Below, one piece after another: positions 1 through 64,000 of a stretch of DNA of 64,000 nt. Source of the stretch: Streptomyces sp. NBC_01244 (GTDB taxonomy: Bacteria > Actinomycetota > Actinomycetes > Streptomycetales > Streptomycetaceae); assembly GCF_035987325.1 (NCBI RefSeq), contig NZ_CP108488.1, forward strand, positions 6,324,001 to 6,388,000. Reading direction: 5' to 3'. The position numbers were made by a program, and so were the translations under genes. The notes beneath the pieces are model-generated. The model was not told the origin of the DNA. It did not search any database and was given only the letters and a program-made list of their open reading frames with translations. Positions within the stretch are counted from its first letter, which is position 1. Each line of letters opens with the position of its first letter.

Positions 1-1321
1 CGTCGTAGAAGCCGCTCTCGCCGAGCAGCATGTTCGCGACGATGCGCAGGAACTCGCCGGAGGCCGCGCCCTGGATGACCCGGTGGTCGTAGGTCGAGGT
101 CAGGGTCATGACCTTGGAGATGCCCAGCTTGTTCAGGGTGTCCTGCGAGGTGCCCTGGAACTCGGCGGGGTAGTCCATGGAGCCGACGCCCATGATGACC
201 GACTGTCCGGGCATCAGGCGGGGCACGGAGTGGACGGTGCCCAGGCCGCCGGGGTTGGTGAGGGAGACCGTCACCCCGGTGAAGTCGTCCATCGTCAGCT
301 TGCCGATGCGGGCCCGGCGGACGATGTCCTCGTAGGCCTGCCAGAACTCGAAGAAGTTGAGGGTCTCGGCCTTCTTGATGCCGGCGACGACGAGCTGGCG
401 GTCGCCGTTGGGCTTCACCAGGTCGATCGCGAGACCGAAGTTGATGTGCTCCGGCTTGACCAGGGTCGGCTTGCCGTCCTTCTCCGCGAAGGAGTAGTTC
501 ATCGACGGCATGGCCTTGATGGCCTGCACCATCGCGTAGCCGATGAGGTGGGTGAAGGAGATCTTCCCGCCCCGGGCGCGCTTCAGGTGGTTGTTGATGA
601 CGATGCGGTTGTCGAACAGCAGCTTCACCGGGACGGCGCGGACGGACGTGGCCGTCGGCACCTCGAGGGAGGCGTTCATGTTCTTGACCACGGCAGCCGC
701 CGGGCCGCGGAGCGTCACCAGTTCGGGGCCGGCAGGGGCCTCGGAGGTGGGCGCGGCGTTAGTCGCTCCAGTGGAGCCGGTGCTTGCACCGGGGGGCGCG
801 GCCTTTTGGGGGGCTACGGAAGCGGGGACGGCGGCGGGAGCCGGGGCCTGGGAGGCGGGGGCAGCCGGTGCGGCGGCGGCCGGGGCCTGGGAGGTGACAG
901 TCACAGCAGGGGCACCAGAGGGGGTGGCAGGTACAGGGGCAGGTGCTGACACGGGCGTCGTGGGCGCGGCGCCGGGGGTGGCCGGCGTGACCGCCCCCGT
1001 GGCGGCGGCGTCGGAAGCCTGCGGGGCCGTGGCGGTGACGGGGGTGGCGGCCTGTGCGGAGGCGCCGTCCGTCGTCGTCGCGGCGGGGGGTGCGGGCCGG
1101 TCCGTGGGCTTATCCGCCTTCACCGGAGCGACAGCGCCACCCGGCTTGTAGTCGGCGAAGAAGTCCCACCAGGCCCGGTCGACCGAGTTCGGGTCCTGGA
1201 GGTACTGCTGATAGATCTCGTCGACGAGCCACTCATTCGCGCCGAAGCCTGGGGCGGGGTTCTTCCCGCCTGCTCCTGCTTCGGTCGTGGTGCTCGAGTT
1301 ACTGGGGGACTGTGGCGACAC
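1..1321 (-). CDS. kgd: Multifunctional 2-oxoglutarate decarboxylase/dehydrogenase (Kgd/SucA), N-terminal part
   Basis: The first 440 residues of the actinobacterial alpha-ketoglutarate decarboxylase/E1-E2 fusion enzyme of the TCA cycle; the gene runs off the left edge, so the thiamine-diphosphate E1 domain is not visible. The GTG start at 1321 gives an N-terminus beginning SPQSPSN, and an AG-rich ribosome binding site (GGAAGAGGG) precedes it. The order is an N-terminal helper segment ([20 protein letters not shown], about residues 25-45), a long Ala/Pro-rich flexible linker (about residues 60-190), then an E2-like acyltransferase domain ending in [11 protein letters not shown] near residue 411. 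In that motif the Asp of classical E2 enzymes (DHRxxDG) is Gln, as in mycobacterial Kgd. The low-complexity linker is normal for this family in Streptomyces. Confidence 0.95.
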
Positions 1322-1578
1322 GGCGGCAACCGCCCTCTTCCGCTTCACAAGGTATGGACAGCGGGAATAAAGGCTACGCCTCCTGGGCCGTGAGATGCAG
1401 ACCGGGCGGGACATACGTCATGTAGGTCACATCGAACGGCGGGTTTCACCACCTGGAATGGCGGGAAACAAGCGTGGTTCGGGCAGGAGGCACCGCGGTT
1501 GCGGCCCCCTGGCTTCGCACCCCTGACGGACCCCGGCGCATGTGGCCGAGATCATGTCCTTCCCACTAGAACCCTACG

Positions 1579-2673
1579 TCAACTCGGCGCCTGCGAGCTG
1601 CCCGGAAGCGTGACGAGGATCCGGCAGCCCCGCGATGATTCGGCCACTCCGATGTGCCCCCCGTGCAGGCCGACCGCCCACCGGGCGATGGCCAGGCCCA
1701 GGCCCGTGCCCCCGTCGCCGCCCCTCGCGCTGCCCCGGTTGAACCGCTCGAAGACCCGGTGGCGCTCCGCCTCCGGAATTCCGGGACCTTCGTCCCGGAC
1801 CTCCAGCTCCAGGCTTCCGGGCGCGTCGCCCGCCCGGGCGTGGACCGTGACCCGGCCGTGCGGGGGGCTGTGCTTGACCGCGTTGTCGATCAGGTTCGCC
1901 ACCACCTGGTGCAGCCGCTCGGCGTCCGCGTACGCCGTCAGGTCCGGCGGGGACACGTCCAGGTGGAGGTGGACGTCGTTGCGGGTGTGCCCGCCCGAGC
2001 CGGAGGACAGCCCCGGCCGGCCGGCCGCCGCCAGGCCCGACTCCTTCAGCACCCCCGACAGGTACGGCCACACCTCGAAGCGGCGGGCCCGTAGCGGCAC
2101 CACCCCGTTGTCGACGCGGGAGAGGTCCAGCAGGGTCTCCACCAGCCGGCCGAGCCGCTCGGTCTGCTTCAGGGCCGTGCGCATGGTCTCCGGATCGGCG
2201 GCGGAGACCCCGTCCACCACGTTCTCCAGTACCGCCCGCAGGGCCGCGATCGGGGTGCGCAGCTCGTGCGAGACGTTGGCGACGAGCTCCTTGCGGTGCC
2301 GGTCCACCGCCTCCAGGTCGTCCGCCATCAGATTGATCGTGGCGGCCAGGTCGCCCAGCTCGTCGCGGCGGCCCGCCCCGCGCACCCGGCGCGTGTAGTC
2401 CCCGTGGGATATCGCACGGGCCACGGTGGTCATGTCGTCCAGCGGCGCCGTCAGGCTGTGCGCCACGAACTGGGTGATCAGCATCGAGGCGATCACCGAG
2501 AACACCGTGATGAACCGCACCTCGGTGGCCGTGCGCAGGGCCACCATCAGCAGACCCGTGGTGATGAAGACCGACACCACCACGAGCGTGCCCAGCTTGG
2601 TCTTGATCGAGAACGGGGAGAAGGGCCGCAGCACCCCGGGCGGCCGCTGCCCCGTCGGCCGGTAGCCGCTCAC
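1579..2673 (-). CDS. Two-component sensor histidine kinase
   Basis: Membrane sensor kinase of 364 residues. Two closely spaced hydrophobic segments lie near residues 25-65, with almost no extracytoplasmic loop, so the signal is probably membrane-borne or cytoplasmic. They are followed by a HAMP segment, a HisKA motif with the phosphorylated His (VSHELRTP), an N box (NLIDNAVKHSP), a G1 box (DEGPGIPE) and a G2 box (GGTGLGLAIA). The start chosen is GTG at 2673, which overlaps the TGA of the upstream response regulator (GTGA). This discards about 60 upstream residues that belong to another frame of the regulator. Stop-start overlap implies translational coupling with the regulator. The stimulus cannot be read from the sequence. 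Confidence 0.9.
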   Translation of the reverse strand: MSGYRPTGQRPPGVLRPFSPFSIKTKLGTLVVVSVFITTGLLMVALRTATEVRFITVFSVIASMLITQFVAHSLTAPLDDMTTVARAISHGDYTRRVRGAGRRDELGDLAATINLMADDLEAVDRHRKELVANVSHELRTPIAALRAVLENVVDGVSAADPETMRTALKQTERLGRLVETLLDLSRVDNGVVPLRARRFEVWPYLSGVLKESGLAAAGRPGLSSGSGGHTRNDVHLHLDVSPPDLTAYADAERLHQVVANLIDNAVKHSPPHGRVTVHARAGDAPGSLELEVRDEGPGIPEAERHRVFERFNRGSARGGDGGTGLGLAIARWAVGLHGGHIGVAESSRGCRILVTLPGSSQAPS

Positions 2674-3413
2674 GGCTGCGCCGGGGTCTCCAGGGCGTAC
2701 CCGACGCCGTGGACCGTACGGATCCGCTCGGCGCCGATCTTCCGGCGCAACGCCTTGATGTGGCTGTCGACCGTACGGGTCCCGGACGCGTCGGCCCAGT
2801 CCCACACCTCGGCGAGCAACTGCTCCCGCGAGAGCACCGCCCGCGGGGTCCCCGCCAGGCACACCAGCAGGTCGAACTCCGTCGGCGTCAGGTGCACGTC
2901 CTCGGAGTGCACCCGCACCCGGCGCTGCGCGTGGTCGATCTCCAGATCGCCCAGCCGCAGCGTGGCCCCGCGCGGGGCGTGCGCGGCCAGCGTGGCCCGC
3001 TCCACCCGCCGCAGCAGTACGTGGACCCGCGCGGCCAGCTCGCGCATCGAGAAGGGCTTCGTCATGTAGTCGTCGGCGCCGACCCCGAGGCCGACGAGCA
3101 TGTCGGTCTCGTCGTCCCGGGCGGTGAGCATGAGCACCGGAACGGGCCGCTGCGCCTGGACCCGGCGGCAGACCTCCAGGCCGTCGAAGCCCGGCAGCAT
3201 GACGTCCAGGACCAGCAGCTCCGGCAGCCAGCTCTCGGCCGCGGCGACGGCCGCCGGCCCGTCCGCCGCCGTCTGGACCTGGAAGCCCTCGGCGCGGAGC
3301 CGGGCCGCGATGGCCTCCGCGATGGTGTGGTCGTCCTCGACGACGAGTACCCGGCGCTGCGCGCCGGGGGTGGCCGCGGCGCCGTTGTGGGTCGTGGTGT
3401 GCGTTTGTTCCAT
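2670..3413 (-). CDS. OmpR/PhoB-type DNA-binding response regulator
   Basis: A 247-residue response regulator. The receiver domain begins RVLVVEDDH near residue 20, carries the phospho-acceptor Asp in LLVLDVMLPGFDG and the conserved Lys in MTKPFSMRELAARV. A C-terminal winged helix (transcriptional regulatory C domain) ends with RTVDSHIKALRRKIG and VHGVGYALE, typical of the OmpR/PhoB class. The ATG at 3413 (MEQTHTT) is preceded by a GGGGCGGG ribosome binding site and starts just before the receiver fold; longer in-frame starts add only low-complexity sequence. It is cotranscribed with and overlaps the histidine kinase downstream, so they form one two-component system. Confidence 0.93.
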   Translation of the reverse strand: MEQTHTTTHNGAAATPGAQRRVLVVEDDHTIAEAIAARLRAEGFQVQTAADGPAAVAAAESWLPELLVLDVMLPGFDGLEVCRRVQAQRPVPVLMLTARDDETDMLVGLGVGADDYMTKPFSMRELAARVHVLLRRVERATLAAHAPRGATLRLGDLEIDHAQRRVRVHSEDVHLTPTEFDLLVCLAGTPRAVLSREQLLAEVWDWADASGTRTVDSHIKALRRKIGAERIRTVHGVGYALETPAQP

Positions 3414-3535
3414 GTCCCGCCCCTGAAGATCCCGCGTGGTAGGGGTGCAGCGTAGAGGAGCGGTCGGGCTCCGGCTATGACGGGTTCGCTGCGCGGGTTC
3501 GTTGCCGGGGCCTCTGCCCCCGGACCTGCGGTTCA

Positions 3536-3575
3536 AACGCCAGGCGGGGCTGGAAAATCCAGCCCCGCCGGCGTT
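3536..3575. terminator. Hairpin downstream of the GH3 gene, part of a dispersed intergenic repeat
   Basis: An inverted repeat with arms of about 18 bases (one bulged base) around an AAA loop; the arms carry GGCGGGGCTGGA and TCCAGCCCCGCC. It lies 116 bp past the stop of the GH3 glycosidase on the minus strand and upstream of the response regulator. It is followed by GGTCCGGGGCGGAGCCCCGG, a sequence that recurs near 36.7-36.9 kb. Confidence 0.65.
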
Positions 3576-3690
3576 GGAGGCGCGCGGTCCGGGGCGGAGC
3601 CCCGGGGTCTTACGGGTCCGGGCGGGAGCCCGGGGAACGGAGGAAGGACGGGTAGGGGGCTCCGCCCCGCAGGGCTACAGGGCTACGGGG

Positions 3691-5496
3691 CTACAGGGTC
3701 AGGCCGTGGCCGTGCGGGAACACCGGGTTCTCGGTGTCGTTCGGGACGTCCGGGCGGGAGGCCGCCACCGCCGCCATCGAACGCGGGAGCTCGAAGGGCA
3801 GGCGCCCCCCGGCCGCGGCCCGGCCGAAGGCCACGTCCAGGAGGGCGGCGTCGGACGCCCCGTAGTCCGCGATCAGCGCGGCCGCCCGCTCCGCGATCTC
3901 GGGGATCACCGCGGCCCGCTCCAGGTTGATGCAGACCAGGGTCGGGACGGCGTCCAGGAGGGACAGGATCTCGGTGAGCTCCGCCTCGGGGAAGGCCAGC
4001 GAACCCGAGTGGAAGAAGGACTCGAAGATGTTGCTGCGGGGCTCGTGCGGGGTGCGCAGCCGCAGCACCGCCAGGTCCGCCTCGGCCGGGTCGGACACGA
4101 GTTCCCCGTACGCCGCCGCGACGTCCGCGTCCACGTCCTTGACGTACAGCTTCGGCCGGCCGGAGACCGGCAGGGTCTCCCCGGTGTTGGTGAGCACCGT
4201 CAGGGAACGCCGCTGGGCCGCGGCGCCGGCCGCCGCGAAGTCGGCGCGGCCGACCGTCTCGGCCGCCGCGTCCGGGTCCACGTACGGGTTCTCGAACAGG
4301 CCGAGGACGAACTTCTCGCGCAGCAGGCGGCGTACGGACGCGTCGATCCGAGCCTCGGTGACCCGGCCCGAGCGGACCAGCTCCACGATGACGGCGGGGC
4401 ACTGCTCGCCGCCGAACTGGTCCGAGCCCGCCTCCAGCGCGCGGGCCGCCCGCTCGGACACGCTCAGGTGCTCCAGGCCCCAGGCGCGGGCCGGGTGCGG
4501 CTCGCCGAAGATCGTCGATTCGGTGAGCAGGCCCCAGTCGGTGCACACGATGCCCTGGAAGCCGAGCTCCTCGCGGAGCAGGCCCGTCACGACGCCCTTG
4601 TTGAAGCCGAAGCCGACCTCTTCCCAGTCGGTGCCGATGGGCTGCCCGTAGTACGGCATCATCTGCGAGCAGCCGGCCGCGATGGCCGCCTTGAAGGGCT
4701 CCAGGTGGTGCTCGCGCATCCCGCCCGGGTAGATCTGCTCCTTGCCGTGCGCGAAGTGCGGGTCCTCGCCGTCCTTCTGCGGGCCGCCGCCGGGGAAGTG
4801 CTTGACCATCGCGGAGACCGAGGCCGCGCCGAGCGTCTCGCCCTGCAGGCCCCGTACGTAGGCCTGTACGAGCTCGCCCGTCAGCTTCGCGTCCGAGCCG
4901 AAGGTGCCCGACTGGCGGGCCCAGCGCGGCTCCGTGGCCAGGTCGATCTGCGGGTGCAGGGCGACGCGGAAGCCGACGGAGAGGTACTCGCGCCGCATGA
5001 TGTCGGCGAACTCGAAGACCAGCTCCGGGTCGCCTATCGCGGCGAGGCCGATCGCCTCGGGCCAGGCGGAGAAGGCGCCGGCGTTGAAGGAGGCGCCGAC
5101 GTTGTCGGTGAAAGAGTGCCGGGGGTCGGTGGACAGGGTCACCGGGATGCCGAGGCGGGTGCCGGCGGCCATCTCCTGGACGGCGTTCTGCCACAGCGCC
5201 ATCTCGCGGGCGCCGTAGCTGCCGAGCAGGTTGAAGTGGGTGAGGTGGCGGCCCTCGATCAGCTCGGGGGTGGCGAACGGGAGGATCGAGCCGTCGGTCT
5301 CGGTGACCGGGGTGCCGTCCGCGTTCATCATCAGCATGGAGTGGAAGAGCTGGCCGGCCTTCTCCTCCAGGGTCATGCGGGACAGCAGGTCCTCGACGCG
5401 CCGGTCCACGGGGAGGGAGGCGTCCCGGTAGGGGAGGGGGGCGGCGGGGTCGGTGGGGGCGGCCGGGGTGGCCGGGGTGCTCGGAGTGGCGTTCAT
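3691..5496 (-). CDS. Glycoside hydrolase family 3 (beta-glycosidase-like)
   Basis: A 601-residue GH3 enzyme that should hydrolyse beta-linked glycosides. Visible GH3 marks are the N-terminal DLLSRMTLEEKAGQ, the substrate loop KHFPGGG, and the nucleophile segment VCTDWG (Asp where other members have SDW). A second alpha/beta domain follows, containing LPFELPRSM. No signal peptide is seen, so it probably acts in the cytoplasm on sugars brought in by the adjacent MFS carrier. The ATG at 5496 has an AGGAG site 7 nt upstream. An alternative in-frame ATG at 5667 would overlap the carrier stop as ATGA and add a 57-residue Pro/Ala-rich extension, but it lacks a good ribosome binding site. Probably controlled by the divergent TetR regulator. 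Confidence 0.9.
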   Translation of the reverse strand: MNATPSTPATPAAPTDPAAPLPYRDASLPVDRRVEDLLSRMTLEEKAGQLFHSMLMMNADGTPVTETDGSILPFATPELIEGRHLTHFNLLGSYGAREMALWQNAVQEMAAGTRLGIPVTLSTDPRHSFTDNVGASFNAGAFSAWPEAIGLAAIGDPELVFEFADIMRREYLSVGFRVALHPQIDLATEPRWARQSGTFGSDAKLTGELVQAYVRGLQGETLGAASVSAMVKHFPGGGPQKDGEDPHFAHGKEQIYPGGMREHHLEPFKAAIAAGCSQMMPYYGQPIGTDWEEVGFGFNKGVVTGLLREELGFQGIVCTDWGLLTESTIFGEPHPARAWGLEHLSVSERAARALEAGSDQFGGEQCPAVIVELVRSGRVTEARIDASVRRLLREKFVLGLFENPYVDPDAAAETVGRADFAAAGAAAQRRSLTVLTNTGETLPVSGRPKLYVKDVDADVAAAYGELVSDPAEADLAVLRLRTPHEPRSNIFESFFHSGSLAFPEAELTEILSLLDAVPTLVCINLERAAVIPEIAERAAALIADYGASDAALLDVAFGRAAAGGRLPFELPRSMAAVAASRPDVPNDTENPVFPHGHGLTL

Positions 5497-5663
5497 GGCG
5501 GGGCTCCTGAGGGGGTCGGTCGCGCGGGAGGTAGTGGGAGCGGGCGTGGGAGCGGGGGTGGGGGCGTGTGCGGGGGAGGCGGTGAAGGCGGGGGCGGTCG
5601 CGGGGGTGGGCGGCTGATCGGGGCCGGGTGCGCGGGCGACGGTGGGCCCGGCCGGGCGGGCGG

Positions 5664-7022
5664 TCATCTGACCGAGCGGATCAGTTGGACGAGGGCGGCG
5701 CCGACGGCCGCCGCGATGCCGCCGAAGAGGAAGAGGGCGCCGTAGTTGCCCCCTCCGCCGATGGCGAGGACGAACGGCGCGAGCATCGGGACGAGGGACT
5801 GCGGGAGGGCGTTGGCGATGTTGAGGACGCCCATGTCCTTGGCGGCCGTCTCCGGGTCGGGCAGGACGGCGGCGGCGAGCGCCACGTCGACCGCGAGGTA
5901 GAGGCCCTCGCCGAAGCCGAAGACGGCCACGGCGAAGAGGAACATCCCGAAGGTGCCCGCGGTGGCGATCAGCAGCAGCCCGACGCCGATGACGAAGGCG
6001 GAGGCGAGCACGAAGGGCTTGCGGCGGCCGGTGGCGTCGGACAGCCAGCCACCGGCGAGGGAGCCGGCCACCACACCGCCGACGGTGACCAGGGTGGTGG
6101 TGAACATCTTCGAGGCGACCTCGCCCTCGGCGACCCCGAGGCGGTCCATCAGGAAGTACACCTGGTAGCTGGTCACGCAAGCGATGCCGATGAAGACCAG
6201 GAAACGGCTCGCGAAGTTCCACGAGTAGTCGGGGTTCTTGCGCGGATTCACCCAGAAGCTGCGCAGGAACTCCCTGAAGCCGTACGGGGCCACGGACTCG
6301 GCACGGGCCGGCCGGTCGGGCATCACGGCGGCCAGCACGCACACCCCGAGGACGCCGACGACGGCCGGGACGATGAAGGCCAGCGCCATGTTGTCCGTGA
6401 AGAGCTGTGCGAGGAAGCTGCCCGCCACCATCGAGACGGACAGCATCATGCCGACCATGCCGGAGACGCGGCCGCGCTGGTGGTCCGGGATCAGGTCCGG
6501 GATGCAGGCGGTGACCATGCACAGGGCGGCGTTGCAGCCGAGCTGCGCGATGGCCCAGCCGATGAGCAGCGTGGTGACGCTGGAACCGAGCCCGACGACG
6601 GTCAGCCCGACGGCGGCGACCGCCATGCCGCCCACGAGCCAGGGGCGGCGGCGGCCGAACCGGCTGGTCGTGCGGTCGGAGAGGGCACCGAAGAGGGGGT
6701 TGCCGACGAGGGCGAGAAGCGCTCCGACGGAGAGCACCTTGCCGAGGGCGGCGCCGCGCTCCGCCTCGGGGACGATCTGGGCCACGCGCAGGGCGAGGGT
6801 CACCACGATCGGGGTGAAGACGGCGATGCAGACGCCGAGCTGGGCGGCGACCAGGCCGAAGATCAGCTTGGCGGGGGCGTCGGCGGGCGCGTCGGCCGGG
6901 GCATGGGCCGGGGCATGGGCCGGGAGGGCTGCCGGGGCGCCGGCCGGGGCGATGACCGGCGTGGCCGGATCGGGGCGGTCGGTGGCATCGAGTGCGCTTC
7001 CGGGGTCCTGCGTGAGCGGCAT
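5664..7022 (-). CDS. MFS sugar transporter, GPH/SLC45-like
   Basis: A 452-residue membrane carrier with about 12 hydrophobic segments. The loop after TM2 reads GALSDRTTSRFGRRRPWL, the hallmark of glycoside-pentoside-hexuronide and related sugar symporters. The related loop GGWLSDATGRRKPF sits between TM8 and TM9. A TTG at 7034 could extend the frame, but the ATG at 7022 is preceded by GGAG at the right spacing, so it is preferred. The N-terminal 45 residues are an Ala/Pro-rich tail (repeats of PAHAPADA). It precedes the GH3 gene by 167 bp on the same strand, consistent with an uptake-and-hydrolysis unit for an oligosaccharide or glycoside whose identity cannot be read. Confidence 0.9.
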   Translation of the reverse strand: MPLTQDPGSALDATDRPDPATPVIAPAGAPAALPAHAPAHAPADAPADAPAKLIFGLVAAQLGVCIAVFTPIVVTLALRVAQIVPEAERGAALGKVLSVGALLALVGNPLFGALSDRTTSRFGRRRPWLVGGMAVAAVGLTVVGLGSSVTTLLIGWAIAQLGCNAALCMVTACIPDLIPDHQRGRVSGMVGMMLSVSMVAGSFLAQLFTDNMALAFIVPAVVGVLGVCVLAAVMPDRPARAESVAPYGFREFLRSFWVNPRKNPDYSWNFASRFLVFIGIACVTSYQVYFLMDRLGVAEGEVASKMFTTTLVTVGGVVAGSLAGGWLSDATGRRKPFVLASAFVIGVGLLLIATAGTFGMFLFAVAVFGFGEGLYLAVDVALAAAVLPDPETAAKDMGVLNIANALPQSLVPMLAPFVLAIGGGGNYGALFLFGGIAAAVGAALVQLIRSVR

Positions 7023-7081
7023 GGGTGGCTCCAACGTCTCCGCGTCGGCCTCGTCGCCGACCGGGCGGTTTCACCGTAGGC

Positions 7082-7111
7082 GCGAAAACCGTGCACCCAC
7101 TAGGTTTTCGC
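7082..7111. promoter_or_regulatory. Perfect palindromic operator between MFS and TetR genes
   Basis: GCGAAAACC - 12 nt - GGTTTTCGC, a perfect 9-bp inverted repeat in the 149-bp divergent intergenic region. It stands about 60 bp upstream of each start codon. A smaller imperfect palindrome, AGTGA-N6-TCACT, follows at 7114-7129. The position and AT-rich core are as expected for the operator of the adjacent TetR repressor. Confidence 0.7.
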
Positions 7112-7158
7112 ATAGTGAGCTGGATCACTCCATCGGGATGGGCGGAAACAGTCGGGTT

Positions 7159-7164
7159 TAGGGT
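7159..7164 (+). promoter_or_regulatory. -10 hexamer TAGGGT of the TetR gene
   Basis: TAGGGT ends 7 nt before the TetR ATG. There is no strong Shine-Dalgarno other than this purine run, so a leaderless or very short leader transcript is likely. Confidence 0.35.
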
Positions 7165-7171
7165 GGTCCGC

Positions 7172-7831
7172 ATGGCACAGGACAAGGGCCGAACGGCCCC
7201 CAAGGCGGCGGCCGCCCGGGGCGGATACGCGGTGGGCGACGCCCGTCGCCAGAAGATCCTCGACACCGCCGTCGAGCACTTCGCGCAGTGGGGCTTCCAC
7301 GCCTCCTCGCTCGCCCGGATCGCCAACGACTGCGGGATCACCCAGGGCGGCCTGCTGCACCACTTCCGCAGCAAGGAGGACCTGCTGCTGTCCGTCCTGG
7401 CGCAGAGCGAGCAGCACGACGTCGAGCGGCTCTTCGGCGGGTCCGCCGAGGAGGTCGCCTCGGTGGCCGTGCACTTCGCCGCGGTGGTCGCCCTCGCCGA
7501 GGACAACGCCCGCAGACCCGGTCTCGTACGGATGTACAACACGCTCGTCGGCGAGTCCGGGAACCCCGGCCACCCCGCGCACGCCTACTTCCGGCAGCGC
7601 TACGACCGGGTCCTCGGCTACAGCGTCGACCTGCTCCGGGCGGGCGTGGCGCGCGGCGAGGTGCGGCCGGACACGGACTGCGAGGCCGTCGGCCGCGAGA
7701 CCATCGCGGTGATGGACGGCTTCCAGATCCAGTGGGTGCTGGACCCGGAGGGCGTGGACATGGCGGTCCTACTGCGCGGGTACCTGGACCGGCGGCTGCG
7801 GGAGATCACGGTGGCGGGGACGGGGCTGTGA
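7172..7831 (+). CDS. TetR-family repressor of the GH3/MFS unit
   Basis: A 219-residue TetR regulator. The N-terminal DNA-binding domain starts RRQKILDTAVEHFA near residue 24 and has the helix-turn-helix SSLARIANDCGITQGGLLHH, followed by FRSKEDLL. The C-terminal part is the all-helical ligand domain. Divergent orientation to the MFS carrier and glycosidase, with the palindrome 7082-7111 between them, suggests it represses those genes and itself until a sugar ligand binds. The ATG at 7172 is preferred because longer forms read into the intergenic operator. It converges on the lipoprotein gene downstream with a 34-bp gap. Confidence 0.9.
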   Translation: MAQDKGRTAPKAAAARGGYAVGDARRQKILDTAVEHFAQWGFHASSLARIANDCGITQGGLLHHFRSKEDLLLSVLAQSEQHDVERLFGGSAEEVASVAVHFAAVVALAEDNARRPGLVRMYNTLVGESGNPGHPAHAYFRQRYDRVLGYSVDLLRAGVARGEVRPDTDCEAVGRETIAVMDGFQIQWVLDPEGVDMAVLLRGYLDRRLREITVAGTGL

Positions 7832-7865
7832 CGGGCCCTATAGGGGTGGCCTGCTCTTCTACGCT

Positions 7866-8528
7866 TCAGCGGGGCTCGAAGGGCGGCAGGGTGCTCAGGA
7901 CCCCTTCCAGGGGGCGTGGCAGCGTGGTCTGGGCGGCGGCGACCTCGTAGCCGCCGTGCCGGAAGGCGTACGTGAACGCGTCGGAGACCGGATCCTTGGG
8001 CATCGAGATCCGCGGCAGGCGGGGGAAGTCCGCCTTCCGGAGCGCGGTGCGCAGCTTCGTGAGGGCGGCCGCCGAGAGCTTGTCGCGGTCGACCGTCTCG
8101 GCCTTCGCGTTGAGCCGGAGGAACGATCCGTCACCCTTGATGATCAAGGTGCTGGTCTTTCCGGTGATGCCGCCGCTGCGGGTGACCGCGAGGAGGGTCT
8201 CGCCGGCCTCGGGCGCCGAGGCGCTGGGTGCGGGGGCGGGCGCGGAGGTGCTCGGCGCGGGCTGCGGGGCGGGAGCGGTCGTACCGGTGCCCGGGCCCGT
8301 ACTCTGACCGGCGCTCTGACCCGGGGACGGCGTCCCCGGGGCGTCCGTCGAGGTCCCGGACGGGGCGCCGCTCGTGGCGGGGCCGGAGCCGGTGCCGGTG
8401 CTCGCGTTCGGTGCCGGCGAGGCCGCCCCCTCCTTCGACCCGCCGGAGGAGCAACCGCCCAAGGCCGCCACCACGGCCAGTGCCACGGCCGCAGTCGCCA
8501 AACCCACTCGCCCACCACGTGCTCGCAC
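7866..8528 (-). CDS. Secreted lipoprotein, function unknown
   Basis: A 220-residue lipoprotein. The signal peptide is Arg-rich at its N-terminus, then hydrophobic, with the lipobox ALGGC near residue 25. A Ser/Thr/Pro/Gly/Ala-rich, probably disordered linker of about 80 residues follows. The remaining 110 residues form a compact domain (TRSGGITGKTSTLII ... AFTYAFRHGGYEV) resembling the protealysin-inhibitor-like domains of some actinobacterial lipoproteins; I cannot name the family. The GTG at 8528 follows a GGGGTGGG ribosome binding site; a longer frame to 8597 adds no coding-like sequence. Confidence 0.8.
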   Translation of the reverse strand: MRARGGRVGLATAAVALAVVAALGGCSSGGSKEGAASPAPNASTGTGSGPATSGAPSGTSTDAPGTPSPGQSAGQSTGPGTGTTAPAPQPAPSTSAPAPAPSASAPEAGETLLAVTRSGGITGKTSTLIIKGDGSFLRLNAKAETVDRDKLSAAALTKLRTALRKADFPRLPRISMPKDPVSDAFTYAFRHGGYEVAAAQTTLPRPLEGVLSTLPPFEPR

Positions 8529-8693
8529 GTCCCACCCCCGCAGGTAATCCGGCTCGAACCCCGAGTATGGAGTCAGCACCACCCGCACGGATAGCACCCG
8601 GAGGCCGACATCCGCCGCTTCGCCCCTTGGCGCTGGCTGCCGCCGCTCACCGCCCTCGCGCTAGGCCTCTGGGGCCTCGCGCGGGGCGGTTCC

Positions 8694-10424
8694 ATGTGGC
8701 GCGACGAGTCCGTCACGTGGCAGGTCGCGCACCGGCCGCTCGGGGAGCTCTGGGAGCTGCTCGGCCAGGTGGACGCCGTACACGGCCTCTACTACCTGCT
8801 GATGCACGCGGTCTTCGAGGCGACGGGCGCCGCCACCCCCGACGCCGACCTCTGGGCCCTGCGCCTCCCCTCGGTGGCCGCCACCGCCCTCGCCGCGTCC
8901 GGCGTGGCAGCGGTGGCCCACCACCTGACGGGTGCCCTGCGCGGCGGGGACGGGAGCGATGTCCCGGAGCCCGCCCCACCCGGCGGATCCGGGCAGCCAC
9001 ACCGCCCCGGTGGGCCGGACCGGCCCGACAGCCCCGGAGGCCCCGACCGGCCCGACACCCCGGCCCCAGCCGCCGGGCCCGGAGCCCCTGACCGGCCCGC
9101 CGGCCCGAACCGGCTCGACCGGTCCAACGGCTTCGGCGGCCCCGACCCGTCCGGTGGCCCTGGCGGGTCCGACCGCCTTGACCGGGCCGGTGGCCCCGAC
9201 CGCTCTGGCGGCCTCGACGGGTCTGATTGCCTCGACCGGTCTGACAGCCCGGGCCCTTCCGACCCGCCCGACCACTCCGACAGGTCCGGCGCTTCTGACC
9301 GGCCTGACCGGTCCGGTGGCCCTGGCGGGTCCGACCGGCTCGGACGGCCTGACCGCTCTGCTCGGCTCGGGCGGTCCGGCCTGTCCGGGCGGGTCGCCTT
9401 GTTGGCCGGGGTCGGGTATGCGGTGCTGCCGCCCGTGCAGATGTACGCCCAGGAGGGGCGTTCGTACGCTTTCGTTGCCGCGGCCGTCGTCTGGGCCACG
9501 TATCTGATGCTGCGCGAGCGCTGGGTCGGCTACGTCGTGGTGCTGGTGCTGGGGTGCTGGCTGCACGAGTTCGCCGTACTGGCGCTGCCCGCGCACGCGT
9601 TCGCCGCCGGGCGTTCGCGCGGCTGGCGGCTCGCCGCCTGGGCCGTGGTGGCGGCTCTGCTGCCGCTCGCCCTGGTCAGCGCGCGGCAGGCGCAGCAGCA
9701 GCTGGGCTGGCTCGGGCGGCCGAGCTGGCAGGACTGGGCGGCGTACGGGGTCCTCGCGGCGGCCTCGCTGCTCCTGGCCCGGGGGGCCCCGCGGGAACTC
9801 GTACGGGTCGCCCTGCCGCTGGCGCTGCTGCCGCCCGGGCTGCTGCTCGCGATCTCGCTGGTGCACCCCTGGTACGTGGACCGGTACGTCCTCTACGCCC
9901 TCGCCGGTTTCGCCCTCCTCGCGGGGGCGCGGCTCGCCACGTCGCGGGGCTGGTGGGTGTGGCCGCTGGTCGGGGTCCTGCTGGTCCCGGTCGGGTTCTG
10001 GTCCGCGTGGCTGCGTACCCCCGACAGCCGCAAGGACGACGCGCGGGCCGTGGCGGCGGCCGTCGGCGCACTCGCGCGCCCGGGCGACGCGGTGCTGTTC
10101 CTCCCCTCGCGGCGGCGCGAATGGTTGTTGTCCTCGCCGGAGACCTACGGATCCCTCCGCGACCTCGCGCTGTCCCGCACCCCGGCGGCTTCGCGGAGCC
10201 TCCAGGGCGTGGAGCGGACACCGGAGGAGATCCAGGCGGCCCTGCTGGACCCGGCCGTCGACCGGGTGGTCGCCCTGCTCGACCCGGCGGGCCAGCCGGT
10301 GGACGGGTATCCGGCCGAGGCGGTGAAACGCCAGACGCTGGTCTCCTCCTTCGACCTGTGCTCCGTGACGGACGTGCGGGGCGCCCGGGTGGCGCTCTTC
10401 GCCCGGCCGGGCGGCTGTCCGTAG
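8694..10424 (+). CDS. GT39-like integral membrane glycosyltransferase with repeat-expanded loop
   Basis: A polytopic GT-C type glycosyltransferase of at least 576 residues, likely using a lipid-linked sugar donor. The catalytic acidic pair is in MWRDESVT at the very start, and the hydrophobic segments match the GT39/mannosyltransferase layout. ATG 8694 is the first canonical start, but it removes the first transmembrane helix. The frame is open upstream from 8595 and encodes a convincing membrane helix (WRWLPPLTALALGLWGLARG). A GGAGG stands just before an ATC codon at 8610, so the real N-terminus is probably there and non-canonical, or a base is wrong. Residues 83-235 are a Gly/Pro/Asp/Arg/Ser-rich insertion. 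The last 110 residues form a soluble domain. Confidence 0.8.
   Translation: MWRDESVTWQVAHRPLGELWELLGQVDAVHGLYYLLMHAVFEATGAATPDADLWALRLPSVAATALAASGVAAVAHHLTGALRGGDGSDVPEPAPPGGSGQPHRPGGPDRPDSPGGPDRPDTPAPAAGPGAPDRPAGPNRLDRSNGFGGPDPSGGPGGSDRLDRAGGPDRSGGLDGSDCLDRSDSPGPSDPPDHSDRSGASDRPDRSGGPGGSDRLGRPDRSARLGRSGLSGRVALLAGVGYAVLPPVQMYAQEGRSYAFVAAAVVWATYLMLRERWVGYVVVLVLGCWLHEFAVLALPAHAFAAGRSRGWRLAAWAVVAALLPLALVSARQAQQQLGWLGRPSWQDWAAYGVLAAASLLLARGAPRELVRVALPLALLPPGLLLAISLVHPWYVDRYVLYALAGFALLAGARLATSRGWWVWPLVGVLLVPVGFWSAWLRTPDSRKDDARAVAAAVGALARPGDAVLFLPSRRREWLLSSPETYGSLRDLALSRTPAASRSLQGVERTPEEIQAALLDPAVDRVVALLDPAGQPVDGYPAEAVKRQTLVSSFDLCSVTDVRGARVALFARPGGCP
8941..9395 (+). repeat. Degenerate in-frame repeat encoding a Gly-Pro-Asp-Arg-rich loop
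   Basis: About 450 bp inside the glycosyltransferase gene made of short, diverged copies of GGCCCCGACCGGCC-like sequence. It encodes repeated GPDRPD, SDRLDR and GGPDRS units. It lies between transmembrane segments and keeps the reading frame. Confidence 0.7.
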
Positions 10425-10440
10425 TTCCCGGCGGGAGCTC

Positions 10441-10504
10441 CCGCCGGGAGGGGCGGGGCCGCGGGGGCGCGCCCGCCGGGAGGGGCGGGGCCGCGGGGGC
10501 GCGC
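10441..10504. repeat. Perfect tandem duplication of a 32-bp unit
   Basis: Positions 10441-10472 and 10473-10504 are identical, both beginning CCGCCGGGAGGGGCGGGGCC. The duplication starts 17 bp after the glycosyltransferase stop codon. Confidence 0.9.
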
Positions 10505-10537
10505 CGCCCCCACCCGCTGCTCCTCGGGGTACTTGCG

Positions 10538-10655
10538 CCGGCCCGGCCCGGCGCGGCGCGGCGCGGCGCGGCGCGGCGCGGCGCGGCCCGGCGCGGCCCG
10601 GCGCGGCCCGGCGCGGCCCGGCGCGGCCCGGCCCGGCCCGGAGCGGCCCGGAGCG
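10538..10655. repeat. Pentanucleotide microsatellite (GGCGC/GGCCC)
   Basis: About 118 bp of period-5 repeats, first GGCGC units, then alternating GGCGC and GGCCC giving a period of 10, then variants with GGAGC. Nearly every base is G or C. Long frames read through it on both strands (Arg/Ala/Pro/Gly-only peptides), but these are artefacts of the repeat. Confidence 0.9.
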
Positions 10656-10706
10656 TGCGCAGCCGGTCGCCCGGCACGGGCCCGGTACCGCTGCGCGGGG
10701 TCTCCC

Positions 10707-10830
10707 ATCCGCCCTTCCACCGCCCCCAGACTCCGTCCGGGGGGACCCCCAGCCGGGCTCTGCCCGGAACCGAAAGACCTGGGGCTCAGCCCCAGACCCC
10801 CGCGCCTCAAACGCCGGTGAGGCTTGATTC
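10707..10830. repeat. Dispersed intergenic repeat, copy A
   Basis: Contains CCGCCCTTCCACCGCCCCCA, CTCCGTCCGGGGGGACCCCCAG, a CTGGGGCTCAGCCCCAG hairpin and CCTCAAACGCCGGTGAGGCT. The first two blocks recur in reverse complement at 36893-36958, next to another intergenic repeat cluster. The remaining sequence to the rhodanese start (10831-11081) shows no gene that I can support. Confidence 0.75.
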
Positions 10831-11081
10831 GGCCGGCCCCGCCCTCGGCCCGTCGGGCCGTCCCTGGCGGCGGGCCGCCGACCTCGTCGGCCGGCAGATT
10901 GCGCCTTCGCGGCTGCGCCCGTGTGGCCCCCGACCGGTCCGGGGCCGCCCCGGGGCTGGTGCGCCGTGGGTAACGCGCCCAGGAGGCGGGTGCGTTCGCA
11001 GGGGGCCGGGGAGCAGGGGGGAGGATGGGCGGCGGGCCGCCGACCTCGCCGGGGCCCGCCGACTTCTGCCGGAGGTGCCGT

Positions 11082-11951
11082 ATGGAAGCAGCCCACCCCC
11101 ACCCCCACCGCCACTCCCTCGTGCCGGCCGGTCCGCTCGTCGACGGCGACTGGCTCGCGGAGCGCCTCGGGATACCCGGACTCGTCGTCTTCGACGCCTC
11201 CGTCGGGGCGCACCGCGACGCGGACCGCCGCATTCCGGGGGCCCGTCCCTTCGACCTCGACGGCGCGCTGTCCGACCACACCGCCGCCGCCCCGCACACG
11301 ATGCCCGGCCCCGTCGCCTTCGCCGAGGCGATGCGCGCCCTCGGCGTCGACGACGGCAGCACGGTCGTCGCGTACGACGGCGCCGGGATCTACTCCAGCG
11401 CCCGCGCCTGGTGGATGCTGCGCGCCATGGGCTTCGACCGGGTCGCCGTCCTCGACGGCGGGCTGCCCGCGTGGCTCGCCGCCGGGCGGCCGGTGGAGGG
11501 GCGCCGGCCGGGGTACGAGGGCCCGCGCGGCTCCTTCACGGCCCGGCCCCGCGCCGGGCTGCTGGTGGACGCGGCCACCGTCTCGGCGGCCCTGGCCGAT
11601 CCGGCCGCCGCGGTGCTCGACGCCCGGACCCGCGAACGCTTCGCCGGCACCGCCCCGGAACCCCGTCCGGGTCTGCGCGGGGGCCACATGCCGGGCTCGG
11701 TCAGCCTCCCCTTCGGCGAACTGCGGCGCCCCGACGGGTTGATGCGCCCCGCGGCCGAACTCCGCGCGGCCTTCGGGGCGGCGGCGGGTGAGCGGGAGCG
11801 GCTGTACTTCAGCTGCGGCTCCGGGGTCACGGCCTGCGTGCTGGCGCTGGGCGCGGACCTCGCCGGGTACGAGGAACTCGCCGTGTACGACGGCTCCTGG
11901 AGCGAGTGGGGCATGCCCTCCCCGGACCGGCCGGTCGTACAGGGGAGTTAG
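11082..11951 (+). CDS. Thiosulfate/3-mercaptopyruvate sulfurtransferase (tandem rhodanese)
   Basis: A 289-residue enzyme with two rhodanese domains that moves sulfane sulfur from thiosulfate or mercaptopyruvate to a thiophilic acceptor. The N-terminal, inactive domain has VVFDASV and the characteristic IPGARPFDLD. The C-terminal domain carries VLDAR and the active-site loop CGSGVT, with the catalytic Cys at about residue 245. The C-terminus WSEWG is typical of the family. The ATG at 11082 follows GGAGG at 6-7 nt; a longer in-frame start at 11025 lacks such a site. It has no operon partner. Confidence 0.92.
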   Translation: MEAAHPHPHRHSLVPAGPLVDGDWLAERLGIPGLVVFDASVGAHRDADRRIPGARPFDLDGALSDHTAAAPHTMPGPVAFAEAMRALGVDDGSTVVAYDGAGIYSSARAWWMLRAMGFDRVAVLDGGLPAWLAAGRPVEGRRPGYEGPRGSFTARPRAGLLVDAATVSAALADPAAAVLDARTRERFAGTAPEPRPGLRGGHMPGSVSLPFGELRRPDGLMRPAAELRAAFGAAAGERERLYFSCGSGVTACVLALGADLAGYEELAVYDGSWSEWGMPSPDRPVVQGS

Positions 11952-12120
11952 GCCGTCTCCTCCGGATCCCGCCCGCCGCCGGGGTGCAGGGAAACCGGAG
12001 GCCGGACGCGGCGGGCCCGGCCACCGTTCCCGGGGGCCGGGGGACGGGGGGTTAACCCCACCGCGGATCCGGGCACATGCACCATGCCCCCGCGGCCACC
12101 GCGCGGGCACGATCGACACC

Positions 12121-12954
12121 ATGACCACGAAGACGCGCCCCCGGGGCACCAAGGCCACCGTCACCGTCACCGCCACGGCGCTCGCCGCCGGGCTGCTGCT
12201 CACCGGTTGCTCCTTCGGCTCGCTCGTCTCCCGCGGCGGACCGGAGAAGACGGCGAACGCCGACGCCACGGTGGCCGAGGCCGTCACCGCGGTCGAGGTG
12301 TCGGACTCCGGAAGCGGAACCATCGAGGTGGTCGCCGGATCCGGCCCGGGCGTCACCGTCCGCCGTACCGTCCACTACCGCGGCGACACCGTGCCCCAGC
12401 CCGCCCAGCGGCTCTCCGGCGGCGTGCTGACCCTCACCAACGGCGAGTGCTCCGGCCGCTGCTCAGTCGACTACCGGCTGGAGGTGCCGGCCTCCGCCAC
12501 GGTCCGGGCCAAGAGCAGCAGCGGCCGCGTCACGGTGTCGGGAGTGGCCGCCGCCAACGTCGTGACGTCCTCGGGCGGGGTGCGGGTGGACCGGATCGCC
12601 GGCGCGCTGGAGGTCGGTACCGCCTCCGGCCCGGTCCGGGCGGACCGGATCGCCGGCCCGCTGAAGGTCCGTACGTCCACGGGCTCGGTCACCGCCGGGG
12701 AACTGTCCGGAACGGGCGCGGACGCCCGTTCCGATTCGGGCGACGTCCGCCTCGCCTTCACCACGGCCCCGGCCTCGATCGCCGTGCGGACCAGCTCGGG
12801 CGAGGCGAAGGTGAAGGTCCCCGCGGCCCCGTACGCGCTCGATATCTCCACCGACTCCGGCGAACGCGACATCACCCTCCCCGCAACCCCCTCCGCCGCC
12901 GCCCGCCTCGCGGTGACGACCTCCTCGGGAGACATCCACATCTCGGCGGCCTGA
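12121..12954 (+). CDS. Lipoprotein with DUF4097-type beta-helical repeats
   Basis: A 277-residue predicted lipoprotein. The lipobox LLTGC near residue 28 follows a hydrophobic signal sequence. The mature part is built of short beta-strand repeats such as VRAKSSSGRVTVSG, VRVDRIAG and VRTSTGSVTAG, the pattern of DUF4097 (putative adhesin-like) proteins found in Streptomyces. These form a right-handed beta-sheet stack; no enzyme motif is visible. The ATG at 12121 puts the signal peptide correctly; the frame is open far upstream but that part is a shadow of the rhodanese gene. No clear ribosome binding site is present. Confidence 0.85.
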   Translation: MTTKTRPRGTKATVTVTATALAAGLLLTGCSFGSLVSRGGPEKTANADATVAEAVTAVEVSDSGSGTIEVVAGSGPGVTVRRTVHYRGDTVPQPAQRLSGGVLTLTNGECSGRCSVDYRLEVPASATVRAKSSSGRVTVSGVAAANVVTSSGGVRVDRIAGALEVGTASGPVRADRIAGPLKVRTSTGSVTAGELSGTGADARSDSGDVRLAFTTAPASIAVRTSSGEAKVKVPAAPYALDISTDSGERDITLPATPSAAARLAVTTSSGDIHISAA

Positions 12955-13198
12955 GCACCGGTCCGGCCTACGGGGCTTCGACGACCTGCCAGGTCTCGAC
13001 GTTCTGGATGATCCGTTCCCTGACCTCGGCGACGCCCACACCCTCTCCGTACATGCGGGGAGCGTGGCTCTGCCCGGAACTCGCCCCACCCGTGGTGACC
13101 TGGGCATTTCCGGAGATGCCACCGCCCGGACGGGATGCACCCACCCTTGTTCGCCCCCGGCGAACGGCAGTTGGGGAACACCGAGCCGCGCAGATGCA

Positions 13199-13217
13199 TT
13201 GAGTCGGCATAGCTCAA
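13199..13217. promoter_or_regulatory. HAIR box (HspR operator) of lon
   Basis: TTGAGT-N7-GCTCAA, matching the CTTGAGT-N7-ACTCAAG HAIR consensus in the inner positions. It ends 22 bp before the lon start codon. In S. lividans lon is known to be repressed by HspR, the repressor that also controls dnaK and clpB. A possible -35 (TTGGGG, 13171-13176) and -10 (TGCATT, 13195-13200) would place the box across the transcription start. Confidence 0.8.
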
Positions 13218-13239
13218 CTTCACTGCCGGAGGGAAGATC

Positions 13240-15636
<2,397 letters not shown>

Positions 15637-15661
15637 TCCGGAGGAAACGCCCCCGGGGGGT

Positions 15662-15692
15662 CCCGGGTTCCCCGCTCCGGCGGGGCCCCGGG
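15662..15692 (+). terminator. Hairpin after lon
   Basis: Stem CCCGGG-TT-CCCCG, a 6-nt loop, then CGGGG-C-CCCGGG. It lies 26-56 bp past the lon stop and ahead of the MarR promoter. No U-run follows, which is usual for Streptomyces terminators. Confidence 0.55.
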
Positions 15693-15717
15693 TCCCCGGC
15701 GCACCCGCTGCGAAATA

Positions 15718-15736
15718 CTGGTGGGCCACACACCAG
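15718..15736. promoter_or_regulatory. Palindrome upstream of the MarR gene
   Basis: CTGGTG-N7-CACCAG, a perfect 6-bp inverted repeat 14 bp before the TTG start of the MarR gene. Its left arm overlaps a TACTGG hexamer that could be the -10. The size and spacing suit a MarR dimer, so autorepression is likely. Confidence 0.6.
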
Positions 15737-15750
15737 CGAAGGAGCGGGCC

Positions 15751-16191
15751 TTGCACGGGACCGAAGACCAGGAGTTCCTTGCCCTGGAGCGGGAGCTGTC
15801 CGTCTTCCTCCGACGGGCCCGCGCCTCCTCCGGGGAGATGGCGCGCGAGCTGCACCCGGAGCTGGAACCTGCCGCGTACGGGCTCCTCGTACGACTGGAA
15901 GCCGCCGGGCGGCAGCGGGCGACCGAGCTCGCCGCGTACTTCGGGGTCGGCAAGGCCACGATGAGCCGGCAGCTGCGGGCCCTGGAGGTACTGGGCCTGC
16001 TGGCCCGCGAGCCGGACCCGGCGGACGGGCGGGCCTTCCTGGTCGGGCTCACCGAGGAGGGCCGGGAACGCTTCCTGCGGGTCCGGGGCGCCCGGCGCGA
16101 GCAGTACATGCGCAAGCTCGCGGACTGGGACCGCGGGGAAGTGGCGGAACTGGCGCGGCTCCTGAACCAGTTGAACTCGGGCGGGGAGTAG
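15751..16191 (+). CDS. MarR-family transcriptional regulator
   Basis: A 146-residue winged-helix regulator. Helix-turn-helix: RATELAAYFGVGKATMSRQLRALEVLGLL (about residues 56-84), followed by the wing REPDPADGRAFLVGLTEEG. The TTG at 15751 has AAGGAG 7 nt upstream and starts just before the fold (HGTEDQEFLALEREL); the frame from GTG 15721 would begin inside the palindrome. The short form is therefore preferred. No divergent or downstream enzyme gene reveals the ligand; it probably controls itself through the adjacent palindrome. Confidence 0.88.
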   Translation: MHGTEDQEFLALERELSVFLRRARASSGEMARELHPELEPAAYGLLVRLEAAGRQRATELAAYFGVGKATMSRQLRALEVLGLLAREPDPADGRAFLVGLTEEGRERFLRVRGARREQYMRKLADWDRGEVAELARLLNQLNSGGE

Positions 16192-16231
16192 CACCCACGA
16201 CAGCTCCCGTACAGCTCCGCGTACGCCTCCC

Positions 16232-17005
16232 CTACAGCTCCGCGTACGCCGCCGACGCGTCGTCGTGGCGCTTGCCGCGGCGGTGCGCCCGGCTCGGGTC
16301 CGATTCCAGCGTGCGCACCCGGTCGATCAGGGACTGCGCGCCCTCCTTGCGCAGCACGGCCAGGCAGGCGGCCCAGTCGCCCTCCCCGAACGTGTCCGTC
16401 CACCGGCTGGCCCCGTCCGTGAGCGCCGCCACCGCCCGCACCTCCGGGCGCGGTGTCCGCCCGGTCACCGCCCGGGCCGCCACCTCCGGGTCCGCGGCGG
16501 CGGTGAAGAAGCCGCCCTCCGCGTTGCGCAGCACGTCGGCGGAGGCGTGCGTACGCAGCCGCTCGCGCGGAATCCGGTCCAGCCGGTCGTCGAGGACCGC
16601 GCGCACCTCGCCGCCGGGTGCCTGGAGGAGGAGTACGGAATCCGAGAGCACCAGGTGTTCGACGCAGGACTCGTCCCAGCGGACCACGACCACCGTCGCC
16701 TGTGGCGTCCGGACGTGAGAAAGGTCACACGTGTCGCGATGGGTGTCCGCGGTGACGCGGATGGCCTCCGCCAGGACCCGGTCGAGGGGCATGTCCCGGC
16801 GCGATCCGGACAGTTCGGTCAATAGGCCGCCCAGCCGGGCCGCGAACCACGGCACTCCATGCGCGCATCCGACCTCACCCGGGGGCGGGGTGACCCCGTC
16901 GAGGGCGACCAGAACGCCGCCGCCCGAGGCGGGGATCGCGGCCGACAGCCAGTCCTCGTTGGGGCGTTCCGGATTGCCGGGGGCGGAGGAGAGATCGATG
17001 CGCAT
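16232..17005 (-). CDS. PP2C-like protein phosphatase domain protein
   Basis: A 257-residue protein with features of the PP2C (PPM) phosphatase fold. The N-terminal RPNEDW carries a metal-binding Asp, VLVALDGVTP resembles the DG motif, and VAALTDGASRW is a second DG motif. The usual third metal motif is weak, and catalytic activity is uncertain. The ATG at 17005 (MRIDLSSAPG) is chosen because the fold begins there; a longer frame to 17137 contains only low-complexity sequence. The gene ends in a short tandem duplication, so 18 bp of its 3' end (AYAEL codons) are repeated just past the stop. It is transcribed away from the conservon. Confidence 0.7.
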   Translation of the reverse strand: MRIDLSSAPGNPERPNEDWLSAAIPASGGGVLVALDGVTPPPGEVGCAHGVPWFAARLGGLLTELSGSRRDMPLDRVLAEAIRVTADTHRDTCDLSHVRTPQATVVVVRWDESCVEHLVLSDSVLLLQAPGGEVRAVLDDRLDRIPRERLRTHASADVLRNAEGGFFTAAADPEVAARAVTGRTPRPEVRAVAALTDGASRWTDTFGEGDWAACLAVLRKEGAQSLIDRVRTLESDPSRAHRRGKRHDDASAAYAEL

Positions 17006-17428
17006 GCGGACATTCTGCCCGCGCGGGGCTCCGTAGGGGCGGGAGGGGCCGGGGAAGGTCCGGACCAAAGCGGGGCGGGCGGGGCGCGAAGGGACTTCCG
17101 GGCTCGGCGGGGTGACCCTCGTCATGTGGGCGGGCATCCTGCCAAAAGCCGCATCGATCTTTCAACCACCCGTCCACGGCGGGGCTCTGACAGCCGATCG
17201 CCGAGTTGGTCGCCAACTCTTCCGTGCTGTTCACTCCTTCGTGTGGCCGGGCGGGCGATGTGCGCCCCTCTTCCCAACTCACTGCGAGGGTCTGAAGCGG
17301 TGCGGCGGTACGGCGCGGCGGTACGACGGAGGCGGGGGACCGCCATCCGGTGACCGGCCGTCACCCCGGCCCCACCAGGCAACCAGCACGAGCACGAGCA
17401 GCACACGTAAACAGGATTGCGAGCACCG
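17006..17428. other. Divergent intergenic region before the conservon
   Basis: No gene supported. It holds a short perfect inverted repeat GAGTTGG-TCG-CCAACTC (17203-17219) and a direct repeat GCGGCGGTACG near 17298-17325. The promoters of the PP2C-like gene and of cvnA must lie here, but I cannot place them with confidence. Confidence 0.5.
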
Positions 17429-20359
17429 GTGCAGAAGAAGCGGCCTCGGAAGAACGGCACCGTCGCGAACGGCACCGCACCCGACGGCACCGCACCCGTC
17501 CGACGAGCCCCCGACGGCCCGGTCGCCGCGACCGCTCCCGCAGGGCGCCGCGTCCGCGTGCGCCGCAGGTTGGTCATCGGGGTCGCCGTGGCCGGGCTCG
17601 CCGTCCTCGCGGCGGGAGCGCCGGCCGTCCTGTCCGCCTCCGCGGACCTGAAGGACTCCCAGGAGCTGGTCACCCTCGCCGACCGGAGCCGGCAGACCCT
17701 CACCCTCGCCCACCTGCTCGGGGACGAGCGCGACGCCGTCACCGCGTACGTGGCCAAGGGCCGCCCCGGCGGCGTCCGGGGCAAGCAGGCCGCCGCGGTC
17801 CAGGAGCGGGCCGCGGGCACCGACCGCCAGCTCGCCGAGGTCCAGGCCGACGCCGACGAGGAGCTCGCCCAGGCACTCGGCCGGGTCGGCGCCGTCCGCA
17901 CCGAGTCCATCGAGGGCAAGGACAGCGCCCTCACCGCCCACCAGGCCTACTCCGGAGTCATCGCCGAACTCCTCGCGCCGAGCGGCCGGCTCGCCGAGCT
18001 GACCCCGCCGCGCGCCGCGGACGCCCTCGTCACCACCCGCCCGCTGGGCCCCCTCGGCCAGGCCGCGGAGCAGGCCTCCGCCACCCGCGGACTGCTGCTC
18101 GCCGCACTGTCCGTGCCCGGCGGCGACCGGCAGCCGGGCGCCGCCTACGTGGACGAACTCGCCGCCGCCGCCCAGCGGGCGCGGGTACGGGAGCAGGGCG
18201 CGCTCGACGATTTCGCGCGGGCCGCGCGCCCCGACGTGCGCCAGAGCCTCGCCGCCACCGTCACCGGACCCGAGGTCAAGACGGCCGACGACTACCTCAA
18301 GCGGCTCACCGACCGGCCGTCCCTCTCGGCCGCCGACCGCAAGCTCGATCCCGGCACCGTCGGACCGGCCCTGACCGCCCGCGTCGACCGGATGCGCTCG
18401 GTCGAGGCCACCCTCGCCGGCCAGCGCGCCACCGCGCTCGCCGCGCTGCGCGACGACGACGTGACCGCGTTGGAGCTCAAGCTCGCCTTCCTCGGCGTGC
18501 TGTTCCTCCTCACCCTCGGCATCTCCACCGCCATCGCGCGCTCCCTGACCCGCCCGCTGTCGGTCCTGCGGCGCGGAGCCGCGAGGCTGGCGACGCCGGA
18601 GGGCTCGGTGGAACCGGTCCGGTTCACGGGCCGCAACGACGAGTTCGCCGAGGTGGTGCGCCACCTCAACGCGGTACGCGACCAGACGGTCTCCCTGCAC
18701 ACCCGGATCGCCGGACTCGACGCCGACCGCCGCCGCCTCATCGGCCGCAACGAGGCGCTCTCGGCCGGCCGGGAGGCGCTGGAGGCAGAGCTCGCACAGC
18801 TGCGGGCGGGGCTCGAGGAGCACCGCCGCATCATGTCGACCACGTCCGTATCGCTGTCCCTGCGCACCCTGGGGCTCGTCGAGCGCCAACTCGCCGTCAT
18901 CGAGGAGCTGGAGTCCGAGGAGCCGGACCCGGACCGTCTCTCCACCCTCTTCAAGCTCGACCACCTGGCGACCGTGATGCGCCGCCACAACGAGAACCTG
19001 CTCGTCCTCGCCGGCCAGGAACACGGCCACGCGCAGGGCCTGCCGGTGCCGCTGGTCGACGTCATGCGGGCGGCGGTCAGCGAGATCGAGCGCTACGAGC
19101 GCGTGGACCTCGGGGTGCTGCCCTCGTACACGCAGGTCGCAGGGCACGCCGCCGACGACATCTCGCACGTCCTGGCGGAGCTGCTGGAGAACGCGACGAC
19201 CTTCTCGCCGCCGGACGCCAAGGTGAAGGTGTCCGGATGGCTGCTGGACTCCGGCGACGTGGTGCTGTCCGTCGTCGACGAGGGCATCGGGATCACCGGG
19301 GACAGGCTCGCCACGCTGAACGAGCGGCTGGCCACCCCGGACGCGTACGACGAGGAGCCCGAGTCGGAACACGGCCTGGGCCTCGGCCTGTACGTGGCCG
19401 GGCGGCTCGCGGCCCGGCACGGGGTCGGCGCCGAGCTGCGCACCCAGCCGCGCGGCGGTACGGAGGCCCTGGTCGTCGTACCCGCGGCGCTGCTTCCCGC
19501 GACCCCGCCGGCTTCGCCGGTCCACACCCTGGGCGCACCGGGCGCACCCGCGCTGCACCTGCCCGGGGTGATCGCGGAGGCCAACGAGAACACCCTCCCC
19601 TCACGCGTACGGGGCCCTGCCGCCCCCACGCCCGGGACCCCGCCGGCCCCGGCCCTGCCGGAGCCGGCGGGGGAGGCCTCCCCGGAGCCCGATCCGGCGC
19701 CGGCGCCTTCGGCGGAGCAGGCCCTGGACGCGGAGCCGTCCGCGGCCCCGGCCGCGCCCGAAGCCGCTGCTGCGGAACCGGCCGAAACCCCGGCTCCGGA
19801 CCCGGCCTCCGAGGCCTTCCCCGATGTCTTCCCCGACGCCTTCCCCGAGCCGGAGCCCGCGCACGGGACCGCGCGGGCCTCCGCCGCGGAGCCGTCCGCC
19901 CGGGTGACCCCGGAGCCCGCTCCGTCGGCGTTCGCGCCTCCGGCCGGGCAGCTGCCGCCCACGGAACAGGTGTTCCGGGTCCCGGCACCGGCCGAGGTGC
20001 CCGCCGAGCAGGTGTTCCGCGTACCGCCGCAGGCCGAGGCGCCCTCCGGGGCCCAGGCCCCGGACGGGCCCGAGCCGGAGGAACTCCTCACCGACAAGGG
20101 GCTCCCCAAGCGGAGTCCCCGCGTGGTCGCCGCCGGACGCGGTGACGAGGTGCGCCCGGCGCCGGGCCGGGTGGACGCCGACGAGCTGCGCCGCCGTCTC
20201 GGCGGGTTCTACCGGGGTGCCCAGGACGGGCGCCGCGTCGTGGAGGCCGAGCTCGCGCACGCTCCCGGGCAGGACGCGCCGCAGGACCCACCGCGGGACG
20301 CGCCGCAGGACCAGGGGCAGACCGACCGGGGGGACACCGCACAGGAGGCACGCACATGA
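17429..20359 (+). CDS. cvnA: Conservon sensor-kinase-like membrane protein (CvnA) with nitrate/nitrite-sensor-like domain
   Basis: A 976-residue membrane protein, first gene of a Streptomyces conservon. A TM helix (residues 48-70) is followed by an extracytoplasmic nitrate/nitrite-sensor-like helical domain, a second TM helix near residue 355, and a HAMP segment. An ATPase domain has the N box LAELLENATTFSPP, G1 DEGIGI and G2 GLGLGLYVAGRLAARHG. A normal HisKA His motif is not evident, as usual for CvnA. The last 300 residues are a Pro/Ala/Glu-rich tail with repeats around QVFRVP. Start: GTG 17429 (QKKRPRKNG) fits homologues; TTG 17417 is possible. Its stop overlaps the cvnB start (ATGA). In S. 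coelicolor conservon proteins form a membrane complex resembling eukaryotic GPCR signalling. Confidence 0.9.
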   Translation: MQKKRPRKNGTVANGTAPDGTAPVRRAPDGPVAATAPAGRRVRVRRRLVIGVAVAGLAVLAAGAPAVLSASADLKDSQELVTLADRSRQTLTLAHLLGDERDAVTAYVAKGRPGGVRGKQAAAVQERAAGTDRQLAEVQADADEELAQALGRVGAVRTESIEGKDSALTAHQAYSGVIAELLAPSGRLAELTPPRAADALVTTRPLGPLGQAAEQASATRGLLLAALSVPGGDRQPGAAYVDELAAAAQRARVREQGALDDFARAARPDVRQSLAATVTGPEVKTADDYLKRLTDRPSLSAADRKLDPGTVGPALTARVDRMRSVEATLAGQRATALAALRDDDVTALELKLAFLGVLFLLTLGISTAIARSLTRPLSVLRRGAARLATPEGSVEPVRFTGRNDEFAEVVRHLNAVRDQTVSLHTRIAGLDADRRRLIGRNEALSAGREALEAELAQLRAGLEEHRRIMSTTSVSLSLRTLGLVERQLAVIEELESEEPDPDRLSTLFKLDHLATVMRRHNENLLVLAGQEHGHAQGLPVPLVDVMRAAVSEIERYERVDLGVLPSYTQVAGHAADDISHVLAELLENATTFSPPDAKVKVSGWLLDSGDVVLSVVDEGIGITGDRLATLNERLATPDAYDEEPESEHGLGLGLYVAGRLAARHGVGAELRTQPRGGTEALVVVPAALLPATPPASPVHTLGAPGAPALHLPGVIAEANENTLPSRVRGPAAPTPGTPPAPALPEPAGEASPEPDPAPAPSAEQALDAEPSAAPAAPEAAAAEPAETPAPDPASEAFPDVFPDAFPEPEPAHGTARASAAEPSARVTPEPAPSAFAPPAGQLPPTEQVFRVPAPAEVPAEQVFRVPPQAEAPSGAQAPDGPEPEELLTDKGLPKRSPRVVAAGRGDEVRPAPGRVDADELRRRLGGFYRGAQDGRRVVEAELAHAPGQDAPQDPPRDAPQDQGQTDRGDTAQEART

Positions 20360-20847
20360 ACGCGTCCAGTACGTACGGACTGAGTACCCAGGCACGCAAC
20401 CTTCAGTGGCTGCTCACCGACCTCGTCGAGGAGGTCCCCGGGGTCAACTCGGTGGCCGTCGTGTCCTCGGACGGGCTCCTCCTGCTGTCCTCCGATCCGG
20501 TCGCACCCGATACGCCGGCCGCACCGGCCACGCCCTCCCGCCCCAGCGGCCCCCGCGGAGCGTCCGCCGATCTCGCGACCATCGTCTCCGGCCTCGGCTC
20601 GCTCACCACGGGCGCCGCCGCCCTGATGGACGGCGGCTCGGTCAAGCAGACGATGGTGGCCATGGAGCACGGTTCCGTGTTCGTCATGGCCATCAGCGAC
20701 GGCTCGCTCCTCGGCGTACACGCCACGCCCGACTGCGACATGAGCGTCGTCGCCTACCACATGGCCTTGTTCGTGGGCCGCGCCGGCCACGTCCTGACCC
20801 CCGAAGTCCGCAGTGAGCTGCGCCAGTCGATGGAGAACACCCCGTGA
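20356..20847 (+). CDS. cvnB: Roadblock/LC7 domain protein (CvnB)
   Basis: A 163-residue roadblock/LC7 protein, second gene of the conservon. The fold begins LQWLLTDLVEEVPGVNSVAVVSSDGLLL and includes GSVFVMAISDGSLLGV and the CDMSVVAYHMALFV helix. Such proteins act as regulatory partners for the Ras-like GTPase of the same operon. An AGGAGG site precedes the ATG, which overlaps the cvnA stop, and its own stop overlaps the cvnC GTG. A Pro/Ala-rich insertion at residues 50-72 sits in a loop of the fold. Confidence 0.93.
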   Translation: MNASSTYGLSTQARNLQWLLTDLVEEVPGVNSVAVVSSDGLLLLSSDPVAPDTPAAPATPSRPSGPRGASADLATIVSGLGSLTTGAAALMDGGSVKQTMVAMEHGSVFVMAISDGSLLGVHATPDCDMSVVAYHMALFVGRAGHVLTPEVRSELRQSMENTP

Positions 20848-21233
20848 GGAGTCCGGCCTCCGACCGGCTGCCGATACGCGGCGCCGACCGCCGTCCCGCC
20901 CGCGTACGCCCGTACTCCCTTACGGGCGGCCGCACCCGCTTCACGCAGATCCTGCACGTCGAGACCTTCGTCGCGGCCCTCGACACCAAGGTGTCCGAGC
21001 CGCGGAAGGCCGACCGGATGCCGGAGATGCCGGCGATCGTCGAGGTCTGCCGCCGCATGCGGACGATCGCCGAGATCGCCGCGCTGCTGAAGCTGCCGCT
21101 CGGCGTGGTCCGCGTCCTGGTCAGCGACCTCGCCGACCAGGGCAGGATCCGTGTCTACGGGACCGGGCACGGCAGCGGCCGTCCCGACCGCGCTCTGCTC
21201 GAAAGGGTGCTCAGTGGGCTCCGCCGTCTCTGA
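20844..21233 (+). CDS. cvnC: DUF742 winged-helix protein (CvnC)
   Basis: A 129-residue DUF742 protein. The N-terminus has RPYSLTGGRT, the family signature. The C-terminal two-thirds is a winged-helix-like domain (TIAEIAALLKLPLGVVRVLVSDLADQGRIRVY). It is the third component of the conservon and is translationally coupled on both sides: GTGA overlap with cvnB and a 20-nt overlap with cvnD. Confidence 0.93.
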   Translation: MRSPASDRLPIRGADRRPARVRPYSLTGGRTRFTQILHVETFVAALDTKVSEPRKADRMPEMPAIVEVCRRMRTIAEIAALLKLPLGVVRVLVSDLADQGRIRVYGTGHGSGRPDRALLERVLSGLRRL

Positions 21234-21882
21234 AACCGGTCTCTTCTCCCCGAACACGGACCCGGGCGCCCCGGCGGCGAACCCCGACCCGGACCCGGAC
21301 GAGCCCGTACAGCCCTGGCAGTACGACCGCTCGCGCGCGCCCGTCGCCGTGAAGGTGCTGGTGGCGGGAGGCTTCGGGGTGGGCAAGACCACCTTCGTCG
21401 GTTCCGTCTCCGAGATCCGGCCGCTGCGCACCGAGGCGGTGATGACCGAGGCCGCCGCTCCGACCGACGACCTGTCCGGGACCCCGGACAAGCACACGAC
21501 CACCGTCGCCATGGACTTCGGCCGCGTCACGCTCGACGACGACCTCGTCCTGTACGTGTACGGGACCCCGGGCCAGGAACGCTTCTGGTTCATGTGGGAC
21601 GACCTGGTGCGCGGCGCCGTCGGCGGGATCGTCCTCGCGGACACGCGGCGGCTGCGGGACTGCTTCCCGGCGCTCGACTACTTCGAGAGCTGCGGGCTGC
21701 CGTACGCCGTGGCCGTCAACCACTTCGAGGGCACGCCTTCGTACGAACCGGAGGACGTGCGGGAGGCGCTGACCATACCGGCGCGCGTACCCGTCGTGAT
21801 CATGGACGCGCGGCGCCGGGTCACGGTACTGGAATCCCTCATGACCCTCGTGGGCCACGCCCTCGACTCGACCCCCGAATAG
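21214..21882 (+). CDS. cvnD: Ras-like GTPase (CvnD)
   Basis: A 222-residue small GTPase of the conservon class (ATP/GTP-binding protein related to MglA). P-loop GGFGVGKTT, switch II GTPGQERF, and NHF in place of the NKxD guanine-recognition motif, as common in the family. The start is GTG 21214 (GSAVSETG), with AAAGGG 7 nt upstream. It lies inside the 3' end of cvnC, so the genes overlap by 20 nt. The protein probably cycles with the roadblock protein CvnB and the CvnA sensor at the membrane. Confidence 0.93.
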   Translation: MGSAVSETGLFSPNTDPGAPAANPDPDPDEPVQPWQYDRSRAPVAVKVLVAGGFGVGKTTFVGSVSEIRPLRTEAVMTEAAAPTDDLSGTPDKHTTTVAMDFGRVTLDDDLVLYVYGTPGQERFWFMWDDLVRGAVGGIVLADTRRLRDCFPALDYFESCGLPYAVAVNHFEGTPSYEPEDVREALTIPARVPVVIMDARRRVTVLESLMTLVGHALDSTPE

Positions 21883-21893
21883 AGAACGCCCAC

Positions 21894-23162
21894 ATGCGCA
21901 AGATACTCGTCGTCGGCGCCGGCCAGTCCGGTCTCCAGCTCGCCCTCGGACTCCAGGCGAAGGGGTACGAGGTCACCCTCATGTCCAACCGGACGGCGGA
22001 CGAGATCCGCACCGGGCGGGTCATGTCCACCCAGTGCATGTTCGACACGGCGCTCCAGCACGAGCGCGACCTCGGGCTGAACTTCTGGGAGCAGCAGGCG
22101 CCGAAGATCGGGGGCCTGGGCGTCTCGGTCTCCGCCCCGGACGCCGGCCGCGCCATCGACTGGCTCGGCACGCTGAAGGGCTTCGCCCAGTCCGTCGACC
22201 AGCGCGTGAAGATGGCCGGCTGGCTCGACACCTTCGCGCAGCGCGGCGGCCAGTTGGTCATCCACGGGGCGTCCGTCTCCGACCTGGACTTCTTCTCCCG
22301 TACGTACGACCTGGTGCTCGTCGCGGCGGGCAAGGGCGAGCTGGTCTCGCTGTTCGGCCGGGACGCGGCCCGCTCCCCGTACGACGCCCCGCAGCGCGCG
22401 CTCGCCGTGTCGTACGTGCACGGGCTGGCTCCGCGCCCCGAGCACCCGGAGACGGACGCCGTGCGTTGCAACCTGGTCCCGGGCGTCGGCGAGCTGTTCG
22501 TGATCCCCACGCTGACCACCTCCGGGCGGGCCGACATCCTGTTCTGGGAGGGGATCCCGGGCGGACCGGTCGACGTCTTCGGCGGGGTGAAGGACCCGGC
22601 GGACCACCTCGCGCTGACGCTGGACCTGATGGAGAAGTTCACTCCCTGGGAGTACGCGCGGGCGACGAAGGTGGAGCTCACGGACGCGGGCGCCACGCTC
22701 GCCGGGAGGTACGCCCCCGTCGTCCGGGGCCCCATCGGCCGGCTGCCCGGCGGAGGTGTGGTGCTGGGCGTGGCGGACGTGGTCGTCGCCAACGACCCGA
22801 TCACCGGGCAGGGTTCGAACTCGGCCGCCAAGTGCGCGGCCTCGTACCTCTCCTCGATCCTCATGCACGGGGACAAGCCGTTCGACGAGGCCTGGATGAA
22901 GGCGACCTTCGACAAGTACTGGTTCACCAGTGGCAAGCCCACCACCCAGTGGACGAACGCCATGCTCGGCGTCCCGCCGGAGCACGTGCTGAACCTGATC
23001 GGTGCGGCCGGGCAGCTCCAGCCGGTGGCGGACCGTTTCGCCAACGGCTTCGACAACCCGGCCGACTTCGACGCCTACTTCTACGACCCCGAGGACGCGG
23101 CGGACTACCTGGCGGAGGTCGCGGGCGCCCCGGAAGCCGCGGGCGCCCCGGCCTCCGCGTAA
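21894..23162 (+). CDS. Styrene monooxygenase StyA-like FAD-dependent oxygenase
   Basis: A 422-residue flavoprotein of the StyA/indole-monooxygenase group. FAD-binding motif VVGAGQSGLQLALGL at residues 5-19; the region GVADVVVANDPITGQGSN is the second FAD contact with the conserved GD-like motif changed to AD. It starts 11 nt after cvnD, so it is the fifth gene of the conservon operon. Conservon operons often end in an oxidase or a cytochrome P450, suggesting the signalling module controls an oxidation. StyA enzymes need a separate flavin reductase, which is not encoded nearby. Its 3' end overlaps the oppositely oriented NlpC/P60 gene by 58 bp. Confidence 0.85.
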   Translation: MRKILVVGAGQSGLQLALGLQAKGYEVTLMSNRTADEIRTGRVMSTQCMFDTALQHERDLGLNFWEQQAPKIGGLGVSVSAPDAGRAIDWLGTLKGFAQSVDQRVKMAGWLDTFAQRGGQLVIHGASVSDLDFFSRTYDLVLVAAGKGELVSLFGRDAARSPYDAPQRALAVSYVHGLAPRPEHPETDAVRCNLVPGVGELFVIPTLTTSGRADILFWEGIPGGPVDVFGGVKDPADHLALTLDLMEKFTPWEYARATKVELTDAGATLAGRYAPVVRGPIGRLPGGGVVLGVADVVVANDPITGQGSNSAAKCAASYLSSILMHGDKPFDEAWMKATFDKYWFTSGKPTTQWTNAMLGVPPEHVLNLIGAAGQLQPVADRFANGFDNPADFDAYFYDPEDAADYLAEVAGAPEAAGAPASA

Positions 23163-24403
23163 CCCGTGTCGTCCCCCGCCGTCGCCCCCTCGGGCAGCGG
23201 CGGCGGGGTGAAGGCGGCCATCGGAGCCCCGTCGGGGTCCGGCCGTACCGCGCCGAGCAGCGGGTTCGCGGCGATCGGTGAGACCTTCACCTTCGCGCCC
23301 GGCCGGGGTGCCTGGATGACCTTGCCGTCGCCCACGTACAGGGCCACGTGGGTGGCCGTCGGGAAGTACACCACCAGGTCGCCCGGGCGCAGTTCGTCGA
23401 GCGGCACCCGGGGCAGCCGGGCCCACTGCTCCTGACTGGTCCGGGGGATCTCGCGGCCCGCGTGCGCCCAGGCCTGTGAGGTCAGCCCGGAACAGTCGAA
23501 GGAGGCAGGCCCCTCGGCTCCCCAGACGTACGGCTTCCCGATCTGGGCGGCCGCGTACGTCAGGGCCGTGCCGCCGGCCGCCGTGGGATTGCGCAGCTGC
23601 GCGCCGCCGCTGCCCAGCTTCCCCGAATCGATCAGCTCCCGCTGCGCGGTGGCGGTGTCCTCGGCTTCCCGCGTCCCGAGCTCGGTGAGCTGGGCGGGGC
23701 TGAGCGAGGCCAGCATCCGCTCGACCTCCTTGAGCTGCGTGGCGGCCTCCTCCTTGCGCTGCTTGGTCTCGGCGGCCAGCTTCTGCTCGGAGTCCAGGGC
23801 CTTGCGGGCGGCGGTGGCGAGGGTGTCGGCCCGCTTCTCGCCCTTGGTGAGCCGGTCCAGCGCGGCGGCCCGCCGGGCACCCTCGCGGTCCGCGACCCGG
23901 CGCTGCTCCAGGGCCCCCTGGGGGTCCCCGGCGAACAGCATCCGGGCGTACGGGGAGAACCCGCGGGCCCCCTTGTACTGATCGCGCGCCAGCCGGCCCG
24001 TGGTGGCCTGGGCGTCGGTGACGGCGGTACGGGCCTTGCCGAGCTCGGTGCTGAGCCGGCTCTCCTCGCGCTGCCGGGCCGTGAGGGCGGTCTCGGCGGC
24101 GTTGTAGGCCTCGGTGGCCTGCTCGGCGCGCTGATAGAGGCCTTGCAGACGGGTGAGGAGTACGCCGACGGGTTCGGCGGGGGCGGCGACGGCATCGGGA
24201 GCCGCGACGGCATCGGGTGCCGCCGGGGCGTCCGGGGCGTCCGGGGCGTCCGGGGCCGCCGGTGTCTCCGGGGCGGCGGGAACCTCCGGTGCGGCGGGTG
24301 CGGCGGGCGGCTCCGCGTGGGCGACGGGGAGCGGGCCGGCTGCGACGAGGGCCGCGGCGAGGCACGCGGCGCGAAGCAGCCGACGTCTGCGTCGTCGTGA
24401 CAT
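23105..24403 (-). CDS. Secreted NlpC/P60 peptidoglycan endopeptidase with coiled-coil N-terminal domain
   Basis: A 432-residue secreted hydrolase that should cleave peptide stems in cell-wall peptidoglycan. The signal peptide starts with a run of Arg residues and ends near AHAEP (residue 33). A Pro/Ala repeat (APDAPDAPDAPAAPD) and a long coiled coil (residues 85-270) follow, the usual regulatory region. The NlpC/P60 domain carries the catalytic Cys304 in FDCSGL and the His in THVALYVGDG. The ATG at 24403 is preceded by AGGAGGTG. The C-terminal Ala/Gly-rich tail is encoded by the region that overlaps the StyA-like gene. Confidence 0.92.
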   Translation of the reverse strand: MSRRRRRRLLRAACLAAALVAAGPLPVAHAEPPAAPAAPEVPAAPETPAAPDAPDAPDAPAAPDAVAAPDAVAAPAEPVGVLLTRLQGLYQRAEQATEAYNAAETALTARQREESRLSTELGKARTAVTDAQATTGRLARDQYKGARGFSPYARMLFAGDPQGALEQRRVADREGARRAAALDRLTKGEKRADTLATAARKALDSEQKLAAETKQRKEEAATQLKEVERMLASLSPAQLTELGTREAEDTATAQRELIDSGKLGSGGAQLRNPTAAGGTALTYAAAQIGKPYVWGAEGPASFDCSGLTSQAWAHAGREIPRTSQEQWARLPRVPLDELRPGDLVVYFPTATHVALYVGDGKVIQAPRPGAKVKVSPIAANPLLGAVRPDPDGAPMAAFTPPPLPEGATAGDDTGYAEAGAPAASGAPATSAR

Positions 24404-24549
24404 GGGGTCACCTCCTGGCGGCCGATGCTGCCACGCGCGGTATGACAAATCGCCCAATGGTGCGGCCGACCAGGCCGGGGTCACCCGGTTGGCGGGTCGG
24501 AGGGACTCGGCCGGCAGGGCGGAAGCCAGTTCGAGCGGGAGTCGTCCGC

Positions 24550-25341
24550 ATGGGATGCCGCCTGGCGATGATCACCTTTGACGCGCGTCGTAATCCGCTG
24601 CTCACCCTCGCCGCCGCCGCGGTCGCCCTCACTGCTCTGTCCGGCTGCGAGGACTCCAAGGGTGCCGCGTCCGCCACGGCGTCCGCGTCCGCATCCGCAG
24701 CCACCCCGGCTTCCGCCGCGCCCGCTGCCGGGGCGTTCGACCCGGAGAAGGCCCTCGCGGAGGCCGGGCGGACGCCCTATGCGGCGACGATGAAGGCGTC
24801 CACCCAGCGCGCCGGGAAGGACATCGCCACGACCACGGGCCGGGGCAACTTCGAAACCCTGTTCACCGGCCGGATGGAGACCCGCCCCACGGACGCGCTC
24901 CCGGCTGCGCAGGCCGTCTGGACGGAGAGCGTCATGACGGCGGACGGCGCCTACGTCCGCGACCGTCTCGAGGCAGGCGGCGCCTGGGTCAAGATGCCGG
25001 CATCCGCGGACAGTCAGGCGAGCTACACGGGTTACGCGAAGCTCCTGCTCGCCACCGGGCCTTCGGCGAGGAAGGGCATGGAGGACCTGGGCGGGATCCC
25101 CGCGTACCACCTCGCCGGGCGCCTCGACCTCGATCAGATCGCCTCGGTCGATCCGCGCGTACACCGGTCGATGAAGGCGAAGGGCGTCACGGGCTTCGGC
25201 TGCGACCAGTGGATCGACGCCCACGGCCGCACGCTCCGCTTCGAGCAGCGGATGGAGACGCGCGGCATGGCGGGCGGCAACAAGGTCACCTTCGGCGAGT
25301 TCGGCCCGGTCGAGACCTTCGAAGCGCCCACCATCGGCTGA
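24550..25341 (+). CDS. LppX/LprAFG-like lipoprotein
   Basis: A 263-residue predicted lipoprotein with lipobox ALSGC near residue 34, then an Ala/Ser/Thr-rich linker. The mature domain (residues 65-263) has features of the LppX/LprAFG-like fold used for lipid binding at the envelope, but the match is by eye. ATG 24550 has GGAG 9 nt upstream; a second ATG at 24568 is a possible start. It is divergent from the NlpC/P60 gene with a 146-bp promoter region and converges on the SHOCT gene with only 14 bp between stops. Confidence 0.75.
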   Translation: MGCRLAMITFDARRNPLLTLAAAAVALTALSGCEDSKGAASATASASASAATPASAAPAAGAFDPEKALAEAGRTPYAATMKASTQRAGKDIATTTGRGNFETLFTGRMETRPTDALPAAQAVWTESVMTADGAYVRDRLEAGGAWVKMPASADSQASYTGYAKLLLATGPSARKGMEDLGGIPAYHLAGRLDLDQIASVDPRVHRSMKAKGVTGFGCDQWIDAHGRTLRFEQRMETRGMAGGNKVTFGEFGPVETFEAPTIG

Positions 25342-25355
25342 CCCGGACCCCGCCG

Positions 25356-25802
25356 TCAGTCGCGCAGCAGCCGGGCCTTGGCCGCCGAGAACTCCTCCGG
25401 GGTCAGCAGGCCCTCGCGTGCCAGGGCGGCGAGTTGGGTCAGGCGGTCGGTCAGGTCGGCACCGGGGGAGACCGGTCCCGAAGCTCCCGGTCCGGGGTGT
25501 GGAGCCGAGGGGGAGGCCGCGGGCTCCCGGCGGGCCGAGGGGGCGGCCGGCGGGGAGGGGGCCGGGCCGGGCTGCGGGCCCGGGGCCTGTGCTTGGCCCG
25601 CGCCGGGGGTCCCGGTCCGGTCCGGGGCCGTGGCCGTGCCACCCGGCGGCTGCGGCTGCGGCCCCGGCTGCGCCGCCGCGGCCGCCGGGTGCTGGGCCGT
25701 GTCCCAGACGTAGGCTCCGCGCGCCAGGATTCCGCGTAGCAGGGGGTGGCCCGAGGGCCGCTGGGAGGGGTTCACCACGGAGCCGATCGGGCGGATGAAC
25801 AT
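25356..25802 (-). CDS. Small protein with C-terminal SHOCT domain
   Basis: A 148-residue protein. N-terminal MFIRPIGSVVNP, then a region rich in Pro, Gly, Ala and Gln of about 70 residues, then a C-terminal SHOCT domain (LTDRLTQLAALAREGLLTPEEFSAAKARLL). SHOCT is a short helical oligomerisation domain. Its ATG overlaps the stop of the DUF6325 gene by one base (TGATG), so the two are translationally coupled. No enzymatic motif is visible. Confidence 0.85.
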   Translation of the reverse strand: MFIRPIGSVVNPSQRPSGHPLLRGILARGAYVWDTAQHPAAAAAQPGPQPQPPGGTATAPDRTGTPGAGQAQAPGPQPGPAPSPPAAPSARREPAASPSAPHPGPGASGPVSPGADLTDRLTQLAALAREGLLTPEEFSAAKARLLRD

Positions 25803-26191
25803 CAGGCCGCCCCCAGCCGGTCGGCCGGGAGGCGGACCGCTCCCGCGATCCGGCCGCCCGCCGCGCGGACGGCGATGGCGGCGTCCTCGGCCCAGACGTG
25901 CTCGACGACCAGGAGGAGCGCGCAGCTGCCGCGGTCCATCAGCTCGGCCGCTTCCCCGACGTCCTCGGGGCCGATCAGCGGGGCCGCCTCCCGGTGGGCG
26001 AGCAGGCCCCGGAGTTCGACGAACTCGTCGAACTCCGCCGACAGCACCCGGCCGGACGCCGTCTTGGTGGCCACCAGCCCGTCGATCAGCCGCACGACTC
26101 CGGCTTTGCGCAGCCCCATCACCGCCTCGACCGCCGCGACCCGCAGCTGTTCTTCCGGAAAGGCCAGGACGATGAACTCCGCAGGTCCCAT
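25802..26191 (-). CDS. DUF6325 family protein
   Basis: A 129-residue protein starting GPAEFIVLAFPE, with repeated alpha/beta elements including GVVRLIDGLVATKTASG and ALLLVVEHVWAEDAA. This is the DUF6325 pattern seen next to SHOCT proteins in Streptomyces. The family has no defined function. The ATG follows AGGAG at 9 nt. Overlap with the SHOCT gene shows they are made together and probably act together. Confidence 0.8.
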   Translation of the reverse strand: MGPAEFIVLAFPEEQLRVAAVEAVMGLRKAGVVRLIDGLVATKTASGRVLSAEFDEFVELRGLLAHREAAPLIGPEDVGEAAELMDRGSCALLLVVEHVWAEDAAIAVRAAGGRIAGAVRLPADRLGAA

Positions 26192-26294
26192 GGAAGGAGA
26201 CTCCTGATCCGCTGTCCGCTACTTCGCTTCCGACCAGTTCTGACGACTCTTCGGCACACTATGACATAAGCGGACATACGGCCTGGCTCCTTGC

Positions 26295-26300
26295 TACGTT
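26295..26300 (+). promoter_or_regulatory. -10 hexamer TACGTT of the ftsW/rodA-like gene
   Basis: TACGTT stands 7 nt before the ATG of a gene that has no ribosome binding site, as expected for leaderless mRNA. Confidence 0.45.
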
Positions 26301-26307
26301 TCCCCGT

Positions 26308-27678
26308 ATGACCGCTCTGACGGCGAAGGTGACGGAACCCGCCCCGCCACCGCCACCCGACGCCCGTGCGCCCAAGCGTCGTGGAGTCGAGCTGTCGCTG
26401 CTCTTCGGCGCCGTCCTGATCGCCGTCCTCGGCCACCTCTACGTGGGGCTCGCCACCACCGGCCACATCCCCGGGCCGGCCGCCCACTACGCCGCCGGCC
26501 TCGCCGTGGCCGCCCTCGTCGCCCACCTGGCCGTCCGCCTGTTCGCCCCGTACGCCGATCCGCTGCTGCTCCCGATCGCCGTCCTGCTCAACGGCCTCGG
26601 CCTCGTCCTCATCCAGCGCCTCGACGCCACCACCCCGGCGAACGTCACCGCCGGCGAACAACTGCGCTGGTCCGCCCTCGGGATGGTGCTCTTCGTGCTC
26701 GTCGTCGCGCTGCTGCGCGATCACCGGGTGCTGCAGAAGTACGCGTACCTGTCCGTCGCCGTCGCGCTCGTGCTGATGATGGTCCCCGTCTTCTTCCCCG
26801 CCGTGAACGGCGCGCACATCTGGATCCGGTTCGCCGGGCTCTCCTTCCAGCCCGGGGAGTTCGCCAAGATCCTGCTCGCCGTCTTCTTCGCCTCCTACCT
26901 CGCGGCGAACCGCACCGCCCTGGCCCTCACCGGCCGCACCCTCTTCTGGAAGCTGAGGCTGCTGCCCGGCCGGGTCCTCGGCCCGATCCTGGCCATCTGG
27001 CTGCTCTCCGTCGGCGTACTCGTCCTGGAGCGCGACCTCGGGACCTCGCTGCTCTTCTTCGGCCTCTTCGTGATCATGCTGTTCACGGCCACCGGCCGGA
27101 TCGGCTGGATCGCGATCGGCCTGCTGCTCGCGGCCGTGGGCGCGTACGCCGTCGGGACGTTCGAGCCGCACGTGAACAGCCGCGTCGACGACTGGCTGAA
27201 TCCTTTCGCCTCCATCGAGCGCGGTGACGGCCCCGGCCAGCTCGCCCAGTCCCTCTTCGCCTTCGGAGCCGGTGGACTGCTCGGCGCCGGGCTCGGCCAC
27301 GGGCAGTCCTTCCTCATCGGGTTCGCCGCCAAATCGGACTTCATCCTCGCCACCGCCGGGGAGGAGCTCGGCCTCGTCGGCCTCACCGCGATCCTGCTCC
27401 TCTACGGGCTCCTCGTAGCCCGCGGATTCCGCGCCGGCCTGGCGCTGCGCGACCCCTTCGGCCGCCTCCTCGCCACCGGGCTCGCCTCGATCGTCGCGCT
27501 CCAGGTGTTCGTCATCGCCGGCGGAGTCACCGGTCTGATCCCGCTGACCGGCATGGCGATGCCCTTCCTCGCCCAGGGCGGCTCCTCCGTGGTCACCAAC
27601 TGGATCATCGTCGCCCTCCTGGTCCGGCTCAGCGACAGCGCCCGCAGGCCCGGACCGGCCGAGGAGGCCGAAGCGTGA
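26308..27678 (+). CDS. SEDS-family FtsW/RodA/SpoVE-like peptidoglycan polymerase
   Basis: A 456-residue membrane protein with about 10-12 transmembrane helices. The family segments are visible: FSFQPGE-like LSFQPGEFAKI, GAGGLLGAGLGHGQ, FILATAGEELGLVG, and the C-terminal PLTGMAMPFLAQGGSS. SEDS proteins polymerise glycan strands and act with a class B penicillin-binding protein, which is the next gene, overlapping as GTGA. The pair is separate from any fts cluster here, so it is likely a paralogous elongation or sporulation system. No ribosome binding site is seen; a TACGTT hexamer just upstream suggests a leaderless message. Confidence 0.95.
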   Translation: MTALTAKVTEPAPPPPPDARAPKRRGVELSLLFGAVLIAVLGHLYVGLATTGHIPGPAAHYAAGLAVAALVAHLAVRLFAPYADPLLLPIAVLLNGLGLVLIQRLDATTPANVTAGEQLRWSALGMVLFVLVVALLRDHRVLQKYAYLSVAVALVLMMVPVFFPAVNGAHIWIRFAGLSFQPGEFAKILLAVFFASYLAANRTALALTGRTLFWKLRLLPGRVLGPILAIWLLSVGVLVLERDLGTSLLFFGLFVIMLFTATGRIGWIAIGLLLAAVGAYAVGTFEPHVNSRVDDWLNPFASIERGDGPGQLAQSLFAFGAGGLLGAGLGHGQSFLIGFAAKSDFILATAGEELGLVGLTAILLLYGLLVARGFRAGLALRDPFGRLLATGLASIVALQVFVIAGGVTGLIPLTGMAMPFLAQGGSSVVTNWIIVALLVRLSDSARRPGPAEEAEA

Positions 27679-29135
27679 TCCGCTACATCCGCTGGTGCGC
27701 GTACTTCTGCGCCCTGCTGCTCGTCGCCCTGCTGGTCAACGTCGGCCGCGTGCAGGTCTGGGAGGCCGCCGGCTACGGCGCCAATCCGGCCAACAAGCGC
27801 CCCGCCATCGAGCGGTACGCCGAACCGCGCGGGGAAATCACCGTCGACGGCCGTCCCGTCACCGGCTCCCGGGACAGCCGTCAACTGCTGCGCTACGAGC
27901 GCACGTACAAGAACGGCCCGCTCTACGCACCCGTCACCGGTTTCGCCTCCCAGACCTACGGGACCAGCTTCCTGGAACGCGCCGAGGACCCGGTCCTCTC
28001 CGGCACCGACCCCGGGCTCTCGGCCTTCCCGCTCTGGTACGAGCTCTCGCGCGGCCGCCCGGGCGGCGGCAACGCCGCCACCACCATCCGGGCGAGCATG
28101 CAGCTGGCCGCGTACACCGGGCTCGCCGGGAAGCGGGGCGCGGTCGCCGCCGTCGAGCCGGCCACGGGCAAGATCCTCGCGCTGGTCAGCAGCCCCTCCT
28201 ACGACCCGGCGGTGCTCTCCGGTACGGGGCCGAAGGTCAAGGAGGCCTGGGAGAAGCTCAACGCGGACCCCGCCAAGCCGATGCTCAACCGGGCACTGCG
28301 CGAGACGTACCCGCCCGGCTCCACGTTCAAGATCGTGACGGCCGCCGCCGCCCTCGACGCGGGCGTGGTCACCGACGTGGACGCGCCGACCGAGACTCCG
28401 GACCCGTACCCGCTGCCCGGCACCAGCACCCTGCTGCCGAACGCCGGCACGGGCTGCGCCGACGCCTCGATGGCGGACGCGGTGCAGTGGTCGTGCAACA
28501 CCGTGATGGCGAAGATCGGCGTACAGGTCGGGCTGCGCGGGATGACGGACGCGGCGCGGCGGTTCGGCTTCAACGACGGCGGGCTGCGCGTGCCGGCCTG
28601 GGTGTCGCGGTCCAACTTCGACACCGACATGAGCCCCGACCAGCTGGCCCTGTCCTCGATCGGGCAGTTCAACACCAAGGCCACCCCGCTGCAGATGGCG
28701 ATGGTGGCGGCGGCCGTCGCCAACGGCGGGGAGCTCAAGGCCCCCTACCTGGTGGACCGCACGACCCAGGACGACGGCGACCCGGTCCGCCGCGCCGACC
28801 AGCGCAGCCTCGGCCGGGCCATGACCCCACTGACCGCGATGCGGATGCAGGAGCTCATGGTGAAGGTGGTGGAGAGCGGCACCGGCCGCAACGCGGCGAT
28901 CCCCGGCGCCGTGGTCGGCGGCAAGACCGGCACGGCCCAGCACGGCGTCGGCAACGCGGGCACCCCGTACGCCTGGTTCATCTCCTGGGCGGGCCCCCGG
29001 GGCGGCCGGCCGCCGGCCGTGGCGGTCGCGGTGGTCGTCGAGGACGCGTCGGCCGTCCGCGGGGACATCAGCGGCAACCTCGCGGCCGCGCCGATCGCCC
29101 GGGCCGTCATGGAGGCGGCGCTGTCCGCCCGGTGA
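27675..29135 (+). CDS. Class B penicillin-binding protein (transpeptidase)
   Basis: A 486-residue class B PBP that cross-links peptidoglycan, partner of the preceding SEDS protein. One N-terminal membrane anchor (residues 5-24), a PBP dimerisation-type domain with RPAIERYAEPRGEI, then the transpeptidase domain. Catalytic motifs are STFK (nucleophile Ser216), SCN at 273-275, and KTGT at 417-420. The GTG start overlaps the upstream stop and has GAGG spaced 7 nt away. It is followed by a strong bidirectional hairpin at 29201-29233. Confidence 0.96.
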   Translation: MIRYIRWCAYFCALLLVALLVNVGRVQVWEAAGYGANPANKRPAIERYAEPRGEITVDGRPVTGSRDSRQLLRYERTYKNGPLYAPVTGFASQTYGTSFLERAEDPVLSGTDPGLSAFPLWYELSRGRPGGGNAATTIRASMQLAAYTGLAGKRGAVAAVEPATGKILALVSSPSYDPAVLSGTGPKVKEAWEKLNADPAKPMLNRALRETYPPGSTFKIVTAAAALDAGVVTDVDAPTETPDPYPLPGTSTLLPNAGTGCADASMADAVQWSCNTVMAKIGVQVGLRGMTDAARRFGFNDGGLRVPAWVSRSNFDTDMSPDQLALSSIGQFNTKATPLQMAMVAAAVANGGELKAPYLVDRTTQDDGDPVRRADQRSLGRAMTPLTAMRMQELMVKVVESGTGRNAAIPGAVVGGKTGTAQHGVGNAGTPYAWFISWAGPRGGRPPAVAVAVVVEDASAVRGDISGNLAAAPIARAVMEAALSAR

Positions 29136-29200
29136 ACCGGCCCGGGAGGAGCGGTGGTTGCGTGATTACGGTGAGGGCATGGCCCGACCTCGTACGCGTT

Positions 29201-29233
29201 CGCCCTCCGCACGGGAAACCCGTGCGGAGGGCG
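29201..29233. terminator. Bidirectional terminator hairpin
   Basis: A perfect 15-bp stem, CGCCCTCCGCACGGG and its complement, closed by an AAA loop. It sits between the PBP gene and the convergent diiron gene and can end both transcripts. Confidence 0.85.
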
Positions 29234-29318
29234 CGTCGTAGGAGCCGCGTCGCGGGAGCCGCGCCGCCCGGGCCGGCCCGCCCGACGGGATCCCGCCCGA
29301 CCGGTTCCGCCCACCGCC

Positions 29319-30425
29319 CTAGGTGCCCGCGCCCTCCGCGATGGCCTCCGCCACCTCCGCCACCCGCTGTTCCTCCTCGGCCGCGAACCGCTCCCGGTCG
29401 AGGGCCTCGGCGATCTCCTCGTCCTGGCTCATCAGCAGGTCCAGGTTGGAGTTGCCCATCTCGAAGACGCCCATGTCCAGGTACGCCTTCTGCAGCCGCT
29501 CGCCCCACAGCCCGATGTCCTTCACGCAGGGCACGATCCGGCTGAACAGCAGCTTGCGGAAGAGCGCCAGGAACTCCGACCGCTCGCTGAACTCCTCCGC
29601 CTCGGCGCGCGAGATGCCGAAGTTCTCGAGCACCTCCACCCCGCGCAGCCGGTCCCGCATCAGGTAGCAGCCCTCGATCACGAATTCCTCGCGCTCGCGC
29701 AGCTCGGCGTCCGTCAACTGCTTGTAGTAGTCGCGCAGCGCCATCCGCCCGAACGCCACGTGCCGTGCCTCGTCCTGCATCACGTAGGCCAGGATCTGCT
29801 TGGGCAGCGGCTTGTTCGTGGTGTCGCGGATCATCCCGAAGGCGGCCAGAGCCAGCCCCTCGATGAGCACCTGCATGCCCAGGTACGGCATGTCCCAGCG
29901 GGAATCGCGCAGGGTGTCGCCGAGCAGTCCCTGCAGGCTGTTGTTGATCGGGTAGAGCATCCCGATCTTCTCGTGCAGGAACCGCCCGAAGATCTCCGCG
30001 TGCCGGGCCTCGTCCATGGTCTGCGTGGCGGAGTAGAACTTCGCGTCCAGGTCCGGCACCGACTCGACGATGCGCGCCGCGCACACCATCGCGCCCTGCT
30101 CGCCGTGCAGGAACTGGCTGAAGTTCCAGGCGGCGTAGTGCCGGCGCAGTTCGCCCCGGTCCCGCTCCGTGAGCTTGGCCCAGTGCCGGGTGCCGTGCAG
30201 CGGAAGCGCCTCGTCCGGGGTGCCCAGGGGATCGTACGGATCCACCTCGATGTCCCAGTCGATGCGCTTGGCGCCGTCCCACTGCTTGTCCTTGCCCTTC
30301 TGGTACAGGGCCAGCAGCCGCTCGCGGCCGCCGTCGTACTCCCAGCTGAAACGGGCGCTGCCGGAGGCGGGGACCGCCCAGACGGTCTCGCCCGGATCGT
30401 TGGTGTAGAGCTCGTGCGTCGACAC
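29319..30425 (-). CDS. Ferritin-like diiron protein
   Basis: A 368-residue four-helix-bundle protein with two Glu-x-x-His iron ligand motifs: MDEARHAEIFGRF near residue 139 and QDEARHVAFGRM near residue 219, plus HGEQGAM as the first helix ligand. This is the ferritin-like/ribonucleotide-reductase-like diiron superfamily, where members perform O2-dependent oxidations. The substrate is unknown. GTG 30425 follows a GAGGGGG site. It is divergent from a second, AurF-like diiron gene, with 186 bp between them. Confidence 0.8.
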   Translation of the reverse strand: MSTHELYTNDPGETVWAVPASGSARFSWEYDGGRERLLALYQKGKDKQWDGAKRIDWDIEVDPYDPLGTPDEALPLHGTRHWAKLTERDRGELRRHYAAWNFSQFLHGEQGAMVCAARIVESVPDLDAKFYSATQTMDEARHAEIFGRFLHEKIGMLYPINNSLQGLLGDTLRDSRWDMPYLGMQVLIEGLALAAFGMIRDTTNKPLPKQILAYVMQDEARHVAFGRMALRDYYKQLTDAELREREEFVIEGCYLMRDRLRGVEVLENFGISRAEAEEFSERSEFLALFRKLLFSRIVPCVKDIGLWGERLQKAYLDMGVFEMGNSNLDLLMSQDEEIAEALDRERFAAEEEQRVAEVAEAIAEGAGT

Positions 30426-30611
30426 TGACGCCCCCTCGTCTCACGTAGCCGCGTACTCGCGTGTACTTCCGTACGGGACCGGACAGTTGGCAGCGTCACA
30501 CGTTGGTAGACGCGCGGTCAACAAGTCGTGTGCAAGGGATTGACGGTCTTGCTGACGGGGAGTCTCATAAGAGGTGACCGCCGGTAACTCGACGACGAGG
30601 TGTCCGAAGCC

Positions 30612-31541
30612 ATGACCACCGTGACCGAACGAGCCGAGCTCCGCGATGCCCTCGGACTGCTCAAGGACCGCGAGCAGATCGCCGAGCGGCTGCTCGAATC
30701 CTCGGCCAAGCACTCCTTCGACCCGGACCGGGAACTGGACTGGGACGCCCCGCCCATCGACGGCAAGTACTACTGGCCGCCCGAGCTGCTCTCCCTCTTC
30801 GACACCCCGCTCTGGAAGAAGATGGGCGAGGAGCAGCGCATCGAACTCTCCCGCCACGAGGCGGCGGCGCTCGGCTCGCTCGGCATCTGGTTCGAGATCA
30901 TCCTGATGCAGCTCCTGGTCCGGCACATCTACGACAAGTCCCTGACCAGCAATCACGTCCGGTACGCACTCACCGAGATCGCCGACGAGTGCCGCCACTC
31001 GATGATGTTCGCCCGCATGATCAAGACGGGCGGCGCCCCCGAGTACCCGGTCTCCCGCGCCAACCACAACCTCGCCCGCGTCCTGAAGACCGTCTCCACC
31101 ACCCCGGGCTCCTTCGCCTGCACCCTCCTCGGCGAGGAGGTCCTCGACTGGATGCAGCGGCTGACCTTCCCGGACGAGCGCGTCCAGCCCCTCGTCCGCG
31201 GAGTCACCCGCATCCACGTCATCGAAGAGGCGCGCCACGTCCGCTACGCCCGCGAGGAACTGCGCCGCCAGATGCTCACCGCCCCGCGCTGGGAGCAGGA
31301 GCTCACCCGCGTGAGCTGCGGCCAGGCCGCCCGCGTGTTCTCGCAGGCCTTCGTGAACCCCCAGGTCTACGACAACATCGGCCTCGACCGGCACGAGGCG
31401 CTCGCCCAGGTCAAGGCGAGCGGCCACCGCCGGGAGGTCATGCAGACCGGAGCCAAGCGGCTCACCGACTTCCTGGACGACATAGGCGTGATGCGCGGAG
31501 TCGGCCGCAAGCTCTGGAAGAGCTCGGGCCTCCTCGCCTGA
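30612..31541 (+). CDS. AurF-like diiron oxygenase
   Basis: A 309-residue protein with the motif pattern of p-aminobenzoate N-oxygenase AurF relatives. Ligand helices include HEAAALGSLGIWFE, ADECRHSMMFARM (residues 124-136), GEEVLDW and VIEEARHVRYAREEL (about residue 203). AurF itself oxidises aryl amines to nitro compounds; the substrate here cannot be inferred. ATG 30612 is chosen; a GTG at 30600 is in frame but without an upstream site. A candidate promoter is TTGACG (30540-30545) with a TCATAA-like -10 about 19 nt on. A TetR gene follows. Confidence 0.8.
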   Translation: MTTVTERAELRDALGLLKDREQIAERLLESSAKHSFDPDRELDWDAPPIDGKYYWPPELLSLFDTPLWKKMGEEQRIELSRHEAAALGSLGIWFEIILMQLLVRHIYDKSLTSNHVRYALTEIADECRHSMMFARMIKTGGAPEYPVSRANHNLARVLKTVSTTPGSFACTLLGEEVLDWMQRLTFPDERVQPLVRGVTRIHVIEEARHVRYAREELRRQMLTAPRWEQELTRVSCGQAARVFSQAFVNPQVYDNIGLDRHEALAQVKASGHRREVMQTGAKRLTDFLDDIGVMRGVGRKLWKSSGLLA

Positions 31542-31621
31542 CCACCCCCGCGACCACCTCCGTGACCACCCCGGTCCGCACTCCACTGAGCACCCCTGGC
31601 CCCGGGGCCACGACGTGGGGC

Positions 31622-31627
31622 TACCCT
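31622..31627 (+). promoter_or_regulatory. -10 hexamer TACCCT of the TetR gene
   Basis: TACCCT ends 6 nt before the ATG; no ribosome binding site is present. Consistent with leaderless transcription. Confidence 0.45.
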
Positions 31628-31633
31628 GCGGAC

Positions 31634-32350
31634 ATGACAGCCGTACGGGCGTACCGCAGGTTGAGCGTCGAGGAGCGCCGGGCCCAGCTCCTCGACGCGG
31701 CCCTGACGTTGTTCGCGCACCGGGCGCCGGAGGAGGTCTCGCTGGACGACGTGGCCGAGGCCGCCGGCGTCTCGCGCCCCCTCGTCTACCGCTACTTCCC
31801 GGGCGGGAAACAGCAGCTCTACGAGGCCGCCCTGCGCTCGGCCGCCGACGTGCTGCGGCTCTGCTTCGCCGAACCCCAGGCCGGACCCCTGACCCAGCGG
31901 CTCTCCCGGGTCCTGGACCGGTACCTGGCCTTCGTCGACGAACACGACGCCGGCTTCTCCGCCCTCCTCCAGGGCGGCAGCGTGGTCGAAACCTCCCGCA
32001 CCACCGCCACCGTCGACGGCATCCGCCGGGCGGCCGCCGAGGCGATCCTCTTCCACCTCGGCGTGCCGGCCCCCGGCCCGCGCCTGCGCATGATGGTGCG
32101 CACGTGGATCACGGCGGTCGAGGCCGCCTCGCTGATCTGGATCGACGAGGGCAAACAGCCGGAGATCGACTCGCTCCGGGACTGGCTGGTGGACCAGTTC
32201 ATCGCCCTGCTCACGGCCACGGCCGCCACCGACCCGGAGACGGCCGCGGCCGCTCGCGCCGCCCTCGCGCTCGAATCGGCGGACGGCCCTGTGGGGGTAC
32301 TGGCCCGCAGGGTGATCCCCGTGGTCTCCGAGGCGGCCCACCTGCTGTGA
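31634..32350 (+). CDS. TetR-family regulator
   Basis: A 238-residue TetR protein: SVEERRAQLLDAALTLFA, helix-turn-helix SLDDVAEAAGVSRPLVYRYF, then PGGKQQLYEAAL. The ligand domain has the common helical pattern. It follows the AurF-like gene by 92 bp on the same strand and may regulate the divergent diiron pair. The frame is open for 645 bp upstream, but that is a shadow of the AurF-like gene. Its stop codon falls inside a 17-bp tandem repeat. Confidence 0.88.
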   Translation: MTAVRAYRRLSVEERRAQLLDAALTLFAHRAPEEVSLDDVAEAAGVSRPLVYRYFPGGKQQLYEAALRSAADVLRLCFAEPQAGPLTQRLSRVLDRYLAFVDEHDAGFSALLQGGSVVETSRTTATVDGIRRAAAEAILFHLGVPAPGPRLRMMVRTWITAVEAASLIWIDEGKQPEIDSLRDWLVDQFIALLTATAATDPETAAAARAALALESADGPVGVLARRVIPVVSEAAHLL

Positions 32351-32394
32351 CCCCTGAACTGCTGTGACCCCTGAACTGCTGTAATTTCCGAACT
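32344..32394. repeat. Three 17-bp tandem repeats
   Basis: GCTGTGACCCCTGAACT occurs twice perfectly (32344-32360, 32361-32377) and once degenerately as GCTGTAATTTCCGAACT (32378-32394). The first copy contains the TetR stop codon. Confidence 0.9.
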
Positions 32395-32411
32395 CCTGTG
32401 AGACTGGAGGG

Positions 32412-32702
32412 GTGAGAAGCCAACCCACCCCCTTCGAGGGCGGCCCGATGGACGGCCGGACCCTGCCGATCCTCCTCGGTCCGACCGGCCACCCGTCGAA
32501 GTGGTACGAGATCCCGGTCCCGGCCCCGGACGGCGGCGCCCCCACGGTGCTGCTCTACGAGCGCGTCCCGGCGGGGTACTCCAAGCGCCTGGGCCTCCAG
32601 AAGGGCTGGAAGTACGTCTACGCCCCGGACGGTCAGAAGCCGAAGCTCCGCTGGCCCTGGACCAAGCCGACGCCGCCCGGCCCTGGCGCGCCGGGGGAGT
32701 GA
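32412..32702 (+). CDS. Small conserved hypothetical protein
   Basis: A 96-residue protein, not recognised. It has coding-like composition with GRTLPILLGPTGHPSKWYEI, VLLYERVPAGYSKRLGLQ and KGWKYVYAPDG, and a Pro-rich tail. No signal peptide or membrane segment. The start is GTG 32412; a GGAGG lies too close to serve it, so either the message is leaderless or ATG 32448 (MDGRTLP) is used. It lies between the TetR gene and a convergent histidine kinase gene. Confidence 0.65.
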   Translation: MRSQPTPFEGGPMDGRTLPILLGPTGHPSKWYEIPVPAPDGGAPTVLLYERVPAGYSKRLGLQKGWKYVYAPDGQKPKLRWPWTKPTPPGPGAPGE

Positions 32703-32716
32703 CGGCGGGCGCCACC

Positions 32717-33979
32717 TCACGGCAGCCGGGCCTCCACCAGGGTCAGTACGGCCTCCGCCCCGCCCGCCCCGCCTTCGGGGGGTTCCGCCTGCCGGAACAC
32801 CAGCCCGGCCCCGATGACCTCCGCCTGACCCACGGCGATCGTCAGCCCGAGCCCGTGCCCCTTGCTCCCGTCCCCGGTGCGGAACCGCTGGGGCCCGTGG
32901 GACACGAGGTACTCGGGATAGCCGTCACCGTGGTCCCGTACCGTCACCACCGGCCCGTCCACCGTCACCACCACCGGCGCCCGCCCGTGCTTGTGGGCAT
33001 TGGCGACCAGGTTCCCCAGCACCCGCTCGAGGCGCCGCCGGTCCGTCTCCACGTGCGCGTCCCGCACCACGACGACCTCCGTGTCCGTCCCCGAAGCCCG
33101 CACCACCCGCCGCGCGAGACGCCCGAGCTGGTGCAGGTCCGTCTCCACCACCTCGCTGCCCGAGTCGAGCCGGGAGATCTCCAGCAGGTCCTCCGTCAGC
33201 TGCCGCATCGTGCGCACCCGCTCCTGCACCAGCTCCGTCGCCCGGCCGTCCGGCAGCAGCTCCGACGCCGCCTGCAGACCGGTCAGCGGGGTGCGCAGCT
33301 CGTGCGCGACGTCCGCCGTGAACCGCTGCTCCCGCTGGAGCTTCGTCTGCAGGCTGCCCGCCATCGTGTCCAGGGCCGCCGCCACCGTCGCCACCTCGTC
33401 CTGGTGCCGCGAGGGGTCCTTCGTACGCGGGTCCCCGACCCGTGCGTCCAGGTCGCCCTGGGTGATCCGGCGGGCCACCGTCGCCGTCTGGTGCAGCCGC
33501 CGCGTCACCCGGGTCACGGCGAAGGCCCCCACCAGCAGCGTCCCGCCGATGGCCAGGACCGACGACCCGATGATCGCGTTGTCCAGCCCGCTGATCGTCC
33601 GCGCGCTCTGCCCGTAGTCGACGGCCGTGGCCAGCGCCTTCCCGTCGGCCGGGGCCGCCGCCCACATCAGCTGCCGGCCCTCGTACTCCGCCACGAGCGT
33701 CCCGCGCTGTCCGGCCAGGGCCAGCGCGCGCAGCCGGTCCGGCAGCCCGGCCGGATCCAGCCCGGATTCCGGCGGCAGTATCTCGCCGGCCTCGTAGGCG
33801 CGCGAGGCGTCGGTCAGCTTGGCGAGGGCCTTCTCGCGGGCCGTCGCGACGGTCTGCCCGGTCACCTCCACGTGCACGAGCACACCCAGAACCGCCGCGA
33901 GCGAGCAGCACATCAGCACGATGAAGCACGCCGACTTCCAGGTCAGCGTCGCCGTCCACGAGGGCAGCCGGAGCCTCAC
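32717..33979 (-). CDS. Sensor histidine kinase paired with a lipoprotein
   Basis: A 420-residue membrane kinase. TM1 at residues 16-38, an extracytoplasmic loop of about 100 residues, TM2 near 137-157, HAMP, HisKA motif VAHELRTPLTG, N box NLVANAHKHG, G1 DHGDGYPE and G2 GHGLGLTIA. The GTG at 33979 overlaps the stop of the upstream lipoprotein (GTGA), so the lipoprotein probably modulates sensing. No response regulator is present in the neighbourhood, so the partner is encoded elsewhere. The layout recalls CseA/CseC of the SigE system, but the regulator and sigma factor are missing. Confidence 0.88.
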   Translation of the reverse strand: MRLRLPSWTATLTWKSACFIVLMCCSLAAVLGVLVHVEVTGQTVATAREKALAKLTDASRAYEAGEILPPESGLDPAGLPDRLRALALAGQRGTLVAEYEGRQLMWAAAPADGKALATAVDYGQSARTISGLDNAIIGSSVLAIGGTLLVGAFAVTRVTRRLHQTATVARRITQGDLDARVGDPRTKDPSRHQDEVATVAAALDTMAGSLQTKLQREQRFTADVAHELRTPLTGLQAASELLPDGRATELVQERVRTMRQLTEDLLEISRLDSGSEVVETDLHQLGRLARRVVRASGTDTEVVVVRDAHVETDRRRLERVLGNLVANAHKHGRAPVVVTVDGPVVTVRDHGDGYPEYLVSHGPQRFRTGDGSKGHGLGLTIAVGQAEVIGAGLVFRQAEPPEGGAGGAEAVLTLVEARLP

Positions 33980-34761
33980 CGCGACGCTCCCGGCGAACCG
34001 GGGCTCGGGGATGGTGCCGGGGCGCGGCTCGGGCCGGCGCCGGGCACGCGCACGATCTGCTCCCACGTCGGCAGCATCGAGCGCTGCGTCTCGTCCCAGG
34101 ACCAGGTGGTGTTCACCTCGTAGCCGGCGTTGCCGCTGGGGACGCGCAGGATCACGTCCCGGCCGGCGAGCTCGACGCTGATGAGGGTGTCGGTGGTGGC
34201 CATGATCCGGTTGAGCCGGCCCTGGGCGTCCGCCGTGTAGACGCGCACGGACATCTGCTGCTCGGGGTACTCGATGCCGACGATCAGCTCGTCCTTGCCG
34301 TTGCCGGTGAGGTCCCGGTAGTACGGCGTCAGCACCGGACACTTCTTCGGGTCGGCCCCGTCCGCCCCGCACTCCCTGATCGCGGTGATCGTCTCCGGAG
34401 GCATCCCGTCGGGACCGGTCTGCACGTTCGGGTGGGCCCGCAGCTCGGCCTGCACCAGGGCGGCCGGGTCGATCCCGTGCACGTTCTGGTCCTGGACGGC
34501 CGCGATCCCGGGCACGTACTCGGGCGGCGCGCCCCCCGGATCGGCGGGCGGTACGACGGCCCCCGCGCGCCCCGGCCACAGATGTACGGGCCCGCTCGCG
34601 GTCGGGGTCGCCCCCGCGCCGGCCAGCCCGCCGGTGTCGCCACAGGCGCTCGCCAGCGGCAGCAGCAGGGCGGCGAACAGGGTGACCCGCAGACCGGCCC
34701 GGACACGCCGACGCCGCCGCCCGGGACCGTGATGGGAGGGAACGGATCCGGATCCGATCAC
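33976..34761 (-). CDS. Lipoprotein, probable accessory of the histidine kinase
   Basis: A 261-residue lipoprotein. Basic N-terminus (GRRRRRVRAG), hydrophobic core and lipobox ASAC near residue 35. The mature domain includes YYRDLTGNGKDELIVGIEYPE, similar to an FG-GAP/calcium-like beta-propeller element, and TLISVELAGRDVILRV. The GTG at 34761 has GAGGAGGG 8 nt upstream, clearly better than the more distal starts. Translationally coupled to the kinase by GTGA overlap. Confidence 0.85.
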   Translation of the reverse strand: MIGSGSVPSHHGPGRRRRRVRAGLRVTLFAALLLPLASACGDTGGLAGAGATPTASGPVHLWPGRAGAVVPPADPGGAPPEYVPGIAAVQDQNVHGIDPAALVQAELRAHPNVQTGPDGMPPETITAIRECGADGADPKKCPVLTPYYRDLTGNGKDELIVGIEYPEQQMSVRVYTADAQGRLNRIMATTDTLISVELAGRDVILRVPSGNAGYEVNTTWSWDETQRSMLPTWEQIVRVPGAGPSRAPAPSPSPGSPGASR

Positions 34762-34879
34762 CCGTCGACCCTCCTCTCCCATGAGCATGTGCCCGTCCAC
34801 AGTAGGCAGAGCCACATCGTTTCCGCCCGTGCGCTCGGGGCGGAGGGCTGCGGCGCCGACCAGGTGGGGAGGGTGCGGC

Positions 34880-35536
34880 CTACGCCTCGGTGCGCCCGCG
34901 GCGCAGCATCGCGAAGCCCAGCCCGGCGGCGCCGATCGCCGCGATCCCGCCGCCCGCGGCGAGCAGCAGCATGCCGTCACCCGGACCGTCGGCCAGCGTG
35001 TTCAGGCCCAGCGCCTCGACGGTCCCGGCACCCGAGCGCGAGGACGCGACGGCGGGGACGACCTTGCCGTCCCGGGTCGCGGTCTTGTGCCCGGTGTGGC
35101 CGCCGGTGGCGGGGGAGCCGCCGGGGTTCTCCGTATCGCTCCCGGCTCCGGCCCCGACTCCGCCCCCGGCCTCGGCCCCGGCCCAGGAGCTGAGCCGGCC
35201 GTCAGACCGCAGCGCGAGGTGCATCGACCCGGCGTCGCCGTAGCCGGTGCCGCCGTCACGGCTGGTCAGGGTGGCCGCGGTGGAGCCGTCGGGGTTGAGG
35301 ACCTCGGCCTGGTAGGCGCCCTTGGCCACCCGGTACACCTTCGCGGTGGAGACGCCGTCCGCGAGGGACAGGGTCTTGACCAGGGTCCGCGGGGCGGTCA
35401 CGCCCTGCGCGGAGGAAGCCGACGGCACCCCGTCGGCGAGCGCGGCCGCCGCGGGGAAGGCCAGCAGGGTGCCGGCACCCACGGCCACGGCGGCGGCGCG
35501 GACGAGCGTGCTGCGGCTGCGGCTCACGGTGTTCAC
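34880..35536 (-). CDS. Secreted protein with C-terminal membrane anchor
   Basis: A 218-residue protein with a cleavable signal peptide (cleavage near AAALADG, residue 35), a beta-rich central domain (KVYRVAKGAYQAEVLNPDGST), a Gly/Ala/Thr-rich stalk and a C-terminal transmembrane helix (GMLLLAAGGGIAAIGAAGLG) followed by RRGRTEA. This is the layout of a surface-anchored protein, but no LPXTG sorting motif precedes the helix, so anchoring is by the membrane segment. GTG 35536 has AAGGA at 7 nt. It is not recognised further. Confidence 0.75.
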   Translation of the reverse strand: MNTVSRSRSTLVRAAAVAVGAGTLLAFPAAAALADGVPSASSAQGVTAPRTLVKTLSLADGVSTAKVYRVAKGAYQAEVLNPDGSTAATLTSRDGGTGYGDAGSMHLALRSDGRLSSWAGAEAGGGVGAGAGSDTENPGGSPATGGHTGHKTATRDGKVVPAVASSRSGAGTVEALGLNTLADGPGDGMLLLAAGGGIAAIGAAGLGFAMLRRGRTEA

Positions 35537-35758
35537 GGGAAGTCCTTCGGTGCAGGTCAGGCCCTGGGCCGTCCAGGTGGGATAAACGTATGCACCGGCC
35601 GTTGCGGTAACCCGTTGCTTCTGTAACAGCCACGCCTCAGCGACCCGACGGAGTCGTTACACGCCCCGGGCCGCACGGCACGCGCGACAGGCGGGACCCC
35701 ACCGGGGGATTGCCGCGGGGCGCCCGGGCTGCTCCCATGGACGGCGGGGGTGAGGACC

Positions 35759-36550
35759 ATGGCTTCGAGGGGACTGAAGGTACTGCCGAGCGGCCGACCC
35801 GGCCGCGGCCGGCTGTACGTGAACCTGCCCGACGGCCGGGCGGTGGCCTGGTACGACCGGCGGGCCAACCGGATCAGCGTGCTGGCGGACGAGCGCCGTG
35901 AGGAGATCCTGACGGCGTTACGCCCCTACCTCACCGGAACCGTCGCCATCGGCCCGCCACCCGTCCCCACGGCCGAGGACCTGCTCCGCCTGTCCCTCCC
36001 GCCCGACGAGGACCTGGCCCCGAACCGCCCGGGGGAGGCGCAGCTCGGCGCCCTCACGTACGGCACCGCGGGCACCCGCGCCCGGCACCGGCTCCGCCAG
36101 GAGCTCACGGTGAGGCAGCGGATGGGCGACGTACTGGACGCCCTGGCGGAGTCGGAGGACTGGCGGGTCCTGCATTCGATCCACGGCGTCGCGGACCACC
36201 TGCTCTTCGGCCCGCCCGGCGTCTTCTGCATCCGCACGGTCCAGGGCCGCCGCCAGCGTGCGGTGATCGGCGACCTCCTCCTCAGGGTGGGTCGCGCCGA
36301 GCCCACCCCGGACCCCCGCGAAGCCCGCCGCGCGGCGGCGCACGCGACCCGCGCCCTCTCCGCCCCGGTGACCCCGGTCCTGGCGGTGGTCGACGCGACC
36401 CGCCTGGAGGTCACCCCCACCCTCCGGGACGTCCGCATCCTCACCCCGGCAACCACCTCCACCTTCCTGACGAACACCCCCACCACCCTCAAACCCCCGG
36501 ACGTGGAAGCCCTCTTCACCACAGCCAGAGACCGCCGAACCTGGCAGTAG
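35759..36550 (+). CDS. NERD-like (nuclease-related domain) protein
   Basis: A 263-residue protein. The central part, DWRVLHSIHGVADHLLFGPPGVFCI followed by VIGDLLLRVG, matches the beginning of the nuclease-related domain (NERD), in which HD and a PPGVF-like segment are typical. The usual catalytic Lys after the PPG strand is not clear. The N-terminal 60 residues (VNLPDGRAVAWYDRRANRISVL) form a small beta domain. ATG 35759 is taken; GTG 35750 is possible. A role in nucleic-acid processing is only suggested. Confidence 0.6.
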   Translation: MASRGLKVLPSGRPGRGRLYVNLPDGRAVAWYDRRANRISVLADERREEILTALRPYLTGTVAIGPPPVPTAEDLLRLSLPPDEDLAPNRPGEAQLGALTYGTAGTRARHRLRQELTVRQRMGDVLDALAESEDWRVLHSIHGVADHLLFGPPGVFCIRTVQGRRQRAVIGDLLLRVGRAEPTPDPREARRAAAHATRALSAPVTPVLAVVDATRLEVTPTLRDVRILTPATTSTFLTNTPTTLKPPDVEALFTTARDRRTWQ

Positions 36551-36666
36551 CCCCCGTCATCCGGGGACGGGGCGCTGCCCTCAGCCGCCCCCGGGTCCGC
36601 CCCGGGGCCGCCCTAGGCCGCCCCGCACCCGCCCCGTGTCCGCCCTTCCGCCCCGGTGGTGTGCCT

Positions 36667-36900
36667 TTCAGCCGTCCGGTGGTTGGGCATTCCAGCCGTC
36701 CGGCGCTGGAGGACCGGGGCCTGGGGCGGAGCCCCGGGGGGTCGGGGCGCAGCCCGGTACCCCCTCCCAGCCGTCCGGTGGTTGGGCATTCCAGCCGTCC
36801 GGCGTTTGAGGACCGGGGTCCGGGGCGGAGCCCCAGGGGGGTCCGGGCGCAGCCCGGTACCCCTTCCCAGCCCGTCCGGCGTTTGAGGACCGGGTCAGGG
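36667..36900. repeat. Tandem copies of a roughly 99-bp GC-rich unit
   Basis: A unit with CCGTCCGGTGGTTGGGCATT, then GGACCGGGG...GGGGCGGAGCCCC and GGGCGCAGCCCGGTACCCC is present at 36672-36770 and 36771-36870, with a partial third copy to about 36900. Each copy contains small palindromes. No gene is supported between the NERD-like gene stop and the Ku stop (36551-37018); this cluster and the next block fill it. Confidence 0.85.
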
Positions 36901-36970
36901 CGGAGCCCTGCTGGGGGTCCCCCCGGACGGAGTCTGGGGGATGGTGGAAGGGCGGGTAGGGGACTTCGCC
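36893..36970. repeat. Dispersed intergenic repeat, copy B
   Basis: GGAGCCCTGCTGGGGGTCCC, CCCGGACGGAGTCTGGGGGA and GGTGGAAGGGCGGGTAG: the reverse complement of copy A at 10707-10770. It lies 50 bp from the Ku 3' end. Confidence 0.75.
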
Positions 36971-37018
36971 CCGCAGGGCACACCATCCCGCAGGGCCGCA
37001 GGGGGCCCACCACCCCCC

Positions 37019-38146
37019 TCAAGCGGAGCTCCGCTTGCGCGGCGGCGTCGCCGCCTTCTTGGCAGCGGCCCGCGCCGGCTTCCCCTCCGCGGCCTTGGCC
37101 GAGGCCGTCTTCTTCACGGCCGTCGTGGCGGCCTTCTTCTTCGCGGCAGAGGCAGAGGCAGCGGCCGCAGCCGTCGACTTCTTCGCAGCACCGGAGCCCG
37201 ATGCCGACCCAGCCGCCGACGCCGTCGACTTCTTCCCGCCCACCGCCTTCGGGGCAGCCGCCCGCCCGGCCCCCTTCCGCCGAATCGGCGTAACCTCAGC
37301 CCCAGCCCCAGCCCCCTCGGCCTCGGCCCCCGCCTCCCCCTCCGACGCAGCCGAACCCGCCCCCGCCCGAGAAGCCTTCGCCGCCCGCACGCTGTTCTCC
37401 AACGCCGCCATCAGGTCGATGACCTGCGCACCCGCACCCTCCGCCGGCGGCCCCGCCACCACCGGTTCACCCGTACCCGCCTTCGCCGCGACCATCGCTT
37501 CCACCGCCTCGCGGTAGTCGTCGCGCAGCGAGTCCATCTCCACCTCCCCCAACGTCGCCATCAGCGCATCCGCGAGGTCCAGCTCGGCCTCCCGCACCGA
37601 CACCTCGCCCTCGGGGGCCACCCCCTCCGGAACCCGGATCTCGTCCGGCCACAGCAGCCCGTGCATCGCGATCACGTCGTCGACGACCCGCAGCATGCCG
37701 AGCCGTTCCCGCCCCCGCAGCGCGTACTTCGCGATCGCGACCTTCCGGCTCCGCTTCAGCGCCTCCCGCAGCAGCGTGTACGGCTTGGCCGCCGTGGCTC
37801 CGCTCGCCGCGAGGTAGTACGCCGCGTCCATCTGCAGCGGATCGATCTGATCGGCAGGAACAAACGAAACGATCTCGATCGTCTTGGCGGTGGCGATCGG
37901 CAGCTGCGCCAGATCCTCGTCGGTGATCGGAATGATCGACCCGTCCGCCTCCTCGTAGCCCTTGCCGATCTCGGCGGTCGACACCTCCTCCCCGTCCAGC
38001 TCGCAGACCTTGCGGTAGCGGACGCGCCCGCCATCGCTGACATGGATCTGGCGGAAGGAGATCGAGTGGCTCTCGGTGGCGTTCACGAGCTTGATCGGAA
38101 TGCTGACCAAGCCGAAGGAGATCGCCCCGTTCCATATGGATCGCAC
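37019..38146 (-). CDS. ku: Ku DNA-end-binding protein
   Basis: A 375-residue bacterial Ku homodimer subunit for non-homologous end joining. The core (residues 1-260) begins RSIWNGAISFGLVSIPIKLV and contains ADQIDPLQMDAAYYL and RGRERLGMLR. Residues 270-375 are a Lys/Ala-rich tail with repeats such as KKSTAAAAASASAAKK and KKAATTAVKK, resembling histone-H1-like tails that add DNA binding. GTG 38146 follows AGGAGG. It is divergent from the polymerase gene with 31 bp between start codons. A -10 TACGAT on the minus strand overlaps the start codon of that gene. Confidence 0.96.
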   Translation of the reverse strand: MRSIWNGAISFGLVSIPIKLVNATESHSISFRQIHVSDGGRVRYRKVCELDGEEVSTAEIGKGYEEADGSIIPITDEDLAQLPIATAKTIEIVSFVPADQIDPLQMDAAYYLAASGATAAKPYTLLREALKRSRKVAIAKYALRGRERLGMLRVVDDVIAMHGLLWPDEIRVPEGVAPEGEVSVREAELDLADALMATLGEVEMDSLRDDYREAVEAMVAAKAGTGEPVVAGPPAEGAGAQVIDLMAALENSVRAAKASRAGAGSAASEGEAGAEAEGAGAGAEVTPIRRKGAGRAAAPKAVGGKKSTASAAGSASGSGAAKKSTAAAAASASAAKKKAATTAVKKTASAKAAEGKPARAAAKKAATPPRKRSSA

Positions 38147-38165
38147 GGTTCCTCCTGTTTCGTGG

Positions 38166-38171
38166 CAATCT
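38166..38171 (+). promoter_or_regulatory. -10-like hexamer CAATCT of the LigD polymerase gene
   Basis: CAATCT ends 6 nt before the ATG, and no Shine-Dalgarno is visible. The 31-bp interval to Ku therefore carries back-to-back promoters. Confidence 0.35.
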
Positions 38172-38177
38172 CATCGT

Positions 38178-39062
38178 ATGACGCCGATCACCCTGGTGGA
38201 GGGCCGTCGCATTTCGCTCAGCAACCTCGACAAGGTCCTCTACCCGGAGACCGGTTTCACCAAGGGCGAGGTCCTCCACTACTACGCCACGGTCGCGGGC
38301 CCCCTGCTCGCCCACATCCACGACCGCCCGGTGTCCTTCCTGCGCTATCCCGACGGCCCGGACGGACAGCTCTTCTTCACGAAGAACCCGCCGCCCGGTA
38401 CCCCCGCCTGGGTGAAGACCACCCCGGTGCCCCGCTCGGAGGACCTCCGGGCCGAACAGGTGGTCGTCGCCGACCTGCCCACCCTCATGTGGGCCGCCAA
38501 CCTCGTCGTCGAGTTCCACACCCCCCAGTGGCCGGCCGGCGCCCCCGCCCTGGCCGACCGCCTGATCTTCGACCTGGACCCCGGCCCGCCCGCCACCGCC
38601 GTCGAATGTTCCGCCGCCGCCCTCTGGCTCCGGGACCGCCTCGCCGCCGACGGCCTCCACGCCTTCCCCAAGACCTCCGGCTCCAAGGGCCTCCACCTGG
38701 TGGTACCCCTCGAACCGACCCCCTCCGAGCACGTGTCGGCGTACGCGAAGACCCTCGCCCAGGAGGCCGAAGGCGAACTCCCCGACCTGGTCGTGCACCG
38801 GATGACCAAGGCGCTGCGCCCCGGGAAGGTCTTCGTCGACCACAGTCAGAACGCCGCCGCCAAGACCACCGCGGCCCCCTACACCCTGCGTGCCCGCGCC
38901 CTGCCCACCGTCTCCGCCCCCCTCTCCTGGGCGGAGGTCGAGTCCTGCAGGACCCCTTCCGACCTGGTCTTCCTCGCCGACGACATCGCCCCCCGGCTGG
39001 CCCGCGAAGGAGACCTCTTCGCCCCGCTCCTCGACCCCGCCCTGGCCGGACGGCTCCCGTGA
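38178..39062 (+). CDS. LigD-type DNA polymerase (archaeo-eukaryotic primase superfamily)
   Basis: A 294-residue stand-alone polymerase domain of the LigD type, which fills gaps and adds nucleotides at ends held by Ku. Motifs: catalytic Asp pair in IFDLDPG, KTSGSKGLHLVVPL (sugar/phosphate contacts) and KVFVDHSQN. In mycobacterial LigD this domain is fused to nuclease and ligase domains; here polymerase and ligase are separate genes joined by a GTGA overlap. No LigD-type 3'-phosphoesterase domain is present in this locus. Confidence 0.95.
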   Translation: MTPITLVEGRRISLSNLDKVLYPETGFTKGEVLHYYATVAGPLLAHIHDRPVSFLRYPDGPDGQLFFTKNPPPGTPAWVKTTPVPRSEDLRAEQVVVADLPTLMWAANLVVEFHTPQWPAGAPALADRLIFDLDPGPPATAVECSAAALWLRDRLAADGLHAFPKTSGSKGLHLVVPLEPTPSEHVSAYAKTLAQEAEGELPDLVVHRMTKALRPGKVFVDHSQNAAAKTTAAPYTLRARALPTVSAPLSWAEVESCRTPSDLVFLADDIAPRLAREGDLFAPLLDPALAGRLP

Positions 39063-39973
39063 TCACCGTCGCGCTCGCCGTGGCCGTACGCTCCCTGCCG
39101 CGCGCGCCCGGTCTCGCGTACGAGCCCAAGTTCGACGGTCACCGCCTCGTCGTCATCCGCACCGACCGCGCCGTTGACGGGGTGATCCTCCAGGCCCGCT
39201 CCGGCCGCATCGTCACGGCGGCCTTCCCCGACCTCGCGGCGGCCGCACACCACCTGCCCGCCGGGACGGTGCTCGACGGGGAGGTGGTGGTCTGGCACGC
39301 GGGCCGCACCGACTTCGCGCTCGTACAGCGCCGGGCGGCCGCCGCCTCGGCCGCGCGGGCCGCCGTGCTGGCCCGGACGCTCCCGGCCTCGTACGCGGCC
39401 TTCGACGTACTGGAACTCGCCGGGCTCGACCTGCGCTCCCGTCCCTACGAACGCCGGCGCACCCTCCTCGTCGACCTTCTCCTGCCCCTGGGCCCGCCGC
39501 TCCAGCCGGTCCCGATGACCACGGACCCGGAGCTGGCGGAGACCTGGTACGAGACCCTGCCCGCCAGCGGCATCGAGGGCCTGGTCGTCAAACGGATGGA
39601 CCAGTCCTACCCCGCCGGCCGGCGCGGCTGGCAAAAGCTCCGCCACACCAACGTCCGCGACGCGGCGGTGGTCGGCTACACGGGCACCGCCCGCCGCCCG
39701 CTCGCCCTCGTCCTGGTCCTGCCGGTCGGCGACGAGACCCCGCTGGTCTCGAGCCCCCTGACGGCGCCGCTGCGCGCGGAGGTGGCGGCGGCGGTGGCCG
39801 CCCGCGACCCGGCCCCTGGCACTTCCCGGGGCGCCACGAGCGCCACCATCACGGCCATCGGCCTCGGCGAGGTCCCCTTCCACCCCCTGGACCCGCCCCT
39901 GACGGCCGAGGTCCGCCACACCTCGACCCGCCACCCGCCCCCGGAGGTCCTGCGCCTGCGCACAGACCTGTGA
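39059..39973 (+). CDS. ATP-dependent DNA ligase (LigD/LigC-like)
   Basis: A 304-residue ATP-dependent DNA ligase. Nucleotidyltransferase motif I is EPKFDGHR with the AMP-accepting Lys24; motif III is YAAFDVLEL; motif IV EGLVVKRM; motif V WQKLRHTN. An OB-fold domain follows. The GTG start overlaps the polymerase stop (GTGA), so the two are produced together and with Ku complete an end-joining set. Confidence 0.94.
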   Translation: MITVALAVAVRSLPRAPGLAYEPKFDGHRLVVIRTDRAVDGVILQARSGRIVTAAFPDLAAAAHHLPAGTVLDGEVVVWHAGRTDFALVQRRAAAASAARAAVLARTLPASYAAFDVLELAGLDLRSRPYERRRTLLVDLLLPLGPPLQPVPMTTDPELAETWYETLPASGIEGLVVKRMDQSYPAGRRGWQKLRHTNVRDAAVVGYTGTARRPLALVLVLPVGDETPLVSSPLTAPLRAEVAAAVAARDPAPGTSRGATSATITAIGLGEVPFHPLDPPLTAEVRHTSTRHPPPEVLRLRTDL

Positions 39974-40044
39974 CCCGCGGCGAAAGGGCCGCGGGCCACG
40001 GTCAACGGGTCGCTTCGGACGGTTTCAAGCGTTCGTCCCGCCGG

Positions 40045-40455
40045 TCAGGCGGGCTTGGCGCCGCCCAGGGGCGGCAGGGTCGGGGGCTGCTTGCGGGGCC
40101 GTGGGTTGGGGTGCTCGTACCCGGATTCCCGTTCGGCCCGCGCATCGTCCTGATGGCTGTGGGTCCGGGAGCCGAAGTTCCCGTACCCCTGCATCTCGTG
40201 CGGGCGCAGTCCGCTCTCGGGGAATTCGACGTACTCCCGCTCCTCGGAGACCTCGTGCACGGCACCGCCGTCGGGCAGGTGCGGCTGGCTCTCGGGAGCG
40301 GGGGGTGCGGGTTCCTGTGCCCGGACCCGCTTGCCCAGCATGAAACCGCCGAGCAGGAAGCCGACCACGAGGAGCCCGACGACGAAGAACCACGCGATGT
40401 TGGTCAGAGTTCTGTCCACCGCGAGGAAGATCAGAGTCGTGTCCATACAATCCAT
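40045..40455 (-). CDS. DUF6479 family membrane protein
   Basis: A 136-residue protein with one N-terminal transmembrane helix (TNIAWFFVVGLLVVGFLLGG), a short basic flank (GKRVRAQ), then a Pro- and charge-rich cytoplasmic tail containing EYVEFPESGLRPHEMQGYGNFGSR. This is the arrangement of DUF6479 proteins, common in Streptomyces and uncharacterised. Two ATG starts, 40455 and 40446, are possible; neither has a good ribosome binding site. Confidence 0.72.
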   Translation of the reverse strand: MDCMDTTLIFLAVDRTLTNIAWFFVVGLLVVGFLLGGFMLGKRVRAQEPAPPAPESQPHLPDGGAVHEVSEEREYVEFPESGLRPHEMQGYGNFGSRTHSHQDDARAERESGYEHPNPRPRKQPPTLPPLGGAKPA

Positions 40456-40528
40456 TTTCCCGCATCGGCGACCATTTCACCCGATCGGGATCCGGGCAGG
40501 CCCCCAAGGCCGGCCCTGGGGGCCCGGC

Positions 40529-41512
40529 TCACCCCCGGAGCGGGCCGTCCGCGTCCCGCACCCCGCGCACCTCGCGCCCGCCGAGCACCGCCAGGATCTC
40601 CGCACAGATGGCCAGCGCCGTCTCCGCCGGAGTCTGCCCGCCCAGGTCCAGGCCGATCGGCCCGTGCACCGTCCGCAGCCGCTCCTCGCTCACCCCGGCC
40701 GCGAGCAGCCCCTCGCGGCGCCGCGCGGTGGTCTTGCGGGAGCCGAGCGCCCCGACGTACGGCACCCCGAGCGCGAGCGCGGTCCGCAGCGTCGGCACGT
40801 CGAAGTCCGGATCATGGCTCAGCATCGCCAGACAGGCGGCGTCCCGCCGGGCCTCGAGCAGCTTCTCGGCCTCGCCGACGGCGGTGACGACGCTGACCTC
40901 CCACCCGAGCAGCCGGGCCTGGGCCTCGATGACCTCGGCCAGCTCCCCGGCCCCGCCGATCACCACGTACGGAGCCGACGGGTACGCCTCCACGAGCACC
41001 AGCCCGGACCCCGCGTACAGCGCGTCCCGGCCGGGCCGCCTCGTCCTCAGCAACTCCCCGGCCCGCCGCTCGGCGTCACCGGACGGCTGATCGGCACCCC
41101 GCACCACGACACTGACGGCCTGGTCCGCCCGCTCGTTCAGCTGGGTCACGAGCGCGACGCCGACCCCCTGCCCGAGCAGCTCCCACCACTCACCGGGAAT
41201 CGCACCGAGCGGCTGCAACAGCACCTCGGCCTGCCCGCCACACGTCAGCTTCGCCTCGACGGCCTCGCCGCCGCCCACGGAAACCTCGCACACCCGCGCG
41301 GTCTCCCCGGCCCCCATGGAGGCGGCCTCCGCCACCAGCTCGGCATCGAACACCCCCCGGTACAGGGCCCCGACGCACTCCCCGCGCGCATCCACGAGCA
41401 CGGCCCCGGCGGGATCCCGGGGCCCGAACCCCTGCTCGGTCACGGGCCGTGCCAGAAACCCGACCCGCCCCTCGGCCACCCACTGTCGCGCCGTCTCCAC
41501 CAAGTCACGCAT
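40529..41512 (-). CDS. XdhC/CoxI-family molybdenum cofactor insertion protein
   Basis: A 327-residue protein of the XdhC/CoxI family, which binds molybdenum cofactor and helps insert it into xanthine-dehydrogenase-type enzymes. N-terminal domain with AGAVLVDARGE and the conserved TCGGQAEVLLQPL; C-terminal Rossmann domain with YVVIGGAGELAEVIEAQARL, MLSHDPDFD and YVGALGSRKT. The ATG at 41512 begins RDLVETARQW; an ATG at 41527 could extend by five residues. No dehydrogenase subunits are nearby, so it probably serves an enzyme encoded elsewhere. Divergent from the Rad50-like module. Confidence 0.9.
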   Translation of the reverse strand: MRDLVETARQWVAEGRVGFLARPVTEQGFGPRDPAGAVLVDARGECVGALYRGVFDAELVAEAASMGAGETARVCEVSVGGGEAVEAKLTCGGQAEVLLQPLGAIPGEWWELLGQGVGVALVTQLNERADQAVSVVVRGADQPSGDAERRAGELLRTRRPGRDALYAGSGLVLVEAYPSAPYVVIGGAGELAEVIEAQARLLGWEVSVVTAVGEAEKLLEARRDAACLAMLSHDPDFDVPTLRTALALGVPYVGALGSRKTTARRREGLLAAGVSEERLRTVHGPIGLDLGGQTPAETALAICAEILAVLGGREVRGVRDADGPLRG

Positions 41513-41602
41513 ATCGCGCCGCCCCATCCTCACCGTCAGAGCACGCCACAAAGCCCCAGACCCGCAACCGAAGTGGCCTCCCTTCCAACCTACGCACGCA
41601 CA

Positions 41603-41642
41603 CCCCCGCCCCCCACCCCCCAAAACCCACAGACCCACCCCC
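41603..41642 (-). other. C-rich tract with G-quadruplex potential on the minus strand
   Basis: Six runs of three to six C separated by 1-5 nt (lengths 5, 6, 6, 3, 3, 5), almost free of G. On the minus strand this reads as six G runs with short loops. It lies 90 bp upstream of the xdhC start and 146 bp before the Rad50-like gene. No gene is supported in 41513-41787. Confidence 0.75.
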
Positions 41643-41787
41643 ACATCCTTCGTACGGACCACCGGAACCTCACGGCCGCCACGACCGGCGGGGCTTCGGA
41701 CCCCGGTGGACGGTTCGCCCTTCCAGGGGCGGAGGTTTCGGGCAGCATGGGCGGGATCAGCACCCCGTGCCACCGCAAGGAGTCGTA

Positions 41788-44175
41788 GTGAGCGACCGGC
41801 CCTTACCCACCCTGCGCGACCTGGTTCTGGGCCGCCTCGCCCGTTCCGCGCTGACACCCGCGGCGCGGGACCTCGTGGCCGAGTTGCTGCCCGAGGTGCG
41901 GGTGAGGAGCGCCGGCCGGTCCGGGCCCGTGTACCTGAGGTCGATCTCGGCGGCCGGCTGGCGCGGCATCGGACCGGCCGCGGCGCTGGAACTGACACCG
42001 GGCCCCGGCCTCACCGTGGTCGCCGGCCGGAACGGCTCGGGGAAGTCGAGCTTCGCCGAGGCCGCCGAGATGGTCCTGACCGGGGACAACTTCCGCTGGC
42101 AGGACCGCACTCAGGTCTGGAAGCAGGGCTGGCGCAACCTCCACGACCCCTCCGCCCCGCAGGTTTCGGTCGAGCTCTGCCCGGACGGCGAGAGCCTTCC
42201 GCTGACCGTGCGCAGGAGCTGGCACGGTGACGGACTGGAGGACTCCCGGACGGTCGCGCACCGGCCCGGCATGCCCGAGCAGGACCCGCGCGAGGTCATC
42301 GACGCCGAGGACCTGTCGCTCTACCGGCCGTTCCTCTCGTACAGCGAGCTCGGCGCGATGATCAACGGGCGGATGAGCGCCCTGCACGACGCGCTCGCGC
42401 AGATCCTCGGACTGGACCTGCTCAGCGACGCCGACAACGAAGCCCGGGCCCGCGCCAAGGTCCTCACCGACACGGTCACCCGCGCCGCTGAGCTGAACCG
42501 CGCCGTGACCGCCGAGCTGGCCGAGTCGGACGACCCGAGGGCCGCCGAGGCCGTCGCGGCGCTCGGTGGACGCACCCCGGACCTCGACCGGCTACGCGCC
42601 CTGCTCAACGGCCACGTCGCGACGGACGGCACCGAGCTGGCCCGGCTGCACCGCCTCGCGGGTCTGGAGGGCCCCGACCCGCGCGAAGTGGCGGGCGCGG
42701 TCGCCCGGTTGCGGGAGGCCGCCGCGGCTGCCGAGGACGTGCGGTTCGGCGCCGCCGAGGACGCCAGGCAACTGATCGGACTGCTGGAGCGCGCGCTGGA
42801 CCACCGGCGCCGCCACCCGCGGTCCGAGGACTGTCCCGTATGCGGTGCCGGGAGCCGCCTCGACGAGGTCTGGGCCGTGGGAGCCCGGGAACAGGTCGAA
42901 CGCCTCCAGCGGGAGGCGGCCACGGCGCAGAGCGCGCGTGAGGCGCTGGCGGCCGCGGTGCGGGCCGCGCGTGACCTCGTACGGCCCGTTCCGGGCTGGC
43001 TGCAGGGTGCCGACTCGCCGCTCGCCCTCCTCTGGTCCGAGTGGGCGGCCTGCCGGGAAGCCGCGGACCCGCGCGAACTCGCGGACCGGGTCGAGCGCGT
43101 GGCGGCCACCCTGGCGGACGCCTGCCGCAAGTCGGGCGAGGAGGCCGCGCACCGGATCGCGGAGCAGGACGGCCGCTGGCAGCCCCTTGCCCTGCGCCTC
43201 GCCGAGTGCCTGCGCGACGCCGAGGCCGCGGAGGCGGCCCGGCCGCTGATCAAGCAGATCAAGGACGGCCGCGCGTGGCTGAAGAAGGTCACCGGCGAAC
43301 TGCGCGAGGAACGGCTCCGGCCCTTCGCCGAGCAGTCGCAGACCATCTGGAACCTCCTGTGCGAACGCAGCAGCGTCTCACTCGGCTCGATCAGCCTCGC
43401 CGGCACCGCCAACCAGCGGAAGGTGGTGCTCGACGCCTCCGTGGATGCCATCGACGCGCCCGCCTTCGGCGTGATGAGCCAGGGCGAGCTCCATTCGCTC
43501 GCCCTCTCGCTGTTCCTCCCGCGTGCCACACATCCCGGCAGCCCCTTCGGCTTCCTGGTGATCGACGACCCGGTGCAGTCCATGGACCCGGAGAAGGTCG
43601 AAGGGCTCGCCCGCGTCCTCCAACTCTGCTCCCGGACCCGTCAAGTGGTGGTCTTCACGCACGACACCCGCCTCCAGCAGGCCCTCCGTCAGCTCCGCGT
43701 CCCCGCGACGATCATGCAGGTCTCCCGCCAGACGGACTCCGTCGTACGGGTCACCCGGACCGACGACCCGGTCTCGCTCGCGCTGGGCGAAGCCCGGGCC
43801 GTGGCCGCGGACCGCAATGTGCCGCAGGAGGTCGCCGATCGAGTGCTGCCCCAGATGTGCCGAGGAGCACTGGAAGCGGCCTACCTCGAACCGGCCCGGC
43901 GCCGACTGCGCGGCGACGGCCACGGCCACGACGAAGTCGAGGCCCGGATCAGCGGCACGCACGAGCTCACCGAGCTGGCCGCGCTCGCCTTCTACGACAG
44001 CGCGATGGCGCCGGCCGAGGTGCTCGCCGCGGTGGCCCGGGACCACGGACCCTGGGCACGCACCCTGATCGAGCGGTGCAACGCGGGCGCCCACCAGGCT
44101 CCCGCCCGGTCCGGCGCCAACGGGGACCTGGTCCGGGAAACCGAGCGGCTCGCCAGGGCGGTGCAGCGCCGGTGA
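41788..44175 (+). CDS. Rad50/SMC-like AAA ATPase with half zinc-hook (module gene 1)
   Basis: A 795-residue ABC-type ATPase of the Rad50/RecN/SMC kind. Residues 48-78 (YLRSISAAGWRGIGP) lead into Walker A GRNGSGKSS at 80-88. A long coiled arm with CPVC at 349-352 (a single half zinc-hook) divides the two ATPase halves. The signature motif is MSQGELHS near 563, Walker B FLVIDDPVQSMDP near 592, and the His switch VVFTHDTRL at 625. A C-terminal extra domain (residues 680-795) ends ERCNAGAH...; no nuclease, TOPRIM or HNH motif is recognised. GTG 41788 has AAGGAG at 6 nt. It overlaps the next gene by GTGA. Likely a DNA-structure or end-sensing ATPase; precise role unknown. Confidence 0.85.
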   Translation: MSDRPLPTLRDLVLGRLARSALTPAARDLVAELLPEVRVRSAGRSGPVYLRSISAAGWRGIGPAAALELTPGPGLTVVAGRNGSGKSSFAEAAEMVLTGDNFRWQDRTQVWKQGWRNLHDPSAPQVSVELCPDGESLPLTVRRSWHGDGLEDSRTVAHRPGMPEQDPREVIDAEDLSLYRPFLSYSELGAMINGRMSALHDALAQILGLDLLSDADNEARARAKVLTDTVTRAAELNRAVTAELAESDDPRAAEAVAALGGRTPDLDRLRALLNGHVATDGTELARLHRLAGLEGPDPREVAGAVARLREAAAAAEDVRFGAAEDARQLIGLLERALDHRRRHPRSEDCPVCGAGSRLDEVWAVGAREQVERLQREAATAQSAREALAAAVRAARDLVRPVPGWLQGADSPLALLWSEWAACREAADPRELADRVERVAATLADACRKSGEEAAHRIAEQDGRWQPLALRLAECLRDAEAAEAARPLIKQIKDGRAWLKKVTGELREERLRPFAEQSQTIWNLLCERSSVSLGSISLAGTANQRKVVLDASVDAIDAPAFGVMSQGELHSLALSLFLPRATHPGSPFGFLVIDDPVQSMDPEKVEGLARVLQLCSRTRQVVVFTHDTRLQQALRQLRVPATIMQVSRQTDSVVRVTRTDDPVSLALGEARAVAADRNVPQEVADRVLPQMCRGALEAAYLEPARRRLRGDGHGHDEVEARISGTHELTELAALAFYDSAMAPAEVLAAVARDHGPWARTLIERCNAGAHQAPARSGANGDLVRETERLARAVQRR

Positions 44176-44612
44176 CCCAGCCCGTCCGCGACCTCGTCGC
44201 CGCCGCCGGCCAACTGCTCACGCCACCGCCCGGAACCCTGCCCGGCCTCACGCCCGCACTCGAGCCCGGCCTCACGCCCGCACTCGAGCCCGCCCTCACG
44301 CCCGGCCTGCGCGCCCGCGCCGCGGCCGCCCTGCTGCGGCTGGCGCTGGACGAGGCCATGGACGACTTCTGGCGGAGCACCAGCCCCGGCATGGTCCACA
44401 GCCGGGGCCGCACCAAAGCCCTGTGCCTGGAGTGGTACGCGAGCCCTTCGGTGGCGCGCCGGTGGTACGTCGTCCGGTCGGCCCTCAGCGCGGCATGTCA
44501 CCACCACACCTACGAACTCCCGCCCACGCCGGCCGAGGTCAGGGCCTGGCACGCGGACGTCACGGAGCTCCTGCGAGCCATGCCCTCGGATACGGCCGCC
44601 GTCCGGCCCTGA
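44172..44612 (+). CDS. Small protein coupled to the Rad50-like ATPase (module gene 2)
   Basis: A 146-residue protein of unknown family. Residues 20-42 contain a duplicated GLTPALEP unit encoded by a perfect 24-bp tandem repeat (44244-44291). The rest is helical, with ALDEAMDDFWRST, RWYVVRSALSAACHHHTYEL and PTPAEVRAWHADVTELL; the HHH and Cys pair could bind metal, but that is a guess. Its GTG overlaps the ATPase stop, implying equimolar production and a joint complex. Confidence 0.72.
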   Translation: MTQPVRDLVAAAGQLLTPPPGTLPGLTPALEPGLTPALEPALTPGLRARAAAALLRLALDEAMDDFWRSTSPGMVHSRGRTKALCLEWYASPSVARRWYVVRSALSAACHHHTYELPPTPAEVRAWHADVTELLRAMPSDTAAVRP

Positions 44613-44638
44613 CCGCGCCACGAAAGGAACCGCACCGC

Positions 44639-46276
44639 GTGGACACCCGCCGCTACCGCATGGTCGTCACCAGCGGACTCGACTACGTCGGCACGGGAGC
44701 CCTGGTCGACGACCGGCTCCGCAGCTGGCTGAAGGAACCCCCGAAGACCTACGACATCGAGGCGTTCGCCGAAGGACGCAACGAGATAGCCCGCGGCGTG
44801 ACCCTCGACCACGACTCCGCCACCGGGACTTCAGGAGCGTACGGCCGCTGGCGGCTGCGGGAGACGACCCCGGACGGCACCTGGCAGACCACCGTACTGA
44901 TCCGGCAGACCGGAGCCGGACCGACCTGGGTCCAGCTGGACGTCGAGCACCTGCCCGACAGGCCTGACGTCTTCCCCACACCGGCCAAGACCCCCCGTCT
45001 CGCCGGGAGCCTGCTCGACGTGCTCCGAGCGCGCGACGGGCTCGCCGACGTGACGCGGATGCCCCAGGTCATCGAGGTCGACGACGTCCACTCCGTCATA
45101 GACGAGCTCTGCGACGAGAAGCGGCGCCTGCCCGTCGTCGTGGCCAGTACGCCCCACGGCGTGGACTTCGACGCCTGGCTGGAACGCACCGTGGACCCGC
45201 TGGTCCGCCCACTGGCCGGCCTGGCCATCCTCTACGTCCTCGCACCCGAGGCCGAGCCGTACTTCAACCGGGCCCTGGAATACCACCAGGTCTTCGCCGG
45301 CGGGATCCGTACGTACCTGCCGGGAGTGGACCCGGCCTGGGCGGCCGACGGCCAGCGCCACCGCGTCCTGTCCCGCCGGACCATCACCGAGACCCCGCAC
45401 CGGGCCCGGGGCCTCCTCGCCCAGCTACCGCAGCGCCTGGCGATCCAGGCCCCGTTGCCCCCGGAACTCGATTCCGTACCCGTCCTCCGGGCCCGCACCA
45501 AGGAGGGCGTCGGGACGTCCGAGCTGGAGCGCCTGAGGGACGAGAACCACGCCCTCTTCGAGATCCTGGAGGAGGCGGGACGAGAGCAGAGGGCCCGGGC
45601 GGACGAGATCCGCGGCCTGAAACGGGAACTGCACGAAACCCAACAGGGCGAGTCGATGCTGGTCGGCGAGTACGACGAGCAGTACCGGGAACTCCACGGA
45701 GTCAAGGCCCAACTACTGGCGGTCCAGAAGCGACTCCTGATCCTCAACGCAGCCGAAGCCGCGTACACCCCGGTCGAACCCGGCCCCCCGGGGCCCGCCT
45801 CCTTCGCGGAGATCCTCGACCGGATCGCCGACATGCCGCGCGTCCACTTCACCGGCTCCCGCAAGGTCACCCTGGAACTCGACGACCAGGCGTACGGCTC
45901 CTCCTGGGGCCGCATGACCTGGGATGCCCTGCTGGCCCTCCAGGACTACGCCGACGCCGCAGCCGACGGTGAGGCCACCCGCGACTTCAAGCAGTGGTGC
46001 GAGGACGTACCGGAGGGCAAGCACTCCATCTCCCCGCGGAAAATCATCCGCGACGAGTCGAAGTCGGTGAAGACCAAAGCCGACTGGCGCAAGGAACGCA
46101 CCTTCCCGGTCCCGGAGCACATCGACCCCGCCCGCAAGCTCTTCATGGGCGCGCACGTCAGGATCGGCGGCGGCAACACGATCGCCCCGCGCCTCCACTA
46201 CTACGACGGCGCCTGCGCCACCCACGGCATCTTCATCGGCTACATAGGCCCGCACCTCACGAACACCCTCACCTGA
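44639..46276 (+). CDS. Coiled-coil protein with unassigned C-terminal domain (module gene 3)
   Basis: A 545-residue cytoplasmic protein that I do not recognise. Residues 1-150 are a beta-rich N-terminal domain. Residues 163-245 form an alpha/beta segment with LPVVVAS and FAGGIRTYLPG. Residues 293-370 form a coiled coil (SELERLRDENHALFEILEE onward). Residues 385-545 form a compact C-terminal domain with VHFTGSRKVTLELDDQAYG, FKQWCEDVP, a HSISPRKIIRDESK segment and APRLHYYDG...IGYIGPHLTN. No nuclease signature is evident, though an unrecognised one cannot be excluded. The GTG at 44639 follows AAAGGA, 26 nt after gene 2. It probably forms the effector or adaptor of the module. Confidence 0.75.
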   Translation: MDTRRYRMVVTSGLDYVGTGALVDDRLRSWLKEPPKTYDIEAFAEGRNEIARGVTLDHDSATGTSGAYGRWRLRETTPDGTWQTTVLIRQTGAGPTWVQLDVEHLPDRPDVFPTPAKTPRLAGSLLDVLRARDGLADVTRMPQVIEVDDVHSVIDELCDEKRRLPVVVASTPHGVDFDAWLERTVDPLVRPLAGLAILYVLAPEAEPYFNRALEYHQVFAGGIRTYLPGVDPAWAADGQRHRVLSRRTITETPHRARGLLAQLPQRLAIQAPLPPELDSVPVLRARTKEGVGTSELERLRDENHALFEILEEAGREQRARADEIRGLKRELHETQQGESMLVGEYDEQYRELHGVKAQLLAVQKRLLILNAAEAAYTPVEPGPPGPASFAEILDRIADMPRVHFTGSRKVTLELDDQAYGSSWGRMTWDALLALQDYADAAADGEATRDFKQWCEDVPEGKHSISPRKIIRDESKSVKTKADWRKERTFPVPEHIDPARKLFMGAHVRIGGGNTIAPRLHYYDGACATHGIFIGYIGPHLTNTLT

Positions 46277-46396
46277 CGGTGGATGCGGCCTGCCCGCCGA
46301 AGGGGAGCGGCGGGCAGGCCGGGGCAGCCGGCTCCACCACGGGGCCGCCCCCGGCCGTGGTATCGGGAAGCCCGTATGCCGCCGCACCCCTCGCAC

Positions 46397-46402
46397 TACG
46401 CT
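46397..46402 (+). promoter_or_regulatory. -10 hexamer TACGCT of the helicase-associated protein gene
   Basis: TACGCT ends 6 nt before the GTG start at 46409, with no ribosome binding site between. It fits a leaderless transcript. Confidence 0.5.
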
Positions 46403-46408
46403 GGCGGG

Positions 46409-48874
46409 GTGAACTCGCGCACCGCCTTGGAGAAGTGGCTCAAGCAGCTCCCCGAACACCAGCTGACCGCCCTGCTTGAGGAACGGGATCTCCCTCTCGC
46501 TGTCGGTTACACCCGCATCACGACTCCCCGCCAACTCGCCGAGCACCTGCTCACGGACGAGTCGGTGGCGCGCGGACTGACCGCGGGGACCGCCGGCGAG
46601 ATGGAGCTCCTGGCCTCGATCGCCGCCCTGGCCCTGCGACAGCACGGGCCGGTCGCGGAGGAGGCCGCGGCCCGGCCTCAGTACGGGTGGCGTCCCGTGC
46701 CGGTCGCCGTGCCCGTGGAGCCGTCCGAACGCCTGGTGCCGGAGAAGGACGTGCTGGACTGGTTCACGCCGGGCGGCGCGCGCGAGCGGGCGGCGGAGGC
46801 GATCGCCCGGCTACGGGAACGCGCGCTGCTGCTGCCGGCGCCGCAGGGCCGGCTGGCGATCCCGCCCCTGCTCCACGTCCGGGCGGCCGGCTTCGACGGC
46901 TACGGCCGGCCGGCGGACCGGCTGCTGACCGCCGCCTACAACGCGCCGGAGGTCAAACGGATCGCCTCCCTGCTGTTCGGCGAGAGTGCGGCACGCACCC
47001 GCCCCGAGGCCCAGGCCCGCATCACCGCCCTGCTCGCCGATCCGGGCCGGGTCCGCGACCTGGTGTCCCAGGCGCCGTCGGCGGCCCGCGAGCTGCTGGA
47101 CAATCTGGTCCTCGGGCCACCCCTGCTGCGCACCCACTGCTTCGTCACCCAATACGGCTCGTACGCGGGACCCAGTGCCAAGTACACCTTCCGGGAGGGC
47201 GGCAGCGGCGACGAGGGCACCGACTGGCTCGCCGCACGCGCGCTACTCCTGCCCGCCGGCCCGGACCTGGCGGAACTCCCGTACGAAGTGTCCCGCGCCC
47301 TGCGCGACGGCGAGGGGGCGCCCTGTCCCCGCTTGGAGCCGGAACCGCTCACCCACACCGTCCCGCTGCCGCGCGGCTGGGACGGCCAAGGGGGAGCCGC
47401 GGCCGGAGCGGCCGCCTGGCGCGCGGAGCTGGTCCTACGGGCGCTGGCCGCGCAGCCGGTCGCCGTACGCAAGGCGGGCGGCATCGCCGTACGGGACACC
47501 CGGCGCCTGGCCAAGTCCGCCGGTGCGAGCGAGGCGGACACCCGCCTGTGGCTCGACCTCGCCGTGAACGCCGGCCTGGCCGCCCCGCAGGCCGACGAGC
47601 CCGAGCCCGCCCGCCGCAGGCGGCAGGCGACACCCAAGCCCGCGGCCCGCCTCCTCCCCAGCGACCGCTACGACCCGTGGGCGGCGGCCCCGCCCGCGGG
47701 CAAGCTGCTGCCCCTGCTGGCCGCCTGGGCGGTGGTGCCCGAGGTGCTCACCCACTGGCCGGACGACGGCGAGACCCCGGTGGCGCTGATCAGCCCGCAG
47801 GACGCGTACGCCGTCCCGCTGCGCCGCGGAACACTGCGCGCGCTCGGCGGCCTGGCGCCAGGCCAGGGCCTGACCCTGACGGCGGAGTCGTACACGGAAC
47901 TACTGGAACGGGCCGCCTGGCACCAGCCGTTGCTGAGCTCCCTCCTCGCGAACGACGCGGCGGGACGGCTGCTGGGCGATGACGACATCGCGGGCCGCCT
48001 CCGGTCGACCCTGGAGGAGGCCGAGCTGCTGGGCCTGGTAGCACACGGCGCCCTCACCCCGGCCGGACGTGCGGTCAGCGCTCTCCTGGAGGCGGGCGCG
48101 GGCCACCACTACCCCGCCGTTCCGGGCGCGGGCACGGACCCGGCGGCCCTCGGAACGGACGGCCTGGGCGAGGACCTGACCGCCCGCCCGGCTCTTGCCC
48201 GGGCGGTGAGCAACCTCCGCGCCGCCCTGTACGAAACACTTCCCGCGCCCAGCACCACCACACGCTTCCAGGCGGACCTGACCGCCACGGTCACCGGAGC
48301 CCCGGCCCCGGACCTCGCCGAACTCCTCTCCGCGGTCGGCGACATCGAGTCGGAGGGCCACGCGGTCGTCTGGCGGATCACCGCGGCTTCCCTCCGCCGC
48401 GCGATGGACGCGGGCTGGAGCGCCGACGAGCTCCTGGACCGACTGACGGGGGTCAGCGAACGCGAGACACCACTCCCACAACCGCTCACCTACACGATCA
48501 AGGACACGGCCCGCACCCACGGACAGCTGCGCGTCGTCCGCTCGGCCTGCTGCATCCGCTCCGACGACACCGCCCTGATCACCGAGGTCGCGCAAGCCCG
48601 CGGCCTCGCCAAACTAGGCCTGCGCCGCATCGCGCCCACGGTCCTCATCTCAGCGGCCCCGCCGGAGGAGACCCTCTCAGCCCTCCGTCTGGCCGGCTAC
48701 GCCCCCACCCAGGAGGCCGCCACCGGCACCACGGTCCTGGACCGCGCCCCCACCGAACGCGCGCGCAGCTTCCTACGCACCCTGGACGAAGCACACGGCC
48801 AGCCCGGCGAAGGGACACGCGGAGCCCCCTCCAGCGCCCGCGCCCTGGCCGCCCAACTCCTGGACCGGAGCTGA
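46409..48874 (+). CDS. Helicase-associated (Helicase_C_3) domain protein
   Basis: An 821-residue protein of the type annotated as helicase C-terminal/XPB-associated domain protein in Streptomyces. The N-terminus NSRTALEKWLKQLPEHQLTALLEERDLP is characteristic. The central part is a chain of winged-helix-like helical modules. The C-terminal region LPQPLTYTIKDTARTHGQLRV and VRSACCIRSDDTALI matches the helicase_C_3 pattern. No Walker A or B motif is found, so it is not itself a helicase. These proteins are usually thought to work with XPB-type helicases in repair. GTG 46409 is the best start; the frame upstream is noise. Confidence 0.85.
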   Translation: MNSRTALEKWLKQLPEHQLTALLEERDLPLAVGYTRITTPRQLAEHLLTDESVARGLTAGTAGEMELLASIAALALRQHGPVAEEAAARPQYGWRPVPVAVPVEPSERLVPEKDVLDWFTPGGARERAAEAIARLRERALLLPAPQGRLAIPPLLHVRAAGFDGYGRPADRLLTAAYNAPEVKRIASLLFGESAARTRPEAQARITALLADPGRVRDLVSQAPSAARELLDNLVLGPPLLRTHCFVTQYGSYAGPSAKYTFREGGSGDEGTDWLAARALLLPAGPDLAELPYEVSRALRDGEGAPCPRLEPEPLTHTVPLPRGWDGQGGAAAGAAAWRAELVLRALAAQPVAVRKAGGIAVRDTRRLAKSAGASEADTRLWLDLAVNAGLAAPQADEPEPARRRRQATPKPAARLLPSDRYDPWAAAPPAGKLLPLLAAWAVVPEVLTHWPDDGETPVALISPQDAYAVPLRRGTLRALGGLAPGQGLTLTAESYTELLERAAWHQPLLSSLLANDAAGRLLGDDDIAGRLRSTLEEAELLGLVAHGALTPAGRAVSALLEAGAGHHYPAVPGAGTDPAALGTDGLGEDLTARPALARAVSNLRAALYETLPAPSTTTRFQADLTATVTGAPAPDLAELLSAVGDIESEGHAVVWRITAASLRRAMDAGWSADELLDRLTGVSERETPLPQPLTYTIKDTARTHGQLRVVRSACCIRSDDTALITEVAQARGLAKLGLRRIAPTVLISAAPPEETLSALRLAGYAPTQEAATGTTVLDRAPTERARSFLRTLDEAHGQPGEGTRGAPSSARALAAQLLDRS

Positions 48875-48933
48875 ATGTTCACCACACCTGACGGACGAAC
48901 GCCTGCCAAGCACCGGCCCGAACCCGAACCCGA

Positions 48934-49173
48934 TCACGGCCCGGCGGGCCGCTTGCTGTCGCGGACGGGCCCCCGGGCGTCATCGAAGAGCCCTCGGTAG
49001 CAGGCGACTTCCTGCTCTCGCTCCATCCAGATGTTGCCCGTGGGGCCTCGTTGAGTACGAGATCGAGCGACGCTCCAATTGCGGGAAGCTGAGCAGCACG
49101 TAGGGGCCGTACATGCCCGAGTGGGCGCCGCGTGTGAACGGCAGCACTTGGACGGTGATGTATGTGCCCTGAA
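48934..49173 (-). pseudogene. Remnant of an XRE-family regulator (DUF5753 C-terminal domain), frameshifted
   Basis: Three minus-strand frames together give the end of a DUF5753 domain: VQVLPFTRGAHSGMYGPYVL and LLSFPQLERRSI in one frame, LNEAP in the next, then TGNIWMEREQEVACYRGLFD followed by DARGPV in the third, ending at a TGA (48934-48936). Two single-base losses around 49050-49070 explain the shifts. The N-terminal helix-turn-helix half is absent; sequence upstream of 49173 is terminator and tRNA. So it is a truncated, dead copy next to tRNA-Arg. Confidence 0.75.
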
Positions 49174-49207
49174 TGCTGCTGGTCTGCGGGTGCCCATGGT
49201 GCGAAAC

Positions 49208-49250
49208 ACAAAAAGACCCTCCGAACAGTACTGACACTGTTTGGAGGGTC
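49208..49250 (-). terminator. Rho-independent terminator of tRNA-Arg
   Basis: Minus strand: GACCCTCC, an AT-rich loop with the internal pairing ACAGTGTCAGTACTGT, then GGAGGGTC followed by TTTTTGTG. A classical stem plus U-run 22 nt past the tRNA 3' end. Confidence 0.9.
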
Positions 49251-49271
49251 TCTGTGGCACTTCCTGCGAAG

Positions 49272-49343
49272 TGCCCCCGGCAGGATTCGAACCTGCGCAC
49301 ACGGCTCCGGAGGCCGTTGCTCTATCCCCTGAGCTACGGGGGC
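49272..49343 (-). tRNA. tRNA-Arg (anticodon CCG)
   Basis: The minus strand folds into a cloverleaf. The acceptor stem GCCCCCG/CGGGGGC is closed, with discriminator A. The D arm is GCTCAGGGGATAGAGC. The anticodon stem ACGGC..GCCGT displays CCG in CTCCGGA. The T arm is CAGGTTCGAATCCTG. CCA is not encoded. It reads CGG arginine codons, common in this GC-rich genome. Downstream lie a U-run terminator and a regulator remnant. Confidence 0.97.
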
Positions 49344-49485
49344 GCTGTCGCTGGTGTTGCGGCGACGGGTTGAACACTACCAGCTTCCCGACGGTGATCA
49401 GGAACGGATTCGGGGGGAGGGAGGCGTGGGTCGCTCGGACGGGGTGGAAGTGGCAAAAACCCGGACGCGGGGGCCGGGGCGGACC

Positions 49486-49491
49486 TACTCT
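49486..49491 (+). promoter_or_regulatory. -10 hexamer TACTCT of the response regulator gene
   Basis: TACTCT ends 6 nt before GTG 49498, and no ribosome binding site follows. Leaderless arrangement. Confidence 0.5.
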
Positions 49492-49497
49492 CGAGTT

Positions 49498-49920
49498 GTG
49501 TCGGGCGCCTCGGGCCGGGTGCTTGTTGTCGACGACAACAAGGTCATCCGGCAGCTGATCAAGGTCAATCTCGAGCTGGAGGGCTTCGAGGTCGTGACCG
49601 CGAACGATGGTGCCGAGTGCCTGGACGTTGTTCATCGCGTGATGCCCGATGTGATCACTCTTGATGTGGTCATGCCCCGCCTGGACGGGTTCGGGGCTGC
49701 CGCACAGTTGCGGGCCGATCCCAGGACGCGGCATCTGCCCGTTGCGATCGTGAGCGCCTGTACGCAGAACGAGGTCGAGGCCGGGATCGCCGCCGGCGTG
49801 GATGCCTTCCTCGCCAAGCCCTTCGAGCCCGCGGAGCTGGTGCGCGTCGTGCGCCGGCTCATCGAGCGCCGCGACCGGCGGGAACGGAAGGGTGCTCCCG
49901 CCGGGAGAGGGAGGGGATGA
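49498..49920 (+). CDS. Stand-alone response regulator receiver protein
   Basis: A 140-residue protein that is only a receiver domain: GRVLVVDDNKVIRQL with the acidic pair, the phospho-acceptor Asp in VITLDVVMPRLDG, and the conserved Thr/Ser and Lys in IVSACTQNE and FLAKPFEP. A Lys/Arg/Gly-rich tail follows. No output domain and no adjacent kinase. The start is GTG 49498, matching the receiver fold and a -10 hexamer at leaderless distance; a GTG at 49450 would add 16 residues with a GGGTGGAA site. It lies just upstream of nrtL. Confidence 0.85.
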   Translation: MSGASGRVLVVDDNKVIRQLIKVNLELEGFEVVTANDGAECLDVVHRVMPDVITLDVVMPRLDGFGAAAQLRADPRTRHLPVAIVSACTQNEVEAGIAAGVDAFLAKPFEPAELVRVVRRLIERRDRRERKGAPAGRGRG

Positions 49921-50008
49921 CCCTCCCTGTGGCGCCCCTGTCAGGGCTCCCGCCAGGGGCCGCATTCCACATGGCGAAACCGTTCGCGTGACGTGGGGGC
50001 TTCTCCCC

Positions 50009-50014
50009 TAGGCT
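50009..50014 (+). promoter_or_regulatory. -10 hexamer TAGGCT of nrtL
   Basis: TAGGCT ends 6 nt before the GTG at 50021; the sequence between (GGTCAC) cannot bind ribosomes. Leaderless arrangement. Confidence 0.55.
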
Positions 50015-50020
50015 GGTCAC

Positions 50021-51037
50021 GTGACCCCCGTCGACCTCTCCCGTTCCGTCGTGCGCGCCCTGCGCCGCGCCGTTGAGGACGGGGAGCTGCCCGCCGGTGT
50101 GGTCGTGCCCGAGCGGGTCGTCGTCGAGCGGACGCGGCCCGGGGGAGTGGGGGACTACGCCTCGCCCGTCGCGTTCGGGGTGGCGAAGGGTGCCGGAGTT
50201 CCGCCCCGTGGAGTGGCCGAGGTGCTGGCCCCGCGGCTGGCGGGTCTGCCCGGGGTCGAGCGTGTGGAGATCACCGGCGCCGGGTTCCTGAACTTCGTGC
50301 TCGCCGAGAGTTCGGTCGGAGAGCTGGTACGGGGCATTCGAGCCGGTGGGGCGTTGTACGGCCTTGCCTCCGAGGGCGACGGAACCCCCGAGGACGACGA
50401 GACCCCCGAGGGCCGTGAGGCCTCCGAGCCCGGTGGGGTTCCCCGTGCCGACCTGCGCGAGCGCGTCGTGTGCGCAGCCGTGCGGCGGATTGCGAGCAGT
50501 CAGGGGCTGGGGGCCGGGAGTGCCGTAGCCCGCGTCGCCCCCGTCGCCAAGCGGGACGGCGATGTGGTGGCGGAGTACGGGGCCGGCGCCGCCGTCTGGG
50601 CGATGCTCTGTGTTCCCGCTGCCGAGACCCCCGTGTTTTCCGCGGCGCTGCTCGTCCAGGACGAGTCCAGTGAGTTCTTCCGGGTGCGGTACGCCCACTC
50701 CCGGGCGCGGGCGCTGACCCGTAACGCCGGGCAGTTGGGGTTCCGTGCGGAACCGGGGGAGGTGGACGGCGCCGACGTCCTGCTCGGGGTTCTTCGCGAT
50801 CACCCCCTCGTGCTCGAAGCCGCCGCGCACCACCATGCGCCCGAGCGGCTCGTCCGGCAGCTCGTCGCGATCGCGGACGCCCTGCTCGACTTCCAGTACC
50901 ACGTCCTGCCCAAGGGGGACGAGAAACCCTCGGCCGCCCACCGTGCCCGGCTGGCCCTTGCCGAAGCCGCCGGGACGGTGCTGGCCGGCGGCCTGGCCCT
51001 GCTCGGCATAGACGTGCCCGACCACCACTGCCTGTGA
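50021..51037 (+). CDS. nrtL: ArgS-related anticodon-binding protein NrtL
   Basis: A 338-residue protein derived from arginyl-tRNA synthetase. The N-terminal region (GDYASPVAFGVAKGAGVPPRGVAEVLA ... VEITGAGFLNFVLA) matches the Add-1 domain of ArgRS, and the C-terminal 110 residues (FFRVRYAHSRARALTRN ... LLGIDVP) match its DALR anticodon-binding domain. The whole catalytic Rossmann core with HIGH and KMSKS is absent, so it cannot charge tRNA. In Streptomyces this protein lies upstream of lysA, as here. Its role is unknown; tRNA binding or regulation is likely. Confidence 0.9.
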   Translation: MTPVDLSRSVVRALRRAVEDGELPAGVVVPERVVVERTRPGGVGDYASPVAFGVAKGAGVPPRGVAEVLAPRLAGLPGVERVEITGAGFLNFVLAESSVGELVRGIRAGGALYGLASEGDGTPEDDETPEGREASEPGGVPRADLRERVVCAAVRRIASSQGLGAGSAVARVAPVAKRDGDVVAEYGAGAAVWAMLCVPAAETPVFSAALLVQDESSEFFRVRYAHSRARALTRNAGQLGFRAEPGEVDGADVLLGVLRDHPLVLEAAAHHHAPERLVRQLVAIADALLDFQYHVLPKGDEKPSAAHRARLALAEAAGTVLAGGLALLGIDVPDHHCL

Positions 51038-51128
51038 TGCCGCGAACCGTATGCGATCCGATGCGACTCATTGTGGTCCGATGTGATGCGCCTGTGTTCC
51101 GGATGATTTGCGAAGAGAGAATGTCGAG

Positions 51129-52520
51129 ATGAGCCGTTCCGCACACCCCGCCGGGCCCCGCCACGCCGACGTCATGCCCGAGGGCCACTACGCTCCGCCG
51201 GCCGCCGACCTCAACGCGCTCGAGGAGAAGATCTGGGCGCGCACGGTCGGCCGGAACGGCGACGGAGTCGTCACCGTCGGCGGGATCGAAGTGACCCGTC
51301 TCGCCGAGGAGTTCGGGACGCCCGCGTACTTCCTCGACGAGGAGGACTTCCGGGCGCGCTGCCGTGCCTGGGCGCACGCCTTCGGGCCGGACGCCGACGT
51401 CTTCTACGCCGGCAAGGCGTTCCTCTCCAAGGCCGTCGTGAAGTGGCTCAAGGAGGAGGGGCTCAACCTCGACGTGTGCTCCGGCGGGGAGCTGGCCACC
51501 GCGCTCGCCGCCGAGATGCCGGCCGCGCGGATCGCCCTCCACGGCAACAACAAGTCCACCGCGGAGATCACCCGCGCGATCGAGGCCGGCGTCGGCCGGA
51601 TCGTGCTCGACTCCTTCCAGGAGATCGCCCGCGTCGCGCACATCGCCCGCGAGCTCGGCGTACGCCAGCCCGTGCAGATCCGCGTCACCGTGGGCGTGGA
51701 GGCGCACACCCACGAGTTCATCGCCACCGCGCACGAGGACCAGAAGTTCGGGATCGCCGTGGCCGACGGGTCGGCCGCCGAGGCCGTACGGCGCGCGCTC
51801 GGGCACGACAGCCTGGAGCTGCTCGGCGTCCACTCCCACATCGGCTCGCAGATCTTCGACATGGCCGGCTTCGAGGTGTCCGCCAAGCGCGTCGTACGCC
51901 TCCTCGCCGCCGTGCGCGACGAGCACGGGGTGGAGCTGCCCGAGATCGACCTCGGCGGCGGGCTGGGCATCGCCTACACCTCCGCCGACGACCCGCGCGA
52001 GCCGCACGAGATCGCCAAGGCCCTGCACGAGATCGTCGCCCGCGAGTGCGAGGCGGCCGGCCTGCGCGCCCCGCGGATCTCCGTCGAACCCGGACGGGCG
52101 ATCGTGGGGCCGACGGCCTTCACCCTCTACGAGGTCGGGACGATCAAGCCGCTGGAGGGCCTGCGGACGTACGTCTCCGTCGACGGCGGGATGTCCGACA
52201 ACATCCGGACGGCCCTCTACGACGCCGAGTACACGGTCACCCTCGTCTCGCGGACCTCCGACGCCGAGCCCATGCTCGTGCGCGTCGTGGGCAAGCACTG
52301 CGAGAGCGGCGACATCGTGGTCAAGGACGCGTTCCTGCCCGCCGACCTCGCCCCCGGGGACCTCCTCGCGGTCCCGGCCACCGGCGCGTACTGCCGTTCG
52401 ATGGCGAGCAACTACAACCACGTGCTCCGCCCGCCGGTCGTCGCCGTGCGCGACGGCCGGGCGCGTGTCATCGTCCGCCGGGAGACGGAGGAGGATCTCC
52501 TGCGTCTCGACGTCGGCTGA
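51129..52520 (+). CDS. lysA: Diaminopimelate decarboxylase
   Basis: A 463-residue PLP enzyme making L-lysine from meso-diaminopimelate, the last step of the lysine pathway. TIM-barrel N-terminal half with PLP Lys in YAGKAFLSK, the glycine loop [10 protein letters not shown] and [10 protein letters not shown]; the C-terminal beta domain carries GKHCESGD with the active-site Cys. ATG 51129 has an AGAGAG purine site. It is followed at 41 bp by a long inverted repeat and then hom. Confidence 0.97.
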
Positions 52521-52560
52521 CGCATTCTTCTGGGGGAAGCCCCCGGACCCCGGAATAGGT

Positions 52561-52609
52561 GTCTCACTCAATGGACCGAGGGTGGAAACTGTTGTCCATT
52601 GAGTGAGAC
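52561..52609. terminator. 16-bp perfect inverted repeat between lysA and hom
   Basis: GTCTCACTCAATGGAC (52561-52576) and its exact complement (52594-52609) around a 17-nt loop. The arms are AT-richer than the surroundings. No U-run follows. It may end lysA transcription or act as an operator or attenuator for hom. Confidence 0.6.
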
Positions 52610-52675
52610 TGGTTCACACCTGGGGCGCAAACCGCGCAACAGGTACTGATGTGAAGATCGAAAGGCGTAGGTCGA

Positions 52676-53977
52676 ATGATGCGTACGCGTCCGCTGAAGG
52701 TGGCGCTGCTGGGCTGTGGAGTGGTCGGCTCGGAAGTTGCCCGCATCATGACGACGCACGCCGACGATCTGACGGCCAGGATCGGCGCGCCCGTCGAACT
52801 CGCCGGCGTGGCCGTGCGCCGCCCCTCCAAGGTGCGCGAGGGCATCGACCCGGCCCTGGTCACCACCGATGCGACCGCGCTGCTCAAACGCGGCGACATC
52901 GACGTCGCGATCGAGGTCATCGGCGGCATCGAGCCGGCCCGCACCCTGATCACCACCGCCTTCGAGCACGGCATCTCCGTCGTCTCGGCGAACAAGGCGC
53001 TGCTCGCCCAGGACGGCGCCGCGCTGCACGCCGCCGCCGAGGCGGCCGGGCTGGACCTGTACTACGAGGCCGCCGTCGCCGGCGCCATCCCACTGGTCCG
53101 CCCCATGCGCGAGTCCCTCGCGGGCGACAAGATCAACCGGGTGATGGGCATCGTCAACGGCACGACGAACTTCATCCTCGACAAGATGGACTCCACCGGC
53201 GCCGGGTACCAGGAGGCCCTCGACGAGGCCACCGCCCTCGGGTACGCCGAGGCCGACCCCACCGCCGACGTGGAGGGCTACGACGCCGCCGCCAAGGCCG
53301 CGATCCTGGCCGGCATCGCCTTCCACACCCGGGTCCGCCTCGACGACGTCTACCGCGAGGGCATGACCGAGGTCAGCGCCGCCGACTTCGCGTCCGCCAA
53401 GCGCATGGGCTGCACCATCAAGCTCCTCGCCATCCTGGAGCGCGCCGCCGACGGCGAGTCCGTCACCGCCCGCGTCCACCCGGCGATGATCCCGCTGACC
53501 CACCCGCTCGCCTCCGTCCGCGAGGCCTACAACGCGGTGTTCGTCGAGGCGGAGGCCGCCGGGCGGCTCATGTTCTACGGTCCGGGCGCGGGCGGCGCGC
53601 CGACCGCGTCCGCGGTCCTCGGCGACCTCGTCGCCGTCTGCCGCAACAAGCTCGCCGAGGCAAAGGGGCCGGGCGAGTCGGCGTACACCCAGCTGCCGGT
53701 CAGCCCCATGGGGGATGTCGTCACCCGTTACCACATCAGCCTCGATGTGGCGGACAAGCCGGGCGTACTCGCCCAGGTGGCGACCACCTTCGCGGAGCAC
53801 GGTGTCTCCATCGACACGGTCCGCCAGCAAGGTCGTCAAGCTCAAGACGGCGAGGCCTCCCTCGTCGTCGTCACTCACCGTGCGCCCGACGCCGCCCTCT
53901 CCGGGACCGTCGAGGCGCTGCGGAAGCTGGACACCGTCCGCGGTGTCGCCAGCATCATGCGTGTTGAAGGGGAGTAA
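52676..53977 (+). CDS. hom: Homoserine dehydrogenase
   Basis: A 433-residue enzyme reducing aspartate semialdehyde to homoserine, the branch to threonine and methionine. NAD(P) motif LLGCGVVGSEVA at residues 11-22; catalytic segment AGAIPLVRPMRE; family signature VNGTTNFIL. The C-terminal ACT domain (residues 355-433, DKPGVLAQVATTFAEHG) is the expected threonine-feedback sensor. Starts with two tandem ATG codons. It is followed by thrC 6 nt after its stop. Confidence 0.97.
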   Translation: MMRTRPLKVALLGCGVVGSEVARIMTTHADDLTARIGAPVELAGVAVRRPSKVREGIDPALVTTDATALLKRGDIDVAIEVIGGIEPARTLITTAFEHGISVVSANKALLAQDGAALHAAAEAAGLDLYYEAAVAGAIPLVRPMRESLAGDKINRVMGIVNGTTNFILDKMDSTGAGYQEALDEATALGYAEADPTADVEGYDAAAKAAILAGIAFHTRVRLDDVYREGMTEVSAADFASAKRMGCTIKLLAILERAADGESVTARVHPAMIPLTHPLASVREAYNAVFVEAEAAGRLMFYGPGAGGAPTASAVLGDLVAVCRNKLAEAKGPGESAYTQLPVSPMGDVVTRYHISLDVADKPGVLAQVATTFAEHGVSIDTVRQQGRQAQDGEASLVVVTHRAPDAALSGTVEALRKLDTVRGVASIMRVEGE

Positions 53978-53983
53978 GGACCC

Positions 53984-55054
53984 ATGAGCAGCAATCGCAC
54001 CCACCAGTGGCGCGGCATCATCGAGGAGTACCGGGACCGCCTGCCGGTCACGGCCACGACCCCGGTGGTGACGCTCCGCGAGGGCGGCACTCCCCTCGTC
54101 CCCGCCCAGGTGCTCTCCGAGCGCACCGGCTGCGAGGTACACCTCAAGGTCGAGGGGGCCAACCCCACCGGGTCCTTCAAGGACCGCGGCATGACCATGG
54201 CGATCACCAAGGCCAAGGAGGACGGCGCCAAGGCCGTCATCTGCGCGTCCACGGGCAACACCTCGGCCTCCGCCGCCGCCTACGCGGTGCGCGCCGGGAT
54301 GGTCTGCGCCGTCCTCGTGCCCCGCGGCAAGATCGCGCTCGGCAAGATGGGCCAGGCCCTGATCCACGGCGCCAAGATCCTTCAGGTCGACGGCAACTTC
54401 GACGACTGTCTGGATCTGGCCCGCGCGCTGTCCGACAACTACCCGGTGGCGCTGGTCAATTCGGTGAACCCGGTACGCATCGAGGGCCAGAAGACGGCGG
54501 CCTTCGAGATCGTGGACGCGCTCGGCGACGCCCCCGACATCCACGTGCTGCCCGTCGGCAACGCCGGCAACATCACCGCGTACTGGAAGGGCTTCAAGGA
54601 GTACAAGGCCGATGGCCTGGCCTCCCGTACGCCCCGTGTGTGGGGTTTCCAGGCTTCCGGCTCGGCGCCGATCGTGCGCGGCGAGGTCGTCAAGGAGCCG
54701 CACACCATCGCCACCGCGATCCGCATCGGCAACCCGGCCTCGTGGGACTACGCCCTGCAGGCCCGGGACGAGTCGGGCGGCTTCATCGACGAGGTGACGG
54801 ACCGCCAGATCCTGTCCGCCTACCGCCTGTTGGCCGCCCAAGAGGGCGTCTTCGTCGAGCCCGCCTCGGCCGCGTCGGTGGCCGGTCTGCTCAAGGCCGT
54901 CGACCTCGGTCTGGTCGACCCCGGCCAGAAGATCGTCTGCACCGTCACCGGCAACGGCCTGAAGGACCCCGACTGGGCGGTCGCGGGTGCTCCGCAGCCG
55001 ATCACCATTCCGGTCGACGCCGAGGCCGCCGCCATCCGTCTCGGCCTCGTCTGA
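53984..55054 (+). CDS. thrC: Threonine synthase
   Basis: A 356-residue PLP-dependent enzyme converting O-phosphohomoserine to threonine. PLP Lys in GSFKDRGM near residue 66; phosphate-binding loop [29 protein letters not shown] follows the lysine. It is immediately downstream of hom, so the two form an operon. An AT-rich 17-bp inverted repeat stands 91 bp past its stop. Confidence 0.97.
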
Positions 55055-55144
55055 CCGAGCGGAGGGCCGGCCGTCCCGGAAGTGCGGACGGCCGGTGGTC
55101 CCAGCCGGTGGTCGCAGCCGGTGGTCGCAGCAGTACCGCAGTAA

Positions 55145-55198
55145 CCGAGTTGCCGGATTCCGGAAGTCTTTCGAAGGTTGAGGAATCCGGCAACTCGG
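55145..55198. terminator. 17-bp perfect inverted repeat after thrC
   Basis: CCGAGTTGCCGGATTCC (55145-55161) and its complement (55182-55198), with a 20-nt loop containing CTTTCGAAGG. It would fold to a very stable hairpin ending the hom-thrC transcript. It is preceded by three copies of a CCGGTGGTCGCAG-like 13-mer (55089-55128). Confidence 0.7.
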
Positions 55199-55468
55199 GC
55201 CGTACGGCACAAAAACCGACGGAGACCCGCCAGATATCGCGGCGGAAACCGACCGGACCGGCGGGAGCCGGCGACACGCATCGTGCGCCTGCTGTGCGCC
55301 CTATGTCGGAGAAGAACCTTCCTTCGATAGGCTGTACTTACATCCGCCGCCGCGCATATGACCGCGGTGCTGCCCACAGGGCCTTCGGGTGTCGTACGTT
55401 CTCCAGTACATTCACAGCGAGCCAGCGAAGATTCCGTCTCGCACAGTCACAAGGAGTGTCATCGGAAG
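55199..55468. other. thrB upstream region
   Basis: No gene supported. A TAGGCT hexamer (55328-55333) is a possible thrB promoter -10, which would give a leader of about 130 nt. AAGGAG at 55451-55456 is the closest ribosome binding site. Confidence 0.35.
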
Positions 55469-56395
55469 ATGGCCGGTCCAGCGTTCCGCGCCGCCGCCGT
55501 ACGGGTGCGCGTTCCCGCCAGCAGTGCCAACCTCGGCCCGGGCTTCGACGCCTTCGGGCTGGCCTTGGGGCTCTATGACGATGTCGTCGTACGCGTGGCC
55601 GATTCCGGCCTGAACATCGACATCGCGGGCGAAGGTGCCGACACCCTGCCGCGGGACGAGAGCCACCTCCTCGTACGGTCCATGCGCACTGCCTTCGACC
55701 TGCTGGGCGGCCAGCCGCGCGGCCTCGAGGTCGTCTGTGCCAACCGCATCCCGCACGGCCGTGGCCTCGGCTCCTCCTCCGCCGCGATCTGCGCGGGCAT
55801 CGTGGCCGCCCGCGCCGTGACCATAGGCGGAGAGGCCAAGCTCGACGACACGGCGCTGCTGGAGCTCGCCACCGAGATCGAGGGCCACCCCGACAACGTC
55901 GCCGCCTGTCTGCTCGGCGGTTTCACCCTCGCGTGGATGGACGGCGGCAGCGCCAAGGCGATCCGTATGGAGCCCGCCGATTCCATCGTTCCGGTGGTCT
56001 TCGTTCCCTCCAAGCCGGTCCTGACGGAGACCGCGCGCGGCCTGCTGCCGCGCACCGTCCCGCACGTGGACGCGGCCGTCAACGCGGGCCGCGCGGGTCT
56101 GCTCGTAGAGGCCCTGACCAGGCGTCCCGAGTTCCTGCTGCCGGCCACCGAGGACCGTCTCCACCAGGAGTACCGGTCCCCGGCGATGCCCGAGAGCGTG
56201 GCACTCGTGGCCCGGCTGCGGGCGGACGGGATCCCCGCAGTGATCTCCGGCGCGGGCCCCACGGTCCTCGCGCTGGTCGACAACGGTGCGGCCGACAAGG
56301 TCGCACGGCTCGCCGGCGAGGGGTGGGCGGCCAACCGCCTCGCACTCGACGCCGCGGGCGCGAGCGTACTTCCGCTGGGAACCCAGGGCGGCTGA
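55469..56395 (+). CDS. thrB: Homoserine kinase
   Basis: A 308-residue GHMP kinase phosphorylating homoserine. N-terminal VPASSANLGPGFDAFG, the ATP motif RGLGSSSAAI, and the third motif SGAGPTVLALV. ATG 55469 (MAGPAFR) is taken because the fold starts there; the AAGGAG site is 12 nt upstream. Unusually it is separated from thrC by 414 bp with a hairpin and likely its own promoter. Two hairpins follow the stop, before rho. Confidence 0.96.
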   Translation: MAGPAFRAAAVRVRVPASSANLGPGFDAFGLALGLYDDVVVRVADSGLNIDIAGEGADTLPRDESHLLVRSMRTAFDLLGGQPRGLEVVCANRIPHGRGLGSSSAAICAGIVAARAVTIGGEAKLDDTALLELATEIEGHPDNVAACLLGGFTLAWMDGGSAKAIRMEPADSIVPVVFVPSKPVLTETARGLLPRTVPHVDAAVNAGRAGLLVEALTRRPEFLLPATEDRLHQEYRSPAMPESVALVARLRADGIPAVISGAGPTVLALVDNGAADKVARLAGEGWAANRLALDAAGASVLPLGTQGG

Positions 56396-56428
56396 TCCGC
56401 GCAGTAGAGGACACAGCCGGCCAGGGGC

Positions 56429-56486
56429 GGGCGGCCGGGGCAGGCCGCCCGCGCGGAGCCCGCGCGAAACCCGCGCGGACGGGCTC
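56429..56486 (+). terminator. Double hairpin after thrB
   Basis: GGGCGGCC-GGGGCA-GGCCGCCC (56429-56450), then GAGCCCG...CGGGCTC (56456-56486). They end the thrB transcript before the rho leader. Confidence 0.65.
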
Positions 56487-56527
56487 GAAAGCCGGTGATG
56501 GAGAGGGGGAATGTCTGTTGGATCCGG

Positions 56528-56865
56528 TAGTGTTAGTCTCAAGTGCGCATCCGAAGCCGCCATGGCTTGGTGCTCAGTGTCCCTATCAGGGACCACCTTT
56601 CTTCCGGGAGCCTCCCCGACTGCTTTGATCGCTGCCAGCAGTTTCGAGCACGCTCCGGAATCGGCGTGACATTCCCACGCTTTCAGCTCGGGGGCTTCTC
56701 GCCGGAACCACCCACGCACATGCACGTTTCTCTCCGCCGTATCTCTATCGGCGGACCACCGCCCCGGCAGCAGTTCGCGGCTCATCGAGTCGTGGCTTGC
56801 TGTCGGACAGCACAACCGGTCGCCGAGCCAGACAGGCCGACGTCCGCTCCAGGGAAGGACCCTTC
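56528..56865 (+). promoter_or_regulatory. Long 5' leader of rho
   Basis: A TAGTGT -10-like hexamer (56528-56533) suggests a start near 56540, giving a leader of about 325 nt with no gene of its own. Long leaders that permit Rho autoregulation are known in several bacteria. Several stem-loops are possible, for example CCCTATCAGGG (56582-56592). Confidence 0.4.
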
Positions 56866-59022
56866 GTGAGCGACACCACCGATCTGATGGGCGCTGCCGA
56901 CACCAACGTCGACACCAGTGCCCCCGCCGAGGGCGCCGCGCCGACCAAGCGCCGCCGCTCCGGCACCGGCCTTGACGGCATGGTCCTGGCCGAGCTCCAG
57001 CAGGTCGCGTCGGGCCTCGGTATCAGGGGCACCGCGCGGATGCGCAAGGGCCAGCTGATCGAGGTCATCAAGGAGGCGCAGGCGGGAAGCAGCGCCCCCA
57101 AGGCTGCGGCCTCCGCGCCCGCCGCCGCGGCCTCCGCGCCCGCTGACAGCACCGAGACCAAGCCGAAGCGCCGTGCCACCAGCAAGGCCCGTACGGGCGA
57201 GGCCGCCGCCGAGGCGCCCGCCGAGAAGACCGCCGCGCAGGCCCAGATCGACATCCCGGGCCAGCCGGCCAGCGAGGACGCCCCGGTCGGCGAGCGCCGC
57301 CGCCGGCGTGCCACCGCCCCCTCCGGCAGCCCCGAGGGTTCGGCCCCCGCCGCCGCCGTGCAGGTGGAGCAGAAGTCCGAGACCGTCGCTCCGGCCGCAC
57401 AGGCCGAAGCGAAGGCCGAGGCTGCCACCGCCCCCGCCGGCCAGGCTCAGGGCCAGGAAGGCGAGGGCCGCGGCCGTCGCGACCGCCGCGAGCGGGGCAA
57501 CGACCGCGCCGACGGCCGCCGCGAGCGCCGTGACCGCGGTGCCAAGGCCGACGACCAGGGCCAGGGCGCCCAGGGTCAGGGCCAGGCCGGCCAGGGTCAG
57601 AACCAGGGCCAGAACCAGGGCCAGGGGCAGGGTCAGGGCCAGCAGGGCGGCCGTCAGGACCGGACCGACCGTCAGGACCGCCAGCAGGGCGGCCGCGGAC
57701 AGGGTCAGGGTCAGGGCCAGGGCCAGCAGGGCGGTCGTCAGGACCGGGACCGTCAGGACAACGGCCCGCAGGACGACTTCGACGAGGACGGCCGTCGCGG
57801 CCGTCGCGGCCGCTACCGCGACCGCCGTGGCCGTCGTGGCCGCGACGAGTTCGCGCCGGCGGAGACTCCGGTCGCCGACGACGACGTCCTGATCCCCGTG
57901 GCGGGCATCCTCGACATCCTCGACAACTACGCGTTCATCCGGACCTCGGGCTACCTGCCCGGCCCGAACGACGTGTACGTCTCCCTCGCCCAGGTCCGCA
58001 AGGCCGGTCTGCGCAAGGGCGACCACACCACCGGCGCCGTCCGTCAGCCCAAGGACGGCGAGCGCCGCGAGAAGTTCAACGCGCTCGTGCGCCTGGACTC
58101 CGTCAACGGCATGGCGCCCGAATCCGGCCGCGGCCGCCCGGAGTTCCAGAAGCTGACTCCCCTGTACCCGCAGGACCGGCTCCGCCTGGAGACCGACCCG
58201 GGCGTGCTGACCACCCGCATCATCGACCTCGTGTCGCCGATCGGTAAGGGCCAGCGCGGTCTGATCGTGGCCCCGCCGAAGACCGGCAAGACCATGATCA
58301 TGCAGGCGATCGCCAACGCGATCACGGTCAACAACCCCGAGTGCCACCTGATGGTCGTCCTGGTCGACGAGCGTCCGGAAGAGGTCACCGACATGCAGCG
58401 GTCGGTGAAGGGCGAGGTCATCTCCTCGACCTTCGACCGCCCGGCCGAGGACCACACCACCGTCGCCGAGCTGGCCATCGAGCGCGCCAAGCGTCTCGTC
58501 GAGCTCGGCCACGACGTGGTCGTCCTGCTGGACTCCATCACCCGTCTGGGACGCGCGTACAACCTCGCCGCCCCCGCCTCCGGCCGCATCCTGTCCGGTG
58601 GTGTCGACTCGACCGCGCTGTACCCGCCGAAGCGCTTCTTCGGTGCCGCGCGCAACATCGAGGACGGCGGCTCGCTGACCATCCTGGCCACCGCGCTGGT
58701 CGACACCGGCTCGCGCATGGACGAGGTGATCTTCGAGGAGTTCAAGGGCACCGGCAACATGGAGCTCAAGCTCGACCGGAAGCTCGCCGACAAGCGCATC
58801 TTCCCGGCCGTGGACGTGGACCCCTCGGGCACCCGCAAGGAGGAGATCCTCCTCAACAGCGAGGAGCTCGCCATCGTCTGGAAGCTGCGCCGGGTGCTGC
58901 ACGCGCTCGACTCGCAGCAGGCCATCGAGCTGCTCCTCGACAAGATGAAGCAGACGAAGTCGAACGCCGAGTTCCTCATGCAGATCGCGAAGACGACCCC
59001 GTCGGGCAAGAACGACGACTGA
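56866..59022 (+). CDS. rho: Transcription termination factor Rho with long disordered insertion
   Basis: A 718-residue hexameric RNA-dependent ATPase. The N-terminal helical RHO_N domain ([17 protein letters not shown], about residues 40-75) is followed by a 250-residue Ala-, Arg-, Gln-, Gly-rich insertion, including repeated GQGQ, NQGQ and GRRGR. The RNA-binding OB fold begins [18 protein letters not shown] (about residue 343). Walker A PPKTGKTM; Walker [12 protein letters not shown]; the Q loop [18 protein letters not shown] 56866 follows GGAAGGAC. Extended N-terminal insertions are typical of actinobacterial Rho. Confidence 0.97.
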
Positions 59023-59053
59023 GGTCTCCCCGTAGCACCACCTGCGTGACCGC

Positions 59054-59089
59054 CGACCGCCCCCGCCGCACCCGCGACGGGGGCGGTCG
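59054..59089 (+). terminator. Hairpin after rho
   Basis: A perfect 12-bp stem, CGACCGCCCCCG and its complement, with a 12-nt loop, 31 bp past the rho stop. Confidence 0.8.
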
Positions 59090-59436
59090 CGTCATGCCCG
59101 GACCTTTCCGGCCTACGGGGCCTGTGGTGCCTACGGGGCCCGTGGAGTCTGCACGGTCTTGTGTGGTCTACGGCGCTTCGCGCGCAGATGCGACCTTTGC
59201 CACATCCCGTATCCCGCGCGACCCCGGGCGGCGACCCCGCGCGCTCGGGGGAAACCGCAGGTAGGTGTGGGGTCACGGGGCGTTCGCGGGGTGCCCGTCC
59301 AGGCCGGGCGCGGGGGTTCCGCGGGCCGGGACGCACACGGGACGCACAGGCGGCCGTGGAACCCTGGGGGGCGTCCGACCGTCTCTGTCAGAGGGAAACG
59401 GGGAACCGGGCCGAACACAGACGGGCAGAGCAGAGC
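59090..59436. other. Region between rho and the LCP gene
   Basis: No gene supported. It holds two near-identical 18-bp copies of GCCTACGGGGCC(T/C)GTGG (59112-59146), and the LCP promoter must lie here but is not clear. Confidence 0.4.
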
Positions 59437-60540
59437 ATGAGCCAGGACATCAGGGGCCGCGGCCGCAGGGCCGGCGCGGGCAGACGCCGACGGAAGCCGG
59501 CCACGGGCCGCAGGGCCGTCGTCATCGCCGCGTGGACCGCCGCCGGCGTGGTCCTCCTGGGTGGGGCGGGGCTCGGCTACTTCTACTTCAAGTTCAACGG
59601 CAACCTCAAGACGGTCGACATCGACGCCGCCCTCGGCAAGGACCGCCCGCAGAACGTGGACAACGGCTCGATGGACATCCTCGTCCTCGGCTCCGACTCC
59701 CGCGGCGGCGCCAACGGGGAGTACGGCCAGGACGACGGCGGCTCCGCGCGCTCCGACACGGCGATGATCGTCCACCTCAACGAGGGCCACACCAAGGCCA
59801 CCGTCGTATCGATACCCCGCGACACCCTCGTGACCCGGCCCGCCTGCAAGCTCCCGAACGGCAAGAGCGACCTGGGCGGCCCGCGCAAGATGTTCAACGA
59901 GTCCTTCACCGTCGGCGGGGCGGCCTGCGCCGTCGCGACCGTGGAGAAGATGTCGGGGATCCGCATGGATCACTACCTCGAAGTCGACTTCACGGGCTTC
60001 AAGGAGATCATCGACAAGCTCGGCGGCGTCGAGGTGACGACCACCAAGCCGATCAAGGACGACTACAGCCACCTGAACCTGCCCGCCGGGACGAACAGGC
60101 TGAACGGCGAGCAGGCCCTCGGCCTCGTCCGTACCCGCCACGGCGTCGGCGACGGCGGCGACCTGGGCCGAATACAGCTCCAGCAGGCCTTCATCAAGGC
60201 GCTGATCAAGCAGGTCAAGACCATCGGCGTCTTCGACAACCCGAAGAAGCTGCTCGACCTCGCCGACACCGCCACCAAGGCCATCACCACGGACAAGGCG
60301 CTCGGCGACGTGAAGTCCCTCATGGGGTTCGCCCAGGGGCTGGAGGGCATCGGCCCCGAGAACATGCAGATGATCACCCTGCCGGTGACCGGAGACACCC
60401 GTGACCCCAACCGGGTCGTCCCGCTCACCAAGGAGTCCACGATGGTCTGGGACGCACTCCTGGCCGACCAGCCGGTTCCCGCCGCGGCCACCGCGAACTC
60501 GGCCGGCGACAAGGGCACGGCCGGTACGGTCGTCCGGTAG
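59437..60540 (+). CDS. LytR-CpsA-Psr (LCP) family cell-wall glycopolymer ligase
   Basis: A 367-residue membrane-anchored enzyme that joins secondary polymers, such as teichoic-acid-like glycans, to peptidoglycan. Basic N-terminus, one TM helix (VVIAAWTAAGVVLLGGAGL, residues 28-46), then the LCP domain. Visible are MDILVLGSDSRG with conserved Asp, the polyprenyl-phosphate contact SIPRDT, and the Arg motifs RTRHG and LGRIQLQQAF. ATG 59437 is the first in a good context. It is monocistronic between rho and rpmE. Confidence 0.94.
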   Translation: MSQDIRGRGRRAGAGRRRRKPATGRRAVVIAAWTAAGVVLLGGAGLGYFYFKFNGNLKTVDIDAALGKDRPQNVDNGSMDILVLGSDSRGGANGEYGQDDGGSARSDTAMIVHLNEGHTKATVVSIPRDTLVTRPACKLPNGKSDLGGPRKMFNESFTVGGAACAVATVEKMSGIRMDHYLEVDFTGFKEIIDKLGGVEVTTTKPIKDDYSHLNLPAGTNRLNGEQALGLVRTRHGVGDGGDLGRIQLQQAFIKALIKQVKTIGVFDNPKKLLDLADTATKAITTDKALGDVKSLMGFAQGLEGIGPENMQMITLPVTGDTRDPNRVVPLTKESTMVWDALLADQPVPAAATANSAGDKGTAGTVVR

Positions 60541-60589
60541 CGCGGACCACCTGCCCGCCCACCCGCCCGGAGGGGTTGCGCCGGGCCGC

Positions 60590-60615
60590 GGAATAGATGC
60601 CGGACCCCTGCCGTT
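60590..60615 (+). promoter_or_regulatory. Sigma-R type promoter of rpmE
   Basis: GGAAT (60590-60594), 18 nt, GTT (60613-60615): an exact match to the GGAAT-N18-GTT sigma-R consensus. It lies 125 bp before rpmE. rpmE is a known sigma-R (thiol-stress) target in S. coelicolor. A second, vegetative-like TTGACA (60637-60642) follows. Confidence 0.8.
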
Positions 60616-60740
60616 GAGGGAGGCGTCCTCAGAATTTTGACAGGCAGCCCGGTCCTGGCAGACTGGTCTGTCGGCCCCGGTTCACGCAGCGCGCAATTCG
60701 GCTCCTGCGACCCGGCGCCCTCCCGAATCTAGGAGACACC

Positions 60741-60956
60741 TTGAAGCGCGATGTTCACCCCCAGTACGTCGAGACCCAGGTCAGCTGCACCTGTGGCGCG
60801 TCGTTCACCACCCGTAGCACCCTGACCGAGGGCTCCATCCGAGCCGAGGTCTGCTCCGAGTGCCACCCGTTCTACACGGGCAAGCAGAAGATCCTCGACA
60901 CCGGTGGCCGCGTGGCCCGCTTCGAGGCCCGCTTCGGCAAGGCTGCACAGAAGTAG
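60741..60956 (+). CDS. rpmE: 50S ribosomal protein L31 (zinc-containing form)
   Basis: A 71-residue ribosomal protein L31. Cys16, Cys18, Cys38 and Cys41 (SCTCG and VCSECHP) make the zinc site, so this is the C+ paralogue. The TTG start follows AGGAG. Sigma-R control makes sense because thiol oxidation can release zinc from this protein. A strong hairpin terminator separates it from prfA. Confidence 0.98.
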
Positions 60957-60964
60957 CGAGCCTC

Positions 60965-61019
60965 AGGCGCCGGACCCCGGCTGCACCCTGTTCGCACGGG
61001 GGCAGCCGGACCGGCGCCT
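60965..61019 (+). terminator. Terminator between rpmE and prfA
   Basis: A two-part stem, AGGCGCCGG and CCGGCTGC paired with GCAGCCGG and CCGGCGCCT, followed by TTTCT. It could attenuate read-through into prfA. Confidence 0.85.
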
Positions 61020-61073
61020 TTCTCGTCCCGCAGCCGCCCTTTTCTTCACATTCACCATCTTCAGGAGCCCCCG

Positions 61074-62153
61074 ATGTTCGAGGCGGTCGAGGAACTGATC
61101 GGCGAGCACGCCGATCTTGAGAAGAAGCTCGCCGACCCTTCGGTCCACTCGGATCAGGCCAACGCGCGCAAGCTGAACAAGCGCTACGCGGAGCTGACCC
61201 CGATCGTCGCGACCTTCCGTGCCTGGAAGCAGTCCGCCGAGGACATCGAGACGGCGAAGGAGTTCGCGGCCGACGACCCGGACTTCGTGGCAGAGGTCAA
61301 GGAACTGACCGCACAGCGCGAAGAGCTCACCGAGAAGCTCCGCCTGCTGCTCGTTCCGCGCGACCCCAGCGACGACAAGGACGTGCTCCTGGAGGTCAAG
61401 GCGGGTGCGGGCGGTGACGAGTCGGCCCTGTTCGCCGGCGACCTGCTGCGCATGTACCTGCGCTACGCCGAGCGCGTGGGCTGGAAGACCGAGATCATCG
61501 ACGCCACCGAGTCCGAGCTCGGCGGCTACAAGGACGTCCAGGTCTCCGTCCGCACCAAGGGCGGCAACGGCGCCACCGAGCCCGGCCAGGGCGTCTGGGC
61601 CCGCCTGAAGTACGAGGGCGGCGTGCACCGCGTCCAGCGCGTGCCGGCCACCGAGTCCCAGGGCCGCATCCACACCTCCGCCGCCGGCGTGCTCGTCACC
61701 CCGGAAGCCGAGGAGGTGGAGGTCGAGGTCAACATGAACGACCTCCGCATCGACGTGTACCGCTCCTCGGGCCCCGGCGGCCAGTCCGTCAACACCACCG
61801 ACTCGGCCGTGCGCATCACGCACATCCCGACCGGTGTGGTCGCCTCCTGCCAGAACGAGAAGAGCCAGCTCCAGAACAAGGAGCAGGCGATGCGCATCCT
61901 GCGCTCGCGCCTGCTGGCCGCCGCCCAGGAAGCCGCCGAGCAGGAGGCCTCCGACGTGCGCCGCAGCCAGGTGCGCTCCGTGGACCGCTCCGAGAAGATC
62001 CGTACGTACAACTACCCGGAAAACCGGATCTCGGACCACCGGACGGGCTTCAAGGCGTACAACTTGGACCAGGTGCTCGACGGAGACCTCGACCCGGTCA
62101 TCCAGGCCTGCGTCGACACGGACTCCGCCGCCAAGCTCGCGTCCGCGCACTGA
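61074..62153 (+). CDS. prfA: Peptide chain release factor 1
   Basis: A 359-residue class I release factor recognising UAA and UAG. The codon-reading PxT tripeptide is PAT in RVPATESQG; the catalytic GGQ lies in SGPGGQSVN near residue 232. N-terminal coiled domain, domain 2 with [18 protein letters not shown] precedes the ATG. It is followed 77 bp later by prmC, its methyltransferase, forming a conserved pair. Confidence 0.98.
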
Positions 62154-62230
62154 GTCCCCGCGCAGGACCCCCGCACCACCCCGTAGGACCCCGCACCACC
62201 CCCCGTACGACAGCAGCCCGGAGGACCAGC

Positions 62231-63076
62231 GTGAACTTGCTGCTTGCCGAGGTGGCCCAGGCCACCCAGCGGCTGGCCGCCGCCGGCGTGCCCTCACCGC
62301 GTTTCGACGCTGAGGAGCTCGCGGCCTTCGTGCACGGCGTCAAGCGGGGGGAACTCCACCACGTCAAGGACGCGGACTTCGATGCCCGCTACTGGGAGGC
62401 CGTCGCCCGCCGCGAGGCGCGCGAGCCGCTCCAGCACATCACCGGCCGCGCCTTCTTCCGGTACCTGGAGCTCCAGGTCGGGCCCGGGGTCTTCGTGCCC
62501 CGGCCCGAGACCGAGTCGGTCGTGGACTGGGCCATACAGGCCGTCCGGGCGATGGACGTCGTCGAACCGCTGATCGTGGACCTGTGCACCGGCTCCGGCG
62601 CCATCGCGCTGGCCATGGCGCAGGAGGTGCCGCGCTCGCGCGTGCACGCCGTCGAGCTGTCCGAGGACGCCCTCCAGTGGACCCGTAAGAACGCCGAGGG
62701 CTCCCGGGTCACCGTCCACCAGGGCAACGCGCTGAGCGCCCTGCCCGAGCTGGACGGCCAGGTCGACCTGGTCATCTCCAACCCGCCGTACATCCCGCTC
62801 ACCGAGTGGGAGTACGTGGCACCCGAGGCCCGCGACCACGACCCCGAGATGGCGCTGTTCTCCGGCGAGGACGGCCTGGACACCATCCGCGGCATCGAGC
62901 GCACCGCCCACCGGCTGCTGCGGCCCGGCGGCATCGTCGTCATCGAGCACGCCGACACCCAGGGCGGACAGGTCCCGTGGATCTTCGCCGAGGAGCGGGG
63001 CTGGGCCGACGCCGCCGACCACCCCGACCTCAACAAGCGCCCGCGCTTCGCGACCGCCCGCAAGGCCCTGCCGTGA
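62231..63076 (+). CDS. prmC: Release factor glutamine methyltransferase
   Basis: A 281-residue SAM-dependent enzyme that methylates the Gln of the release factor GGQ motif, adjacent to prfA. N-terminal helical domain (LQHITGRAFFR), SAM motif DLCTGSGAIAL near residue 118, catalytic NPPY at about residue 184. GTG 62231 is preceded by GGAGGACC. Its TGA overlaps a tiny open frame that leads to the next gene. Confidence 0.96.
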   Translation: MNLLLAEVAQATQRLAAAGVPSPRFDAEELAAFVHGVKRGELHHVKDADFDARYWEAVARREAREPLQHITGRAFFRYLELQVGPGVFVPRPETESVVDWAIQAVRAMDVVEPLIVDLCTGSGAIALAMAQEVPRSRVHAVELSEDALQWTRKNAEGSRVTVHQGNALSALPELDGQVDLVISNPPYIPLTEWEYVAPEARDHDPEMALFSGEDGLDTIRGIERTAHRLLRPGGIVVIEHADTQGGQVPWIFAEERGWADAADHPDLNKRPRFATARKALP

Positions 63077-63150
63077 CCGGCCCCGTCATGATCGGTTCGG
63101 TCACCGCGCGCATTCCCGCCACCCCCCTGCCGCACGAGGAGGCCCGCTGA
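63073..63150 (+). CDS. Possible 25-codon coupling ORF
   Basis: GTG at 63073 overlaps the prmC stop (GTGA), and the frame ends in TGA overlapping the ATG of the next gene (TGATG). The product would read TGPVMIGSVTARIPATPLP and four more residues before the stop. It may serve only to carry ribosomes from prmC to the next gene; there is no family evidence for a protein. Confidence 0.3.
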   Translation: MTGPVMIGSVTARIPATPLPHEEAR

Positions 63151-63797
63151 TGGCCCGGCGATACGACTGCAACGACGCGACGGACCGCAAGACGGGCCTG
63201 CGTGAAGCCGCCTCCGCCGTACGCCGCGGCGAGCTCGTCGTGCTGCCCACCGACACCCTGTACGGGATCGGCGCGGACGCCTTCAGCGCCGAGGCCGTCG
63301 GCGACCTGCTCGCCGCCAAGGGGCGCGGCCGCAACATGCCCACCCCCGTCCTCATCGGCTCCCCGAACACCCTGCACGGCCTGGTCACCGACTTCTCCGA
63401 GCAGGCGTGGGAGCTCGTCGACGCCTTCTGGCCGGGCGCGCTGACGCTGGTCGCCAAGCACCAGCCCTCGCTGGCGTGGGACCTGGGCGAGACCGGCGGG
63501 ACCGTGGCCGTACGCATGCCCCTGCACCCCGTCGCGATCGAGCTGCTGACCGAGGTCGGCCCGATGGCGGTGTCCTCGGCGAACCTGACCGGACACCCGG
63601 CGCCGGAGGACTGCGACGCCGCGCGCGAGATGCTCGGCGACTCCGTGTCCGTGTACCTGGACGGCGGCCCGACCCCGGGCATCCAGCCGTCGTCGATCGT
63701 CGACGTCACCGGGAAGGTTCCCGTCCTGCTGCGCGAGGGGGCACTGACCGCCGAGCAGCTGCGAGAGGTCGTGCCCGACCTCGAGGTGGCTCCGTGA
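63150..63797 (+). CDS. Sua5/YrdC/YciO-type L-threonylcarbamoyladenylate synthase
   Basis: A 215-residue protein that makes threonylcarbamoyl-AMP for t6A37 modification of ANN-decoding tRNAs. Fold: LVVLPTDTLYGIGADAFS, AAKGRGRNMP, FWPGALTLVAK, AVRMPLHPVA, and SSANLTGHP with the nucleotide contact. AGGAGG stands before the ATG. Its stop overlaps the phosphatase-like gene (GTGA). Confidence 0.95.
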   Translation: MARRYDCNDATDRKTGLREAASAVRRGELVVLPTDTLYGIGADAFSAEAVGDLLAAKGRGRNMPTPVLIGSPNTLHGLVTDFSEQAWELVDAFWPGALTLVAKHQPSLAWDLGETGGTVAVRMPLHPVAIELLTEVGPMAVSSANLTGHPAPEDCDAAREMLGDSVSVYLDGGPTPGIQPSSIVDVTGKVPVLLREGALTAEQLREVVPDLEVAP

Positions 63798-64000
63798 GCC
63801 CTGAGGGGCGTGGCATAGCCGGGGACAGCACCTTCCGCATACTCCACGTCAGCACCGGCAACGTGTGCCGCTCGCCCATCACCGAGCGGCTGACGCGGCA
63901 CGCGCTGTCCCACCGGCTCGGGGGCCCCGTCACCGGGGACCTGATCGTGGAGAGCGCGGGCACCTGGGGCCACGAGGGCGCGCCCATGGAGGCCAACGCG
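63794..64000 (+). CDS. Low-molecular-weight phosphatase-like protein, 5' part
   Basis: The first 69 residues, cut by the right edge. The fold starts RILHVSTGNVCRSPITERL, the P-loop of low-molecular-weight tyrosine phosphatases. The nucleophile is normally the first Cys of C-X5-R-S; here that place is Ser (VSTGNVCRS), while the second Cys and the Arg are kept. Translated as GTG overlapping the Sua5-like stop. Either it is catalytically inactive, or it works by another mechanism; see findings. Confidence 0.8.
   Translation, partial: MSPEGRGIAGDSTFRILHVSTGNVCRSPITERLTRHALSHRLGGPVTGDLIVESAGTWGHEGAPMEANA

Follow-up and report, generated by a model that had tools for sequence, protein, structure and literature searches.

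The window analysed here, a stretch of 64,000 nucleotides from Streptomyces sp. NBC_01244, carries three consecutive genes on the forward strand, each with a GTG start. Gene 1 (41788..44175) codes for 795 amino acids, a Rad50/SMC-like ABC ATPase with a CPVC half zinc hook and a C-terminal domain with the pattern R-x3-E...H; gene 2 (44172..44612) codes for 146 amino acids with a HEPN-like predicted fold; and gene 3 (44639..46276), which codes for 545 amino acids, is a clade-specific third gene. The four-nucleotide overlap between genes 1 and 2 (GTGA, 44172-44175) and the 26-nucleotide spacer between genes 2 and 3 (44613-44638) were read in the sequence, which bears out the layout given in an earlier note on this DNA, namely, genes of 795, 146, and 545 residues with a GTGA overlap and a 26-nucleotide gap. 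AAGGAG lies 5' of the gene 1 start and AAAGGA 5' of the gene 3 start. Since the GC3 of genes 1 to 3 (0.905-0.915) is similar to that of the neighbouring genes, all three are taken to be coding. The variable site that they occupy is flanked on the left by an XdhC-like gene on the reverse strand (40529..41533; Pfam XdhC_C), which is 91% identical in locus L244, and on the right by a gene on the forward strand for a Helicase_C_3 protein (46283..48874; Pfam), of which L244 has a truncated 71% homologue.

Gene 1 loci were collected from stretches longer than 6 kb if they exceeded 250 bits in the profile search. This gave 50 loci and, because L002 and L171 are the same in sequence, 49 distinct gene 1 sequences, two of which are not full-length (the N-terminal part is missing from L190, and L213 ends after E696). 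Genes in the relatives were predicted by a caller that uses GC3; for L003 and L029 it ran gene 3 across gene 2, and this was resolved by tblastn. The gene 1 protein has a Walker A motif at residues 80-88, the signature SQGE at 564-567, the Walker B/D-loop IDDPVQSMD and the H-loop HD, and the ATPase residues examined are fully or almost fully conserved among the 49 distinct relatives. Within DDPVQSMD (43564..43587, forward strand) Asp594 replaces the usual catalytic Glu in 49/49, and C349 and C352 of the half hook (residues 349-352; 42832..42843, forward strand) are both present in the 48 sequences that cover it. The protein scored 50.3 bits with Pfam SMC_N and 48.3 bits with AAA_21, and the PDB sequence search matched three Rad50/Smc sequences. 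The earlier reading of gene 1 as a Rad50/SMC-type ATPase with a CPVC half hook and an extra C-terminal domain, the latter at about residues 660-795, therefore stands. Outside the 50 loci more degraded copies of gene 1 were seen in L009 and L022/L172, and genome G307 has a second copy that is split (C18).

The C-terminal domain of gene 1 (residues 660-795; 43765..44172, forward strand) is HEPN-like by residue pattern only. R692, E696, and H769 are each present in all 48 sequences with a full C-terminus, L213 being omitted from this count and from alignment A8. In 32 aligned C-terminal fragments the sole invariant columns are R692, E696, G711, and H769, and the remainder of this region is mostly variable. 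The string ERCNAGAH in gene 1 was considered as a canonical HEPN Rx5H motif and dropped because its Arg is found in just 10 of 48 sequences. Gene 2, on the other hand, can be recognised by its predicted fold, which looks HEPN-like. An Arg, an acidic residue and a His (R56, D60, and H110) are among its most conserved positions; the acidic residue, which is Asp in 20 of 48 sequences, is separated from the His by X49, and H110 is present in 49/49. The canonical HEPN Rx4-6H motif is absent from gene 2, there being no conserved Arg 5-7 residues ahead of H110. No significant similarity emerged when gene 2, the C-terminus of gene 1, and the RloC-like HEPN domain were compared HMM to HMM. When alignments of gene 2 and of the gene 1 C-terminus were searched against Pfam with an E limit of 10, only scattered single matches appeared, the best being VMAP-C in 1 of 32 at 0.0017, and the PDB sequence search with gene 2 and gene 3 gave nothing below E 0.1. 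Relatives of gene 2 without gene 1 were also seen, intact in L246 and short in L247, while L245 and L248 have gene 2 matches without any called gene 2.

Genes 1 and 2 were found together in 50/50 loci collected. Strong matches to gene 1 (E <1e-60) are present in 21 of 150 genomes of the same family and in 15 of 296 in the phylum. The pairs recur in defence regions of soil actinobacteria, where they often adjoin restriction and other defence genes, and their neighbours vary between loci. Gene 3 was not detected within five genes of the 12 phylum-wide pairs and does not adjoin most of the same-family pairs. The scan for gene 3 kept 80 of 151 confirmed stretches, fetched with up to 10 kb on each side, some of which end at contig ends. 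Among the 23 gene 3 loci that are at least 70% identical, 17 are immediately preceded by complete copies of genes 1 and 2, four have no gene 1-2 match, and two have a partial gene 1 only; the more distant gene 3 clades make up the other 57 of the 80 loci, and the pair was found within the fetched stretch in one of them. Over 16 loci the identity matrices of gene 1 and gene 3 correlate with r 0.96. Gene 3 has been added to the gene 1-gene 2 pair in one Streptomyces lineage. Of the co-occurrence expected of all three genes, the part that concerns genes 1 and 2 was confirmed, but gene 3 is no obligate partner, and a single three-gene system, as the earlier note had it, was not borne out.

The structure model of gene 3 has an N-terminal beta domain, a thioredoxin-like fold (residues 140-266), a long coiled-coil helix (295-368) and a C-terminal alpha+beta domain (388-545); the helix agrees with the coiled coil that had been noticed before. 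In PADLOC, HEC-07 matches gene 3 at 69.3 bits over residues 76-392 only, and the NsnC model matches the C-terminal part only (390-542 at most). All of the 56 relatives of gene 3 that were scanned match both a HEC-07 and an NsnC model. For gene 3, Foldseek searches of PDB and of viral models gave no match at E <= 0.001, and the VIA rows of its fold search lie mainly over the thioredoxin-like region. Menshen, in which, according to excerpts of PMC10952713, NsnC is joined by an OLD-like nuclease and a protein with DUF262, was rejected because gene 3 matches NsnC C-terminally only and genes 1 and 2 have no DUF262 or TOPRIM. Gene 3 is probably a lineage-specific accessory, an adaptor or an extra effector, that is also found in DISARM-like loci.

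RloC, a zinc-hook anticodon nuclease of the PrrC/RloC group that cuts tRNA anticodons in response to DNA ends, shares with gene 1 a Rad50-like ABC ATPase, a CPxC hook insert, a DDP Walker B, and, by residue pattern, a C-terminal Arg-x3-Glu...His domain. The ABC ATPase motifs of the 49 distinct sequences and the CX2C hook insert of the 48 that cover it are both those by which RloC is recognised. The RloC triad is Arg-X3-Glu-X36-52-His, whereas the Glu-to-His spacing in gene 1 is longer (72); the spacing of 49 in gene 2 is RloC-like. Unlike RloC, gene 1 has a free second gene, predicted to be HEPN-like, beside it in 50/50 loci. With the RloC family models gene 1 scored 14.5 bits for AAA_13 (cut-off 36) and, for PDC-S06, 51.7 bits as against 204 in an RloC-like control, which is background-level only. 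A genome search with PDC-S06 gave no match, from which nothing follows. The RloC-like yardstick was 8 of 34 matched plasmid records, mostly from environmental species, with Xanthomonas and Vibrio among those left out. According to excerpts of two reports, PrrC is an ABC ATPase with a C-terminal HEPN nuclease and the same type of triad (PMC2610378, PMC3710099), and the zinc-hook insert belongs to RloC and not to PrrC (PMC2610378). PrrC goes with type I R-M genes, and some gene 1-gene 2 pairs likewise adjoin such genes. PrrC is not known to be accompanied by another, free-standing HEPN gene. In MntA-HepT and other HEPN-MNT toxins the partner is a minimal nucleotidyltransferase, whereas the partner of gene 2 is an ABC ATPase and gene 2 is without Rx4-6H.

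We propose, with a probability of about one half, that genes 1 and 2 are an RloC-like defence module in which a DNA sensor ATPase is paired with a HEPN-like RNase and gene 3 is accessory. The gene 1 protein would be a Rad50-like ATPase that dimerises via two half zinc hooks and senses DNA ends or damage, and its C-terminus would be a HEPN-like ribonuclease domain. Gene 2, on the same transcript and with coupled translation, would supply a second, free HEPN-like domain that pairs with gene 1. HEPN nucleases are typically dimers, and therefore the gene 1 C-terminal domain and gene 2 would make up the RNase between them. The ATPase would keep the RNase off while the cell is at rest; broken or phage DNA would release it, tRNA or other RNA would be cut, and translation would halt before phage are made, as a second line behind neighbouring restriction systems. 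It is possible, and we suggest it tentatively, that the enzyme is heterodimeric, with a single active site built from two unlike HEPN domains, of which one is fused to the Rad50-like DNA-end sensor and the other is the free protein, so that the sensor directly licenses RNA cleavage; the gene 3 protein, whose kind is also seen behind DISARM-like operons, would then re-target or boost this activity in a single Streptomyces lineage.

An unlikely alternative is that the HEPN-like domains are non-catalytic, the gene 1-gene 2 pair being a DNA-sensing scaffold whose HEPN domains do no more than dimerise or bind RNA, with the killing left to gene 3 or to a restriction system nearby. The missing Arg of Rx4-6H is in its favour, as HEPN domains without the motif are described as probably non-catalytic in an excerpt of PMC3710099, and several pairs adjoin R-M genes. 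However, the Arg, the acid, and the His belong to the best-conserved residues of either domain, and the C-terminus of gene 1 is otherwise mostly variable; moreover, no gene 3 turned up within five genes of the 12 phylum-wide pairs, and the neighbours vary by locus. That gene 3 is the effector of an obligate three-component system is improbable: the clade with 17/23 adjacent triples and the identity correlation speak for it, but 6 of the 23 loci lack a full pair, 56/57 other gene 3 loci are without the pair in the fetched stretch, and gene 3 was seen neither within five genes of the 12 phylum-wide pairs nor beside most same-family pairs.

We consider it decidedly improbable that the locus is a Lamassu (ABC-3C) system with gene 1 as LmuB, gene 2 as LmuC, the middle component, and gene 3 as the LmuA effector. 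There is a likeness in that both combine a small Rad50-like zinc-hook ATPase with a small partner and lie in defence settings (PMC10586767, in excerpt, gives the hook and the small middle gene for Lamassu), and LmuB is the best PADLOC match of gene 1 (65.9 bits). This score is about background because a true LmuB of the phylum scored 426.5 bits and the RloC-like control 59.0 bits. The LmuA and LmuC models match the Lamassu control locus (164.3 and 42.8 bits) but neither gene 2 nor gene 3 at E up to 1. In addition, the control has the order A-C-B, which differs from that of genes 1 and 2, its Walker B is DQPTQ whereas gene 1 has DDP in 49/49, its LmuB (647 aa) is without the long C-terminal extension of gene 1, and in genome G209 the gene 1-gene 2 pair lies apart from an LmuB locus of the same genome. 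A housekeeping Mre11-Rad50-type repair complex tied to the Ku, LigD polymerase, and ligase genes at 37019-39973 of the window is very improbable, Rad50-like as gene 1 is, given the patchy distribution of gene 1, the conservation of LigD and ligase in G448 although the cargo at the site is different, and the fact that neither gene 2 nor gene 3 matched an Mre11-type nuclease.

Membership of Gabija and of Mre11-Rad50/SbcCD was rejected as well. Gabija consists of GajA, with a TOPRIM domain, and the UvrD helicase GajB; among the PADLOC matches listed GajA matches residues 49-104 only, and genes 1 to 3 have no TOPRIM. For Mre11-Rad50/SbcCD, Pfam showed the partner, a calcineurin-like phosphoesterase, in neither gene 2 nor gene 3. 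The earlier note had likewise found none of the usual partner signatures, and no Mre11, TOPRIM, or JetD was found in genes 1 to 3 or in the scanned flanking genes. Its suggestion of an undescribed defence or repair system holds in that the locus is of defence type, has a Rad50-like ATPase base and defence neighbours, and has no whole-system match in the versions of Pfam, PADLOC, and NCBIfam used; it does not hold for the parts, which have relatives (gene 2 by its HEPN-like predicted fold, genes 1 and 2 by a residue pattern that resembles the RloC triad, gene 3 by HEC-07/NsnC). The full-text matches listed held no description of the gene 1-gene 2 pair, and a prior mention is possible.

If the RloC-like reading is true, the principle of RloC and PrrC, in which an ATPase senses DNA damage and RNA is cleaved, reaches an actinobacterial two-gene form for which these database versions have no system-level match, and does so in hosts with defences that few experiments have addressed. 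It also raises the testable question whether a pair of unlike HEPN domains builds a common active site that is switched on by a DNA end, and it separates out gene 3 as a portable gene found with unrelated defence operons. Phage records had no gene 1 match at E 1e-10; plasmid records were matched by both genes, three by gene 1 and two by gene 3.

Genes 1, 2, and 3 of the module lie on the plus strand of the window at 41788-44175, 44172-44612, and 44639-46276, respectively. The GTGA overlap between genes 1 and 2 and the 26-nt gap before gene 3, both described in the earlier note, are present in the sequence, and the module has plausible ribosome-binding sites and a GC3 that is normal for coding DNA. 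The core of this module is the gene 1-gene 2 pair. Gene 1 was collected from 50 loci, that is 49 distinct sequences of which two are incomplete, and gene 2 is the next same-strand gene after it in 48 of the 50 by gene calls; tblastn places it there in the remaining two. The overlap is exactly 4 nt in 41 of these 48 loci and the remaining values are -1 (three loci), -49, 14, 74, and 134. The identity matrices of gene 1 and gene 2 gave an r of 0.94 (47 loci, with species history still included), as is expected when genes are inherited together. We put the probability that genes 1 and 2 form a stable pair at about 0.97. Strong gene 1 matches (E below 1e-60) were found in 21 of 150 same-family genomes, and when 296 genomes from the whole phylum were searched by profile (E 1e-20), gene 1 turned up in 15.

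Variants of the pair were also seen. At locus L188 one gene 1 is followed by two tandem copies of gene 2, and L246 has a gene 2 (124 aa) that is intact but solitary, adjoining a 1,156-aa gene in a stretch lacking gene 1. At L213 (G378:C15) gene 1 ends after E696 and the next gene 2 lacks its N-terminal part, which is a broken or misassembled pair. Genome G121 carries two identically scoring pairs (C1:11497-14216 and 9634349-9637068), each about 11.5 kb from one end of the 9.65-Mb contig, the placement that terminal inverted repeats would give; an excerpt of PMC10482375 reports Lamassu as enriched at Streptomyces chromosome ends.

Gene 2 had no match in the curated libraries Pfam, PADLOC, and NCBIfam, and its predicted structure makes a HEPN fold highly probable. 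Gene 2 was compared across 49 distinct sequences: Arg56 is present in all 48 that cover the position, position 60 is Glu in 28 and Asp in 20, and His110 is present in 49/49. In gene 1, Arg692, Glu696, and His769 are each present in 48/48 sequences with a full C-terminus, and across 32 aligned C-terminal fragments no column is invariant except R692, E696, G711, and H769. Neither protein conserves the arginine that typically stands a short distance ahead of the His in HEPN domains. Judged by sequence, the gene 1 C-terminus is probably HEPN too. The gene 2 of the window has a 16-residue in-frame insertion with a repeated LTPALEPG-like unit (about 44241-44288), absent from 19 aligned relatives, and Arg at position 102, which is Trp in 47 of 49 sequences.

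These features are closest to RloC. According to passages of PMC2610378, the RloC catalytic triad is Arg-X3-Glu-X36-52-His, often with Ser before the His, every Ala mutant is inactive, and the CX2C hook insert marks a Rad50-like ATPase; a portion of PMC3710099 places the RloC and PrrC nuclease domains, fused to ABC ATPases, in HEPN. The nine RloC-like proteins examined have CPxC, DDP, and R-x3-E...HH. Gene 1 shares CPxC, DDP, and R-x3-E with them but differs in its E-to-H spacing of 72 and in its family-model scores. The pair was not filed as RloC, since it fails the family-model test and its HEPN profiles gave no significant alignment with those of RloC-like proteins. Lamassu was suggested by the best PADLOC match of gene 1, LmuB (65.9 bits), ahead of mad3 (53.7) and PDC-S06 (51.7); in Pfam, gene 1 matched SMC_N (50.3 bits) and AAA_21 (48.3 bits), and in NCBIfam all matches were far under cut-off, RecF being the best. 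A true Lamassu control locus from the same phylum scored 426.5 bits for LmuB, 164.3 for LmuA, and 42.8 for LmuC, with gene order A-C-B and Walker B DQPTQ. Since an RloC-like protein reaches 59.0 bits with the same LmuB model, the gene 1 score is about background and Lamassu identity was rejected. Genome G209 carries a Lamassu locus and a gene 1-gene 2 pair in separate places. Membership tests rejected Gabija, Menshen, and Mre11-Rad50. The full-text matches listed held no description of the pair, key papers lying beyond that search.

For the gene 1-gene 2 pair we propose an RloC-like mode of action. Excerpts of PMC3874168 state that RloC requires linear DNA for switching on and staying on and responds in vivo to DNA-break inducers. 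If the analogy holds, gene 1 would use its Rad50-like head and hook to detect DNA ends exposed by phage or restriction, and this would release a HEPN nuclease formed by the gene 1 C-terminus and gene 2. Whether the pair is an active RNase we regard as an even chance, and triggering by DNA ends is suggested tentatively.

A defence role for the pair is very likely. In full three-gene loci an McrB-like gene lies within three genes after gene 3 in 16/17 and McrC within four in 15/17, with genes for a UvrD helicase and for an N6 methyltransferase often following. At L002-L008, L013, and others the order downstream of gene 3 is McrB-like, McrC, UvrD helicase, and then the methyltransferase on the opposite strand; this recurring set could be a composite defence system itself. 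Other pairs neighbour type I restriction-modification genes, DrmMI, GmrSD, or UvrD-like helicases, and near some pairs no gene could be recognised as belonging to defence. The copy in the window is flanked on one side by an XdhC-like gene and on the other by a Helicase_C_3 gene. At the same chromosomal site in L244, a locus of the same genus (G448:C1:5140001-5159000), LigD (93%), ligase (84%), DUF6479 (88%), and XdhC (91%) are conserved and the module is absent; in its place are a type I restriction enzyme, methyltransferase, and specificity subunit, together with a gene weakly matching PD-T4-5/AbiD (28 and 20 bits), and the right end is a truncated helicase (71%). Because the cargo differs, the XdhC-helicase site is variable and holds defence-type genes in two genomes of one genus. 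Genes for bacterial end joining, namely Ku, a LigD-type primase-polymerase, and an ATP-dependent ligase, lie near the module at 37019-39973.

Gene 3 matched HEC-07 (69.3 bits, residues 76-392) and NsnC (29.4 bits, 468-540) in PADLOC, as did all 56 of the 56 relatives scanned, and its named close relatives are from Streptomyces (best 95%), which makes Streptomyces the very probable source of the window. A diverged gene 3 clade (L024, L027, L028, L030-L032, L039, L044, L045, L055, L057, L069, and L074) stands behind helicase-DpdE-DrmMI runs that are DISARM/Hma-like, without genes 1 and 2.
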